In this document: positions 1 through 36,988 of the stretch, piece by piece
How positions within the stretch are numbered: position 1 is the first letter of the stretch
Layout of the letters: each line of letters begins with the position of its first letter
The notes under the pieces: generated by a model
What the model was told of the DNA's origin: nothing
Databases searched by the model: none
The model's input: the letters and a program-made list of their open reading frames with translations, nothing else
Source: a virus
Strand: one strand, 5' to 3'
DNA length: 36,988 nucleotides
Virus record (IMG/VR): IMGVR_UViG_3300017950_000002
Location: 1-36,988 of that record
Made by a program: the position numbers and the translations under genes

Positions 1-123
1 CCCGTTCCACCTGAATCCTTTAAGCTGAGAAGAGTATTGCCTGTATTTGAGGCATTGTCTGCCGTAATCAGTGCGTTCGCAGAAGTAGTCCCAACCAGCA
101 AGTTGCCGCTGGAGTCGATACGC
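1..123. repeat. Direct terminal repeat, left copy
   Basis: The first 123 bases are identical to the last 123 bases of the window, read by eye base for base. An exact overlap of this size is what an assembler leaves when it closes a circular or circularly permuted genome. The unit genome would then be 36,865 bp. The repeat lies inside the tail-fibre coding region and joins its two halves in frame, which argues for an assembly overlap rather than a physical end repeat. A true short direct terminal repeat, as in T7-like phages, cannot be excluded from sequence alone. Confidence 0.95.
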
Positions 124-2234
124 ATACGTTCTGCTGAACTTGTCCAAAGCCGCAAAGAGTTATCATTGTTTGAATAACGTATTAAGCCTGCGTATTCACC
201 TACACCTGTACCATCTCCCATATAAATAGAAGCAGTACCAGTGGTGGTTGTTTGCAAAGAAATATCAGCCGTGGCACTGCTTCCGGGCGTTCCGATTTGA
301 AGATCGCGGCTAGGACTATTCGTACCAATACCAACGTTAGTACCACCAGAAGCATTGATAATAAGGTCTTGATTGGCTTGTATTTGTAAGTCTCGACCAC
401 CGTTCTGGGTAAATATCTTTGAAGTCCTTGTCCCATCAATGATGTTTATTTCTGTATTTGAGGAAGAAGAAAGAGTTAAAAGGGCAGTGGGACTCGTAGT
501 GCCAATACCAACTCTGCCGCCAGCTTGTACCGTAAAACGTTCTGATCCATCTCTAAGATCTCTAACAACAAATGAATCTAGGTCGCTGTTCGGGTCTATA
601 TCAATTCTAAGACTTCTGTTGCCCGGCCCTCTTATGGTTGCAAAATCATCACTACCAGCGTGGCGGATTCTCATAGAACCTACAACATCTAACGGGTAAC
701 CGGGACTATCCGTACCAATACCAACGTTGCCGCTGGCGTCGATACGCATACGTTCTGTGCTGTTGGTACTAACCGTTAGCGCATTAGATGCTTCAGACAA
801 AAATGGGCTGAATCCAGAAGATGATTCCAGATAAAACTTTCCTGATGGCTTGATAATGACGTTGCCAACGCCATCAATCCGCATACGCTCTACTAAAGAC
901 GTTGGGCCATAAGTGGTAAATGTTAAGGCGCTATAATTTCCGCTATATCTTACTCCTGTAATTTCACTTGTTCCTGCGGTAGCATAATTAACAGTGCTGT
1001 TTAAAAACTGTAGCTTTGCCCCTGAGCCAGCAGTTGCATCTCCATTTCGAAGTTGAATTACATTTGTAACAGCCCCTGCGTTTGTAGAAACTACTTCAAA
1101 CTTAGCATTGGCATTTGGAGAAGAAGTGCCAATGCCTACGCTACCAGAGCTATCAATACGCATACGTTCTGTGCCGTTGGTGCTAAACAACATGTCAGTG
1201 TTTTGGAAATTCCATAACTCTGCATTTTCTGAGCCATCTATGCCTACAGTGAAACCATTGCTGGCGCCAACACCAGTAGTGCTATTTGTATACTGAGTTT
1301 GAACACCCGTACTGTCGCTTTTACTTAAAACAAGAACACGTTGAGGACTGTCAGTGCCAATACCAACGTTGCCACTAGAGTCGATACGCATACGTTCGGC
1401 AGAGTTTGTTCTGAACCGCATACTATTGCCGCTTGTTGCATACCACAGCCCACCTGCGTCAGTTCCCGCAGAGTTTCTAAATTGTATCCTTGCATCCGCA
1501 GTTGCATTACTAGTACCAATATACAAATATGTGTCGGACGCTGAATTGATGTGGAAATTACCAGCAGGACTCGTAGTGCCAATACCAACATTGCCGCTGG
1601 AATTTACAGTTACCCTTGGATTATCTCCTCCGGTAGCTATAAACATACTGTCATTGCTGTGGTCGTAGTAAAGCTGACCAGCCCTCTGACCAGCGCCTGT
1701 TGTCGTATCTCCGAAATAAATACGCCCTTGGCTTGCAGTGCCTGAGTAAATAGTTACGCCGCTATTAGAAGATCCAGCACCAACAGATAAACTTTGACCT
1801 GTTTGAAACGTTTCCGTATTCCCAATACCAACATTGCCGTTCGGAATACTTACGTTCTGAGCGTTATCAATGGATATTGCAGTTGTACCAGTAGTCTGCA
1901 ACAGCATTGTCTCAGGGTTACTACTATGGTCGTACAGTATCTTGCCACGCGCACTAACATTGTCGCTAAATAATATTTCTGACGTTCCCCCAGCAGAGCC
2001 GTCACCTATTTCAATTTCGTGCGCTAAAGCAGTACCCGTGACATCAATGCCTGTATCGCTAACGGTCAGCTTTGTGCTTGTGGCGTTATCGTCGATGCCT
2101 GTGGAGGTGAACGACCCAAACGTAACGTCATCACCAGACTGATACTTGTCCGTATTCAGATTGGTGAAATTGGCGTCAACCTCATTGTGCGTGAGTGGAG
2201 AACCCTTACCCGATCTAGTAGTAATCGTACTCAT
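1..2234 (-). CDS. Tail fibre, N-terminal 744 codons (C-terminus continues at 36865-36508)
   Basis: The frame is open from the ATG at 2234 down to position 1 and continues across the circle junction to a stop at 36508, giving 863 residues. The protein is a long receptor-binding fibre built of repeated cycles ending in motifs such as ERMRIDSSGNVGIGT. About nine variants are visible (for example VNSSGNVGIGT, IDSSGSVGIGT, IDASGNVGIGT and QAGGRVGIGT), each followed by a TxSP-type turn and a new beta-rich stretch. This repeat type is common in trimeric phage fibres that end in an S74 intramolecular chaperone, which is present here in the distal part. The start overlaps the stop of the upstream fibre gene as TAATG, suggesting translational coupling. 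No full-length frame shows within the window because the contig break splits the gene. The receptor is unknown. Confidence 0.9.
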   Translation of the reverse strand, partial: MSTITTRSGKGSPLTHNEVDANFTNLNTDKYQSGDDVTFGSFTSTGIDDNATSTKLTVSDTGIDVTGTALAHEIEIGDGSAGGTSEILFSDNVSARGKILYDHSSNPETMLLQTTGTTAISIDNAQNVSIPNGNVGIGNTETFQTGQSLSVGAGSSNSGVTIYSGTASQGRIYFGDTTTGAGQRAGQLYYDHSNDSMFIATGGDNPRVTVNSSGNVGIGTTSPAGNFHINSASDTYLYIGTSNATADARIQFRNSAGTDAGGLWYATSGNSMRFRTNSAERMRIDSSGNVGIGTDSPQRVLVLSKSDSTGVQTQYTNSTTGVGASNGFTVGIDGSENAELWNFQNTDMLFSTNGTERMRIDSSGSVGIGTSSPNANAKFEVVSTNAGAVTNVIQLRNGDATAGSGAKLQFLNSTVNYATAGTSEITGVRYSGNYSALTFTTYGPTSLVERMRIDGVGNVIIKPSGKFYLESSSGFSPFLSEASNALTVSTNSTERMRIDASGNVGIGTDSPGYPLDVVGSMRIRHAGSDDFATIRGPGNRSLRIDIDPNSDLDSFVVRDLRDGSERFTVQAGGRVGIGTTSPTALLTLSSSSNTEINIIDGTRTSKIFTQNGGRDLQIQANQDLIINASGGTNVGIGTNSPSRDLQIGTPGSSATADISLQTTTTGTASIYMGDGTGVGEYAGLIRYSNNDNSLRLWTSSAERMRIDSSGNLLVGTTSANALITADNASNTGNTLLSLKDSGGT

Positions 2235-2647
2235 TAGCCTAATGTCACCTTCAGATTGCCAGCAGAAATACGCAATATATCGCCCGTACTGATCGTCTTC
2301 GGCAGCGCCGTCACAAAGTCAGCAGGATCAGTAAGCTCCGCCCATGCCAGCATATTCCCGGCAGAAGAGGCATCAAAAACCCCAGCATAGGTTACTGTAC
2401 CCCAAGAGCCAGTTGCCTCTGGAAACTCCACTGCGGCGCTGCTAGTGGCTGTTGTTGGGGATGTGCCAGACACCGTAAACGCCACAGACTGACGGGCATA
2501 TCCGTTCCCAGAAACCTCAGTACCCGGGCCAGTATCACTGGCTGCGCTGGTGAAAACGCCAACGTACAAGGTAGTCGGCGCAGTATATGAAGTCCCACCA
2601 AATACATGATTGAGAACCTTGTCCTCAAGGTAGTCTGAAAAGCTCAT
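2234..2647 (-). CDS. Small tail-fibre-family structural protein, 137 aa
   Basis: This 137-residue protein begins MSFSDYLEDKVLNHVFGG and continues with a TLYVGVFTSA segment, a YARQSVAF strand, a SWGTVTYAGVFD strand and a GDILRISAGNLKVTLG end. I recognise this as a widespread phage family usually annotated as tail fibre or tail-associated protein. It is Ser/Thr/Ala rich and beta-rich with no signal peptide. It lies between the adaptor array and the long fibre, overlapping both (ATGA upstream, TAATG downstream), so it is probably co-translated with them. A structural role at the tail tip is inferred; no enzymatic motif is visible. Confidence 0.75.
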   Translation of the reverse strand: MSFSDYLEDKVLNHVFGGTSYTAPTTLYVGVFTSAASDTGPGTEVSGNGYARQSVAFTVSGTSPTTATSSAAVEFPEATGSWGTVTYAGVFDASSAGNMLAWAELTDPADFVTALPKTISTGDILRISAGNLKVTLG

Positions 2648-4797
2648 CCTAATCCCCTAACTTTTAGCTGTAAGCCTGTGCCAGACTGCGAGGCGCTGGC
2701 TCCACTTTCATTTACGCGAGCCAACGCTGCGCTGTACAACTGCGCCCATGTTGCCGCTCTCTGGTCATCTTTAATGTACGGCGCTGCATGAAGAAGCGCA
2801 CCATACAAATAAACATCTGGGTGGCTTAGTAGCAACCAGTTGTCTGCATTGCTTCCGCTCAATGCAGGTATCTTCTGGTAATACAAAAGCTCTACCTCGT
2901 ATGTGCCGTCAGCGGTCGGAAAGACCTCAAATCCGCGCTCCGCATGACGGTAATATCTTGGCTCGCCGGTAGCGTTCTCAACACCCTGACGCTTATCTGC
3001 CATTGCCGCAGCAGATAACAGTTGTAAATTTCTGGTTCCGCCAGAAGTAATGTGCAGGCGTATCGTCTCTACCCAATCACTAGGGCGCTGCAGGTACTGC
3101 CCATCAACTTCAGCAGTAGCCCGATTTTCCATTTCAAAATGGCGGATATCACGACTCATTTGAGCCTCAGCCATCTCAATAAACTGAGGTATTATATCAT
3201 CCAAGTCGGGTCTATCTAACCAATCAGAAATTGCAAACTTCAGCCCGGTATAGGTATTAAGAGACGTATCCGTATCTGGTCGCCTAACTTCAAGCAGCGC
3301 AGATTCATATTTGCCCTGCCACACCAGCACCCTTTGGTCATCACCAAGGTATGGCGCGGCCTCAGACAAAGCGCCATGCAAATAAACATCAGGATGGTTA
3401 GTTAGCATCCAGTTCGTTGTGTTGCCAGTGGACAGCGTAGTGACATCTCTAAATCGCCGCTGCAGCCGAGCCTCAGCGAGCCGTATGAACTCTGGCACCG
3501 TCTCATCAAGATCCGGGCGATTTAACCAATCTGACACGGCGAACTTTAAGCCATCATAATTAGATAGATTAGAATCCGCGTCCGGCCTTCGCACCTCAGC
3601 AAATGCGGCCTCATACTTTGTCTGCCACAGTACGCTGCGCTCATCATTCCCAAGATACGGGGATGCTTCTGCGAGCGCCCCGAACAGATACACGTCAGGG
3701 TGATTGGTAAGAACCCAGTTAGTGGTGTTGCTGTCTGATAGTGCGTCAATATCCCGCACACGGCGCTTAATCCTAGCTTCTGCAAGCTGGATAAACTCAG
3801 GGATTATTTCGTCAATATCAGGGCGATTTAGCCAATCTGCAATAGCAGCCTTTAGACCCGCGTAATTATCTAAGCTGGTATCCGCGTCAGGGCGTCTAAC
3901 CTCCAACAAGGCAGCGTCATACTTCGCCTGCCATAACGGAATACGCTCATCATTGCCGATGTACGGAATAGCCTCTACCAATGACCCAAATAGGTATACA
4001 TCCGGGTGGTTGGTAAGCATCCAGTTGGTGGTTTCTACTGCCGTCAGCGGTGTAATGTCGCGTACCCGCCGCTTAATTCTAGCCTCAGCTAACTGAATAA
4101 AGTCAGGAATAGCATCGTCTAGGTCATACCGCTCTAACCAATCCGCTATCGCCGCCTTGAGTCCGTCATAGTCATCCAGATTAACACCAGACTTAGGCTT
4201 GCGAATCTTGCCGATCTCAGCCTCGTATAGCGTCCTCCAGACCTGTAACCGATCATCTTGCCCAAGATACGGCGAAGCCTCAGAGAGAGATGCGTATAGA
4301 TACAGATCAGGGTGATTCGTCAGAATCCAGTTCGTGGTGTTGCTTGCCGAGAGCGCCGTCATGCCATCAAACTTGCGGAATAGCTTGGCCTCACCCAGCT
4401 TAATCAACTGCGGCACAACGCCATCAAGGTCTGCCCGAGCAAGCCAATCTCCGACAGCCAGCTTCAAGCCGTCATAATCATCAAAATCCGCGTTCCCTAC
4501 CGTACCCCGCAACGTACCTACAGCGGCTGCATATAGCTGCGCCCATACGTTTACACGCTCGTCTTCTACAAGGTACGGAGACGCCTCCAATAGCGCGCCA
4601 TAGAGATAAACGTCAGGATAGCTGGTAAGTATCCAGTTGTTGGCATTTGACGCTGAGAGTGGGCTGAAGTCCTTGTAGCGCCGCTTTAGCTTCGCCTCAG
4701 TCAGAGAGATGAAGTCTGGTATGGCAGCGGTTAGGTCGCTACGGTTTAGATAGTCAGCGACCGACGCCTTTAACTCAGTATAGTTGGACAGTGCCAT
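2644..4797 (-). CDS. Head-tail adaptor homologue made of six tandem units, 717 aa
   Basis: The protein is almost entirely repeat. Units start near residues 5, 107, 209, 311, 413 and 515, with a period of exactly 102 residues (306 bp) for the first five. Each short unit has an N-terminal helical half (YxGLKxAIADWLxRxDLD, then IPxFIxLAEAxxxRRxRD) and a C-terminal half (NTTNWxLTNHPDVYLxGAL, EASPYLxxDxR, VWQxKYxAAL). The sixth unit, about 200 residues, carries an extra central beta-rich stretch (about 555-645) between the same halves. That layout matches single-copy adaptor/connector proteins of podoviruses (about 200 aa), which dock under the portal. The five upstream units look like copies lacking the core domain. 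They have diverged from one another, so they are not an assembly error. The ATG directly abuts the stop of the preceding gene. Confidence 0.75.
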   Translation of the reverse strand: MALSNYTELKASVADYLNRSDLTAAIPDFISLTEAKLKRRYKDFSPLSASNANNWILTSYPDVYLYGALLEASPYLVEDERVNVWAQLYAAAVGTLRGTVGNADFDDYDGLKLAVGDWLARADLDGVVPQLIKLGEAKLFRKFDGMTALSASNTTNWILTNHPDLYLYASLSEASPYLGQDDRLQVWRTLYEAEIGKIRKPKSGVNLDDYDGLKAAIADWLERYDLDDAIPDFIQLAEARIKRRVRDITPLTAVETTNWMLTNHPDVYLFGSLVEAIPYIGNDERIPLWQAKYDAALLEVRRPDADTSLDNYAGLKAAIADWLNRPDIDEIIPEFIQLAEARIKRRVRDIDALSDSNTTNWVLTNHPDVYLFGALAEASPYLGNDERSVLWQTKYEAAFAEVRRPDADSNLSNYDGLKFAVSDWLNRPDLDETVPEFIRLAEARLQRRFRDVTTLSTGNTTNWMLTNHPDVYLHGALSEAAPYLGDDQRVLVWQGKYESALLEVRRPDTDTSLNTYTGLKFAISDWLDRPDLDDIIPQFIEMAEAQMSRDIRHFEMENRATAEVDGQYLQRPSDWVETIRLHITSGGTRNLQLLSAAAMADKRQGVENATGEPRYYRHAERGFEVFPTADGTYEVELLYYQKIPALSGSNADNWLLLSHPDVYLYGALLHAAPYIKDDQRAATWAQLYSAALARVNESGASASQSGTGLQLKVRGLG
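3256..4785 (-). repeat. Five tandem 306-bp in-frame repeats in the adaptor gene
   Basis: Five consecutive 102-codon repeats encode residues 5-514 of the adaptor-like protein. The most conserved nucleotide stretch is the one coding for the NHPDVYL region, visible on the plus strand as variants of tanacatcngggtggttngt near 2810, 3390, 3695, 4000, 4310 and 4610. Units 2-5 are closer to one another than to unit 1 or to the final full-length unit, consistent with serial duplication of an already core-deleted unit. Confidence 0.9.
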
Positions 4798-4956
4798 TTA
4801 CTTTTTCTTCCGCTTGTTGGCAGTCTTAGCTGACTGCTTGAATGCCTTAGCCGTTGGCGCACCCTTCGACCCAGCTTTCCGCATCTTCTCGCCAGAGCCA
4901 GCCTTAATGCGCTTGCGCTTGGCGTGAATGTTTGCGTACAAGCCCTTACTTGCCAC
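4798..4956 (-). CDS. Small basic protein, 52 aa (GTG start)
   Basis: Reading from GTG at 4956 gives MASKGLYANIHAKRKRIKAG and a very Lys-rich remainder ending KRKKK. The N-terminus matches a small basic family that I recognise from many marine phages (the GLYANIHAKRKRI motif). This is why I prefer the GTG at 4956 to an internal TTG. It overlaps the end of the preceding 34-residue gene by 11 bases, and its TAA abuts the ATG of the adaptor-like gene. Function is unknown; the strong positive charge suggests nucleic-acid contact, perhaps inside the virion, but that is inference. Confidence 0.7.
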   Translation of the reverse strand: MASKGLYANIHAKRKRIKAGSGEKMRKAGSKGAPTAKAFKQSAKTANKRKKK

Positions 4957-5050
4957 GCTTCTTGGCCCTCTTCATCTTGGCCTTAGCCTTTGCTGCAGCG
5001 GCCTTACCTTTCTTGGTATATGCGTAGTGCTTTCCACCTACCTTTGGCAT
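4946..5050 (-). CDS. Very small basic protein, 34 aa
   Basis: The ATG at 5050 gives MPKVGGKHYAYTKKGKAAAA followed by alternating Lys/Ala and a KKRGK end, 34 residues in all. The MPKVGGKHYxYTKKG start is a recurrent phage micro-protein signature that I recall from related genomes. The ATG overlaps the stop of the upstream gene as TGATG, and the 3' end overlaps the next gene, making a tight three-gene run. Nearly half of the residues are Lys, Arg or Ala. Function is unknown; DNA condensation or a minor virion component would fit the charge. Confidence 0.65.
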   Translation of the reverse strand: MPKVGGKHYAYTKKGKAAAAKAKAKMKRAKKRGK

Positions 5051-5286
5051 CACTTGCTCCTTGACTTAGTACCAGAACATTTCCACCGCTTACGAGACAG
5101 CCGCAGCGGTGAGTTTGGATCTTTTGCAGCCTTTGGGTGGCTCTTCATCTGACCAGCCGATCTGGCGCAGTATGAGTCGCCCTTCTTTGTCCCGGGCTTC
5201 ACGCTTGCACCCTTCTGCCCGTAGCTGACCTTCTTGCCAGATGCGGTCTTTTTAACTTTTGCCTTGCCCTTTGCTGGCGTAGCCAT
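5050..5286 (-). CDS. Small basic protein resembling DUF6321, 78 aa
   Basis: The N-terminal 30 residues are Lys/Gly rich. The C-terminal half contains GDSYCARSAGQMKSHP, AAKDPNSPLRLSRKRWKCSG and two cysteines (in SYCARS and WKCSG). That half matches a small phage family I associate with DUF6321. A GAGG Shine-Dalgarno precedes the ATG with the six-base spacer TATAAT; this resembles a -10 box but sits where it would serve the ribosome, not this gene's promoter. The gene heads the run of three basic micro-proteins ahead of the adaptor-like gene. No function is established. Confidence 0.75.
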   Translation of the reverse strand: MATPAKGKAKVKKTASGKKVSYGQKGASVKPGTKKGDSYCARSAGQMKSHPKAAKDPNSPLRLSRKRWKCSGTKSRSK

Positions 5287-5314
5287 ATTATACCTCAGCG
5301 TCTATACTGAAGGG

Positions 5315-5491
5315 ATGAATGAATCAACACTCTCACAGAATGCACGAGATTGGATAGAGGCCATCTCTGTCAGCCCGCGCGATTGGGATAACGGCGTACT
5401 TGAAGCCATGCTGAACCACGACTGCGTAGCTGATGAAGAGAAGGCGTACATATTACGGCGTTATCGCTCCCTTCTTGATCAGTGCATCTAG
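5315..5491 (+). CDS. Lone plus-strand small acidic protein, 58 aa
   Basis: This is the only plausible plus-strand gene. From ATG 5315 it encodes 58 residues beginning MNESTLSQNARDWIEAI and ending RRYRSLLDQCI. It is acidic and probably helical, with a composition like a real soluble protein. It occupies a 166-bp stretch otherwise free of minus-strand coding and overlaps the 3' end of the 5453-7351 gene by 39 bp, tail to tail. AAGGG lies directly against the ATG, too close for normal initiation, and a TATACT box at 5303-5308 would place transcription start at or next to the ATG, so a leaderless message is possible. No family is recognised. Confidence 0.5.
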   Translation: MNESTLSQNARDWIEAISVSPRDWDNGVLEAMLNHDCVADEEKAYILRRYRSLLDQCI

Positions 5492-7351
5492 CGTAGCTTG
5501 GTCAAACTGACCAATCAGACCAGCCTGCATAGCCTTACCTACTGGCGATGGCCTTGTGAACGCACCGAGGTCATGACCCCTTCGCAGCATCTCTTCAACA
5601 AACGGCTGCTTAGATGCCCTGAAAAGCGGGTTTAAATCTTCCAGTAAGTTGATATCCCCGCCAAATTGACCAAGATACTGGCCCATGATGTCGGTGTTAT
5701 ATGACGGGTGGCGGCCTGCTTGCGGGGCGATGGTCAGATCCATAACGCCCGCCTGCCTTAGATTACCAACTCGCGGGTTCATTTGTTCGGCATCGACAAT
5801 CGCAGCCCTAGCTTGTGACAAGCTGATACCTGCCTCATCTCGGAACTCATCAATAGCCTTAGTGACAGCCTTGCGATCTCCGCCAGCGTTTGCCAGCCAC
5901 TCAGCGGCCTTGGGACTATCTAGACCGGGCCAATCCGGTTGCGGCTTCTTCTCGTTTTGCTTATTGCCTGCGCCTTCCCTTATTCTCTTGTCGAGGGACT
6001 TCTTCTGCGCCTTTGTCATGTTCTGGCGAGCCACCGGAACCATTATGTCCGCAGTCATTGTGGCAAAATCTGTGCTTGCCCCCGCCATCCCGTATGGAAT
6101 GTATATTGGCGACCTAGAGACACCGGGCAGCTCCATAGTGGACTTTCCTCCGCTTACCAGACCAGACACCACGTCTTTGTCAGATGCCCACAAGATGCCC
6201 CTCTCGGCATTATACGGCTGCCTCATGTAGTCCTGACCGCCAAACCGGACAACATCTACCGGCTGCCCGTTTATCATAACAATGCGCGACAGATCGCCTC
6301 GGCTGGTGTCTGACATACCAGAGACAAAACCTCGACCCTCAAGGTCAGCTGCGCTAATCCTTTGTGATGGGAGCAGCGTTACTCCGGGTTCTACATCTAG
6401 CGTCATGGCGTTGACCTCATCAACGTCACCAACACGCTGCAACAGCCCAGTATCCCTTGTTACGGGTGGCGCTTTCTCGGTTATGCCCATTGCGCTGTTA
6501 AATAACCCACGCCCAGCAGGGAACAGCCCCGCAGCAGCACCTAGCAGCCCCAACCCTACGCCTAGTGCGTCATCATTACGGTATGCGTCATAAGTCTCTG
6601 ATATGCCCTTAGCGGCACCCACAAAGGGCAAGAAGTCCATTCCCATTGAAATGTACTCTGCTACATCTCGGGCATCTTCTGTGCCACCCATAGCGTCTGT
6701 GAGGGCGTCAACCATCTTGTCGGTGAGTCCCTCATATCCGCCTTCTTGCTTGTCTGCCGTCGCGTTAGCAGCGCCGACCGCAGTATTAGCAACAGCACCC
6801 AGAAGGGATGGCCCGCCGCTAGAGCCTTCCGACAGCCCAAGAATGTTTGGGCCAGTGTAGTCAGGATCAAATGCAGCGGAGAAATAGGATCGGATGTCGC
6901 GGGGGTCAAATGTCACCCTGTCAGTGCCTGACTCAAGCCCTGTGATACCCTCTTCCCGTAAAGCCGGATAGATTGAAGGCAGATCACTTATTCTTGTTGA
7001 TGGATACCTATCAGCAACGTCACTGAGGTGGTCAACACCGCCTCGCAGCATAATCGGTATGACATTCTCACCGCCTCGCAAAGTGCCTTGCCCGCCCTGC
7101 GGATAACCTGACGCAACGGATGGGTTTGATGAGCTATAGATGCCCGGGCCTTGCACACCTTCAGTGCTAGGCTGGAACTCTAGTATATCCGCCCGGGTGC
7201 CGTGATAGTGCTTGGCATTGAACCCCTGATCGGCAGCGCGAGACATACGGCTGGCAGTGTCCATCGGCAGCTCACCAGAAGCTATCTTCCGCGCCGTCTC
7301 TTCTGGATAGCCAGCCCTAACGAGGGTGGCAAAAGCGTCTAGTAATCCCAT
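5453..7351 (-). CDS. Large virion-type protein with N-terminal ADP-ribosyltransferase-like domain, 632 aa
   Basis: Residues about 47-163 carry an ART-fold pattern: YHGT at 49-52 (motif I His), GPGIYSSSNP at 68-77 with Tyr72 (motif II), a VIPIMLRGG strand, and FDPRDIRSYFSAAFDP at 148-163. The last motif is typical of ARTs in phage polyvalent proteins. A clear catalytic Glu of motif III is not obvious. Residues about 230-290 include a hydrophobic, Gly/Ala-rich stretch (FLPFVGAAKG, GVGLGLLGAAAGLFPAG). The C-terminal half is mixed alpha/beta with a Lys-rich linker near 450-470. It lies directly after terL and before the basic micro-proteins. Injection with the DNA to modify a host target is inference; a purely structural role is also possible. 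Confidence 0.6.
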   Translation of the reverse strand: MGLLDAFATLVRAGYPEETARKIASGELPMDTASRMSRAADQGFNAKHYHGTRADILEFQPSTEGVQGPGIYSSSNPSVASGYPQGGQGTLRGGENVIPIMLRGGVDHLSDVADRYPSTRISDLPSIYPALREEGITGLESGTDRVTFDPRDIRSYFSAAFDPDYTGPNILGLSEGSSGGPSLLGAVANTAVGAANATADKQEGGYEGLTDKMVDALTDAMGGTEDARDVAEYISMGMDFLPFVGAAKGISETYDAYRNDDALGVGLGLLGAAAGLFPAGRGLFNSAMGITEKAPPVTRDTGLLQRVGDVDEVNAMTLDVEPGVTLLPSQRISAADLEGRGFVSGMSDTSRGDLSRIVMINGQPVDVVRFGGQDYMRQPYNAERGILWASDKDVVSGLVSGGKSTMELPGVSRSPIYIPYGMAGASTDFATMTADIMVPVARQNMTKAQKKSLDKRIREGAGNKQNEKKPQPDWPGLDSPKAAEWLANAGGDRKAVTKAIDEFRDEAGISLSQARAAIVDAEQMNPRVGNLRQAGVMDLTIAPQAGRHPSYNTDIMGQYLGQFGGDINLLEDLNPLFRASKQPFVEEMLRRGHDLGAFTRPSPVGKAMQAGLIGQFDQATLDALIKKGAITP

Positions 7352-7365
7352 CCCCCATTATACCA

Positions 7366-8646
7366 TCAAGCAATGCCGCGTAGGTTACGGCGGATAGGAT
7401 CACCCCAGTTGGATGTTTTCTTGTATCCCACCGCGAGATATCTAAATGCGTCTGCTGAGTGACTAGACCAATCGTGCGATGGCCTGCCCTTCCACACCCT
7501 GTTGTTATCATCATACTCTCGGTGATATGCCCGCAACGCATCAACACCGTGGGCGCACTTCTCAGCATCAAACCAGCACGTTGCCAACAGCGACCGTGAC
7601 GCTTGTATCCCATCATCTACGTTCAACTGCGGCGCTATCTGAATGTTGTTCAGCCCGAGAGACTGCAGCGTCTCTAGCCGGGACTTGCCCGACCCTAGCT
7701 CCCTCACCCTAACGTCATGCGGCAGGATATGCTGGTCGTATATGTAGCCCTTTTGCTGCAACACCCTAACGTAATGATCTAGGCCGACCCCGGACGCCTC
7801 ATAGTGGTCGATCAGGCGTGTCTCAGGGCCAATCATCTGGGCAAACCAGATTGCCGTCGTATCGCCTATCCCCAAGTCCCATGCGGTGATAACCGGCGAG
7901 ATAGTCTCATACGGTACGGCTGTGATCCTTCCCTGAGCGTTAGCGTCACGCATCTCCAGCGAGTAATACGCACCCTCATGGTGGGTCAGGAACGCTCCCT
8001 CCCAGATATGATCGTAGTTGTCTGGGCGCTTTTCAAAGTCATTGCGCCGGACTAGATCCAGCACCTTGGGGAAGTACGGATTGTCACGCCAGTTGATTTC
8101 CACAATCTTGCTGCTCTCTGGCGGGTCTTGCCGGAACCGCTTATGCGTAGCGGATAGGTTACTCTCCGGGTTCCACGATACCCATAGCTCAGAGCCTTCC
8201 TCGCGTATTGTGGGGTCTAGTTTGTCCCACGCTACAGAAGATACTGTTTCTGCCTCATCGACCCAGCAAAGAAGAATGCGAGCCTTAGACTTGATGCTGT
8301 CTAGGTTCCTACGCAATCCCGCAAAGGTGAACTCAATGTTGCCGTCCCGGGAGCGGATGTATCGCTCGCCAACCTCATAATACTCTGCCAGCCAATCGTA
8401 GGTCTTAATGGCCCCGGCAATCTCCTCAAACGAGCTATCAGAGAGGCTGTTCATGAACTCCCGGGCGCATAGTATCTGCCCAGAACGCCCCTCTTGGCCC
8501 CACATATAGCCCCTGACACAAGCCATGATTGCAAACGATCGGCTTTTGCCTGAGCCACGGCCTCCGTAAGCGCAGCGATAGCGCGCTTCACCACTGAATA
8601 ATTCTATCAGCTTCGGGGGTAGCTCAATCGTCGCTATATTGGTCAT
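7366..8646 (-). CDS. terL: Terminase large subunit, 426 aa
   Basis: This is the DNA-packaging motor ATPase/nuclease, acting at the portal of the procapsid. The Walker A motif GGRGSGKS lies at 28-35 and the Walker B motif WVDEAE at 128-133. The C-terminal RNase H-like nuclease carries acidic motifs AWDLGIGD (255-262), HDV (310-312) and HSADAFR (396-402). The length is usual for the Terminase_3/PBSX-like group. It overlaps the small-subunit candidate upstream by 23 bp, the normal TerS-TerL order. I did not attempt to assign the headful versus cohesive-end mechanism from the sequence. Confidence 0.95.
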   Translation of the reverse strand: MTNIATIELPPKLIELFSGEARYRCAYGGRGSGKSRSFAIMACVRGYMWGQEGRSGQILCAREFMNSLSDSSFEEIAGAIKTYDWLAEYYEVGERYIRSRDGNIEFTFAGLRRNLDSIKSKARILLCWVDEAETVSSVAWDKLDPTIREEGSELWVSWNPESNLSATHKRFRQDPPESSKIVEINWRDNPYFPKVLDLVRRNDFEKRPDNYDHIWEGAFLTHHEGAYYSLEMRDANAQGRITAVPYETISPVITAWDLGIGDTTAIWFAQMIGPETRLIDHYEASGVGLDHYVRVLQQKGYIYDQHILPHDVRVRELGSGKSRLETLQSLGLNNIQIAPQLNVDDGIQASRSLLATCWFDAEKCAHGVDALRAYHREYDDNNRVWKGRPSHDWSSHSADAFRYLAVGYKKTSNWGDPIRRNLRGIA

Positions 8647-8935
8647 CTGGCAGCCGGGGGATCAGTTCAATTACCGTGGGCGACATACTGCCGTCACTGG
8701 TGGTTAGATCAATCTCGGTGGCCTTTAGCTTAGGCTCAGTGTACGCAGCGATCTTATCCCATGCGTCAATACTGGCCTTGATGTCTGCGGTATCGCCCGT
8801 CTCTGCTCGCTCATGCAGCCTGACGGCCTGCTCTGCCATACGCATAATCGGGTGGAAGTCATCCCCATACATATCCTGCAGCCTGTTTAACAGGAACCGC
8901 TTGTTACGATTTGGAATGCCCTTTCTGCTGTTCAC
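8624..8935 (-). CDS. terS: Probable terminase small subunit, 103 aa
   Basis: The protein begins with a basic KGIPNRNKR segment and then a helical region (LNRLQDMYGDDFHPIMRMAE, with a DKIAAYTEPKLKATE stretch following). This is the layout of many phage proteins annotated as TerS. It would recognise the packaging site and recruit TerL. The start is GTG at 8935, overlapping the upstream stop as GTGA. The assignment rests on position immediately upstream of terL, length and family resemblance; no formal helix-turn-helix could be verified. Confidence 0.7.
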   Translation of the reverse strand: MNSRKGIPNRNKRFLLNRLQDMYGDDFHPIMRMAEQAVRLHERAETGDTADIKASIDAWDKIAAYTEPKLKATEIDLTTSDGSMSPTVIELIPRLPDDQYSDD

Positions 8936-9174
8936 TCTTCAATCAACTCGCTGATATCTAGCATAAAATCTGACCGCTCTGGGTGCGGGGGACTAGCTGC
9001 CCACCACTCACCTACGGCGCTACCGCAATGTATCTCGCCATCCTGTATATCCTTCTCATCCATAGGATAGCTTTCTACCGATCCATCTGAAAATGCAACG
9101 AGATAGGTTCCCTCAGCGTCTGGCATCTCACCGAAAGCCACCGGATACCATTGTATCGACAGCAACTGTTGCAT
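8932..9174 (-). CDS. Small protein resembling DUF551, 80 aa
   Basis: From ATG 9174 (GGGGA five bases upstream) the protein begins MQQLLSIQWYPVAFG and has an EGTYLVAFSDGS strand and a GEWWAASPPHPE motif. The W-x-PV, EGTYLV and W..PP pattern resembles the DUF551 family found in many phages, function unknown. A TTG at 9186 in the same frame is a less likely start. It is the first gene after the 150-bp non-coding stretch, so it would lead the packaging/morphogenesis transcript. Confidence 0.6.
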   Translation of the reverse strand: MQQLLSIQWYPVAFGEMPDAEGTYLVAFSDGSVESYPMDEKDIQDGEIHCGSAVGEWWAASPPHPERSDFMLDISELIEE

Positions 9175-9186
9175 CAAAATCCCCAA

Positions 9187-9338
9187 TTTGTGACGCAGAC
9201 GATCAGATACTACTCTCTATGAAATAATGGCCCCTTTCATATCTGATCTATAAACGATGCTGCGCCTCACCGCCGGAGGGAGGGGCCGGAGTAAAGCCGA
9301 CAAATCCCACCTATGGGTTGGATAACTTCGTCTCTATA
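9187..9338. other. 152-bp non-coding stretch separating early and packaging genes
   Basis: This is the longest gap without a gene. It holds a nested inverted repeat (9201-9248) and a GC-rich patch (about 9268-9293) with a direct repeat of CCGGAG. No convincing sigma-70 promoter pair was found on the minus strand: TATAGA (complement of 9247-9252) has no matching -35. It lies just upstream of the packaging genes. A terminase recognition site, an operator or an origin are all possible roles. Confidence 0.6.
9201..9248. promoter_or_regulatory. Nested inverted repeat upstream of the terminase genes
   Basis: The outer arms GATCAGATA (9201-9209) and TATCTGATC (9240-9248) are perfect 9-bp complements 30 bases apart. 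Inner arms TATGAAA (9218-9224) and TTTCATA (9235-9241) are perfect 7-bp complements around a 10-base loop. The right arms share two bases, so the two stems compete at that point. There is no U tract after either stem, so this is not a simple terminator. A protein-binding site is the simplest reading. Confidence 0.5.
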
Positions 9339-9536
9339 TTATCGCCTATTGGCGACCTTCTTTAAAGCGGCAGGGCAACGCACAATCTCCAGCGGAGGCT
9401 CATCCGTTCCCCTCAACGGTATAACAGACAAATCCCACATGATTGCCATATCCTCACCCCAACGCTCCGCCATCTGAGTTGCAGCCTGCAGCGCGATACG
9501 GGTATCTTCGTCATCCCACGGTGAAACATAGCTCAT
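9339..9536 (-). CDS. Hypothetical small protein, 65 aa
   Basis: It begins MSYVSPWDDEDTRIALQAA and continues with a helical segment and a basic end (AALKKVANRR). It has no membrane segment and no family I recognise. Its ATG overlaps the stop of the upstream gene as ATGA, which supports translation. The last codons form a short hairpin (TCGCC/GGCGA) without a U tract. It is the last gene of the early block before the 152-bp gap. Confidence 0.6.
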   Translation of the reverse strand: MSYVSPWDDEDTRIALQAATQMAERWGEDMAIMWDLSVIPLRGTDEPPLEIVRCPAALKKVANRR

Positions 9537-9727
9537 TGGCAGTCAGCCTCCTTGTAGTCAGGCCATGCGCCATTGGTTACGTTCTCGCAGTAAACCTCTT
9601 GCGCTTTTACAGCCTCCTCATAGTCGCCATTACCTGCATAGCCAAAGCCAACAACGAAGACTATTGAAGCCAATAGCCAGACTATATGCTCAGGCATATC
9701 CCTCATTAGATCCATTATCGCTTTCAT
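9533..9727 (-). CDS. Small single-span membrane protein, 64 aa
   Basis: One hydrophobic helix runs over about residues 14-31 (HIVWLLASIVFVVGFGYAG), preceded by MKAIMDLMRDMPE and followed by an acidic tail with two cysteines (VYCENV and ADCQ). This suggests insertion in the inner membrane, with the two Cys possibly forming a disulphide if the tail is periplasmic. It overlaps the upstream gene by 38 bp and the downstream gene by ATGA. Function is unknown; early-block membrane micro-proteins often alter host physiology or exclude other phages, but nothing here shows that. Confidence 0.6.
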   Translation of the reverse strand: MKAIMDLMRDMPEHIVWLLASIVFVVGFGYAGNGDYEEAVKAQEVYCENVTNGAWPDYKEADCQ

Positions 9728-9962
9728 CTTGCCCTCCGTCGGACGTTTTACATATTAAATCCCGGTACTCCCGGGCCGCTTCTTTATGATGCAGCGACTC
9801 ACTAATGAACTCAAACTGCTTGCCCATCAGGTAGCGCAGCCGCATTACCTCAACCGCCAGAGACATCTGCTCATGTGGCAGAAGTGACTTCCAATGAAAC
9901 TTTCCGCTAACAAACGTCTCAAGGCGCTTGTCGCTTACTGGATCAGTCGAATGGGATGCCAT
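9690..9962 (-). CDS. Hypothetical early protein, 90 aa
   Basis: It begins MASHSTDPVSDKRLETFVSG, has a helical middle (HEQMSLAVEVMRLRYLMGKQ, then SESLHHKEAAREYRDLI) and an acidic, Asn/Gly-rich end. No family is recognised. It overlaps its neighbours on both sides (20 bp upstream, 38 bp downstream). The long downstream overlap is unusual for this genome, but both frames read as sensible proteins. Confidence 0.55.
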   Translation of the reverse strand: MASHSTDPVSDKRLETFVSGKFHWKSLLPHEQMSLAVEVMRLRYLMGKQFEFISESLHHKEAAREYRDLICKTSDGGQDESDNGSNEGYA

Positions 9963-10131
9963 GCTGTTCTATCCACCTCTGGTCTTTGTACTCTGGTGAC
10001 TGTTCTAGTGTACGAAATTCCTGCACCAAGTCACGCATTAAATGCTCATCATCCTCAAGCCGGGTGATAAGAGAAAAACATAGGGCGCGGTACGCCTTGT
10101 ACTTTGCCCTATAGTGTTCTGCCTCAGTCAT
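9943..10131 (-). CDS. Hypothetical early protein, 62 aa
   Basis: It begins MTEAEHYRAKYKAYRALCFS and is predicted helical throughout, with an acidic middle and a WIEQHGIPFD end. The ATG overlaps the stop of the 281-residue gene as ATGA. I do not recognise a family; the amphipathic pattern could form a short coiled coil. Confidence 0.6.
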   Translation of the reverse strand: MTEAEHYRAKYKAYRALCFSLITRLEDDEHLMRDLVQEFRTLEQSPEYKDQRWIEQHGIPFD

Positions 10132-10973
10132 GCTGCAGCAGATTCATCGTCAAGCACCACGGCCTTGGCGGGGCGCTTGAAGAATCCAAACTTGGTATCA
10201 CGGTCAGACTGAGACACGGTTGCGGTAAAAGAGATGCGACTCTCGCGCTCTGCGTCATCTAAGCTGGCAGGCACACTGCCCCACACCCGGAAGCCACGGT
10301 CATCCTGCACCAGCATCTTCAGCACATCGCCATAGTCGCTACCTTGCCACTTGAAGCACAGCACAGTGCCGGTGATATCGACTCGGCCTTCGGGCGCGTC
10401 TTCGCCGTTCTGGTGAGCCGCGTCTCTCGCGTCACGTTCAGCTTGTGATTTCTCCTCGGCAAGACGCTGGAGCTTGTACAGGTCGCCCATGAGGAAGTCT
10501 TCAATCGCAGAGCAGAGATCAGCAGGACATTTCGAGACGTAGACGTACACCAAGTGGTCGCCGGTCTTTTGGCAGTCATAAGGTCTGCCGGTGTAGACCG
10601 CGACAGTGGCGCGAGCTTCGTCTGAAAGCTCGGCGAAGCTGGTCATGAATTTCTCGGCTCGCTCGACGGGGACGTCACGAATCCGAGTGTCATTGGTGAA
10701 CGCTCCGTCGGACATCGTCTCATGTTCGCTCGACCAAGGGAGAAACTGACCCGCGAGGTAAGTTGCCTCGAATTCGTTGTCGCCTTTGATCCAAGTGTGG
10801 ACGTAACCGTCGAAGGGCGCGTGAAGACCCTTCGAGGATTCCTTCGGCTCGACTCCGTCGTTCGCTTCGGCGAGAACTTTTTTCCATCGCGTCTTGTACG
10901 CTTTCAGTCCGCGTTCCCGCGCCTGCTCGTAATCGTTAATGCGCTGCTCTAACCAAGTGAAAAACTGACTCAT
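10128..10973 (-). CDS. Early protein with C-terminal OB-fold-like domain, 281 aa
   Basis: The N-terminal half is helical and acidic/basic mixed. Residues about 55-85 (FDGYVHTWIKGDNEFEATYL, then GQFLPWSS) resemble a module seen in other phage proteins. Residues about 165-195 form a charged helix. The C-terminal part (about 200-272) has GRVDITGTVLCFKW, a YGDVLKMLVQDDRGFRVWGS segment, ISFTATV and FGFFKRP, an order I associate with OB-fold-like nucleic-acid-binding domains of phages. Single-strand DNA binding is inferred only. A strong GGAGG lies seven bases before the ATG in a leader shared with the upstream gene. The 5' half of the gene is visibly richer in G/C-ending codons than its neighbours. 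Confidence 0.6.
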   Translation of the reverse strand: MSQFFTWLEQRINDYEQARERGLKAYKTRWKKVLAEANDGVEPKESSKGLHAPFDGYVHTWIKGDNEFEATYLAGQFLPWSSEHETMSDGAFTNDTRIRDVPVERAEKFMTSFAELSDEARATVAVYTGRPYDCQKTGDHLVYVYVSKCPADLCSAIEDFLMGDLYKLQRLAEEKSQAERDARDAAHQNGEDAPEGRVDITGTVLCFKWQGSDYGDVLKMLVQDDRGFRVWGSVPASLDDAERESRISFTATVSQSDRDTKFGFFKRPAKAVVLDDESAAA

Positions 10974-10977
10974 AACA

Positions 10978-10991
10978 TACCCTCCAAGGTA
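10978..10991 (-). promoter_or_regulatory. Ribosome-binding leader element, copy 1
   Basis: The minus-strand 14-mer TACCTTGGAGGGTA includes the GGAGG of the 281-residue gene. Its ends TACC and GGTA can pair, placing the Shine-Dalgarno in a six-base loop. An identical 14-mer leads the upstream 151-residue gene (11461-11474), and a shorter related form, TACCAAGGAGG, precedes the DUF3310 gene near 14500. Confidence 0.55.
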
Positions 10992-10993
10992 CG

Positions 10994-11009
10994 GGCCGCT
11001 TACGCGGCC
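10994..11009 (-). promoter_or_regulatory. GC hairpin spanning a stop codon
   Basis: A perfect six-base stem GGCCGC/GCGGCC with a four-base loop contains the TAA stop of the 11000-11455 gene. It has no U tract, so it is not a canonical terminator. It sits just upstream of the Shine-Dalgarno of the next gene and could affect message stability or the relative translation of the two genes. Confidence 0.5.
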
Positions 11010-11455
11010 TTGTCCAAAACTTTTGCTACTTCGTAGTAGCAGAGACCCGGGCCGAGGTATCGGGGCAACCTGTTGGTCTCAATCCATACGTCATTCTTAA
11101 CAAAGATACCGTCATCCCAATAGCCAGCGGGTGAAATCAAACCCTTATCGTCATCGGTGATCAAATAACGAGTGCTGCCGATTTTGGCAAGGGGAAGAGT
11201 CAGCGTCTCTTTAAGAGCGGCAAGCTCAGGAAGGTCTGAAACCAGACGGTAGCTTGGATCTTCAATGTAGTCACCCTGCTCTGCCAGTTCATCGAAAGCG
11301 GATTTGTCACCCTCAACGATGCGATCAAAGATAGCTGCTACACGCTCGTGCATCTCCTTGCCCTTTGCCTCGTCTGCGCCTGCAGCGCGATAACCAGCGA
11401 TGTTAGCCTCTAACTCAGCGATCTTTGATTCAGCTTTAGCGTATAAGTTGCTCAT
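11000..11455 (-). CDS. Hypothetical early protein with N-terminal coiled coil, 151 aa
   Basis: The start is set at ATG 11455 (MSNLYAKAESKIAELEANI) because GGAGG lies eight bases upstream. An ATG six bases earlier is almost on top of the Shine-Dalgarno, and a more distal one adds unlikely residues. The first 35 residues are a heptad-like helix; the rest is mixed with GSTRYLITDDDKG and a PRYLGPGLCYYEV strand near the end. No family is recognised. It is the first gene behind promoter 11500-11527, so it should be among the more strongly expressed early products. Confidence 0.65.
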   Translation of the reverse strand: MSNLYAKAESKIAELEANIAGYRAAGADEAKGKEMHERVAAIFDRIVEGDKSAFDELAEQGDYIEDPSYRLVSDLPELAALKETLTLPLAKIGSTRYLITDDDKGLISPAGYWDDGIFVKNDVWIETNRLPRYLGPGLCYYEVAKVLDKAA

Positions 11456-11460
11456 ATCCA

Positions 11461-11474
11461 TACCCTCCAAGGTA
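11461..11474 (-). promoter_or_regulatory. Ribosome-binding leader element, copy 2
   Basis: This is the same 14-mer as at 10978-10991 (TACCTTGGAGGGTA on the minus strand), holding the GGAGG that sets the start of the downstream gene at 11455. The end pairing TACC/GGTA could present the ribosome-binding site in a loop. Confidence 0.55.
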
Positions 11475-11499
11475 TTAGTTAATTGATACCACAAGACAG

Positions 11500-11527
11500 A
11501 TAGTACACTAATATGTGTTCGCGTACA
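11500..11527 (-). promoter_or_regulatory. Sigma-70-type promoter P2 with operator-like flanks
   Basis: On the minus strand TGTACG (-35, 11522-11527) and TACTAT (-10, 11500-11505) are 16 bases apart, just upstream of the 151-residue gene. The spacer contains ACAC-6-GTGT, and the -35 region overlaps an imperfect palindrome GTGTTCGCGTACAC. The layout closely mirrors the promoter at 18362-18389, so a common regulator is likely. The XRE protein encoded at 16535-16738 is the obvious candidate. Confidence 0.55.
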
Positions 11528-11537
11528 CCCCTTTTTG

Positions 11538-11921
11538 TTAATTAAATGAAATTAGTTTGTAGTCGGGATCTGCCTCAAGTTTCTTGAGTTCTTCCCTGTA
11601 GTGCTTGGCTATCTCTCGCCGCAGCGCCTCGTTAGTCTTCATATGACCCCGCGCCTTCTCACGCAATATCGCCATATGTCCCTCACCCAGCGTTTGCTCT
11701 AGCCAATCATGGAAAGCTACTGGGTTCTCCGTGAAGTAGCGGTGGCTGGCATGGGTCAACGTTACCGCGTTGTCTAGGCTCCACCGCAAGACCTTAGATC
11801 GCCTGCCGTAAATATGGGCGCATTCCAAGGCATCTTCTCGACCAGTATGCAGGCACTTACCGTCCCTCGCCCTAACCGCCTTGCTGAACCAGATATCGGC
11901 AGCGTCCCTCTTGATCGCCAT
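11538..11921 (-). CDS. NinG/HNH-like recombination nuclease candidate, 127 aa
   Basis: The protein reads AADIWFSKAVRARDGKCLHT, then LECAHIYGRRSKVLRWSLDN, AVTLTHASHRYFTENPVAFH. This is the arrangement of lambda NinG-like and HNH-related phage nucleases: a zinc-knuckle-like segment, a CAH motif and a second His after the conserved N-A-V. The usual CxxC is reduced to a single Cys in CLHTG, so zinc binding may be altered or lost. NinG homologues act in recombination. It ends close to promoter P2 and overlaps the preceding small gene by one base. Confidence 0.6.
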   Translation of the reverse strand: MAIKRDAADIWFSKAVRARDGKCLHTGREDALECAHIYGRRSKVLRWSLDNAVTLTHASHRYFTENPVAFHDWLEQTLGEGHMAILREKARGHMKTNEALRREIAKHYREELKKLEADPDYKLISFN

Positions 11922-12175
11922 CAGTGAAGCTCCGTACTGTGGTCAACTATGTACTCTAGCTCGCCCTCTAGCTCCTCTAGCTCGCAGCACAAACAGGTCA
12001 GCCAGACCTTAATGAAGTCGCTCAATGGCACATCAACCGTTATGCCTTCCGTAAAGGTGTCGGTGTAAACATCTGTCAGCGATGAGTCGGATCGGTTTGG
12101 CATGGCTGCACTGATAGTGGAGGTCAGTATCGCAATGTCTCCATTACCCATTGGCATCTTAATCACCGGGATCAT
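11921..12175 (-). CDS. Hypothetical early protein, 84 aa
   Basis: It begins MIPVIKMPMGNGDIAILTST, followed by a TEGITVDVPLSDFIKVWL segment and an acidic C-terminus (CELEELEGELEYIVD). The strand-then-helix pattern resembles small phage proteins with a GITVDVP-type motif, but I cannot name a family. It overlaps both neighbours by 1-4 bases, which supports its being a gene. Confidence 0.6.
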   Translation of the reverse strand: MIPVIKMPMGNGDIAILTSTISAAMPNRSDSSLTDVYTDTFTEGITVDVPLSDFIKVWLTCLCCELEELEGELEYIVDHSTELH

Positions 12176-13332
12176 ATGCGCGGCCTCACCGTTATTCTGG
12201 CGATCTCCCCGCCAGTCTTATGGTATGTAATAACCTTCGCTCCTCTCTGAGAAACCCAGCCGCCTCTCGCTGCGTATGCGTCCCGACCCGCAAGTGTGGG
12301 ATGCTGCTCTGCGATTGCGCCACCATCCTCAACAACCCTTTCATGGTGATAGTGTCCAGAGTGTATGTAGCAATGTGTGCTGGCTCCCCACATCTCGCGG
12401 AATCGTGGCTCACTGGCAAATAGCTTGTGCAACAGGGCCAGCTTCACCTTATGACCATGATGAAATCCCAGCATCGTTTTTCCATGAAGATAAGCGTAGT
12501 AGGGGAAGTCATTATCAATCACCTGCAACCTGTCTTCATCCGCAAACAGGTGCTTTATGTGCTTCCGTAGCCAGATGCTTCCAGAAATATCATGATTGCC
12601 TTCCGCTGAAACGACGATGACTTTATCGAATCGCCGCAACATCATCATCACCGCCTCAGCCATGACCGACATCGCAAGCTCAACCAGTTTGCCGTAACGA
12701 GTGTCGGCATCTAGGATATGACCGGATTGAGGCGTCACATTCAAGATGCCATCCCAGTGCAGGAAATCACCTAGCTGGCACAAAATCCCTGTCCCTGATT
12801 TGGGCGCTGCCTTAATCATGTCGTTTATTGAGTTGAGGAAAACATCCCGGGCAATGTGGACATCCCAATCGTCGCCCGTTTCCGCTTCATAGGCATACAT
12901 GCCTAAATGGAAATCAGTGATCGTTAAAAGCGTGAGCAGGTCTTCATCCGCACTCTTCGGTGCTGCTACTGGCTTGAACCTAGCCAGCCCCTCCTGTGCA
13001 GACTCAATACGCTCAACCAATATCTCAAATTGTCTTTTCTCATCGGTCTGAGATTTGACCCACTGGCGGACAGGGTTGCCTTGTTCATCATAGAACGTGG
13101 ATACACCTTTGATCTTATGCCCATCAGGAACCGGATGATTCCATCCATGATCCGGGCTGTATCCCCTGCGCGCAGCCTTATCCCTGACCAGCCTCAAGTG
13201 GTCACCGACAGTCCCCCGGCTAACCTTGAGTAAATTGGCGACCTCTCTATAAGAAAGACCCTGCACCTCGATGAGATCAATTATCTGTTTTTGTTTTTCT
13301 GTTGTACAAAATTCCAGCAGCGGATGATCCAC
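12172..13332 (-). CDS. HTH-metallophosphoesterase fusion, 386 aa
   Basis: Residues about 8-52 form a helix-turn-helix (TEKQKQIIDLIEVQGLSYRE, then VANLLKVSRGTVGDHLRLV) like sigma region 4/LuxR domains. Residues about 135-330 are a calcineurin-like phosphoesterase with its full metal-binding set: ITDFH (D140, H142), GDF (D189), GNHD (245-248), HHGH (291-294) and GHYH (326-329). This places it among two-metal nucleases/phosphatases. Such fusions occur in many marine phages; the substrate is not established, with DNA ends or a nucleotide as candidates. It sits among recombination genes, supporting a DNA-processing role. The catalytic residues look intact. Confidence 0.85.
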   Translation of the reverse strand: MDHPLLEFCTTEKQKQIIDLIEVQGLSYREVANLLKVSRGTVGDHLRLVRDKAARRGYSPDHGWNHPVPDGHKIKGVSTFYDEQGNPVRQWVKSQTDEKRQFEILVERIESAQEGLARFKPVAAPKSADEDLLTLLTITDFHLGMYAYEAETGDDWDVHIARDVFLNSINDMIKAAPKSGTGILCQLGDFLHWDGILNVTPQSGHILDADTRYGKLVELAMSVMAEAVMMMLRRFDKVIVVSAEGNHDISGSIWLRKHIKHLFADEDRLQVIDNDFPYYAYLHGKTMLGFHHGHKVKLALLHKLFASEPRFREMWGASTHCYIHSGHYHHERVVEDGGAIAEQHPTLAGRDAYAARGGWVSQRGAKVITYHKTGGEIARITVRPRI

Positions 13333-13333
13333 T

Positions 13334-13768
13334 CTACCCCCCTTTAAGTTTCATGTACTCCGAGTCTTGGGGACAAGATAAAAATAAGCCATGATCCATA
13401 GCCCACTCATTCACCCTGTCCATGAAGTCCATCATCTCTCCCCGATCTAAGTTGCTCGTCTCCCGCACCTGCCCCGGGATGACGGTGTTGTTTATCTTCC
13501 TGTCCTCCGTTCCTAATATCTTGTATTTTATCAGTTCTTTCATTCTTTCTTCAGTGATATCTGCACCCCTTTCCTTGAAGTGGTCAGACATCTCCCGACA
13601 CCAAACATGAAACAGCGCATTCTGAGACAGTGATCTTTTTGGGCTATATCGCTTGACCTTCCACTCAACGGGATACTCCCAATTCCACTCACTCTCCAGA
13701 TACTTCTGGAAGAACTCAATGCGCTGGCGCAACTGCATCTTGTCTTTAACCAGCCAAAACTCACTCAT
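13334..13768 (-). CDS. NinB/Orf-like recombination mediator candidate, 144 aa
   Basis: The core KVKRYSPKRSLSQNALFHVW followed by a helical segment (ADITEERMKELIKYKILGTE), a VIPGQVRETSNLDRGEMMDF segment and a MDRVNEWAMDHGLFL helix matches the plan of lambda NinB/Orf family proteins: RS-x-x-QNALFH, then a C-terminal helix pair. Orf helps load annealing or recombinase proteins on SSB-coated DNA. Proximity to the NinG-like and PD-(D/E)XK-like genes supports the assignment. It overlaps the upstream gene by four bases. Confidence 0.6.
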   Translation of the reverse strand: MSEFWLVKDKMQLRQRIEFFQKYLESEWNWEYPVEWKVKRYSPKRSLSQNALFHVWCREMSDHFKERGADITEERMKELIKYKILGTEDRKINNTVIPGQVRETSNLDRGEMMDFMDRVNEWAMDHGLFLSCPQDSEYMKLKGG

Positions 13769-14283
13769 GCAAACCTCCGCGTTGCAATAAACTCCATCAA
13801 ATCACCAATGCCAGACAGCTTCTCCCTTGGTATAAAATACCCCTCCCCCTTCCCCAGATCTCGGCGCTCTACAACCTGACGGGCTTTCTCTTTGCTAATG
13901 CAACCGGCGATATCGTAGCGGTCATCTGAGTCCGTCTTGCAGACCAGCACCGCAGCGTCCCACGCAAATTTTTCGTGATTAGTAAATAACAAGTTCCCTT
14001 TTTTTGTGAACGTCCCCTTCACCTGTATGCAAAGCTCGCTCTCACCGGCGTCAACAAATATATCGTTACCAGAATCAATCCCTAGCGCACTGGCATTGAA
14101 GTCAACCCCAAGAACCTTAGAAACAACTATCTCAGAGCAAATACCAAGCAGGTCGAGATCCTGATCGCTTCGTGTAATATCAACCTTTTTGTTTTCAACA
14201 CCGCTGGCCCGGGCAAGCTGCCATCGCAATCGTGCGGCTTGTTCCGCAACAGCTAACTCAGATCGCTTCAGCCTCACCTGCAC
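13765..14283 (-). CDS. PD-(D/E)XK-like nuclease candidate, 172 aa
   Basis: After a helical N-terminus (about 1-30), residues 70-90 carry the likely active site: GNDI with D74, then ELCIQVKGT with Q87-x-K89. The order of acidic residue, strand and QVKG resembles PD-(D/E)XK nucleases in which Gln replaces the second acidic residue, as in DUF4365-type proteins. A Holliday-junction or end-processing role would fit the neighbours, but substrate is inference. Two GTG starts are possible (14283 and 14277); the second overlaps the upstream stop as GTGA. Confidence 0.5.
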   Translation of the reverse strand: MQVRLKRSELAVAEQAARLRWQLARASGVENKKVDITRSDQDLDLLGICSEIVVSKVLGVDFNASALGIDSGNDIFVDAGESELCIQVKGTFTKKGNLLFTNHEKFAWDAAVLVCKTDSDDRYDIAGCISKEKARQVVERRDLGKGEGYFIPREKLSGIGDLMEFIATRRFA

Positions 14284-14489
14284 CGTTTCGACTCCCGCTC
14301 AATCAAAATGTCAATGTAGTGCCGCGCCTTCTCAAGATCCTGTATGCCGCCCTTTGTCTTCCACCGGGACACATACTTGACCACCGCGTGTTCACACACG
14401 CCTAGATTATTTTCTAGCGCATACTCCAGCGGTTGTATCTTCATGGTCTTGTAGTGACTGCCGCCGACTTGCTCAGATTCCCATTTCAT
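14274..14489 (-). CDS. DUF3310 protein (T7 gp1.7-like nucleotide kinase family), 71 aa
   Basis: The motif GGSHYKTMKIQPLEYALENN followed by AVVKYVSRWKTKGG and DLEKARHYIDIL is the diagnostic pattern of DUF3310, a small family that includes phage proteins linked to dNMP kinase activity. The whole domain is present and the length is usual. It would act in nucleotide metabolism during replication. The ATG overlaps the stop of the helicase gene by four bases, and a TACCAAGGAGG leader lies upstream within that gene's 3' end. Confidence 0.85.
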   Translation of the reverse strand: MKWESEQVGGSHYKTMKIQPLEYALENNLGVCEHAVVKYVSRWKTKGGIQDLEKARHYIDILIERESKRCR

Positions 14490-15448
14490 CTTTGCCTCCT
14501 TGGTATATCAACCCTAATGTTGTTTGCCCCCTCCGATCGCTTGAAGGTCTGCCCCGGCCCCTCAAATAACGCCAGCGTCCCCTCCCAGTTATGGTGTCGC
14601 TGCTTCGCCACGATAAGCCGCTGGTCAACCCCCTCCGCAATTTGCAGAGCCTCTTTTTCGGTCAAAGAAAAGCCGTCTTCCATCTTGCGCTTTGCTGTAG
14701 CCCTAATCTTGTTGTGCCATGTAATGCACAGCAGATGCGCTTGATCGGTGATAGTGCTGCCACCCCTAACGTCAAAGCGGGTTGGCACATACTCATCACC
14801 GCCCTGTTGCGGCTTTCTCACATGGTGGACAACAGCAATGTGGATCTTCAGAGCCTCAGCCAAAGAAATTAGCTGATTGAAAAACAGCCTCTCCCTCTCG
14901 GAGTCATCTGTCACGCCCATGAATTGCAGATTATCTAGCGCCACCAGCTTTACCCCACGCTTCGCCATCGCCGAAACGCAACCCAGCGCCTGTAGTGGCG
15001 TCACAGAACCTAAAGCCCGATACCACCAGATTCTGCCCCGGCTCCACTCAACAAAATCCTCTGCGAACTCCCGGGCAACAACGTCAACCGCCGCTGCCTG
15101 CTTGCACATCATCTTTGCGGTGTCTTGTAGGCGCATCTCAAACGATGCCAAACCTACCGGGTGGTGTTGCGCCGCGTGGACTAGGATCTGGCTGAGTAGC
15201 GTTGTCTTCTTATGCCCATTGATGCCAGCCCAAACGGAAACCTCGCCATCGCGGAGTCGCAATTTATCGTCAGTGTTGGGCCAAGGTAATGGCGTACCAT
15301 AAGATTCTGTCTTGATGCTAATGCTATCAAGGAAATCATCCTTAAATGCGTCAATGCCAACAACGTCAAGCTCCTCGACCTGCGCGTAAATCTCTTGCAA
15401 GTCCTTGTCCGTAAAGTCCTCAACCTCCCTCCGGGGGATTCTATTCAT
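14486..15448 (-). CDS. DnaB/RecA-like replicative ATPase, 320 aa
   Basis: The start at ATG 15448 overlaps the upstream stop as TATGA. The RecA-type core begins near residue 65. The P-loop region is GINGHKKTT (75-83), in which Lys replaces the invariant Gly before the catalytic Lys81. Walker B is VKLVALDNLQ with D172, followed by the HHVRKP sensor (208-213) and the RGGSTITDQA motif (229 on), both typical of DnaB/T7 gp4-like helicases. There is no primase fused, so priming must be supplied separately, and the zinc-finger gene two positions upstream is a partner candidate. The hexameric helicase role is inferred from family. Confidence 0.8.
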   Translation of the reverse strand: MNRIPRREVEDFTDKDLQEIYAQVEELDVVGIDAFKDDFLDSISIKTESYGTPLPWPNTDDKLRLRDGEVSVWAGINGHKKTTLLSQILVHAAQHHPVGLASFEMRLQDTAKMMCKQAAAVDVVAREFAEDFVEWSRGRIWWYRALGSVTPLQALGCVSAMAKRGVKLVALDNLQFMGVTDDSERERLFFNQLISLAEALKIHIAVVHHVRKPQQGGDEYVPTRFDVRGGSTITDQAHLLCITWHNKIRATAKRKMEDGFSLTEKEALQIAEGVDQRLIVAKQRHHNWEGTLALFEGPGQTFKRSEGANNIRVDIPRRQR

Positions 15449-16116
15449 ACCATGTACTCCGAATTTGCTTTGCCTCGTTGACGCTTCTTCTCGCTGGCAT
15501 TCCAGTTGCCTAGAGCATGAGGCCAACTGACCATCTTGTTCTTCCCGACATACCAATCCTTCGACGCATAGAAATTAACGAACCTCTCTGGGTCTACAAA
15601 CAGGTATCCATTAGCCTTGCATTTCTCTTCAACCTCCTCCACTGACGGCGGGACAAATCGACTAGATTTGGCTCCTTTCTTTTCTATTCTATTCTTATCT
15701 AATCTATTCTTGCATGACTCCATCATGATAGGGTCATGACTTTTGGTAGAGTCTTCTTCACCAAAGTCCCGCAACCTACTGATTAGCTTACGCATATCAG
15801 GGTTGCTTGTCATTGATGAGTCTAGCCTTTTGGCAATTTTAAGGCATGTAATTACACCCAAGTCACTTTCGAAGAGTTGTAAGTCAACCATCCTCGCCAT
15901 GATCTCGTTTACCTTGGTGATTGAGATCCCGGTGTCATGACTGATTATCTGCGCGTCATGCTCTAGCTCAAAGGTGTACTTGTCTGCGCTAACGTCACCA
16001 GCTATTAGCTCAATGCAGTACCAGTACAGCCCATATCCCTCCATGCCATAGTCCAGCATCAGCTTCCGCAGCTTTGCGTCCCTATGTGCATCAGTATCGT
16101 GCTTTACCCACTTCAC
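15445..16116 (-). CDS. Replication initiation-like protein with DUF4373-type N-terminus, 223 aa
   Basis: From GTG 16116 (AGGGGG six bases upstream) the protein begins MKWVKHDTDAHRDAKLRKLM and continues YGMEGYGLYWYCIELIAG. This is the winged-helix N-terminus of DUF4373/Lin1244-type phage replication proteins. Residues about 75-100 continue the DNA-binding region (GISITKVNEIMARMVDLQLF). A charged linker follows, then a C-terminal PPSVEEVEEKCKANG and WPHALGNWNA segment that resembles helicase-loader or DnaT-like C-termini. An ATG at 16146 would add ten residues but lacks a good ribosome-binding site. It probably binds the origin and loads the adjacent DnaB-like ATPase. Confidence 0.7.
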   Translation of the reverse strand: MKWVKHDTDAHRDAKLRKLMLDYGMEGYGLYWYCIELIAGDVSADKYTFELEHDAQIISHDTGISITKVNEIMARMVDLQLFESDLGVITCLKIAKRLDSSMTSNPDMRKLISRLRDFGEEDSTKSHDPIMMESCKNRLDKNRIEKKGAKSSRFVPPSVEEVEEKCKANGYLFVDPERFVNFYASKDWYVGKNKMVSWPHALGNWNASEKKRQRGKANSEYMV

Positions 16117-16525
16117 CTGTCGCCCCCTTAAATACTTTGTCCACAAACTGGTTTGGCTTGCCGCCGCGCTTTAGTGCTAAGGCGTACCGCGCCTTATCTT
16201 CCCGGGACAGCGATTGTCCGGTTTTTTTGGCGTGTTCTGCAAGCTCAACCACAAAGTCCTCCAGAGACTCCGCAGACGGCCTTCTGGGCGATTTAAAGTG
16301 CTGGGTAGTGTCAGGGTACAGGGTATCCCAATCAAGCCCCAGAGACGCCAGAACGTCCAATGCGCCGCAGCCAGCGTAGCAATGGATCAACACCCTGCCG
16401 TCATCTTTCTCGGTTATATAAAGTGATGGGCTTAGATCATTATGTGCTGGACAAGTTGCAAGCCAGCTACCCTCCTTTGACTTTCGATACTTCTGGACTC
16501 GCTCCAGAATATCTCTTGCTGACAT
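16091..16525 (-). CDS. Stand-alone CHC2 zinc-finger primase-like protein, 144 aa
   Basis: The N-terminal half is a CHC2-type zinc ribbon: C25-x2-H28, the SPSLYI strand, then HCYAGCG with C49 and C53, followed by the DVLASLGLDWDTLYP segment that usually links the zinc domain to TOPRIM. Instead of a TOPRIM domain the protein ends in a short helical tail (LEDFVVELAEHAKKTG, then KARYALALKRGG). Template recognition for priming is likely; catalysis must lie elsewhere, perhaps in the host. GGAGGGGG precedes the ATG. Confidence 0.75.
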   Translation of the reverse strand: MSARDILERVQKYRKSKEGSWLATCPAHNDLSPSLYITEKDDGRVLIHCYAGCGALDVLASLGLDWDTLYPDTTQHFKSPRRPSAESLEDFVVELAEHAKKTGQSLSREDKARYALALKRGGKPNQFVDKVFKGATGEVGKARY

Positions 16526-16534
16526 AGCCCCCTC

Positions 16535-16738
16535 CTATAGCGGCTCATGGTCATTAAAGAAATCCGGCAACTCTACCTCTAGGGCTGCACAAAAATCCTC
16601 CACAACGCTGACCTTGACGGTCTTTGCATTCCTCCAGCGCACAACCTGATTCGGGTGCGCCTCCATAATCCGGGCAAGTGCGCGGGTAGAAACCCCGCGC
16701 TGATCTTGCAGTTCCCGGATGCGTTTACCTACATCCAT
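16535..16738 (-). CDS. XRE-family helix-turn-helix regulator, 67 aa
   Basis: From ATG 16738 (GAGGTG six bases upstream) residues 5-60 form a Cro/CI-type domain: KRIRELQDQRGVSTRALARI, MEAHPNQVVRWRNAKT and VEDFCAALEVELPDFF. The protein is just the DNA-binding domain, Cro-like in size. It lies inside the replication operon rather than divergent to it. It is the natural candidate to bind the repeated CACA/TGTG-type elements in the promoters at 11500 and 18362. No CI-type partner or integrase is present, so it probably times early expression rather than lysogeny. Confidence 0.85.
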   Translation of the reverse strand: MDVGKRIRELQDQRGVSTRALARIMEAHPNQVVRWRNAKTVKVSVVEDFCAALEVELPDFFNDHEPL

Positions 16739-16748
16739 GCTTTTCACC

Positions 16749-17000
16749 TCAAAACGGGATATCTTCGGAAGACTCAGGCTCCTGCTTTTTATCAGGCTCC
16801 CATGTGTCTAATTTCGCATAGCCTTTTCCGGCCTTGCTGACCAACATATCAATGTTGATCCACTCAGAACCTTGGTTGGCTTTCAAATACTCAGCCATCC
16901 ACTCTCGGAATTGCGCTACGTTGATTGACAGCTTGCCGATAACAAAGTCAGGCTGACCATCACGCTTCTTAGGGTACAACCCCCCGATTAACTCATCCAT
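16749..17000 (-). CDS. Small protein with SSB-like C-terminal tip, 83 aa
   Basis: The body (LIGGLYPKKRDGQPDFVIGK, then LSINVAQFREWMAEYLKANQ and KAGKGYAKLDTWEP) matches small phage proteins next to recombination genes. The last residues ESSEDIPF reproduce the acidic DDIPF-type tip by which bacterial SSB recruits partner proteins. The protein is too short to be confident of a full OB fold. It either binds single-stranded DNA itself or mimics the SSB tail to recruit or block host partners. It overlaps the annealing-protein candidate by eight bases. Confidence 0.65.
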   Translation of the reverse strand: MDELIGGLYPKKRDGQPDFVIGKLSINVAQFREWMAEYLKANQGSEWINIDMLVSKAGKGYAKLDTWEPDKKQEPESSEDIPF

Positions 17001-17607
17001 TTACTATTTCCTTTCTAGCTAAATTAACTTCATCTGAGCGTAGGTACGCTCTCTCTTCGGTGGTAAAAACACCACCCTTGCTTGGAGCGAGATACAGCGC
17101 CTCCTTAACCTGATCGCTCTCAATCTCAAGCCACGCCTCTGCGAATGCAAGCGCATCCTTTTCCAAAAACGCAGACTTCATGTAGGACACAGTGTCCCAG
17201 TTTTCCCTCACGGCATTATTATGCGCCAAGAGGCGTTCCATCTGAGCATTCACCTGCTCGTCGATGTTCTGCTGTGCAATGGCGTTGGCGACTTCATCTG
17301 CACTAGCAAACTCTGTCCCCGCGAAACCACACGCAGCGAGGCTTCTGCCAATTGCTGACGTTTCCGCGTTTTCCATAGCACTTGTCTTGTTGATCTTAGA
17401 TGCCGACCTTTTCTCCTCTGCATAGCCTGTCCCTCTCACTCGCTGGCAGTCATCTAGCACCAGCGCCTTCATAACAACAGTCTCATCGTCAGCGGATACA
17501 AGCTCGGTCACAATAGACCACTCTGGATGTTGCTCCTTGAACTCCGCCACCCTTAACGCAACGGTCTTGTACTCCCGACCGTGAATCTTTACCACTCCAT
17601 CTGTCAT
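16993..17607 (-). CDS. Single-strand annealing protein candidate, 204 aa
   Basis: It begins MTDGVVKIHGREYKTVALRV and has the central signature KINKTSAMENAETSAIGRSL AACGF, split here for display, within residues about 75-100. This signature occurs in a broad phage family often placed with Erf/Rad52-type annealing proteins. The rest is helical (NAIAQQNIDEQVNAQMERLL). Pairing with the SSB-tip protein directly downstream and the NinB/NinG-like genes supports a recombination role in making concatemers or repairing ends. The superfamily assignment is from memory and would need profile comparison. Confidence 0.5.
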   Translation of the reverse strand: MTDGVVKIHGREYKTVALRVAEFKEQHPEWSIVTELVSADDETVVMKALVLDDCQRVRGTGYAEEKRSASKINKTSAMENAETSAIGRSLAACGFAGTEFASADEVANAIAQQNIDEQVNAQMERLLAHNNAVRENWDTVSYMKSAFLEKDALAFAEAWLEIESDQVKEALYLAPSKGGVFTTEERAYLRSDEVNLARKEIVNG

Positions 17608-17807
17608 ACCATCGTCCTCCGATCTTGCTCTTGCTCAAACCAATAGCGCGCACCGTACCCGGCGACATACGCCCTGCTCTCTACCGTCGCTGGCTCTCCC
17701 TCCTTGCAGTCATGCCAGCCCTGCACAAAATCGCTCACATCGAATAACGGCCTGTTCCTGTAGTATGAATCAACATACTCCTGCAACTCCCGATCTAGCT
17801 CAGGCAT
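17604..17807 (-). CDS. Hypothetical early protein, 67 aa
   Basis: The start is ATG 17807 with GGAGG six bases upstream (MPELDRELQEYVDSYYRN). It includes FVQGWHDCKEG and AYVAGYGARYWFEQEQDRR. The GW-x5-G and GY...YW aromatic pattern is seen in other small phage proteins without known function. It overlaps its neighbours by eight and four bases. Confidence 0.6.
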   Translation of the reverse strand: MPELDRELQEYVDSYYRNRPLFDVSDFVQGWHDCKEGEPATVESRAYVAGYGARYWFEQEQDRRTMV

Positions 17808-18084
17808 ACATCTCCTCCAGCGTCTCGACAACATCATCAGCGTTCAGAATTTTGTGGCTGAACCAAGTGCATTTGTGGACGGTGTACTCAACCTCTTCCA
17901 CCAAAATGCGCTGGCCCCACGCCTCGTCCATGTAGCAACCACCATTGATGTCATATTGAGCGTCAATGTCTGAAGGGTCAGCCATCACCCAGCACCCACG
18001 CTCTTCAACGTCAATGATGCGAGCGCCGTCTACAATCTGCTGATACTCAGAAACAGGCTCGTAATCAATCCATATCGCAATCAT
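17800..18084 (-). CDS. Hypothetical early protein, 94 aa
   Basis: It begins MIAIWIDYEPVSEYQQIVDG and is strongly acidic throughout, with aromatic-rich strands (GCWVMADPSD, GGCYMDEAWGQ) and a helical end (DDVVETLEEMY). No family is recognised. The acidity recalls DNA-mimic or inhibitor micro-proteins found in early regions, but that is only a suggestion. It overlaps both neighbours. Confidence 0.6.
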   Translation of the reverse strand: MIAIWIDYEPVSEYQQIVDGARIIDVEERGCWVMADPSDIDAQYDINGGCYMDEAWGQRILVEEVEYTVHKCTWFSHKILNADDVVETLEEMYA

Positions 18085-18329
18085 GACAACTCCTCCCGAA
18101 GAAAGTTACGCAGACTTTGAACATGGTCGAGATCCAGCCGTCTGGCACTTAAAAAGCCATCGAAATACTGCCACTGCTGCGGGGATCGCTCGCGGTCTAT
18201 GGTTCTTTGAAAGTCGGAATCTCGCTCAATTGATTCCTGAATGATGTCAACGATCTCAGCGACTAACTGCCTCGCTCCGTTGAGTTTTGCCTTGGCGGCA
18301 TCGTGACTGCTTTCTGGTAATGGGTTCAT
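18081..18329 (-). CDS. Hypothetical first early gene, 82 aa
   Basis: From ATG 18329 (GGAGG five bases upstream) it encodes MNPLPESSHDAAKAKLNGAR and a helical remainder with a QWQYFDGFLSARRLDLDH segment. It is the first gene behind promoter 18362-18389 and so should be expressed immediately. No family is recognised. Confidence 0.65.
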   Translation of the reverse strand: MNPLPESSHDAAKAKLNGARQLVAEIVDIIQESIERDSDFQRTIDRERSPQQWQYFDGFLSARRLDLDHVQSLRNFLREELS

Positions 18330-18361
18330 AACAACCTCCGTAGTGATGAACAACAGAGGTC

Positions 18362-18389
18362 AGTATACACAGTTTTGTGGATGTGTACA
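18362..18389 (-). promoter_or_regulatory. Strong early sigma-70-type promoter P1
   Basis: On the minus strand TGTACA (-35, 18384-18389) and TATACT (-10, 18362-18367) are 16 bases apart. The start would lie about 25 bases upstream of the GGAGG of the first early gene. The spacer holds CACA-4-TGTG. A second similar block, ACAGCTTTGTG on the plus strand, adjoins it, making near-direct repeats with ACAGTTTTGTG. The region (18330-18424) is free of genes. It is the best early promoter candidate in the window. Confidence 0.65.
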
Positions 18390-18424
18390 GCTTTGTGTGC
18401 GTTATGTGTAGCAAAAAGCTACGG

Positions 18425-18787
18425 TTAGTATGACCAGATGGTGGGGTTGGGTTTTGTGTAGTCCCAATCAAGGTGGATGAACCTGCCGCTGCCCTTTTGA
18501 TTAATACCAATCCTTGGGCAGTCGTGCATCATAGCGAGGGCAATAAGCCTGTGGGCGTCTTTGCCCTGCACCCCAATATCAACAGCAAGCCCGGTAGAGT
18601 GCGCCCCCGGGCCAGACTCTTTGCGAGCCTCAATAGGATGGTCAGGGCATCTATATCCAGATGTCACCGGCAGAGGAATACCCATCAGTTCGCGCAACAC
18701 ATCCAGCTTGTCGCGCACATCATCGGAAAACTTCAACTGACCGCAGCCACACTGGCAGCGCAATTCATCGTCAGAAAAGTAGGTCAT
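18425..18787 (-). CDS. Endolysin, peptidase M15-type, 120 aa
   Basis: This is a zinc D-Ala-D-Ala-type peptidase that cuts cell-wall peptides. The motif SGYRCPDHP (43-51) is followed by HSTGLAVDIG (H63, D70) and RFIHLDW (H105), the three zinc ligands of the Peptidase_M15_3/VanY group. The N-terminus carries LRCQCGCGQLKF, a Cys-rich segment common in these small endolysins. There is no signal peptide, so release depends on the adjacent holin. Its ATG overlaps the holin stop. Confidence 0.9.
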   Translation of the reverse strand: MTYFSDDELRCQCGCGQLKFSDDVRDKLDVLRELMGIPLPVTSGYRCPDHPIEARKESGPGAHSTGLAVDIGVQGKDAHRLIALAMMHDCPRIGINQKGSGRFIHLDWDYTKPNPTIWSY

Positions 18788-19182
18788 TTTTCTCTCTGCA
18801 CCCCTTTGGACTTTTCGTATGTACGCATTGCGCCAAGCCCGAGCATTCCCATGAGGACAGGCATCATGGTTTGAAGATCAACTAGCGGCACTTCAATATC
18901 AGATCCATTAAGGCGAAGAATAAGATTACCGATAGGAGCAACGAGAAAGTTGCAAGCCATCCCCATAACGCAAACCCAGCCAACAGCCGGTCGCCAGCCT
19001 GCGACAAATAAACTCTTATGCGCGGCTTCTGTTTGGTTAACCGCCAATTGCGCTTTTGAGATTTCATGCGCGTGTCGCTCAGACATTGTGGCGATTTCAT
19101 GGGCAAGCCTATTACGCTCATCAGCGTCAGGTATGAATTTATCCAGCAGGGCTGATACGGGGCCAATTAGAAGGTCAATCAT
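18784..19182 (-). CDS. Three-TM-type holin, 132 aa
   Basis: It begins MIDLLIGPVSALLDKFIPDA, then a charged helix rich in His/Glu/Lys, then AAHKSLFVAGWRPAVGWVCV, the hallmark of the GTA/3TM holin family. Hydrophobic helices cover about 1-15 (weak), 63-85 and 103-120. It would open the inner membrane at the time of lysis. It is located directly between the spanin-like pair and the endolysin, with overlaps at both ends. Confidence 0.9.
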   Translation of the reverse strand: MIDLLIGPVSALLDKFIPDADERNRLAHEIATMSERHAHEISKAQLAVNQTEAAHKSLFVAGWRPAVGWVCVMGMACNFLVAPIGNLILRLNGSDIEVPLVDLQTMMPVLMGMLGLGAMRTYEKSKGVQREK

Positions 19183-19264
19183 GGGGCCACTGCCATTCTG
19201 GATCGTTGCTTGTTACTACTGTGCAGGAAGTCAGCAACAGTAAGCTAAAAAATATCGCCTTCAC
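19175..19264 (-). CDS. Tiny lipoprotein, o-spanin candidate, 29 aa
   Basis: From GTG 19264 (GTGA overlap with the upstream stop) it encodes MKAIFFSLLLLTSC and a 15-residue tail ending WQWPHD. This is a textbook lipoprotein signal: Lys2, a hydrophobic core and lipobox LTSC with C14. The mature part would be only 16 residues, much shorter than the o-spanins I know (about 40 in lambda Rz1). It follows a TM/coiled-coil protein of i-spanin design and precedes the holin with an eight-base overlap, exactly where an o-spanin belongs. Confidence 0.65.
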   Translation of the reverse strand: MKAIFFSLLLLTSCTVVTSNDPEWQWPHD

Positions 19265-19491
19265 TTATCTGCCTTGCGGTCTAGCTTTTCCTCAATCGCA
19301 TCCAGCTTGTCGAAAAGCCTCTGCATATCAGATTTCCATTCTTCCCGCTTGAGATATTCACCAGCCACAGAGACTTCCAGTTTTCCAACTTGCTCATCTA
19401 AATGCTTCACGGCGTCCCACATCCCTTTCAACAATAGCGCATACGCCCCTGCGGCGATGGAAATAATCGTATTAATTAACGCCTGATCCAT
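19261..19491 (-). CDS. TM/coiled-coil protein, i-spanin candidate, 76 aa
   Basis: The start is ATG 19491 in a TAATG overlap. An N-terminal hydrophobic helix (about 5-22, INTIISIAAGAYALLLKG) is followed by a charged coiled coil to the end (LDEQVGKLEV, then RLFDKLDAIEEKLDRKADK). One N-terminal anchor with a long helical periplasmic part is the design of an i-spanin. Its 3' end overlaps the lipoprotein gene. An alternative is a holin-accessory protein. It is shorter than lambda Rz (153 aa). Confidence 0.6.
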   Translation of the reverse strand: MDQALINTIISIAAGAYALLLKGMWDAVKHLDEQVGKLEVSVAGEYLKREEWKSDMQRLFDKLDAIEEKLDRKADK

Positions 19492-19670
19492 TATCTCCAT
19501 ACCTCATACCACATCTCTTTGACGGCTTTCTTTGCCTTCTTGTAACGTATTCTAACATCTACTCGAACGGTATAGAGAAAACCATCAACACGGGTAACAG
19601 CAGTGCGGATATCACTCCTAACACCAGCAATGACTCGATTAACTTCGTCTTTGAGTGATTCACGGTTCAT
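19491..19670 (-). CDS. Small basic hypothetical protein, 59 aa
   Basis: The ATG at 19670 reads MNRESLKDEVNRVIAGVRSD and ends in a very basic region (IRYKKAKKAVKEMWYEVWR). The TAA overlaps the next ATG as TAATG, which supports translation. There is no membrane segment. It lies at the head of the lysis cassette, just after the repeat lipoprotein. I do not recognise a family. Confidence 0.55.
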   Translation of the reverse strand: MNRESLKDEVNRVIAGVRSDIRTAVTRVDGFLYTVRVDVRIRYKKAKKAVKEMWYEVWR

Positions 19671-19682
19671 TACGCTCTTCCG

Positions 19683-20591
19683 TTATGGAGTGCAGTTTAC
19701 TGATGAAGTGCCGTCAGCATTATTGACAACCGTACACTTCAACTGTGGGACATTTTTCATGATCTCAGCGATCGCCGTGGTGTAGTCTGACCAAACGCCA
19801 TCCATCAGCGCGTTATTGCCAGCATCAAGCGAAAGCAAAGTGCCGAATGCCGTTGTGCTTACATTGGTTATCCCAGTAATACCCGCGTTGCCCAGATTTA
19901 CAGCGCCATCAATTCCGGCATTTCCTAGATTTACAGCGCCATCAATTCCGGCATTTCCTAGATTTACAGCGCCATCAATTCCAGCCGTGCCGAGGGCTAC
20001 ATTAGAGTCAAACCCAGCAGTACCCAAGGTGACAGCCCCGTTAATCCCAGCCGTGCCGAGGGCCACGTTGGAATCAAAACCAGCAGTGCCTAGATTTACC
20101 GCGCCATTAATGCCAGCAGTTCCAAGATCAACCATGCCATTAACGAATGGCGTATAGTCAATGTTGCCTGCGACCTCACCCATGCTAACGAACGACCCAT
20201 ATAGCGACTGCTGGGTGGTGGCATCCGCAGAAATGCGGGCCAGATCAACGTCTGCGCTGTACTTAGCCATCGTCTTTGCTGAGTCTGCCTGCATCCACAT
20301 CATTCCCAAGCTAGTAACCGGGGTCGCCAAAATAGATGCCCACTGTAACGCCTGAGACTGTTGTGGAACCGGAGTGATAGTTGGCGTCTGAGTTAGCGCA
20401 AGAGCCATCACAGCGGCGCTGGCAGCTTGTCCGTCACCAGAGGATGCAATGGCAGCAAGTGCGTCATATTTTGCCTGAGATGCGGCTGCATTAGCCTGCG
20501 CTGCGGCCTGTACCGCTTCGTAATATTGGCTGGTGCTTGAGGCGCAACCGCTTAGAACCGCAACCAACGCCAAAGAAAATCCCACTTTCAT
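19683..20591 (-). CDS. Repeat-bearing lipoprotein, 302 aa
   Basis: A lipoprotein signal (MKVGFSLALVAVLSGC, Cys16) predicts acylation and probable outer-membrane placement. Residues 17-70 are Ala/Gln-rich and helical. Residues 83-100 are hydrophobic (WASILATPVTSLGMMWM). Residues 157-244 hold eight tandem 11-residue repeats of the type GTAGINGAVNL. The first four alternate two versions (INGAV and FDSNVA), while later copies are GNAGIDGAVNL. The C-terminus has two Cys (LKCTVV and VNCTP). It lies between capsid and lysis genes. Surface or periplasmic action such as superinfection exclusion, or a lysis role, is inference; I know no characterised homologue. Confidence 0.7.
   Translation of the reverse strand: MKVGFSLALVAVLSGCASSTSQYYEAVQAAAQANAAASQAKYDALAAIASSGDGQAASAAVMALALTQTPTITPVPQQSQALQWASILATPVTSLGMMWMQADSAKTMAKYSADVDLARISADATTQQSLYGSFVSMGEVAGNIDYTPFVNGMVDLGTAGINGAVNLGTAGFDSNVALGTAGINGAVTLGTAGFDSNVALGTAGIDGAVNLGNAGIDGAVNLGNAGIDGAVNLGNAGITGITNVSTTAFGTLLSLDAGNNALMDGVWSDYTTAIAEIMKNVPQLKCTVVNNADGTSSVNCTP
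19860..20123 (-). repeat. Eight tandem 33-bp in-frame repeats in the lipoprotein gene
   Basis: The 33-bp unit encodes an 11-residue repeat. On the plus strand about 19897-19980 repeats the phrase tagatttacagcgccatcaa nearly without change, indicating recent expansion. The copies to its right (about 19990-20123) alternate two diverged versions, indicating an older 66-bp unit. Copy number is likely to vary between relatives. Confidence 0.9.
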
Positions 20592-20884
20592 ATCCTGCCC
20601 TCCACAATCCTTAGTTTTTTAAAGTCTGGATCATTCAACTTTTTGATAATCAGATTCTTCATCCCATCATGGTCTTCCCATGACACTCGTTCTTCCTTCA
20701 TCCACTGGGCGAGAACGTGCATGGGAATATCTCCGACGTACCATGAATCAGACAGCACATCGTCTTTACCAACACCAGCAGACCGCAACTGTTGATTTCG
20801 CTCCAAGTATGGGGTGTTGTCATACTCCGTAAGTATGCCGAACTTTGATCCATCAAGATCAACGAACGTTTCTTTTTTCTTCAC
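20588..20884 (-). CDS. Conserved-looking hypothetical protein, 98 aa
   Basis: It begins MKKKETFVDLDGSKFGILTE, then YDNTPYLERNQQLRSAGVGK and a WYVGDIPMHVLAQWMKEERV segment. I recall similar proteins after the capsid gene in marine podoviruses, without known function. It is the first gene after the capsid terminator and overlaps the lipoprotein gene by ATGA, so it may lead the lysis-region transcript or be reached by read-through. Confidence 0.65.
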   Translation of the reverse strand: MKKKETFVDLDGSKFGILTEYDNTPYLERNQQLRSAGVGKDDVLSDSWYVGDIPMHVLAQWMKEERVSWEDHDGMKNLIIKKLNDPDFKKLRIVEGRI

Positions 20885-20898
20885 GCTACCTCCAATGG

Positions 20899-20919
20899 AA
20901 AAAGGGGGCCGAAGCCCCC
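20899..20919 (-). terminator. Rho-independent terminator after the capsid gene
   Basis: On the minus strand GGGGGC-TTCG-GCCCCC is followed directly by TTTTT: a six-base GC stem with the very stable UUCG loop and a U tract. It lies 8 bases after the capsid stop and 15 bases before the next ATG. It should stop most late transcripts after the capsid gene. Confidence 0.92.
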
Positions 20920-20926
20920 ATCAGGA

Positions 20927-21868
20927 TTAGCTGCAGTCGTAAACCGCACCAGAAGCCTTCTCGTTCTTGCTGACCAAAGTAAGCTCAGTCAGAACTTGAC
21001 GCTTCTCGTAGTCGCCGTCTTTCGCCAAGGCTTCGTTCTTGGTCGGACGCAGTACGCCAACCGCAAACATATCGTCTTGAACAATAAAGACATCAGAGCC
21101 ACGCTGCTCCCGGGAAGGTACAAACTTAACCGTACCCCAAGGCGTAACGTATACGCTCATGTGCTTGATGACCTTTTCAGCTTCAGCGGTGATGTTGCTG
21201 CGCTGATTGTTGTTACCGGCAAAGCCAAGGGCAACATTCATCTGAGCCGCAGTCAGGTACACCGTGTCGGGCTTGCCGCCAGACTCCCAGATTGACTGCA
21301 TTACACCGTCAAAACGGGTCTGAGAGAAAGCCGCAGCAGTACCGTCAGTGCGGGCGTCAGTGCCGTCACCAGTGGCCGCAGTAGCGTCACCAGCCTCGTC
21401 GATGTTGGTGACGATCCATGAAGGAAGGCCAGCAAGCTCACGGGCAGTAGAGCTATTACCAGCAACGCGAGCGTTGTTAGCAAACAAAGCCTTCTCAATG
21501 TCCAGCTTCTGCTCTTTTGCAATCTTCAGAGTTTGGTAAGCCATTTCCTTAGCACGCCCGGCCTTATCAAGACCCTCATCAGTGCCGGGGATGATTACCG
21601 CATTCTTGAAGATTTGCGTGTAGTTGCCCAAGCGGCTAGTAGCAGTGCGAGCTTCAGCAGTAGTTGCGTCACCTTCAATGTGCGCGTTGGCTGCTGATGA
21701 GCGCAGTGCGTCTGTTTGCCACTCATGGTATGTGTTGCGAGCCTTACCCTTAGCGCAGGCTGAGTAAAACGGCGTATCTTCGGGGGATACGTCATGGATG
21801 ACATCGGAAAGGTCTTCCCTGATGCCGACAGCATCATAGCTGTCAAAAGTGTTGGATGGCTGTGCCAT
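20927..21868 (-). CDS. Major capsid protein, SU10/DUF5309-like, 313 aa
   Basis: The N-terminus MAQPSNTFDSYDAVGIREDL, then SDVIHDVSPEDTPFYSACAK and TYHEWQTDALRSSAANAHIE, is the recognisable start of the DUF5309/SU10-type major capsid family, an HK97-fold shell protein. Later segments fit too: NYTQIFKNAVIIPGTDEGLD, EKALFANNARVAGNSSTARE and VYVTPWGTVKFVPSREQRG. The length is typical. It follows the scaffold gene with an 11-base gap and precedes a strong terminator, consistent with high expression. Confidence 0.93.
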   Translation of the reverse strand: MAQPSNTFDSYDAVGIREDLSDVIHDVSPEDTPFYSACAKGKARNTYHEWQTDALRSSAANAHIEGDATTAEARTATSRLGNYTQIFKNAVIIPGTDEGLDKAGRAKEMAYQTLKIAKEQKLDIEKALFANNARVAGNSSTARELAGLPSWIVTNIDEAGDATAATGDGTDARTDGTAAAFSQTRFDGVMQSIWESGGKPDTVYLTAAQMNVALGFAGNNNQRSNITAEAEKVIKHMSVYVTPWGTVKFVPSREQRGSDVFIVQDDMFAVGVLRPTKNEALAKDGDYEKRQVLTELTLVSKNEKASGAVYDCS

Positions 21869-21879
21869 GATTAATTACC

Positions 21880-22821
21880 TCATTTAAGGATTAGTGATAG
21901 AGCGTCATCAATGCTTCCGCTCTTCTTCAGTTTTTGTCGAGTTTGTCGCTCGGCGTCTGCGTTGGATCGCGTTTTCTTAGCGCCGGCCTTAACCGTGCGA
22001 GTCGCCTTTGGCTTCGCCTTGGTAACGGCCTTCTGCTTGCCTTGCATTAGCTCTTGGTACTTGATGGCGTCATGCAATACTCTGATTGCACGATGATCCA
22101 TCACCGCACCAATTTCATTCGGATCGTAGCCGTAAAACTCTTGGCCCATCGTCACAAGACGGTCTCGGGCTTGAGCGGCTGTGTCCGGCTCGGCAAACTC
22201 TGGTACTAAAGTTTTTAACGCTTCCATCTCACGCTCTAAATAAGCGCGCTGTGCGGCCTGTTGGGCTTGTCCTTGTTGTTGAGCCACTTGCTGTAGCTGT
22301 TGGATTTGCCCGTCATATTCCGCCTTAGCCTCATCGTACTGCAGCTTTGCTTCCATATATCCTATGGGGTCGCTATTAAACTGCTCTTTTGATGGAGCCT
22401 GTGGTGCTTGTGGCAGACCGCTCTGTGCGTGTTGCAACAGGTTGCTAATCTGCTGGCGCTCACTTAAAAGGTTTGCGTACACCTCCTCCACCTGCTTACG
22501 CATGGCGGCGGCTTCTTGCATACCCTTCTGGACATACTTTTGACCACTGTATCCTCGCTTGAGATCATCTAGGCTTACCTGCTCTTCCTTGCCGTCAACC
22601 TTGACGGTGTATAGCTCAGGGGCCGAAGCCTCCGCTTCATCAGTGTCTTCGTATTCGTCCTCTTCTTCGGAGTCATCATCTGACTCCACTTCTTCAAACT
22701 CAGCCTCTACTTCGGCCTCGTCCTCTTCAACTGCCTCGTCCTCCGCCTCTTGGGCTTCTGGTTGCGGGGCTAGTAAACCTTCTACGGCGCTTTCAAAGCT
22801 ATCAAGTTCAGTCGTATCCAC
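21880..22821 (-). CDS. Scaffolding protein, 313 aa
   Basis: The first 70 residues are extremely acidic (runs of Glu/Asp). Residues about 70-95 hold the YTVKVDGKEEQVSLDDLKRG module common in phage scaffolds. About 95-215 is Gln/Ala-rich coiled coil, and the C-terminus is basic (AVTKAKPKATRTVKAGAKKT) and ends in a short helix (SIDDALSLILK). Acidic head, coiled-coil middle and basic capsid-binding tail is the classic scaffold plan. It lies between portal and capsid genes. The start is GTG 22821 with GAGGA upstream. Confidence 0.88.
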   Translation of the reverse strand: MDTTELDSFESAVEGLLAPQPEAQEAEDEAVEEDEAEVEAEFEEVESDDDSEEEDEYEDTDEAEASAPELYTVKVDGKEEQVSLDDLKRGYSGQKYVQKGMQEAAAMRKQVEEVYANLLSERQQISNLLQHAQSGLPQAPQAPSKEQFNSDPIGYMEAKLQYDEAKAEYDGQIQQLQQVAQQQGQAQQAAQRAYLEREMEALKTLVPEFAEPDTAAQARDRLVTMGQEFYGYDPNEIGAVMDHRAIRVLHDAIKYQELMQGKQKAVTKAKPKATRTVKAGAKKTRSNADAERQTRQKLKKSGSIDDALSLILK

Positions 22822-22833
22822 GGTACTGAGTCC

Positions 22834-23064
22834 TCATTTGCGTTTTTTATCGTAGATCGCCTCATCCTGTAGGATTTGGGCCATACGATCTTCGATCTTC
22901 ATAAGCGCCCTAATAATCTGGTGCGCGTCTTCCCGGTCTTCAAATGAAGAGTGCGGGTTAAAAAAGATATCGCCCTGATCTTTTTTAATGTCTGCGATTA
23001 GGCCATTAAACCCGTCATCGCGCTGCAACCGCCTAACAGCAGTCGCACGATCCTTTATGCTCAT
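22834..23064 (-). CDS. Small protein between portal and scaffold, 76 aa
   Basis: It begins MSIKDRATAVRRLQRDDGFN and is helical with basic ends (IEDRMAQILQDEAIYDKKRK). Genes of this size between portal and scaffold are common in podoviruses, but the role is unknown. The ATG overlaps the portal stop by four bases. A head-assembly helper is the likeliest guess. Confidence 0.65.
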   Translation of the reverse strand: MSIKDRATAVRRLQRDDGFNGLIADIKKDQGDIFFNPHSSFEDREDAHQIIRALMKIEDRMAQILQDEAIYDKKRK

Positions 23065-25148
23065 CTAGGCACAGCCTGCATCTGCTTAATACGCTCAACA
23101 TCTACGGCAGTGCCGTACTTGCCCAAAATCTCTGCAGCACTAATCAGCAAATCCTGATCCATTTTATCACGCGCGCGGTCATCATCTGCAGCAGCCTTCT
23201 GTGCATCAAGCTGCAGCTTAAACTGATCCTTCTGCATCTGCGCCTGCATCTTAGCCATGTCTGTCTGAGCCTTGGCCTGCGCCTTCACCTGCTCCGCCTG
23301 CAAGTACGCCTGCGCTTGTGGGTCAGCCTGCTGGCCTTGTTGTTGAGCGGCCTGCTGTTGCTGCATCATCATCTGCTGCTCAATCTGCGGATTCATCGGG
23401 TTGAAGTAGCGCGTACTGTTTCTGATGCCATTCAACGCAAGAATATCTGCAAGGGTATTGCGGATCTGAGTCAGAGAGACAATGCCGTTACCCGGCCCGT
23501 ATGCCTGCATGATCTGTGATTGCACTTGGAATGCCTGCATCAGCGCCGCCAGCTTTTGTTCTTCTCTACCAGTTCCCAAGCCAACATTAACCGTGACATC
23601 CATCGTGACATTCCACGATCTGGGATCTACCGGAACGTACTCAGCGCCAGCGACACGCATCATCTGCTGTTCGTCTACATTTTCGTGCATGACCTTCAGC
23701 ATTAGGGTGAACATCTTACGCATACCGCCTTCAGCAAGATTGCGCGCCATAACCTCAATCTGTCCGGCCTGCGCTTGAACGGTGGCATTAACTGCGGCTG
23801 CGGTTGCGTTTTGTAGTGCGTCAGGTGATAGCCCGGTAGACGCCTTGGTAACACCCGTCTTGTTCTCAATCTCCATGTCGAGATACTGAAGGGCGGTAAG
23901 TGTCTGGCCCGCAACAAAAGGAACCGCTTGAGGCTGTATCGCCCCGGGCTGTTTAACCCGAATGATCCCGCCAATTTCATTGTTTAGTAGGTCATCTATG
24001 TTGACAGCGCCATCAAGGATCTCAATGCGAGGGCTATTCGTCAGCGCAACATTGTCCAAGACGCCACGCAGCATTGCAGTAGATGCGTCTTGATCGTTGA
24101 TAATCAGATCAGCAACAGAGCGCCCGTAAAACGTATGAGGCTCTGGATCCACTTCAAATACAGCGAACGGGATGTGCGAGCAAGCCATGTAATCCAGCAG
24201 CTTGTAAGCAGCCCCGCCAAGGGTCACCTTCTGAAGCGTGGGTATGCCGCTTCCGGTAACGTCTATCTTCATGTAGACCTCAGTGACGGCTACAAGACGC
24301 ATTGATGGGTCTTGAATGTCCTCGTCAGAGTAGTCCTCTTCGTAGCCCCTACGCTCAAACTCCTCAACCTCTGAGAATGTGTCTGAGTGCTGAAGCCCGG
24401 TCAGATCCTTAACGTCCTCATAGTCATACCCCATAGAGATTAAGTCGCCAATACGCATCTCTGTGCGGTGGCTGACGGCATACGCCTCATCTATGCTTCT
24501 GGCGTTACGATCAACAAAGAACTCTTCTGGGGGAACCGACTCAATGCAAATCTTGCCAACATCTTTATAACGCGCAATCTTGAGGTCGTAGTACGGTGAC
24601 TCTATCTCCATGCCCATCTCATCAATGGTCATCTCTACGCGCTTTGTGGACTCAATTACCTCAACGTCATCATCCATCGTGATGACTCGGTACTCCATCT
24701 CGTTAAGGTTTTCAAAGTCGTATGTCTCTTGCTCTTGGTAGTTGTCCCAATAGACCTTAACTATCCCTGACTTTTTAACCAGCGCATCGTGGAATGCGTC
24801 ATTCAGAACGCGGTAGCCATTATGCTCATTGAAGACGTAGTGCATATATTCGGTGGCTTGCTCTGCAGCCTGTACGTCTTCTGGCCCCCTTGGCACATAC
24901 TCCACGGGCTTGTCCGTAGACAGAAACACGCGCATAAGAGACGGCTTTATAGCCCGGATAGTGTCACGCACTTTAGTGGCGACCACCTTAGACCGGCCCT
25001 CTTCCTCGCCGATATCTACCTCGCCGTCAAAGTATCGCTGCGCCTTTATTCGATCTTCAGCAATCTCAGATTCCACAAAGTCAACCGAATCCATAACCGC
25101 CTCTCTGGCGATTGATTCGATTTCTTGATCTGTCATCGGCTTGAGCAT
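23061..25148 (-). CDS. Portal protein, P22-type, 695 aa
   Basis: The dodecameric DNA gate at one capsid vertex. The start (VDFVESEIAEDRIKAQRYFD), the RAIKPSLMRVFLSTDKPVEY segment, the long wing/stem middle and RGVLDNVALTNSPRIEILDG are typical of P22-type portals. The C-terminal 90 residues form a Gln/Ala-rich helix (QQQQAAQQQGQQADPQAQAY), as expected for a portal barrel. The length is within the usual 650-730 range. It overlaps the upstream gene as TAATG. Confidence 0.92.
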   Translation of the reverse strand: MLKPMTDQEIESIAREAVMDSVDFVESEIAEDRIKAQRYFDGEVDIGEEEGRSKVVATKVRDTIRAIKPSLMRVFLSTDKPVEYVPRGPEDVQAAEQATEYMHYVFNEHNGYRVLNDAFHDALVKKSGIVKVYWDNYQEQETYDFENLNEMEYRVITMDDDVEVIESTKRVEMTIDEMGMEIESPYYDLKIARYKDVGKICIESVPPEEFFVDRNARSIDEAYAVSHRTEMRIGDLISMGYDYEDVKDLTGLQHSDTFSEVEEFERRGYEEDYSDEDIQDPSMRLVAVTEVYMKIDVTGSGIPTLQKVTLGGAAYKLLDYMACSHIPFAVFEVDPEPHTFYGRSVADLIINDQDASTAMLRGVLDNVALTNSPRIEILDGAVNIDDLLNNEIGGIIRVKQPGAIQPQAVPFVAGQTLTALQYLDMEIENKTGVTKASTGLSPDALQNATAAAVNATVQAQAGQIEVMARNLAEGGMRKMFTLMLKVMHENVDEQQMMRVAGAEYVPVDPRSWNVTMDVTVNVGLGTGREEQKLAALMQAFQVQSQIMQAYGPGNGIVSLTQIRNTLADILALNGIRNSTRYFNPMNPQIEQQMMMQQQQAAQQQGQQADPQAQAYLQAEQVKAQAKAQTDMAKMQAQMQKDQFKLQLDAQKAAADDDRARDKMDQDLLISAAEILGKYGTAVDVERIKQMQAVPR

Positions 25149-27001
25149 TAATAGTTACCTTCTGCCAGTAATCCGCCTGTCTGCTGACTAACGCCCGTTC
25201 TTGCGCCCGCACCCGCTGCGTTTACAATTTGTTGTACTTTGTTTAGAACGGCGTCAAGCTGGCTATTATCAATAAGCGCCCTCCTAACCAAGTCAGGGTC
25301 TTCGGACATTAAAACCCTAGCGACGTCAAGCCTGTCTTTTTCGGAAAGCTGAGGCATCGCACTGGCTATCAGTTTACCAACCCCTGAGATTAATGCCGCT
25401 GGATCCATCTGCATCATCTGCCGCATCTCAAAAAGGCTTGTGCCACCCGTCCCCATTAGTGATTTTGCAGCCTGCTCTGGAGCCGTCATTGAGTTAAACA
25501 TAACCTTGTTGTAAAGCTCCTGAGATCCCGCAGCCACATCTAAACGGCGTTGTATTTGCTCTGCGCTTTCTTCTGGAAACACAATCCGCAATGCAGCACC
25601 TTCTTGGCGATCAGGATCAGCAAGCCTGCCCATAAGTGCTGGAGAACGTCTGGCGCGATTTCTAATGCCGTCCATAACGCCAGCCCTAAAAGAGCGTACT
25701 GCTGCATCGCCCATACCCTTAACCTGACCAAATGCAACTTCTAATTCATCAACATTCATGCCAAGAGCCTTACGGCCTGCATCAAACTGATCTCGTATTA
25801 TTCTACGCGTTGCTGCGTCAGCCCTTACTGAGCGTAAACCCGGATAAGCGTTATCAAGCGCGTCTCTCAAAGCCTTAGCCACATCAGCCGTCGCCTGACC
25901 TTCCGTACCAGAGCCGCCACGGAAAAGCACTGACGCCTCATCATCTAGTAGCCTGCGAACAATCTCTGCGTCTTCTAGGTTAGGCACTCTACGCAATATG
26001 TTGCGCTCGTCATTCCAAAGCGGCACTGTGTTTCGCTTGTTATAAATGCTTGTTAAAGCCCTTCTAGCATCTGGGAAGCGACCAAGTATTGACTCGATTT
26101 CTCTAGCTATCTGAGTGCTTACGGTTGGCACACCGCCAAAGACGGCTTTATAAGCATCTCTCTCTAACTTGCCTAACTCGCTATCCGTCGCCTTCATAGC
26201 GGCAATAATGTTACCAGATGTGCCGGGCGCTAATCCTTCTTGCATCCCCTCCATCGCAGCGGCCCTAGTTGATGCCTGACGTAAAGGTAATTGCTCTGTG
26301 ATTAGCTTGGCAGCCTCGCCGCCTTGGCTGCGTAGCGCCCTGACAGAAGCCTGCAGGGTGCGGTTTTCTGCCATGATCTTACCTTCCATGACATCTTGCA
26401 CAACCTCATCAACGGTCTGCCCTGTCGCCGCAGCGAGTCTCCTTAACTCTGCCTGTGCCGCAGTGGCTGGTGCGTCCCCAAACTTTCCCCTAATATACTT
26501 AATTAGCTGACTGCCACCAGCGCCAGCGGCAGATAAAGTTTTTTGCGCTAATGGGCCACCTACGGCGCTAATTCCGGTTGCAAGGGCTGCGCCACTCGGC
26601 GTTACATCAGAAAGTTCTTCAACCTCTCCCAAGTAAGACCCAAGCCCCTCAGCCCCAGCGACAGCAGCCAATCTTGCGCCGCCTAATGCCTGACCACCGG
26701 GTACAGCCATCATCCCGATCGCAGGAACCAATGCGCCAGCAAGCTCATAACTAAGAGCCTCGCCCGGGTTGGCTTTTTTATACGCAGAAAGTTTCTGGCG
26801 CAACTCGTTACGGATTTGCTCATACTCGCCGCCACCCAAAGACTCTGGGAGGACGCTACGGACAGCCGCCTCTATCTCATCTGCAAAATTGTATGTTGCT
26901 CCTTGCAGTGCAGTGCGAAATCTTTGAGATTCAACGGGGGCGGTAGCAGCCTGCGACCCAGCCCGAATCTCTGCAATAATCTCTTCTACTGATCTAGCCA
27001 T
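25148..27001 (-). CDS. Internal virion/ejection-type protein, 617 aa
   Basis: The protein is largely helical. Hydrophobic Gly/Ala-rich segments run over about 85-125 (LAGALVPAIGMMAVPGGQAL) and 135-165. A long helical body follows, rich in RxLxD patterns (DNAYPGLRSVRADAATRRII). I recognise it as a type found upstream of portals in marine podoviruses and presumed to be ejected into the host envelope. The membrane-active segments fit that role. No lytic transglycosylase motif was seen. Function is inferred from composition and location. Confidence 0.65.
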   Translation of the reverse strand: MARSVEEIIAEIRAGSQAATAPVESQRFRTALQGATYNFADEIEAAVRSVLPESLGGGEYEQIRNELRQKLSAYKKANPGEALSYELAGALVPAIGMMAVPGGQALGGARLAAVAGAEGLGSYLGEVEELSDVTPSGAALATGISAVGGPLAQKTLSAAGAGGSQLIKYIRGKFGDAPATAAQAELRRLAAATGQTVDEVVQDVMEGKIMAENRTLQASVRALRSQGGEAAKLITEQLPLRQASTRAAAMEGMQEGLAPGTSGNIIAAMKATDSELGKLERDAYKAVFGGVPTVSTQIAREIESILGRFPDARRALTSIYNKRNTVPLWNDERNILRRVPNLEDAEIVRRLLDDEASVLFRGGSGTEGQATADVAKALRDALDNAYPGLRSVRADAATRRIIRDQFDAGRKALGMNVDELEVAFGQVKGMGDAAVRSFRAGVMDGIRNRARRSPALMGRLADPDRQEGAALRIVFPEESAEQIQRRLDVAAGSQELYNKVMFNSMTAPEQAAKSLMGTGGTSLFEMRQMMQMDPAALISGVGKLIASAMPQLSEKDRLDVARVLMSEDPDLVRRALIDNSQLDAVLNKVQQIVNAAGAGARTGVSQQTGGLLAEGNY

Positions 27002-28302
27002 TATTGTTGCGCCGCGCTAATTAACTCTCGTTTCTGGGATGCGCTGGCCCGTCTCCAATCGTCAAGCGCCACCCCCGCTGGCGGAGCCATTGGGACAAAT
27101 TGGTAATTCTTGATGTAGTCAGAATAGCCAACACCGCTAGTCAGTCCCTGAGCCATTTTAATTAGCTCTGCCCGCAACTTATCCTTTGCCCTAATTTGCG
27201 CCTCAAGCTGTTTCCGTAGCTCCGGCTCTGGCAAATTAAGATCAAGCTGGGTAGATAGTGCCAACCTTAGCTCCGACTCACTTAGCGCGCCAAATGTTGC
27301 AGAATTCACAACGTCAATGCCTAGCTGATTAGCTACAGATCGAAGCTGCGCGGTTGCAGCATTAAGAGCGGGCAGCATATTCATGAATACCCCAGAATCT
27401 GCACCCTCATCCAAAGCATCAAGGGCCAAATAATACTTTTGGATAGACTCGTTTAATTGCTCCGCTCGCCCCATTACAGACTGCCCAGTTTCTTGGGCAA
27501 ACTTAATGTCCTGCAATTTAACGGCCTCTTGCGTAGCAAGCGCCGCCTCTTCCGCAGGCGTCATTTGTGTAGCTCCAGCAACCGTCATGCGCTTGGGTTG
27601 CATAGTATCTCTATCAGTGATGACAACGTATTGCTCGCCAGTATTAGGGTCTGTTTGCACACCAGATACCGTTGGCGCATATTGAGATGTGGTAAACAGC
27701 ATATTCGCTGCGGCAGAAATGCCCTCAGTATTTGTTGGGTTATTTCTAATAAACTCTGCAGCGGTTAGTAGTTGGGCCGCCCTTTGCGGATCCGTTTTTG
27801 AAATCTGATCTGCTTTTCGTTCTAGTGCTTCAGCCGTCCTGTTGCCCTGTGTCCGAAGCAGCCTCATGCCTTGCTCAGTTTCTATTTGACCTTGCAGCGA
27901 CCGTGCTAGGTTGGCGTCAGGGTTAAGGCGCATGGCGTTAAACCCGATAGCCAACTGCTTGCGGTTAATTGGATCTGACAAGTAATCAATTGCACCCCTG
28001 CCAAGTCGAGACAAAAGGCCAGCCTGCTGAACCGCACCCCTTCCAGATGTTGGCCCGCCAGATACAGACTGCAGTGCAGGCGCGTTCATTGCCGCCATCA
28101 TTCTCTGCACCTCTGGATCAGCCATCTGCAATTGGCGAGAGGGAACAGTCACCGGCTGCAATTGTGCCGCAGTCGGCATCGGCTGTGGGGCTGGGGCAGC
28201 AGGCTGTGGCCTACTAGGAAACGGCGCATTAACAAAATCAAATGATGATGCTGCTTGATTCCTTGGGTTCAGCGCATTTACTAAAACGTCTAATAGTGCC
28301 AT
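27001..28302 (-). CDS. Internal virion-type protein, 433 aa
   Basis: The first 60 residues are Pro/Ala/Gln-rich and probably disordered (SRPQPAAPAPQPMPTAAQLQ). Residues about 85-200 and 240-420 are helical, with LLTAAEFIRNNPTNTEGISA and GRAEQLNESIQKYYLALDAL segments. No enzymatic motif is seen. Location between two putative internal proteins and overlap with the 617-residue gene by one base suggest a member of the ejection-protein set. Confidence 0.6.
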   Translation of the reverse strand: MALLDVLVNALNPRNQAASSFDFVNAPFPSRPQPAAPAPQPMPTAAQLQPVTVPSRQLQMADPEVQRMMAAMNAPALQSVSGGPTSGRGAVQQAGLLSRLGRGAIDYLSDPINRKQLAIGFNAMRLNPDANLARSLQGQIETEQGMRLLRTQGNRTAEALERKADQISKTDPQRAAQLLTAAEFIRNNPTNTEGISAAANMLFTTSQYAPTVSGVQTDPNTGEQYVVITDRDTMQPKRMTVAGATQMTPAEEAALATQEAVKLQDIKFAQETGQSVMGRAEQLNESIQKYYLALDALDEGADSGVFMNMLPALNAATAQLRSVANQLGIDVVNSATFGALSESELRLALSTQLDLNLPEPELRKQLEAQIRAKDKLRAELIKMAQGLTSGVGYSDYIKNYQFVPMAPPAGVALDDWRRASASQKRELISAAQQ

Positions 28303-28316
28303 GTTACGCCTTGCCT

Positions 28317-28754
28317 CTAAAAAACTGACTTAAAAGTTGAAAGCATTTTTAGCAACCCCGGCAAAGCTCCAAAGTTATCCTCATTAAATCCGCCATTGCC
28401 CTGCGACATCATATCCTGCGCGGTCATACCCATATTGGGAATAGAGCCGCCTAGTAGCTCTGGCCTGCCTTGGAAGCCTCCCTGCATATTGTTGCCGCCG
28501 ATAGCGCCAACCAATCTCATGACTTGATCGAACGTGTCTGGAGATGCGTCAACAAGCTCAGGCATTGCTGGGGACATCTGTGGTGCTGGCTGAGAAAAAG
28601 GGCCGCCAGTGTCAACCGGAGACATAAGAGGCTGGTCAGCCATCTGCAATGCTTGACCAGCAGCCATCTCTTGCCTTTTAGCCAAGCTATCTCGGATGCC
28701 GCCCTTTTCCATGCCCATCTCTATTAGCTTCATGAGTCCCATTGCTGGCGTCAT
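28317..28754 (-). CDS. Hypothetical structural-region protein, 145 aa
   Basis: It begins MTPAMGLMKLIEMGMEKGGI and has a Met/Pro/Gly-rich, low-complexity middle (PQMSPAMPELVDASPDTFDQ) and a GALPGLLKMLSTFKSVF end. It lacks recognisable domains. The ATG overlaps the stop of the S74 protein as ATGA. It may be a virion component co-produced with its neighbours. Confidence 0.55.
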   Translation of the reverse strand: MTPAMGLMKLIEMGMEKGGIRDSLAKRQEMAAGQALQMADQPLMSPVDTGGPFSQPAPQMSPAMPELVDASPDTFDQVMRLVGAIGGNNMQGGFQGRPELLGGSIPNMGMTAQDMMSQGNGGFNEDNFGALPGLLKMLSTFKSVF

Positions 28755-30175
28755 GATATGCCTCCATAGTTCACGCGGTAGTAACCATCAGGGAACTGAA
28801 TAACAAGATCCGGTCTGGTCTGCATGACATCTTGAGCAAGTACGCCCATATCTGAGCCAGTTTTTCCAAGAACAAACTTGGCCTGCTTCTTCCAATCCCA
28901 CGCATACAAGTTGTAACCGCCCGGGGTCTTGCCAACCCTACGGATATTTTTCTTTAACCTAACGTCAGAGCCAAGCAGCATAGACGCCCAGCCAAACAAA
29001 CCCGGATCGCTAGTTGTGGTCTGAGACTGCGGAGCCTGAGTGACGCCCAAAGCCTGAGCCAGATAGCCGAGAGCAGTTCCGGGCTGCCCTTGATAAGCGC
29101 CATACTGTCCTTTTGCCGCGTCCATAAGGTTTTGCTGAAGCATCTGTTGCAGTAGACCCTGCTGCTGCATACCCTGCAAGGCAGATTGCGCCTGAGTAAA
29201 TCCGAGGTTTCCGAGGTTAGCTAGTTGCTGACCAGCGCCCAATCTCATGCCAGCGCCCTGTAATCCAGCCGCCTGATTAGCGAGATTGGCTTGCAACTCC
29301 TGCTGCCTAAAGCCGCTTCTAGCCGCATTGATCGCAGCCTGATTCGCCAGTGAAGCCTGCAAGCCTGCCTGCTGATTAGCCATGCCTGCTTGAAATCCGG
29401 TTGCCTGATTCGCCAGAGCGGCTTGTAGCGCCTGCTGAGCGTTAAGCTGACCCGCCTGTTGACGCCTTGCAACATCCTGCTGTGCAAGCTGTGCAGCCGT
29501 TGTGAAGCCTTGCTGCCTCAGTTGACCACCCGTCCTCGCTTGCTGCTCTAACGCATTGCGGGCTATCTCAGCCTCCATAAGAGCGCCCCTTGAGCCACCA
29601 AACGCGCCAGCGGCTTGTGCCTGTGCAGCCGCCTGATTTGCCTGCATTAAGCGATTGCGCTCAATATCAGCCATAGATTGATCTATGACCTCAGTAGTGT
29701 AGGGGTTATAGAATCGCTCTATGTCTGCTTGCGTAGTTTGTGCCGCCTCCATGCCGGGGGAGGAAACGCGCTCAAACCCAAGATTAAAATCTGCACCAAT
29801 CCTAGATGGGTCATACCGGGTGGCAGACACATTCATAGGCTGATAACCCATGATGTCTCTTGCCCCTCCCATAGCGTCATATATGCTTTGGGATGCAGCT
29901 TGAAACATATTAGGTGTGCCAGTGGTTTGCCCAGCGGCTGGTGAAGTAGGCACAGGCGTCCTGCCGCCAGTTTCATTTGGAATAATTGCAGGCTGAACAG
30001 TTCCTTGAGCTACAGCAAATCCTTGACCTGTTGTGTCTGCTGGCGGCGGATTCACAACCCCGCCCCCTTTCCCGCCAATAGACCCAAGTTTATAAGGGCC
30101 TTGCGGCAGCTGACCCTCTGGGGGCATGGCTGGAATTGATCCCGGAGCGCGCATATTGCCTACTGAGCCGCCCAT
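28751..30175 (-). CDS. Structural protein with Ala/Gln helix and C-terminal S74-type domain, 474 aa
   Basis: Residues 1-110 are Pro/Gly-rich. Residues about 150-340 are a long Ala/Gln helix with repeated LANQAxGLQA-type units. The C-terminus from residue 403 (SDVRLKKNIRRVGKTPGGYN, then LYAWDWKK and MGVLAQDV) is an S74 intramolecular chaperone with the Ser-Asp cleavage dyad. It stops at YYRVNYGGIS and so lacks the C-terminal helix usually found in S74 domains. Autocleavage after trimer folding is expected by family. It could be a tail-needle-like or other trimeric component. Confidence 0.7.
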   Translation of the reverse strand: MGGSVGNMRAPGSIPAMPPEGQLPQGPYKLGSIGGKGGGVVNPPPADTTGQGFAVAQGTVQPAIIPNETGGRTPVPTSPAAGQTTGTPNMFQAASQSIYDAMGGARDIMGYQPMNVSATRYDPSRIGADFNLGFERVSSPGMEAAQTTQADIERFYNPYTTEVIDQSMADIERNRLMQANQAAAQAQAAGAFGGSRGALMEAEIARNALEQQARTGGQLRQQGFTTAAQLAQQDVARRQQAGQLNAQQALQAALANQATGFQAGMANQQAGLQASLANQAAINAARSGFRQQELQANLANQAAGLQGAGMRLGAGQQLANLGNLGFTQAQSALQGMQQQGLLQQMLQQNLMDAAKGQYGAYQGQPGTALGYLAQALGVTQAPQSQTTTSDPGLFGWASMLLGSDVRLKKNIRRVGKTPGGYNLYAWDWKKQAKFVLGKTGSDMGVLAQDVMQTRPDLVIQFPDGYYRVNYGGIS

Positions 30176-30663
30176 TATATAAACCTCCCCATGTCAAAGT
30201 TTGGAGGCCACGGCAGATAATGAGGATATCCCGGCGGCCTACCGCCTTCCCCCGGTGCGGGGAAGTTTGGGTTTGTTTCTTCTGTTCCGTAAGGCGTAAA
30301 AAACCTATTATACGCGGCAGCCTGCCTTGGATTTCTAGCCTCAAACTCGGCTCTAGCCTGCTCAAACAGATCCCCAGAAGAGTATCCCCTAAGCCCCCCA
30401 GCAAACTCCTGCGCTTCGGGGAATCCGGCTAATGCACTTCCGCCCGGAGCCGCAAGCCCGTAAGCTGCGGCAGCATCATAAGCGCCCTGCATCCCAGCCT
30501 CTTGCATTGGCGTGAATGCGGCTACATCTGGGCCATAGTATGGCATATAGCCTATCTCGCCCATCGCAGACGCCTTGCGGAGATTTTCTTGCATGGCTTT
30601 TTCAGCCCATGCTGGAATCTCTACCTTCGTGGATTGACTTCCGCCTTTTCCGCCGCCGCCCAT
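30175..30663 (-). CDS. Gly-rich structural-region protein, 162 aa
   Basis: It begins MGGGGKGGSQSTKVEIPAWA and then EKAMQENLRKASAMGEIGYM, PYYGPDVAAFTPMQEAGMQG. This N-terminus occurs in other marine phage proteins next to S74-type proteins. The C-terminal third is Pro-rich (GEGGRPPGYPHYLPWPPNF). The stop overlaps the next ATG. It is probably a partner of the 474-residue protein; function is unknown. Confidence 0.6.
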   Translation of the reverse strand: MGGGGKGGSQSTKVEIPAWAEKAMQENLRKASAMGEIGYMPYYGPDVAAFTPMQEAGMQGAYDAAAAYGLAAPGGSALAGFPEAQEFAGGLRGYSSGDLFEQARAEFEARNPRQAAAYNRFFTPYGTEETNPNFPAPGEGGRPPGYPHYLPWPPNFDMGRFI

Positions 30664-30664
30664 A

Positions 30665-31033
30665 TTAAATTTCCTTCGCTAAACTCGTTAAATAAGGCCT
30701 GTAGCCTTTTTCGTTTAAAACCCTTTGCCACCCCTTACGACCGGCAATGCTCATTATTGTGCAGCCATTTATCTTGGCGTAATACACAGCCGACTCATCC
30801 ATATCAACTATCGTATCCATGTTTCCGCCAGCAAGAAAAACGTGAAAAGCCCTTTTTCTTGGATACACAATTATCTCTGTAATGGCGCAGGCATCTTCAG
30901 CAGGCCAAAACTGCATCGCTCCCGTTTTGACCGCGTAAACGATGTCTTCAAACTCATGGGTATTACCACCCCTATCTAAAGCCGCCTCTATCCACGGCCT
31001 GCATCTTTCAAGTTCTGCGTCAAGCTCTTCCAT
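30665..31033 (-). CDS. GNAT-like fold protein, 122 aa
   Basis: The protein has CRPWIEAALDRGGNTHEFED, GAMQFWPAEDACAITEIIVY and a late CTIMSIAGRKGWQRVLNEKG segment. I recognise this pattern in small phage proteins of the structural region related to the acetyltransferase fold, including the G-RKGW-x-RVL motif. Whether it binds acetyl-CoA is unclear because no standard Q/RxxGxG/A loop is visible. It may be an assembly factor. Confidence 0.6.
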   Translation of the reverse strand: MEELDAELERCRPWIEAALDRGGNTHEFEDIVYAVKTGAMQFWPAEDACAITEIIVYPRKRAFHVFLAGGNMDTIVDMDESAVYYAKINGCTIMSIAGRKGWQRVLNEKGYRPYLTSLAKEI

Positions 31034-31044
31034 TATACCATTAG

Positions 31045-31695
31045 CTATTGGCTAATTCTTACGATACTCAGCGTTGAAGAAGGCGCTGCTGGCTCGCTCG
31101 CTATTGAACTAGCAATTGCCTCTAGCTTGCCGCTGGCATCATCTACAGCCGCCATAACCTTCAGCGTGTCCTCGGCATTTACAGTAAATAATGCAGTCCT
31201 AGACACCACCAGCGCAGCGTTGTTTTGATGTAGAGCATTCTTCATCGTGCTGTTTGACACGTTTGATCCATTGATCTGGGGCCAAAACGCGAAATTAACC
31301 GTACTAGATGATGATGAGGAGATTTGTGCCGAAAAAGACACCATGTATTTTCCAGCCTCCTCAAAGGTAATCTCACTCCCCGATACACTCAGCCCAGTGT
31401 TATTGCTGTCTGCCGTGTAACTTAATGCTGTTGCCGTATTCGCTGTAAACGTCACGTTTGAGCTAATGTAAAAAAATCCATATCCGTCAGCTAGGACAAT
31501 CTGGCGAAACTCACTGCCTTTAGATACAACCGGGTAGCCGTCAGTGTCCCATAAGATGATACCGTCATTTGTTGCCTTATCATCTGCATCTTTGAAAGCA
31601 ACAGTTGACCTGACTCTTGACAAGTAGTCAGATAAATCTTCTGCCCACTGATCCGGGTTGTCCGGTGCGTAGGGTGGCGGTCGCTCTCTACTCAA
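31045..31695 (-). CDS. Tail protein with C1q-like beta domain, 216 aa
   Basis: The N-terminus PPPYAPDNPDQWAEDLSDYL is an attachment-like helix seen in other phage tail proteins. Residues about 85-210 form a jelly-roll of C1q/TNF type: TALSYTADSNNTGLSVSGSE, ITFEEAGKYMVSFSAQISSS and VNFAFWPQINGSNVSNSTM. Such domains trimerise and bind surface ligands. The start is an uncommon TTG at 31695, overlapping the hub stop as TTGA with a G-rich ribosome-binding site. A receptor-contact role is inferred. Confidence 0.7.
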   Translation of the reverse strand: MSRERPPPYAPDNPDQWAEDLSDYLSRVRSTVAFKDADDKATNDGIILWDTDGYPVVSKGSEFRQIVLADGYGFFYISSNVTFTANTATALSYTADSNNTGLSVSGSEITFEEAGKYMVSFSAQISSSSSSTVNFAFWPQINGSNVSNSTMKNALHQNNAALVVSRTALFTVNAEDTLKVMAAVDDASGKLEAIASSIASEPAAPSSTLSIVRISQ

Positions 31696-33626
31696 CGCCT
31701 ACCGCCCCCAGAAGCCCGCATCCGTAAATCACCAAACCGCCAGTTATTGCCTTCGCCGCCATCAATCCGCAGCTTCACTTGCCGCCCGGTAAACCTAACG
31801 CTCATTGGATTGGCGGGGTTATATGGCCCGTGAGTGGTTTCTGTATCATTTGGATAGAACTTGGTCTTAAACTTCAAGGACACTTCGCCCTGAGTATCTT
31901 CCTCTGGGATCACCTCTGTAACGCGAGCAACAGTGTCTCCATCTGCAAAATCAATTGGCCCTGACTCCAAAAATACTGACGCGCTTTCATGACCAAAGCC
32001 GGTTTCATGGCGATAAGCCGCGCTGTTTGCCACCCACCAAGGCTCTTGGAATGGCCCGCTGTCAACGCCAGTTGACCTCGTTAAATCACCTATCAGCCAA
32101 TGATTCTCCCTGTAATCATAGGCGACATACTTATTGCACTCATCCGCACCATTTGCCGGATAAAACCACCAGACCTCATTAAACTTTTGGTTTGCAACGC
32201 ACCAGCCGTGGCTAACCTTAGACCTGTTTATCTCGGTGAAAACCTTATCATGCACCTCACAGGGAAGCACTCTGGCCTGCGTTCCGTCATAAAAAAAGAA
32301 GTTATTTTTGCCCATCCAAAACGCGCTCGGGCCAACAGATGCCAGCATATTCTTGCCAACAAGACCGCATGAGTCACCAATCTTTTGGAAGCCAAATACT
32401 GTGGGCGGCCCCTGATATGTCGCCGTCCAACAGTCCGTGGTTGTGAGCAGCAGCGTTCTGCCCCTAACAGATACGCCAGCCACCAATGATCCAGATGTTT
32501 GAAGCTCGATATCGCCAGCCTCATTAATCACGCTGGGCTGCCATTCATACAGATTTTCTCTGTCGCACCACTGAACCTTTCGGGGATTGCCTCCAGCCCT
32601 CAAGGCAAAAACAAAACGCTCTGCCGTTACAACAAGCCCATAATTGCTAGTCGGAACTTCTGTCGGGTTTGCCGTTGTGCCGTCAGCGATGTCAACGACA
32701 AGTGCGTTGGCAGAAACCTTTGTCATCGGAGTTGTTGTTGGAGCCAAAGCCCATGCAGACATATCTAGCTCATAAATCTGACCGTCAGAGTTAGATACCG
32801 CTAGTAAGTCCTCACCCCAGTTTGCCAGCGTCCACACCGTTGCCTCCGCAATGGTAAAGTCTTCCTCTCGCTCTACACCGTAGTTTCCACTTCCATAGGT
32901 GCTGCCGCCATAACCAGTGTTCTGTGACGCCTCCGCAGTCCCTGACGGAACAGGGCTTGGGGTTATGTCATAAGAGGATCCATTGCCGTCAATGATCGCA
33001 ATCCGGTTGTATGACGCGGATGCAAAATATGGATTATTGGAGTTGTTTACCCATGTATGGCTGGCCCGATACTTTCTATCCTTTTTGTAAACCCGAAACT
33101 TTGATATGACACCCTCAGCATCCGTGTAAACAGAAAACCCACTATTTGATGCGCTAGTCAAGGGATTGCCGGTCGTGATTTCCTGCGTAATCTTGGTTAT
33201 ACCGTCTACATCCGCTGTTGTAATCGCGGTTCCAGAAACACCGTCCAGCTTTGGCAGAATGGTTCCAGAAACCAATGACTCAATAGTAATCTCAACAAAA
33301 TATGTTGTACCGGCTTCTAAGGATGCAGAGGCATCTCGAAACACCTCGCCAGTACCATTGATATCAAAGGTTATCTCTCCATCAGTGGTATTTTGGCTGA
33401 TCGTCCCCGTTCCGCTGGCAAGCGTTACAGACCATCCGGTTGCATCGGTAAAGTCGCCATTGGTGATTAGTTGCTCAACGTCAGCAAAATACACCCAGCC
33501 GCCAACAGGCTGTGCGGAGTTATTAGTCCAGCGTACAAGGCTAGAGTCTAGCCACCTTCCCTTGGAGTCTAGCTCGTTGCCGTGATTATAGATCCCGGCT
33601 GGTATGTCAACCTTGACAAGCGGCAT
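31692..33626 (-). CDS. Tail hub, P22 gp10-like, with inserted jelly-roll module, 644 aa
   Basis: The start is ATG 33626 in a TAATG overlap (MPLVKVDIPAGIYNHGNELD). The stabilisation-protein body includes RWLDSSLVRWTNNSAQPVGG, then after an insertion ASHTWVNNSNNPYFASASYN and NRIAIIDGNGSSYDITPSPV, and beta-propeller strands such as KVQWCDRENLYEWQP, DCWTATYQGPPTVFGFQKIG and MGKNNFFFYDG. This matches P22 gp10-type hubs that close the portal channel and carry the needle. Residues about 51-182 interrupt the fold with ITNGDFTDATGWSVTLASG and further beta strands, the signature of a carbohydrate-binding-module-like domain. Confidence 0.8.
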   Translation of the reverse strand: MPLVKVDIPAGIYNHGNELDSKGRWLDSSLVRWTNNSAQPVGGWVYFADVEQLITNGDFTDATGWSVTLASGTGTISQNTTDGEITFDINGTGEVFRDASASLEAGTTYFVEITIESLVSGTILPKLDGVSGTAITTADVDGITKITQEITTGNPLTSASNSGFSVYTDAEGVISKFRVYKKDRKYRASHTWVNNSNNPYFASASYNRIAIIDGNGSSYDITPSPVPSGTAEASQNTGYGGSTYGSGNYGVEREEDFTIAEATVWTLANWGEDLLAVSNSDGQIYELDMSAWALAPTTTPMTKVSANALVVDIADGTTANPTEVPTSNYGLVVTAERFVFALRAGGNPRKVQWCDRENLYEWQPSVINEAGDIELQTSGSLVAGVSVRGRTLLLTTTDCWTATYQGPPTVFGFQKIGDSCGLVGKNMLASVGPSAFWMGKNNFFFYDGTQARVLPCEVHDKVFTEINRSKVSHGWCVANQKFNEVWWFYPANGADECNKYVAYDYRENHWLIGDLTRSTGVDSGPFQEPWWVANSAAYRHETGFGHESASVFLESGPIDFADGDTVARVTEVIPEEDTQGEVSLKFKTKFYPNDTETTHGPYNPANPMSVRFTGRQVKLRIDGGEGNNWRFGDLRMRASGGGRR

Positions 33627-34117
33627 TAGGCGGTGAATCCAACAAATGACCCGTAAAGCTGAGAACCAACTTTCCACAACTGCACCCAGTTGTCATTCGT
33701 TGCGTGAAGAGTTGGCGCGCTGCCATAAACCCACTTCATGGTAGGCCACGTTACCGTGTCAGATCCTACGGATGATATCTGCAAGGTAACAAACTGCCCC
33801 GCAGATAAGCTGTCGGTAATCGTCACGTTGCCGGTCATGGCAATTGTTTGGATAGTGCCATTTGATGCAGACACATCAACCGTGCCTGATGCGCCAGCAC
33901 TATAAACCTCTTCCGTAATTGAGCCGCTAATATCAAGAGAAACAACAGCAGTTAGCGTCAATGCGTCAGCCGTAATGCCGTCGATATTGATATCCGCGCC
34001 GCCACCATTAAGGATGGTATCTAGCGATGTCCAGTTGCTGTTTAGCTTCGTACCCCATGCGTTTGCATCGCCACCAATAGATGGTAGGTCAAAGCTAAAA
34101 TTTGTTGTCGTAGCCAT
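33626..34117 (-). CDS. Short tail-fibre protein, 163 aa
   Basis: The start MATTTNFSFDLPSIGGDANA followed by WGTKLNSNWTSLDTILNG is a standard N-terminal module of phage tail fibres that attaches to the tail. The rest is beta-rich (TVDVSASNGTIQTIAMTGNV, then FVTLQISSVGSDTVTWP) and ends WKVGSQLYGSFVGFTA. The length is short for a fibre, so it may be an attachment adaptor for other fibres. It lies directly upstream of the hub gene. Confidence 0.75.
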   Translation of the reverse strand: MATTTNFSFDLPSIGGDANAWGTKLNSNWTSLDTILNGGGADINIDGITADALTLTAVVSLDISGSITEEVYSAGASGTVDVSASNGTIQTIAMTGNVTITDSLSAGQFVTLQISSVGSDTVTWPTMKWVYGSAPTLHATNDNWVQLWKVGSQLYGSFVGFTA

Positions 34118-34144
34118 GTGTAATCTCTCTTGTGATGCCCTATT

Positions 34145-35035
34145 TTACACCGTGTTTGTGGATGGGTATTGCCTACTCTGCCCGGGCCATATAATCCTTA
34201 CTGCGCCATGATCGCCAGCTAAACCAGCATAGCCTGCGTCTGGGTTAAGGTATCTCGCGCCTGCCCTTGACGGCGCACCACCTCCATATCCCGTGGTTCC
34301 ACCGATGACGCTTCCGTTTGATGACCCAACGCCACCATCCACAGCATTAGGGCCGCTTCCTGCGCCTCCAGCGCCATTTGCACCCTCGCCAAAAATCGCA
34401 GTGCCTCCACCATCTCCGCCGGCTCCCGGGATATAATAAGACCCGCCAAGAGTGCCTGATGACCCTCCTCCGCCAGCGCCACCAGCGCCATCAGTGCCGT
34501 AATCTTGCTGATAGTCGCCACCCACACCACCAACGCCAGAATAGCCGCCAGCGCCACCACCACCATTCCCCTCTCTGTTGTCAGCGCCTAGTCCGCCTGC
34601 GCCACCAGCGTTGGAGTCAGAAGACAGCGCATCGCCATCAATAAAAACAGAATCCTGAGAGGTTGAATTTGCACCCCCTTTGCCACCGGGTGCGCGGAAA
34701 AGCAAAGTGCCACCACGCGATATGGTGGTTGATCCACCGTGACCGCCGGGATATCCGCTGGAAGAATAAGCACCAGCCGTACCACCAGCGCCCACCACTA
34801 CCGTTAAAGTTTCGCCTGCGGTTACAAGAAATGTGGCATAAACCAATGCGCCACCCGCTCCACCCTCAACTGTAGATCCGTAAAAGTTCGCAGAGCTACC
34901 GCCGCCACCGCCGATCATGACGGCAGATACCATGTTGACGTTATCCGGCACGGTAAAAGAATAAGATCCGCTAGACGTATAAGCCTGAGAGCCATCTGCA
35001 GCCAAACCCTGACCTGCTATCAATGCCCTAAACAC
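34145..35035 (-). CDS. Glycine-rich adhesin-like tail protein, 296 aa
   Basis: From GTG 35035 (TAGTG overlap) the protein has an N-terminal beta segment (TSSGSYSFTVPDNVNMVSAV), then a very Gly-rich body with GGAGG, GGGGAGG and similar runs, and a terminal GAVRIIWPGQSRQYPSTNT motif. This architecture resembles T4-type gp38-like adhesins, in which polyglycine-II strands form a brick carrying variable loops that bind the receptor. The end motif GAVRIIW...YPSTNT supports that comparison. It could determine host range. Confidence 0.7.
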   Translation of the reverse strand: MFRALIAGQGLAADGSQAYTSSGSYSFTVPDNVNMVSAVMIGGGGGSSANFYGSTVEGGAGGALVYATFLVTAGETLTVVVGAGGTAGAYSSSGYPGGHGGSTTISRGGTLLFRAPGGKGGANSTSQDSVFIDGDALSSDSNAGGAGGLGADNREGNGGGGAGGYSGVGGVGGDYQQDYGTDGAGGAGGGGSSGTLGGSYYIPGAGGDGGGTAIFGEGANGAGGAGSGPNAVDGGVGSSNGSVIGGTTGYGGGAPSRAGARYLNPDAGYAGLAGDHGAVRIIWPGQSRQYPSTNTV

Positions 35036-35586
35036 TAATCAAGACCCTCATCATTTCTTTCATGCGGCATCAGAACCTCCGTCCATGAAGAGCTAACCTC
35101 CGTTGCGCTAACCCAAATACTTGTTGTCTCGGTAACATCCGCCCATGCGTCTGTTGGCTCTGCCTCTAACTCCCACTTCAGCCTAACTGCAGCTAAACCT
35201 GCGCTACTTGAGTCTGACTTCAGCGCGTTAAATAAGCGTCTACCTGCCGCAACCTCTGCAGCAGAATCAGCAATAATCTTCCCGGCTCTGGAAGATAAAA
35301 ATACTGTCGGAGATGCGCTTGTTGAGGTTGGATCTGTATCTACATATCCATCAACCCAATACCCATCCGCCGCATAAACAGCGTTGGACAAAAAGCCAAC
35401 GCTTGCTAACTTTCTGGTGACGCCCGCCTTGGTGGCTGTTAGCTCCGATATAAATGCGCCGGAATACGCATCATTGCCCATTGCAACAGCGGCGGCAGAG
35501 GCAGATGAAGACGCCATCGCAACTAGCTTGGCATCTCCAACCGCATACCCTTCAGCCCAATACTCTGGCTCGACGTAATAGCTCAC
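35035..35586 (-). CDS. Hypothetical tail-region protein, 183 aa
   Basis: The start MSYYVEPEYWAEGYAVGDAK and the middle AVYAADGYWVDGYVDTDPTS repeat a Y-W-x-x-GY pattern. Residues 25-40 are Ser/Ala-rich. The C-terminus has a WADVTETTSIWVSATEVSSS strand. It is probably a small tail or fibre-attachment component. The stop overlaps the GTG of the adhesin gene. No named family. Confidence 0.6.
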   Translation of the reverse strand: MSYYVEPEYWAEGYAVGDAKLVAMASSSASAAAVAMGNDAYSGAFISELTATKAGVTRKLASVGFLSNAVYAADGYWVDGYVDTDPTSTSASPTVFLSSRAGKIIADSAAEVAAGRRLFNALKSDSSSAGLAAVRLKWELEAEPTDAWADVTETTSIWVSATEVSSSWTEVLMPHERNDEGLD

Positions 35587-36050
35587 GCATTACCCACTAT
35601 ATGAACCATGCCACCAACAATGCCAGCAGCAACCAAAGCGCCCAAAAGTATAAGGATTCCATCAAATACCATCCGCTGCCGTCTTCGCTGCTTGTAAATG
35701 ACCTTCTCCCGCCTTGCCTTTATTTCCCTGCGGAGCGCGATCATCTCTTGATACGTCTCTGTGCCATAAGCCCAGATAATCAATTCCCTGATCTGCTTTT
35801 CCTGCTCCTCCAGCTTTTTCTTGGCGATTACACTGTTAAGCGCCTGCTGTTCTACTGTCTGCCCGTCAAATAGCTTTTTGAATACCCCCGGACTCTCTGC
35901 CTCTTTCTCGGCCTCTCTAATATCTGCCGCGAACGTATACCAAGCGCCCAGCTTTTGAGCTACAGACTCAATCTCTGCCCCTCGTTCCACTAATGTCTGG
36001 ATGCCCTTGAACGTAGTCGAGGCCATCGCTATAAGGGACAGCGGATCCAT
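35583..36050 (-). CDS. Coiled-coil/TM structural-region protein, 155 aa
   Basis: Helical from MASTTFKGIQTLVERGAEIE through the charged middle (LEEQEKQIRELIIWAYGTET, then ALRREIKARREKVIYKQRRR), then a C-terminal membrane helix at about 130-150 (ILILLGALVAAGIVGGMVHI). I recall similar proteins in tailed marine phages, including T4-like cyanophages, of unknown function. A virion protein that reaches the membrane during infection is possible. The stop overlaps the next ATG. Confidence 0.65.
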   Translation of the reverse strand: MDPLSLIAMASTTFKGIQTLVERGAEIESVAQKLGAWYTFAADIREAEKEAESPGVFKKLFDGQTVEQQALNSVIAKKKLEEQEKQIRELIIWAYGTETYQEMIALRREIKARREKVIYKQRRRQRMVFDGILILLGALVAAGIVGGMVHIVGNA

Positions 36051-36199
36051 TAGTCATCGCTTTCTTCTGGCTCGACCTGACTTTCAGCCTGCTCTTTGAT
36101 CTTAACAATCAGGGGCCATGCACCCGTCTTGGTGGGCAAATCGCCCAATACGCCAAGGATTGCGTTTACTTCTTCTACACTCAACTCTAGGTTAATCAC
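36050..36199 (-). CDS. Small conserved-looking protein, 49 aa
   Basis: From GTG 36199 (GTGA overlap with the upstream stop) the protein reads MINLELSVEEVNAILGVLGD, then LPTKTGAWPLIVKIKEQAES and an acidic end. The VEEVNAxLxxLGxLPTKTGxWPLxxKI motif is one I recognise from many tailed phages near tail-fibre genes. Function is unknown. The TAA overlaps the next ATG as TAATG. Confidence 0.7.
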   Translation of the reverse strand: MINLELSVEEVNAILGVLGDLPTKTGAWPLIVKIKEQAESQVEPEESDD

Positions 36200-36504
36200 C
36201 AAGATACTCCCGTTCCATTTGTAGGATTAGCTTGCTCTGCAATCTGTGCATCAATAGCCGCTTCAATGGAGGACACTTGCTCGTCACCCAGAGCCGCCTT
36301 AGCCCAGCCAACAGCCGTTGCTTCGGTAATGTCATCCCACTCTACAAACGACTCTCCGGGTGCCTCAAGGCCAACGGTGCCGTATGAAGAACCAGAGCCA
36401 TCTCCGTCCTCTTTAGATACACGCCAGTGTACGGTGTTGACTACGTTGGTGTGTCCGTCTTGTGACACGGTGTAGTCCATTGCTGATACAGTCCAGTTAA
36501 ACAT
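36196..36504 (-). CDS. Tail-region protein resembling DUF7936, 102 aa
   Basis: It begins MFNWTVSAMDYTVSQDGHTN, then VVNTVHWRVSKEDGDGSGSS YGTVGL (split for display), DDITEATAVGWAKAALGD and a C-terminal helix IEAAIDAQIAEQANP. This matches a small phage family usually found next to tail fibres; I recall it as DUF7936. GGAGC precedes the ATG. It follows the long fibre directly and may be a fibre-attachment or assembly protein. Confidence 0.7.
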   Translation of the reverse strand: MFNWTVSAMDYTVSQDGHTNVVNTVHWRVSKEDGDGSGSSYGTVGLEAPGESFVEWDDITEATAVGWAKAALGDEQVSSIEAAIDAQIAEQANPTNGTGVSW

Positions 36505-36507
36505 AGG

Positions 36508-36988
36508 TTATGCTCCTTTTAGTGCCGCTACTTCGGCTTTTAAGTCTTGAATTTCTTTAATCATCATTGGGACTAGCTTGCTGTAATCCACCTGCCACAT
36601 ATCGTCTTCAGTCGCGCCTTGTGTTACTGCTTCAGGTGCAACGTCAACAAGCTCTTGTGCGACCATGCCGTAGGTCTGGCGTGATCCGTCAGCCTTCCAG
36701 TCAAAAGAACGTACACGGATATCGTCGATGTTACCTGCTGGTGCGTCTACGATGTTTTCTTTGAGGCGTTCGTCTGAGGATGTGTTGTAGGATGTTGCGG
36801 TTCCGCCTGTATTAATAGTGCCGACTTGCCCATTTGTGTTATTAAACGAAATTTGCGTATGCGTTCCCGTTCCACCTGAATCCTTTAAGCTGAGAAGAGT
36901 ATTGCCTGTATTTGAGGCATTGTCTGCCGTAATCAGTGCGTTCGCAGAAGTAGTCCCAACCAGCAAGTTGCCGCTGGAGTCGATACGC
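36508..36988 (-). CDS. Tail fibre, C-terminal part with S74 chaperone (N-terminus at 2234-1)
   Basis: This is the distal end of the fibre whose start is at 2234. The frame is open to the right edge, and the last 123 bases duplicate the left end. After the final cycle (AERMRIDSSGNLLVGTTSAN) comes the S74 intramolecular chaperone: TSSDERLKENIVDAPAGNID, RVRSFDWKADGSRQTYGMVA, QELVDVAPEAV, WQVDYSKLVPMMIKEIQDLK and a terminal helix. The Ser-Asp cleavage dyad is S775-D776 in the 863-residue protein. By family, the chaperone assembles the trimer and then cuts itself off. Confidence 0.9.
   Translation of the reverse strand, partial: RIDSSGNLLVGTTSANALITADNASNTGNTLLSLKDSGGTGTHTQISFNNTNGQVGTINTGGTATSYNTSSDERLKENIVDAPAGNIDDIRVRSFDWKADGSRQTYGMVAQELVDVAPEAVTQGATEDDMWQVDYSKLVPMMIKEIQDLKAEVAALKGA
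36866..36988. repeat. Direct terminal repeat, right copy
   Basis: These 123 bases are identical to positions 1-123. The reading frame of the tail fibre passes through both copies in register, so removing one copy gives a continuous 863-codon gene. Confidence 0.95.

Follow-up and report, generated by a model that had tools for sequence, protein, structure and literature searches.

One adaptor unit per chain is usual, if not strictly defining, for the head-tail adaptors of family PF24175, and the question raised by the present locus is what a virus makes of a single chain that carries six. The window analyzed here, 36,988 bases long, is an entire virus record whose two ends share a 123-base direct repeat. 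In it, five tandem short units of exactly 102 residues each stand ahead of one complete unit (Table 1), an arrangement that the original prediction had proposed and that the reading frame, the alignment and a unit profile all bear out.

Table 1 Features of the adaptor array and of its expected partners in the window.
Feature	Position	Strand	Basis and remarks
Fused adaptor-array protein, whole gene	2644..4797	minus	717 aa + stop; PF24175 SU10_adaptor E 1.1e-100; phrog_2941 E 2.8e-173
Short unit 1, aa 6-107	4477..4782	minus	Helix bundle only; orthologues at the same position in relatives; u1 clade support 0.991
Short unit 2, aa 108-209	4171..4476	minus	Alignment and unit profile; u2 clade support 0.997
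Short unit 3, aa 210-311	3865..4170	minus	Alignment and unit profile; unit tree
Short unit 4, aa 312-413	3559..3864	minus	Alignment and unit profile; AlphaFold of this unit alone, pLDDT 88.6
Short unit 5, aa 414-515	3253..3558	minus	Alignment and unit profile; unit tree
Complete SU10-type adaptor unit, aa 516-717 (202 aa)	2647..3252	minus	phmmer to 9nwi and 7z47; Foldseek; stop codon 2644-2646
Beta core, aa 553-641, complete unit only; taken as fibre-dock domain	2875..3141	minus	Alignment; strands 557-641 in model; SU10 domain description
Next gene, GP4 fibre-I gp80-like protein	2234..2647	minus	PF23140 E 2.4e-42
SU10-type portal protein, expected adaptor-ring partner	23061..25148	minus	PF23899 E 6.8e-193
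Probable nozzle protein, expected partner on the distal side of the adaptor ring	31692..33677	minus	phmmer: 9nwi chain Y E 7.8e-12; VP1 nozzle E 2.6e-6

Adaptor identity and authenticity of the array

The array protein scored 336 bits against the PF24175 profile (cut-off 27), its best stretch pairing residues 515-700 with profile positions 2-184 of 194. With phmmer, the complete unit matched two adaptors of solved structure, 9nwi (E 5e-12) and SU10 7z47 (E 5e-10). Foldseek again returned 9nwi (E 5e-10, TMt 0.79) as well as 7z47, and together with the helices and strands of the AlphaFold model this describes a helix bundle with an inserted beta domain. The earlier assignment of residues 515-717 to an adaptor family is upheld by each of these searches, and judging from its sequence we conclude that the 717-residue protein is a head-tail adaptor.

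One short unit taken alone reached 53.5 bits in two stretches with the Pfam SU10_adaptor profile (cut-off 27). Scores with the unit profile were about 161-173 bits for all five, but as this profile had been made from the same and related units, the independent support is the Pfam score. An AlphaFold model of short unit 4, based on 28 aligned units, was all-helical and without a beta domain (pLDDT 88.6), and its alignments with the 9nwi, SU10 and GP4 adaptors span 101-102 residues. The VIA Z scores were 13.9 to 9nwi, 12.8 to SU10, 10.1 to GP4, 7.5 to Sf6 gp7 and 5.5 to HK97 gp6, the last of these (3jvo, 80 residues, rmsd 3.3) being under the safe level for helical bundles. The prediction that the short units keep the helical halves and lack the beta core holds, with the refinement that they also have a linker at their end in place of the C-terminal tail seen in the complete unit.

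In the SU10 adaptor a helix bundle is combined with a fibre-dock domain, the portal is bound by a C-terminal embracing loop, and the nozzle platform touches the helix bundles (PMC9509320). By elimination, the 89-residue beta region missing from the alignment of the short units is taken to be the fibre-dock domain. The portal-binding loop is absent from them as well, and the part that they retain is the one met by the nozzle platform in SU10. Collectively, these comparisons support the view that the short units are core-deleted adaptors.

At the DNA level the copies are seen directly to follow each other at 306 nt from start to start, the copies in the window sharing 54-66% of their bases, and Tandem Repeats Finder did not report the array of 2644-4797. 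The 90 bases ahead of the complete unit contain GTG codons and no in-frame Met codon, Met being the only start considered. As the contigs are metagenomic, an assembly artefact of repeated DNA had to be considered. Exact repeats between units reach 12 nt in the window and no more than 27 nt in the other arrays for which they were measured, and the array gene recurs base for base, together with its 2-kb flanks on both sides, in two other contigs. Because the exact repeats between the window's units do not exceed 12 bases and the identical gene is present in those two contigs, we regard the array as real, as originally assumed, and the chance of an artefact as practically negligible. A stand-alone gene for a short unit, which the original prediction had named as a sign of false assembly, was not found. 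Small upstream genes in phiM5 and MJing1 are of short-unit size, but do not match the unit profile.

Unit number, recombination and selection among relatives

Writing n for the number of short units preceding one complete unit, we identified another 25 complete arrays, which come from IMG/VR and a single genome bin. Including the window, n was 1 in five arrays (L085, L086, L089-L091), 2 in three (L012, L084, L151), 3 in seven (L006-L010, L082, L088), 4 in three (L005, L011, L174), 5 in four (the window, L001-L003), 6 in one (L171), 7 in two (L004, L028) and 10 in one (L173), counts that are not frequencies since the searches were biased by their queries. Well over a hundred other loci from the same searches had n = 0. 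The unit length was 102 residues throughout, except for one unit of 100 residues in L082 and a length of about 111 in L151. In L011 (1380-3218) the four short units are window-like and the complete C-terminal unit differs markedly, which looks as though one adaptor end had been swapped for another under the array.

Among cultured phages 290 records were matched by tblastn, the tables of which give joined places and coverage without unit counts and were not used for counting arrays. The array was absent from all nine adaptor loci that were read among these records, and searches of the open-licence literature turned up no adaptor of this design, in agreement with the earlier statement that none was known. 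The single-piece matches in a Thiohalocapsa phage and in BroderSalsa turned out to be ORFs of ordinary adaptor length, with 204 and 230 codons.

Comparison of individual arrays revealed how their length changes. L006 corresponds to units 1-3 of the window up to about nt 912 and from there to the window shifted by two units, with 97-98% identity on both sides, and L005 corresponds to L004 minus three units, the join lying at nt 1170-1175. Within the L028 group the first and the complete units are 98-99.7% identical, yet n is 4, 6, 7 or 10, and the four units of L174 best match units 1, 2, 5 and 10 of L173. The recombinant junctions in these sequences show that the array expands and contracts by in-register recombination between units, and it offers a clear example of how a component of the virion has evolved by this route. 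The 1.5 kb upstream of the array gene is 94.7% identical between L028 and L173 and 99.9% between L171 and L174; between the two pairs the ungapped identity is about 28%, which is chance level, though the end units of their arrays are near-identical.

In a unit tree built with FastTree, first units and likewise second units from the window's relatives cluster according to their position, and units 2-7 of L028 fall into a clade of their own (support 0.984), suggesting that the arrays expanded more than once. We do not claim a single origin of the core deletion, because the deep branches of this tree are weak. The dN/dS ratio per unit was 0.01-0.2 where it could be computed, several comparisons being saturated at synonymous sites, and on these estimates the short units are under strong purifying selection. 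The conservation pattern of their helix bundle follows that of single adaptors (rho 0.72), and an Arg-x-Pro (R-x-P) linker and one Glu are conserved in the short units only.

Possible arrangement of the units in the neck

The full chain was modelled by AlphaFold as folding unit by unit (pLDDT 80) with low confidence in the linkers, and at a pTM of 0.38 the arrangement of the units in the chain is left undefined, so that a loose string is possible. As neighbouring units are joined by a fixed and conserved linker, we think that the short modules most likely stack as coaxial rings. The complete C-terminal units of twelve chains would assemble into the usual adaptor ring, gripping the portal and bearing the fibre dock, and each chain would add n helix bundles devoid of dock and portal-binding tail. 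The twelve copies of each short module would then make up one further coaxial helix-bundle ring, n would set the length or thickness of the neck, and in-register recombination between units would lengthen or shorten the array. We put this reading, a normal ring of complete units with stacked helix-bundle layers and a neck size set by n, at a little short of an even chance; the twelve chains, the stacking of rings and neck length as a phenotype are the parts that we infer. We know of no imaged virion with such an array. A precedent for stacked rings of adaptor fold exists in phiCrAss001, but the ring proteins of that phage retain their beta domain, which weighs against the comparison. More tentatively, the neck may be modular in a strict sense, the number of modules equalling the number of stacked rings and thereby the neck length, and being retuned by recombination among close relatives (4 to 10 modules where the end units are 98-99.7% identical). 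In either form, the variable array suggests that the neck has a component which changes in size over evolution as modules are gained and lost, and the natural series from n = 0 to 10 makes neck architecture, stoichiometry and infection reach comparable across it.

A serious rival, which we consider possible, is that the chains form one ordinary 12-chain ring from which the N-terminal short modules extend as flexible arms or a collar binding fibres, the capsid vertex or the host surface. The low pTM, the weaker linker confidence in the full-chain model and the wide range of n that is tolerated would all be expected of such arms. The 102-residue period, with its two exceptions in L082 and L151, and the conserved linker motif instead argue for an ordered joint, and the part absent from the short units is the very one taken to dock fibres. 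The linker motif, conserved as it is in short units alone, would also be compatible with a precursor that is cut at the R-x-P sites into free helix-bundle proteins and one adaptor, but a structural joint accounts for the motif equally well and we find such processing improbable. It is only slightly less doubtful that the short units arose as an internal duplication, tolerated or selfish, without a role in the virion: close relatives do differ in copy number, but the low dN/dS values and the retention of helix-bundle residues in units of the window that share barely more than half to two thirds of their bases speak against this.

The original prediction had further suggested that consecutive units of a chain are neighbours in the ring, two six-unit chains closing a ring of 12 units. 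The arithmetic works for n = 1, 2, 3 or 5. Among the relatives, however, n+1 takes the values 2, 3, 4, 5, 6, 7, 8 and 11, and close relatives differ by whole units; the values 5, 7, 8 and 11 all occur in one closely related group. Because n+1 is so often no divisor of 12 (5, 7, 8, 11), the two-chain ring is unsupported as a general design and we consider it very unlikely. The same prediction also allowed for short units that decorate the portal stem; they may do so, but they lack the C-terminal loop with which the SU10 adaptor binds its portal. Stacked coaxial rings remain our preferred arrangement.

Known systems and neighbouring genes

The C-terminal 202 residues match the family of SU10-type or T7 gp11-type adaptors (PF24175; SU10 gp11, Pa223 9nwi) over its whole length, with helix bundle and beta domain, and an SU10-type portal is encoded in the window. 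The solved members that were matched are single units, unlike the window's chain with core-deleted units fused in front. Several paralogous adaptor-fold modules are also found in the tail-barrel ring proteins R1-R4 of phiCrAss001, where they have been shown to stack as dodecameric rings that lengthen the tail. That phage stacks five 12-mer rings made from four paralogous ring proteins, and according to the same paper only one such ring, of one protein, had been seen in podoviruses other than crassviruses (PMC10172136). The crassvirus modules are, however, separate proteins with beta domains from a few separate genes, whereas those of the window are fused in one gene, core-deleted and variable in number. 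The bare helix bundle resembles the P22 gp4/Sf6 gp7 connectors (Z 7.5 for Sf6 gp7) and may resemble HK97 gp6 (Z 5.5), but these are single-module proteins, and by sequence the window's protein is related to PF24175 and not to them. Judged by its portal (47.5%), Octadecabacter Antarctic DB virus 2 is the closest relative in culture; its adaptor gp7 lies between the terminase and a gp80-like frame as in the window, but is a single adaptor (n = 0). What sets the present family apart is that adaptor modules are fused, stripped of their fibre-dock and portal-binding parts, and vary in number even between close relatives.

A second adaptor was not found in the window, and in nine related records, which may be fragments, all adaptor matches of a record lie within one gene. 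In L020 a similar gp80-like reading frame follows the adaptor. The record begins within a long minus-strand frame (1-2234), apparently for a tail fibre, which stays open up to the edge for 772 codons, while the opposite end (36508-36966, minus) encodes a Peptidase_S74 chaperone domain; with the 123-base terminal repeat this suggests a single fibre gene that spans the join of a circular map. Upstream of the adaptor lies a gene for a 632-residue protein with a sub-threshold ART-PolyVal match (5453-7351, minus), and L028 has a frame of 1028 codons at the equivalent position. Another protein, of 302 residues (19683-20591, minus), has a lipobox-like start (LSGCASS) and 11-residue repeats of the type NLGTAGINGAV, which derive from 33-bp tandem repeats. 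A 386-residue protein (12172-13332, minus) has an N-terminus resembling sigma-70 region 4.

What the first reader, a model, noticed from the sequence alone, without database searches (positions are those of the whole stretch)
5453..7351. ADP-ribosyltransferase-like domain on a probable virion protein
YHGT (49-52), GPGIY (68-72) and FDPRDIRS...AAFDP (148-163) reproduce the ART motifs of phage polyvalent proteins. The rest has hydrophobic segments like an internal virion protein. An enzyme delivered with the DNA and modifying host proteins or nucleic acid would parallel T4 Alt, but from an unrelated scaffold. The usual catalytic Glu is not evident.
Basis: partly seen in the sequence, partly recalled or inferred. 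Interest (0 to 1): 0.7.

Follow-up and report, generated by a model that had tools for sequence, protein, structure and literature searches.

The report
Swappable ADP-ribosyltransferase module in phage protein
A short-tailed, probably marine phage carries, between its DNA-packaging and tail-adaptor genes, a protein with a PARP/toxin-like ADP-ribosyltransferase domain, and near-identical phages replace just that enzyme core (or just the rest of the protein) at fixed breakpoints, which suggests an injected weapon under rapid renewal.

Summary
The motifs are real. The gene is on the minus strand (5453-7351, 632 aa). Residues 42-158 form an ART fold. A domain-only AlphaFold model matches only ARTs among 50 listed PDB rows: ParT, MbcT, RES, tankyrases, diphtheria toxin and a cyanophage A4 pre-ejectosome protein. 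His50 and Tyr72 are invariant in 38 aligned modules. The 'missing' Glu is explained: the slot four residues before Phe148 is Glu in 32 of 48 modules, Asp in 7 and Gln in 1. The window has Asp144, which fits the H-Y-[EDQ] ART clade. The closest Pfam family is ART-PolyVal (E=2e-5, below its cut-off). T4 Alt belongs to a different clade (R-S-E). About 70 relatives keep the order TerL - this gene - adaptor, but near-identical phages swap either the ART core (YHGT to FDP) or everything after the 'FDPRDIRS..AAFDPDYTGPNIL' junction, with flanks about 85-98% identical. ART types are under purifying selection (dN/dS 0.02-0.06). Best explanation: a divergent polyvalent-type effector, packaged and injected, that ADP-ribosylates host targets. 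Fold and exchange are shown here; virion packaging, injection, activity and target are inferred. 'Hydrophobic segments' are weak support.

The parts
5453..7351 (-). Whole gene, 632 aa (P0001): N-terminal ART module, variable middle, conserved C-terminal domain
   Evidence: 123 relatives reported in IMG/VR, 80 kept
7223..7351 (-). Residues 1-43: N-terminal helices with conserved 'G(E/D)LPMDxASRxxRA' lead-in; conserved flank upstream of the exchanged core
   Evidence: 97% nt identity with L046 up to window 7222; helices H3-12, H17-25, H32-41
6914..7222 (-). Residues 44-146: exchangeable ART catalytic core (YHGT to just before FDP)
   Evidence: No nt similarity between window and L046/L047 here although flanks are 97-100% identical; same core-only swap in L063/L075, L063/L082, L041/L043; ART fold
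7202..7204 (-). His50 (first ART motif, YHGT)
   Evidence: invariant in 38 aligned modules
7136..7138 (-). Tyr72 (second ART motif, GPGIY)
   Evidence: invariant in 38 aligned modules
6920..6922 (-). Asp144: slot of the catalytic Glu (third residue of H-Y-[EDQ])
   Evidence: Glu in 32, Asp in 7, Gln in 1 of 48 modules; structural register puts it opposite TNKS2 E1138 / TNKS1 E1291 if the last 13 positions are ungapped (inference)
6905..6907 (-). Asp149 (FDP): near-invariant Asp just after the same strand; alternative candidate for the third residue
   Evidence: conservation; Iyer 2017 describes an Asp in strand 5 (PMC5512222)
6839..6913 (-). Residues 147-171, FDPRDIRSYFSAAFDPDYTGPNIL: last ART elements and module junction (recombination island)
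   Evidence: about 75 nt 100% identical in L046/L047 between two unrelated stretches; a junction match in nearly all relatives that reach it
6401..6838 (-). Residues 172-317: low-confidence middle region with the one borderline hydrophobic window; replaced by other modules in relatives
   Evidence: pLDDT <50 at 167-291; LPD23/peptidase-like, RelA/SpoT-like or second ART modules in some relatives
5456..6400 (-). Residues 318-632: conserved C-terminal domain, also in phages without a canonical ART (C72C1 CDS0023, CRP-902 gp72)
   Evidence: weak YTH-like fold resemblance only
7366..8646 (-). Terminase large subunit, directly upstream in the transcribed direction
   Evidence: PF04466 E=1e-25; conserved neighbour
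5050..5286 (-). 78-aa Lys-rich basic ORF between this gene and the adaptor; its DNA stays conserved when the ART core is swapped, so it is not a cognate immunity gene
2644..4797 (-). SU10-type adaptor gene, next conserved neighbour
   Evidence: PF24175 E=1e-100

Best explanation
A modular, polyvalent-type effector of a short-tailed phage. Step 1 (inferred): the protein is made late with terminase, adaptor and head proteins and is packaged inside the virion. Step 2 (inferred): it is ejected with or ahead of the genome. Step 3 (fold shown, activity inferred): its N-terminal H-Y-[EDQ] ART domain (His50, Tyr72, Asp144 and/or Asp149) binds NAD+ and transfers ADP-ribose to a host protein or nucleic acid early in infection, favouring takeover or blocking defence. 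Step 4 (shown): the ART core is exchanged as a cassette between otherwise near-identical phages, with breakpoints at the YHGT region and at the FDP..NIL junction, and the C-terminal part is exchanged independently, so the phage lineage holds many ART types at one locus.
For: ART profile hit and in 44 of 54 relatives; ART-only fold matches, including a cyanophage pre-ejectosome protein with Foldseek prob 1.00; BFVD matches named PolyVal ADP-ribosyltransferase; H and Y invariant, third slot E/D/Q in 40 of 48; purifying selection within ART types, dN/dS 0.02-0.06; fixed TerL-gene-adaptor-head order; cassette swaps in at least six comparisons; 21 ART x 16 C-terminal types in free combination; some relatives carry a second ART or LPD23/peptidase-like modules, the architecture of polyvalent proteins. 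Literature: phage ARTs near terminase/head genes are thought to be packaged (PMC9503650).
Against: No virion proteomics for any member; no enzymatic data. The window protein and the N-terminal modules of the relatives examined one by one score below the curated ART-PolyVal cut-off. The usual Glu is Asp here. Near relative L006 (92% identical) lacks the segment holding residue 144 in the only contig seen. The DNA-ejection protein recognised in the window lies elsewhere, at 28751-30175.
Confidence: 0.55

Rival explanations
1. The ART domain is catalytically weak or dead and the protein is mainly an internal or structural virion protein whose ART fold serves binding or packing.
For: Asp instead of Glu at 144; L006 lacks the third motif; some ART types have Phe for Tyr or no GxGxY (L014, L036).
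Against: His50 and Tyr72 invariant in 38 aligned modules; E/D/Q kept in 40 of 48; strong purifying selection within types; gene absent at this place in related podophages such as Sulfitobacter pCB2047-C, so not a core structural part.
Confidence: 0.17
2. The domain is an NAD+-consuming enzyme (NADase or NAD+ phosphorylase like MbcT/RES) rather than a macromolecule-modifying ART; it would drain host NAD+ or remove NAD-derived signals.
For: The best structural neighbours include MbcT, RES and ParT, and the H-Y-[EDQ] group includes NADases/phosphorylases (PMC9503650).
Against: PARPs and diphtheria toxin match nearly as well (Z differences of 1-1.5); NAD depletion seems costly for a phage at entry; many ART types fit target-specific modification better.
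Confidence: 0.13
3. The protein is not injected but acts in the producing cell, e.g. against co-infecting phages or to counter host defence aimed at the packaging machinery.
For: Late-gene location next to terminase; PMC9503650 raises the same alternative; no virion proteomics.
Against: ART domain in a cyanophage pre-ejectosome structure; C-terminal fusion to a domain shared by large phage polyvalent proteins.
Confidence: 0.15

Closest known systems
ART-PolyVal (PF18760) / Tox-ART-HYD2 and N4-like ART families of phage polyvalent proteins
   Same: H (strand 1), Y (strand 2), acidic third residue; multi-domain phage protein beside head/packaging genes; sometimes several ARTs per protein
   Different: Scores below the Pfam cut-off; N-terminal position with a fixed 'PMDxASR' lead-in and 'FDPxxIRS..AAFDPxYxGxNIL' junction; core swapped as a cassette
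Cyanophage A4 pre-ejectosome protein (PDB 9k3a chain B)
   Same: ART-like domain within a protein of a podophage pre-ejectosome (Z 7.8, 118 aligned)
   Different: No detectable sequence similarity; much larger protein
T4 Alt
   Same: Works-like comparison: ART packaged in the head and injected with DNA (literature)
   Different: Alt is R-S-E clade; this is H-Y-[EDQ], with no shared motifs
ParT / MbcT / RES toxin ARTs
   Same: Closest single-domain folds (Z 7-8)
   Different: Those are toxin-antitoxin pairs; no swapped-along antitoxin candidate here

Membership tests
ART superfamily, H-Y-[EDQ] clade | ART fold | tested here: met
   Domain model pLDDT 78.6; all 50 listed VIA rows are ARTs, top Z 8.0; best Foldseek E 3.7e-3, prob 1.00
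ART superfamily, H-Y-[EDQ] clade | His and Tyr of the first two motifs | tested here: met
   H50, Y72 invariant in 38 modules
ART superfamily, H-Y-[EDQ] clade | Third residue E, D or Q | tested here: met
   Asp144 in the window; E/D/Q in 40 of 48; Asp149 is the alternative
ART superfamily, H-Y-[EDQ] clade | NAD+-dependent activity | not testable with these tools
   needs an assay
ART-PolyVal (PF18760) | Curated profile score | tested here: inconclusive
   25.8 bits, E=2e-5, cut-off 31.2; 44 of 54 relatives hit; those shown above cut-off (L041, L082) are so through their second ART modules
Polyvalent proteins (Iyer 2017) | Several effector domains in one polypeptide, near virion genes | tested here: met
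   Relatives with two ARTs, LPD23, peptidase-like or RelA/SpoT-like parts; TerL/adaptor context. The window copy itself has one recognised enzyme domain
Polyvalent proteins (Iyer 2017) | Packaged in virion and injected | not testable with these tools
   no proteomics found
T4 Alt/VIP2 (R-S-E clade) | Arg-Ser-Glu active site | tested here: not met
   H-Y-[EDQ] motifs instead

The most novel reading that the evidence does not exclude
One phage locus works as an exchangeable effector slot: two fixed breakpoints, inside conserved coding sequence, let phages swap ART warheads and C-terminal parts independently while the rest of the genome stays nearly identical, a phage counterpart of polymorphic-toxin tip exchange without cognate immunity genes.
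Probability: 0.45. Interest if true: 0.65.

Novelty: new variant of a known kind. Interest (0 to 1): 0.5.

Why it matters
It shows where in a small podophage an early host-takeover enzyme probably sits and how fast it is replaced, gives a natural set of about 20 ART types on one delivery protein to test for target specificity, and offers an isolate (Octadecabacter Antarctic DB virus 2) in which virion packaging can be checked.

Tried and rejected
Glu140 as the catalytic residue: not at the conserved slot; the F-4 position is. C-terminal domain as a YTH (modified-base reader) domain: best Z 7.9 lies within the tool's stated background, and a profile of 33 sequences finds no YTH in Pfam or PDB sequences; kept as a weak lead. 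Toxin-immunity pair: the small downstream ORF is conserved when the ART core changes, so it is not specific immunity. Bacterial or plasmid relatives: none in genome contigs (two scans) or plasmids. Sequence relatives in PDB: none. Virion mass spectrometry for the DB virus 2 relative: term not found in the main text of its paper. A paper on the A4 pre-ejectosome was not found. Assembly chimeras as the cause of the swaps: unlikely, since L046 and L047 come from different samples with the same swap and several independent pairs share the breakpoints. Global alignment values for the post-junction part were unreliable and replaced by blastn.

Full report
OBSERVATION. The ORF at 5453-7351 is on the minus strand and encodes 632 aa. 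The ordered pattern is absent from 1446 unrelated ORFs and 20,000 shuffles and present in 61 of 69 homologous ORFs. Pfam ART-PolyVal matches residues 42-90 with E=2e-5, 25.8 bits, under the curated 31.2.

SETTING. The window is a 36,988-base virus record with an SU10-type portal, SU10-type adaptor, scaffold, major head protein and terminase. An overlapping contig joins the window's two ends (L002), so the record is probably complete. Terminase relatives among isolates are Paracoccus, Microcystis, Rhizobium and Sulfitobacter phages, and an Octadecabacter phage holds an ART relative, so an alphaproteobacterial host is likely (inference). Across nearly all relatives with enough flank the order is TerL - this gene - adaptor - head protein. 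In Sulfitobacter pCB2047-C terminase is followed directly by portal, and in Paracoccus KLEP18-1 by two small ORFs and portal, so the gene is accessory.

FOLD AND ACTIVE SITE. A model of residues 1-171 built with 38 window and relative sequences has pLDDT 78.6. Foldseek's top PDB match is a cyanophage A4 pre-ejectosome protein (E 3.7e-3, prob 1.00), followed by tankyrases, PARP13, PARP14, diphtheria toxin and ParT. In the VIA second look all 50 rows are ARTs (Z 6.3-8.0). Z values are moderate, but no unrelated fold appears among the rows. His50 and Tyr72 are invariant in the 38 modules (these were chosen as canonical modules, so divergent ART types with FHGG and GFF, such as L014, are outside this count). 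Four residues before the Phe of FDP the residue is Glu in 32, Asp in 7 and Gln in 1 of 48 modules. The window has Asp144. The end of the aligned ranges puts residue 144 opposite TNKS2 E1138 and TNKS1 E1291 (catalytic residue numbers from my own knowledge; assumes no gap in the last 13 positions). The clade is defined as H-Y-[EDQ] (PMC9503650), and Iyer et al. give H, Y and an Asp in strand 5 for polyvalent-protein ARTs (PMC5512222); Asp149 is therefore a second candidate.

RELATIVES AND MODULES. An alignment search reported 123 relatives in IMG/VR, of which 80 loci were kept; 44 of 54 sampled proteins hit ART-PolyVal. Some have two ART modules in tandem (L082, L092), a second ART near the C-terminus (L041), LPD23 plus peptidase-like parts (L059, L062), or a RelA/SpoT-like end (L055, weak). 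A hydrophobic linker ending in 'LLAAPEEAEAG' or a close variant follows the ART module in many relatives and separates modules in some. Phages C72C1 and CRP-902 share the C-terminal part but show no canonical ART motifs there.

CASSETTE EXCHANGE. Window against L046 or L047: 97% nt identity through terminase and codons 1-43, no similarity in codons 44-146, 75 identical nucleotides at the junction, no similarity to the gene end, then 92% again in L046. Core-only swaps: L063/L075 (94.9% before, 89.7% after), L063/L082 (84.5%, 86.1%), L041/L043 (93.1%, 87.2%). Swaps of the part after the junction: L028/L067 and L028/L070 (98% up to the junction, nothing to the gene end, 95-99% after). At 60% identity there are 21 ART types and 16 C-terminal types; ART types 0 and 3 each occur with five C-terminal types (some C-termini are truncated by contig ends, so the 16 is an upper estimate). 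Within ART types dN/dS is 0.02-0.06, so each type is maintained by selection while types are exchanged. The small ORF downstream stays constant, so there is no sign of matched immunity.

MECHANISM. Most likely: made late, packaged, ejected, then ADP-ribosylation of a host target. Shown: fold, conserved active site, gene order, exchange. Inferred: packaging, injection, catalysis, target. Rivals: dead or structural ART, NAD+ consumer, action in the producing cell.

COMPARISON. It works like T4 Alt in outline but belongs to another ART clade; by architecture and context it is a divergent relative of polyvalent-protein ARTs. The combination of a conserved delivery context with exchange of the enzyme core at fixed breakpoints was not described in the passages I read.

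Noticed in passing
window 2644-4797 (-): The SU10-type adaptor gene encodes 717 aa with five extra ~102-aa partial copies of the adaptor core before a full copy; a near-identical phage (L023) has four copies in all, other relatives one 206-207-aa copy. Copy number seems to vary between close phages.
   Followed up: partly
window 82-1600: Several 31-53 bp direct repeats, 81-97% alike, seen as off-diagonal matches to L002, L004, L005 and L006.
   Followed up: no
window 5456-6400 (-): The conserved C-terminal domain (LEGR..GG..FM..WAS..DFATM) has no Pfam family; its model weakly resembles YTH domains (Z 7.9).
   Followed up: partly
L018:2752-4233: Octadecabacter Antarctic DB virus 2 gp6 carries its ART domain in the C-terminal half; its N-terminal half has a 'DGRHRAIAA' ParB-like stretch, and one of the 54 proteins scanned hit the ParB C-terminal PHROG (member not identified by that output).
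   Followed up: partly
L055:5798-7630: Relative whose C-terminal part is replaced by a RelA/SpoT-like sequence (Pfam E=0.016).
   Followed up: no
L006:3086-4945: 92% identical relative with an in-frame loss of about 13 codons covering the third ART motif; a natural loss of activity or an assembly error.
   Followed up: no

Follow-up and report, generated by a model that had tools for sequence, protein, structure and literature searches.

A conserved 29-residue lipoprotein gene overlapping the holin gene of an IMG/VR virus: a candidate for a very short, o-spanin-like lysis protein

Introduction

In the o-spanin Rz1 of phage lambda the lipidated cysteine is followed by a replaceable linker and then by an essential proline-rich part (PMC5295617). 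Residues 32-54, i.e. 23 residues, are required, and the substitutions P44S, W46R and W46C block lysis whereas D45K does not, according to the portion of that work drawn on here (PMC5295617). In the parts of a spanin survey used here, overlapped gene order is given for 228 of 528 two-component pairs, and combined periplasmic lengths range from 62 to 300 residues, the minimum of 62 belonging to phiP27 (PMC6139136). A periplasmic cysteine occurs in at least one subunit in 505 of 526 pairs by the survey's Table 7 (507 of 528 by its text), with 21 pairs lacking it, and no spanin was found in 91 of 677 phages (PMC6139136). Given this minimum combined length, small o-spanins may already be known, as far as these parts of the survey go. 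The published o-spanins have been divided into 125 families, so that a missing family match is a weak feature. Colicin lysis and bacteriocin release lipoproteins are tiny and weaken the outer membrane during release.

Here we describe a lipoprotein gene that resembles the two-component o-spanins in its outer-membrane lipoprotein signal, its cassette position, its overlapping gene and its arrangement of a linker followed by a Pro/Trp segment. It differs from them in the absence of a penta-proline stretch, of an extra cysteine and of an accepted i-spanin partner, and in being absent from close relatives. With 16 mature residues against 40 in lambda Rz1, the whole peptide is shorter than the 23-residue key domain of the latter.

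Results and discussion

The window, i.e. the whole stretch of DNA that was analysed, is an IMG/VR record of 36,988 bases (IMGVR_UViG_3300017950_000002) whose recognised genes all lie on the minus strand. A sequence-only reading had proposed an o-spanin gene of 29 codons, embedded by overlaps between an i-spanin-like gene and the holin gene. Re-reading of the sequence returned the same coordinates, start codon, lipobox and mature length, and the embedding was borne out, with an overlap of 4 nt with the upstream 79-aa gene (19261-19264) and of 8 nt with the holin. The features of the region are:

18425..18787, minus strand: M15 peptidase endolysin (Peptidase_M15_3, PF08291; phrog_894), by profile match
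18784..19182, minus strand: holin (GTA_holin_3TM, PF11351; phrog_3427), by profile match
19175..19182, minus strand: 8-nt overlap ATGATTGA between the end of the lipoprotein gene and the start of the holin gene, from the sequence
19175..19264, minus strand: 29-aa prolipoprotein MKAIFFSLLLLTS/CTVVTSNDPEWQWPHD, GTG start, 29 residues plus stop
19178..19225, minus strand: mature lipopeptide, Cys1 to Asp16, core D-P-E-W-x-W/Y-P, from sequence and codon comparison
19226..19264, minus strand: signal peptide of 13 residues, lipobox L-T-S then Cys, from the sequence
19261..19500, minus strand: 79-aa gene with TM and coiled coil (the i-spanin of the sequence-only reading), phrog_12220/phrog_462 family, by profile match
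19683..20591, minus strand: 302-aa lipoprotein with NLGTAGI/NLGNAGI repeats, a C-terminal Cys pair and lipobox LSGC, by lipobox scan

The gene order of the lysis region is 302-aa lipoprotein, 59-aa ORF, 79-aa gene, 29-aa lipoprotein, holin and endolysin. As a separate observation, a GTG-started TM peptide of 34 aa, MNHSKTKLIESLLVLGVISALLLPVLMVFSIPFE (19559-19663, minus strand), lies in an alternate frame inside the 59-aa ORF (19491-19670, minus strand), a membrane micropeptide in the lysis region that overlaps another ORF. Both ORFs have relatives in several contigs, and a similar 45-aa peptide occurs in contig L128. Elsewhere in the window, a 717-aa protein (2644-4797, minus strand) appears to be made up of several diverged tandem modules of ~90 residues (YDGLKxAxxDWLxRxDLDxxxPxFIxLAEA...), as judged by eye.

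The 29-aa gene carries, at sequence level, the outer-membrane lipoprotein signal of an o-spanin: L-T-S-C fits the lipobox consensus [LVI][ASTVI][GAS]C (PMC6139136), and residue +2 is Thr, not Asp. ORFs that combine a consensus lipobox with a strongly hydrophobic signal number two in the window, where 60 order-3 Markov replicates give an expectation of 0.07 for the two strands; they are the 29-aa gene and the 302-aa lipoprotein. A looser lipobox scan finds three against 0.75 expected per window (0.43 of the expected being ORFs of at most 40 aa), so that the lipobox alone is weak evidence and it is conservation that settles the reality of the gene.

The lipoprotein was found with its mature part intact in 23 other IMG/VR contigs, and as a remnant in two more. 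Holin similarity pulled 80 loci, six of which yielded the lipoprotein in a strict lipobox scan, and similarity to the 79-aa gene pulled 19 loci. A search with the motif pattern gave 37 stretches, 13 of them unrelated and 24 belonging to the lipoprotein family, the latter comprising 22 with an intact mature part (counting the copy in L126, which is cut at the contig edge) and the two remnants in L047 and L053. One further copy, with DPQW (L084), was added through the 79-aa gene search, not through the pattern. Every complete copy has a mature part of 16 residues apart from that of L128 (21 residues), whereas the length of the signal varies between 12 and 21 residues. Start codons are GTG or ATG, the -3 residue is S or F in L104, L109, L123, L119 and L132 (a weaker lipobox), and the conserved mature core reads C-T-V-x-x-x-x-D-P-E-W-x-W/Y-P.

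The mature part is under strong purifying selection. Nine DNA versions fetched without use of the motif gave a pS of 0.67, a pN of 0.13 and a dN/dS of 0.087 over 13 single-coding codons, and a dN/dS of 0.127 over the 7 mature codons outside the search pattern. For the window against L104 the ratio over the same 7 codons is 0.75, i.e. no clear constraint, a value from few sites and of little weight. The signal is less constrained than the mature part, with a dN/dS of 0.36 over its last 9 codons. The final H/N/Y-D is largely dictated by the overlap with the holin start and is therefore not independent evidence, which comes from mature positions 1-14. The check proposed along with the sequence-only reading, conservation of the start, the lipobox and the WQWPHD tail, thus gives a positive result for start, lipobox and the WxW/Y-P part, with the HD end owed largely to the overlap. 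We conclude that 19175-19264 on the minus strand is a genuine, conserved gene. A chance ORF or a decayed gene without function, to which the two remnants and the 0.75 matches per window expected under loose scanning might point, is an explanation with next to no probability left: the low dN/dS, the fixed mature length and the core kept in L128 in a different gene context all speak against it, and selection on the mature codons rules out a chance ORF.

The 8-nt overlap with the holin is the same in all complete copies except that of L128. In this contig of 13 kb, an intact lipoprotein with a longer tail lies between a putative small terminase gene and the large-lipoprotein region, with no recognised holin beside it and no 79-aa homologue. 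This copy and the patchy presence of the gene would suit a lipoprotein that has nothing to do with lysis and stands beside the holin by chance, serving e.g. superinfection exclusion or an envelope change. Such a role, which we consider quite improbable, is hard to reconcile with the late-gene position and with the translational overlap that every other complete copy shares with the holin.

Ten contigs hold the 79-aa gene without the lipoprotein (L005, L007, L008, L012, L088, L095, L096, L098, L089 and L092). In eight of these, the same holin follows straight on from the 79-aa gene, and in L089 and L092 another gene takes the place of the holin. The nine that were searched whole (all except L098), which may be fragments, hold no lipoprotein copy elsewhere. 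The L007 contig and the window are sisters, with synteny along most of the genome, the major head protein at 90%, the 426-aa gene (7366-8646) at 92% and many genes at 70-95%; given this synteny, the difference in the lipoprotein comes down to ~80 bp gained or lost precisely. In a holin tree of 25 rows, two long ones of which (L140 and L141) are unsure, presence has to change four times, and well supported branches force at least three of these changes. In the phages of L104 type, the lipoprotein adjoins the holin and the 79-aa gene lies ~2 kb upstream, behind two structural genes of 260 aa and 323 aa; the arrangement can be seen in L109 (10374-12394), a member of this clade. In L047 and L053 one recombination took out the lipoprotein signal and the 79-aa gene together; at the junction (~2860-3010) a truncated MDPMSLLAMASTTFKG gene is fused to the 3' half of the lipoprotein gene, giving LTSCTIVTTSDPEWTWPND, without a start. 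The sequence-only reading had named loss of the lipobox frame in close relatives as evidence against itself, and such loss is in part what we see, the gene being absent in L007 and its signal lost in the two remnants. No other gene of the window tracks the presence of the lipoprotein over eight contigs compared (four with it, four without), and no co-varying partner gene emerged from them.

The same reading had also allowed for a larger lipoprotein as the true o-spanin. None is proven, though the 302-aa lipoprotein lies upstream, and its relatives occur near lysis genes in L007, L020, L065 and L128. As a substitute for the small lipoprotein it was rejected, since the two assort independently: both are present in the window, L001 and L128, the large one only in L007, and the small one only in G010, G020 and G003. 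Its AlphaFold model is poor (mean pLDDT 42.5).

The 79-aa gene had been read as the i-spanin, with the 29-aa lipoprotein as the o-spanin of a two-component spanin. Several observations agree with such a pair. The gene order is overlapped, as in 228 of 528 published pairs (PMC6139136), the 79-aa protein has a single N-terminal TM and a predicted coiled coil, and the combined periplasmic length would be ~54+16=70 residues, more than the 62 of phiP27, the shortest published (PMC6139136), if its C-terminus were outside (otherwise 16). The 79-aa gene is also present in the four larger contigs compared that carry the 29-aa lipoprotein (window, G010, G020, G003) and in the five L104-type contigs, G003 among them, and it is gone from both remnant contigs, where one recombination explains both losses.

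The predicted topology, however, points the other way. By the positive-inside rule, basic residues flank a helix on its cytoplasmic side. In the 79-aa protein the N-tail is acidic and free of K/R, and a Lys directly follows the helix, so that the protein is predicted to be C-in, opposite to an i-spanin. All full homologues likewise lack K/R before the helix and have Lys or Arg close after it (a 26-residue fragment, row L133, was excluded from this count), and the N-tail is net negative in every one of them except L005, whose row starts inside the helix. The N-tail carries a net positive charge in the i-spanins lambda Rz, KL1 gp02 and Yazdi-M gp17; that of T7 18.5 scores 0, the automatic window having placed its R-K inside the helix.

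Gene context likewise argues against the pair. Homologues of the 79-aa protein occur in Septimatrevirus (Yazdi-M gp20, NC_069742) and Kilunavirus (KL1 gp37, NC_018278), whose cassettes start with this homologue, overlapping the next gene, an annotated holin. Unlike the cassette of the window, they hold a complete Rz/Rz1 (phrog_1026/phrog_1275) after the endolysin, at their end, and no DPEW lipoprotein was seen in them. In Yazdi-M, gp17 matches phrog_1026 and an overlapping ORF matches phrog_1275, each labelled 'Rz-like spanin'; in KL1, two spanins are annotated besides the homologue. The coiled-coil gene would therefore have another role in these genera. The two phrog_462 members, NC_069742 gp20 (L138 3995-4249) and NC_018278 gp37 (L164 1-267), are annotated as 'lipoprotein' and contain no cysteine; judging from their sequences, this name looks wrong. 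XhlA-like coiled-coil proteins (PF10779; weak, sub-threshold matches) occupy in L020-type phages the same cassette slot as the 79-aa gene, which may be their analogue, although the TM is C-terminal there and N-terminal in the 79-aa protein.

Further points against the pair are the ten contigs with the 79-aa gene and no lipoprotein, the 260-aa and 323-aa genes that separate the two in the L104 clade, and the C-terminus I-x-x-K-L/I-D-x-K-x-D-K, which is unchanged with or without the lipoprotein. Neither the 79-aa protein nor the mature lipoprotein beyond Cys1 contains a cysteine, a lack shared with 21 of 526 published pairs (PMC6139136). The 79-aa gene is probably not the spanin partner of the lipoprotein, and we regard the two-component spanin made of these genes as unlikely. 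What stands of the sequence-only proposal is a real lipoprotein, which adjoins the holin in every complete copy apart from that of L128; the i-spanin partner proposed for it found no support. One other ORF was considered as an i-spanin:

9533-9727, minus strand: 64-aa ORF with an N-terminal TM, a basic N-tail residue and a Cys-bearing C-terminal tail, from the list of coding-strand TM ORFs

Its predicted topology might suit a small i-spanin; it was rejected, as its relatives occur both with and without the lipoprotein.

The lipoprotein could alternatively be a stand-alone lysis lipopeptide without a bridge to the inner membrane, comparable to the colicin lysis or bacteriocin release lipoproteins. 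It shares their small size, no partner gene co-varies with it among the eight contigs, and its pattern of presence and absence suits an add-on; moreover, 16 residues span less than ~5.5 nm when fully extended and would not reach the inner membrane alone. A sequence match is absent, however: no Pfam family, those of colicin lysis included, was hit at E up to 1, and this explanation, too, is an improbable one. Neither did the lipoprotein match any PHROG or NCBIfam family (the best PHROG, phrog_6073 'Rz-like spanin', has an E of 0.18 and is not significant). No sequence relation to a described o-spanin family appeared in profiles or phage records, a tblastn search of 50,697 phage records was negative and hence gave no annotated homologue in public phages, and a scan of GTDB genomes with the motif pattern was likewise empty.

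Within the mature peptide, P-E-W-Q-W-P is spaced as P44-D-W46-Q-T-P49 of lambda Rz1, with P-[DE]-W-x-x-P in common. The pattern [DEK]-W-x-x-P is present in three of six o-spanins examined (lambda, KL1 and Yazdi-M Rz1); it does not occur in T7 18.7 or in the printed translations of P2 LysC and HK97 Rz1. When the composition of the peptide is shuffled, P[DE]WxxP arises in 0.36% and [DEK]WxxP in 4.8% of cases. This resemblance in sequence, six residues long and noticed post hoc, is a lead.

The explanation that we favour, if tentatively and at just short of an even chance, is that the gene encodes a very short lipoprotein with an accessory part in lysis at the outer membrane, o-spanin-like and putative in its spanin activity, with a partner, if it has any, that is probably not the 79-aa protein. 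The lipoprotein would be made at lysis time via coupling with the holin, lipidated and then sorted to the outer membrane. There, a short flexible, polar/valine stretch (CTVVTSN) would carry the Pro/Trp segment DPEWQWP, which may help to destabilise the outer membrane after the action of holin and endolysin, so that the peptide would do the work of the lipid-anchored portion of an o-spanin, reduced to the least possible. Coupling to the start of the holin gene, purifying selection, fixed mature length, the Rz1 core spacing and an Rz1-like replaceable linker after the cysteine are consistent with this accessory role; the missing family match, the absence in close relatives and the L128 copy away from a recognised holin count against it. 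A full spanin role is opposed by a length of 16 residues against 23, the lack of a partner of the right topology, the lack of an extra cysteine and the absence of the gene from relatives. One step further, and with somewhat less confidence than the accessory role, the 16-residue mature lipopeptide, a unit of ~80 bp gained or lost between overlapping lysis genes, could be a disruptor of the outer membrane at minimal size: the shortest o-spanin described, or else a lytic lipopeptide that acts independently of spanins and for which the P-E-W-x-W-P core is sufficient. In the literature searched, to which the published length table (PMC6139136, supplements) did not belong, we came across no account of an o-spanin this short, and we do not claim the 29-aa lipoprotein as the shortest one.

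Conclusions

The coiled-coil gene named 'lipoprotein' in phrog_462, which heads many lysis cassettes, is no obvious i-spanin, and the sequences considered here are no lipoproteins. The 29-aa gene bears on the question of the minimum protein required for rupture of the outer membrane, following the action of holin and endolysin. The detailed o-spanin genetics drawn on here are those of lambda Rz1, in which the key domain takes up 23 of 40 residues (PMC5295617). With a 16-residue lipopeptide under selection, and with natural sister phages that have and lack its gene, this minimum would be directly testable.
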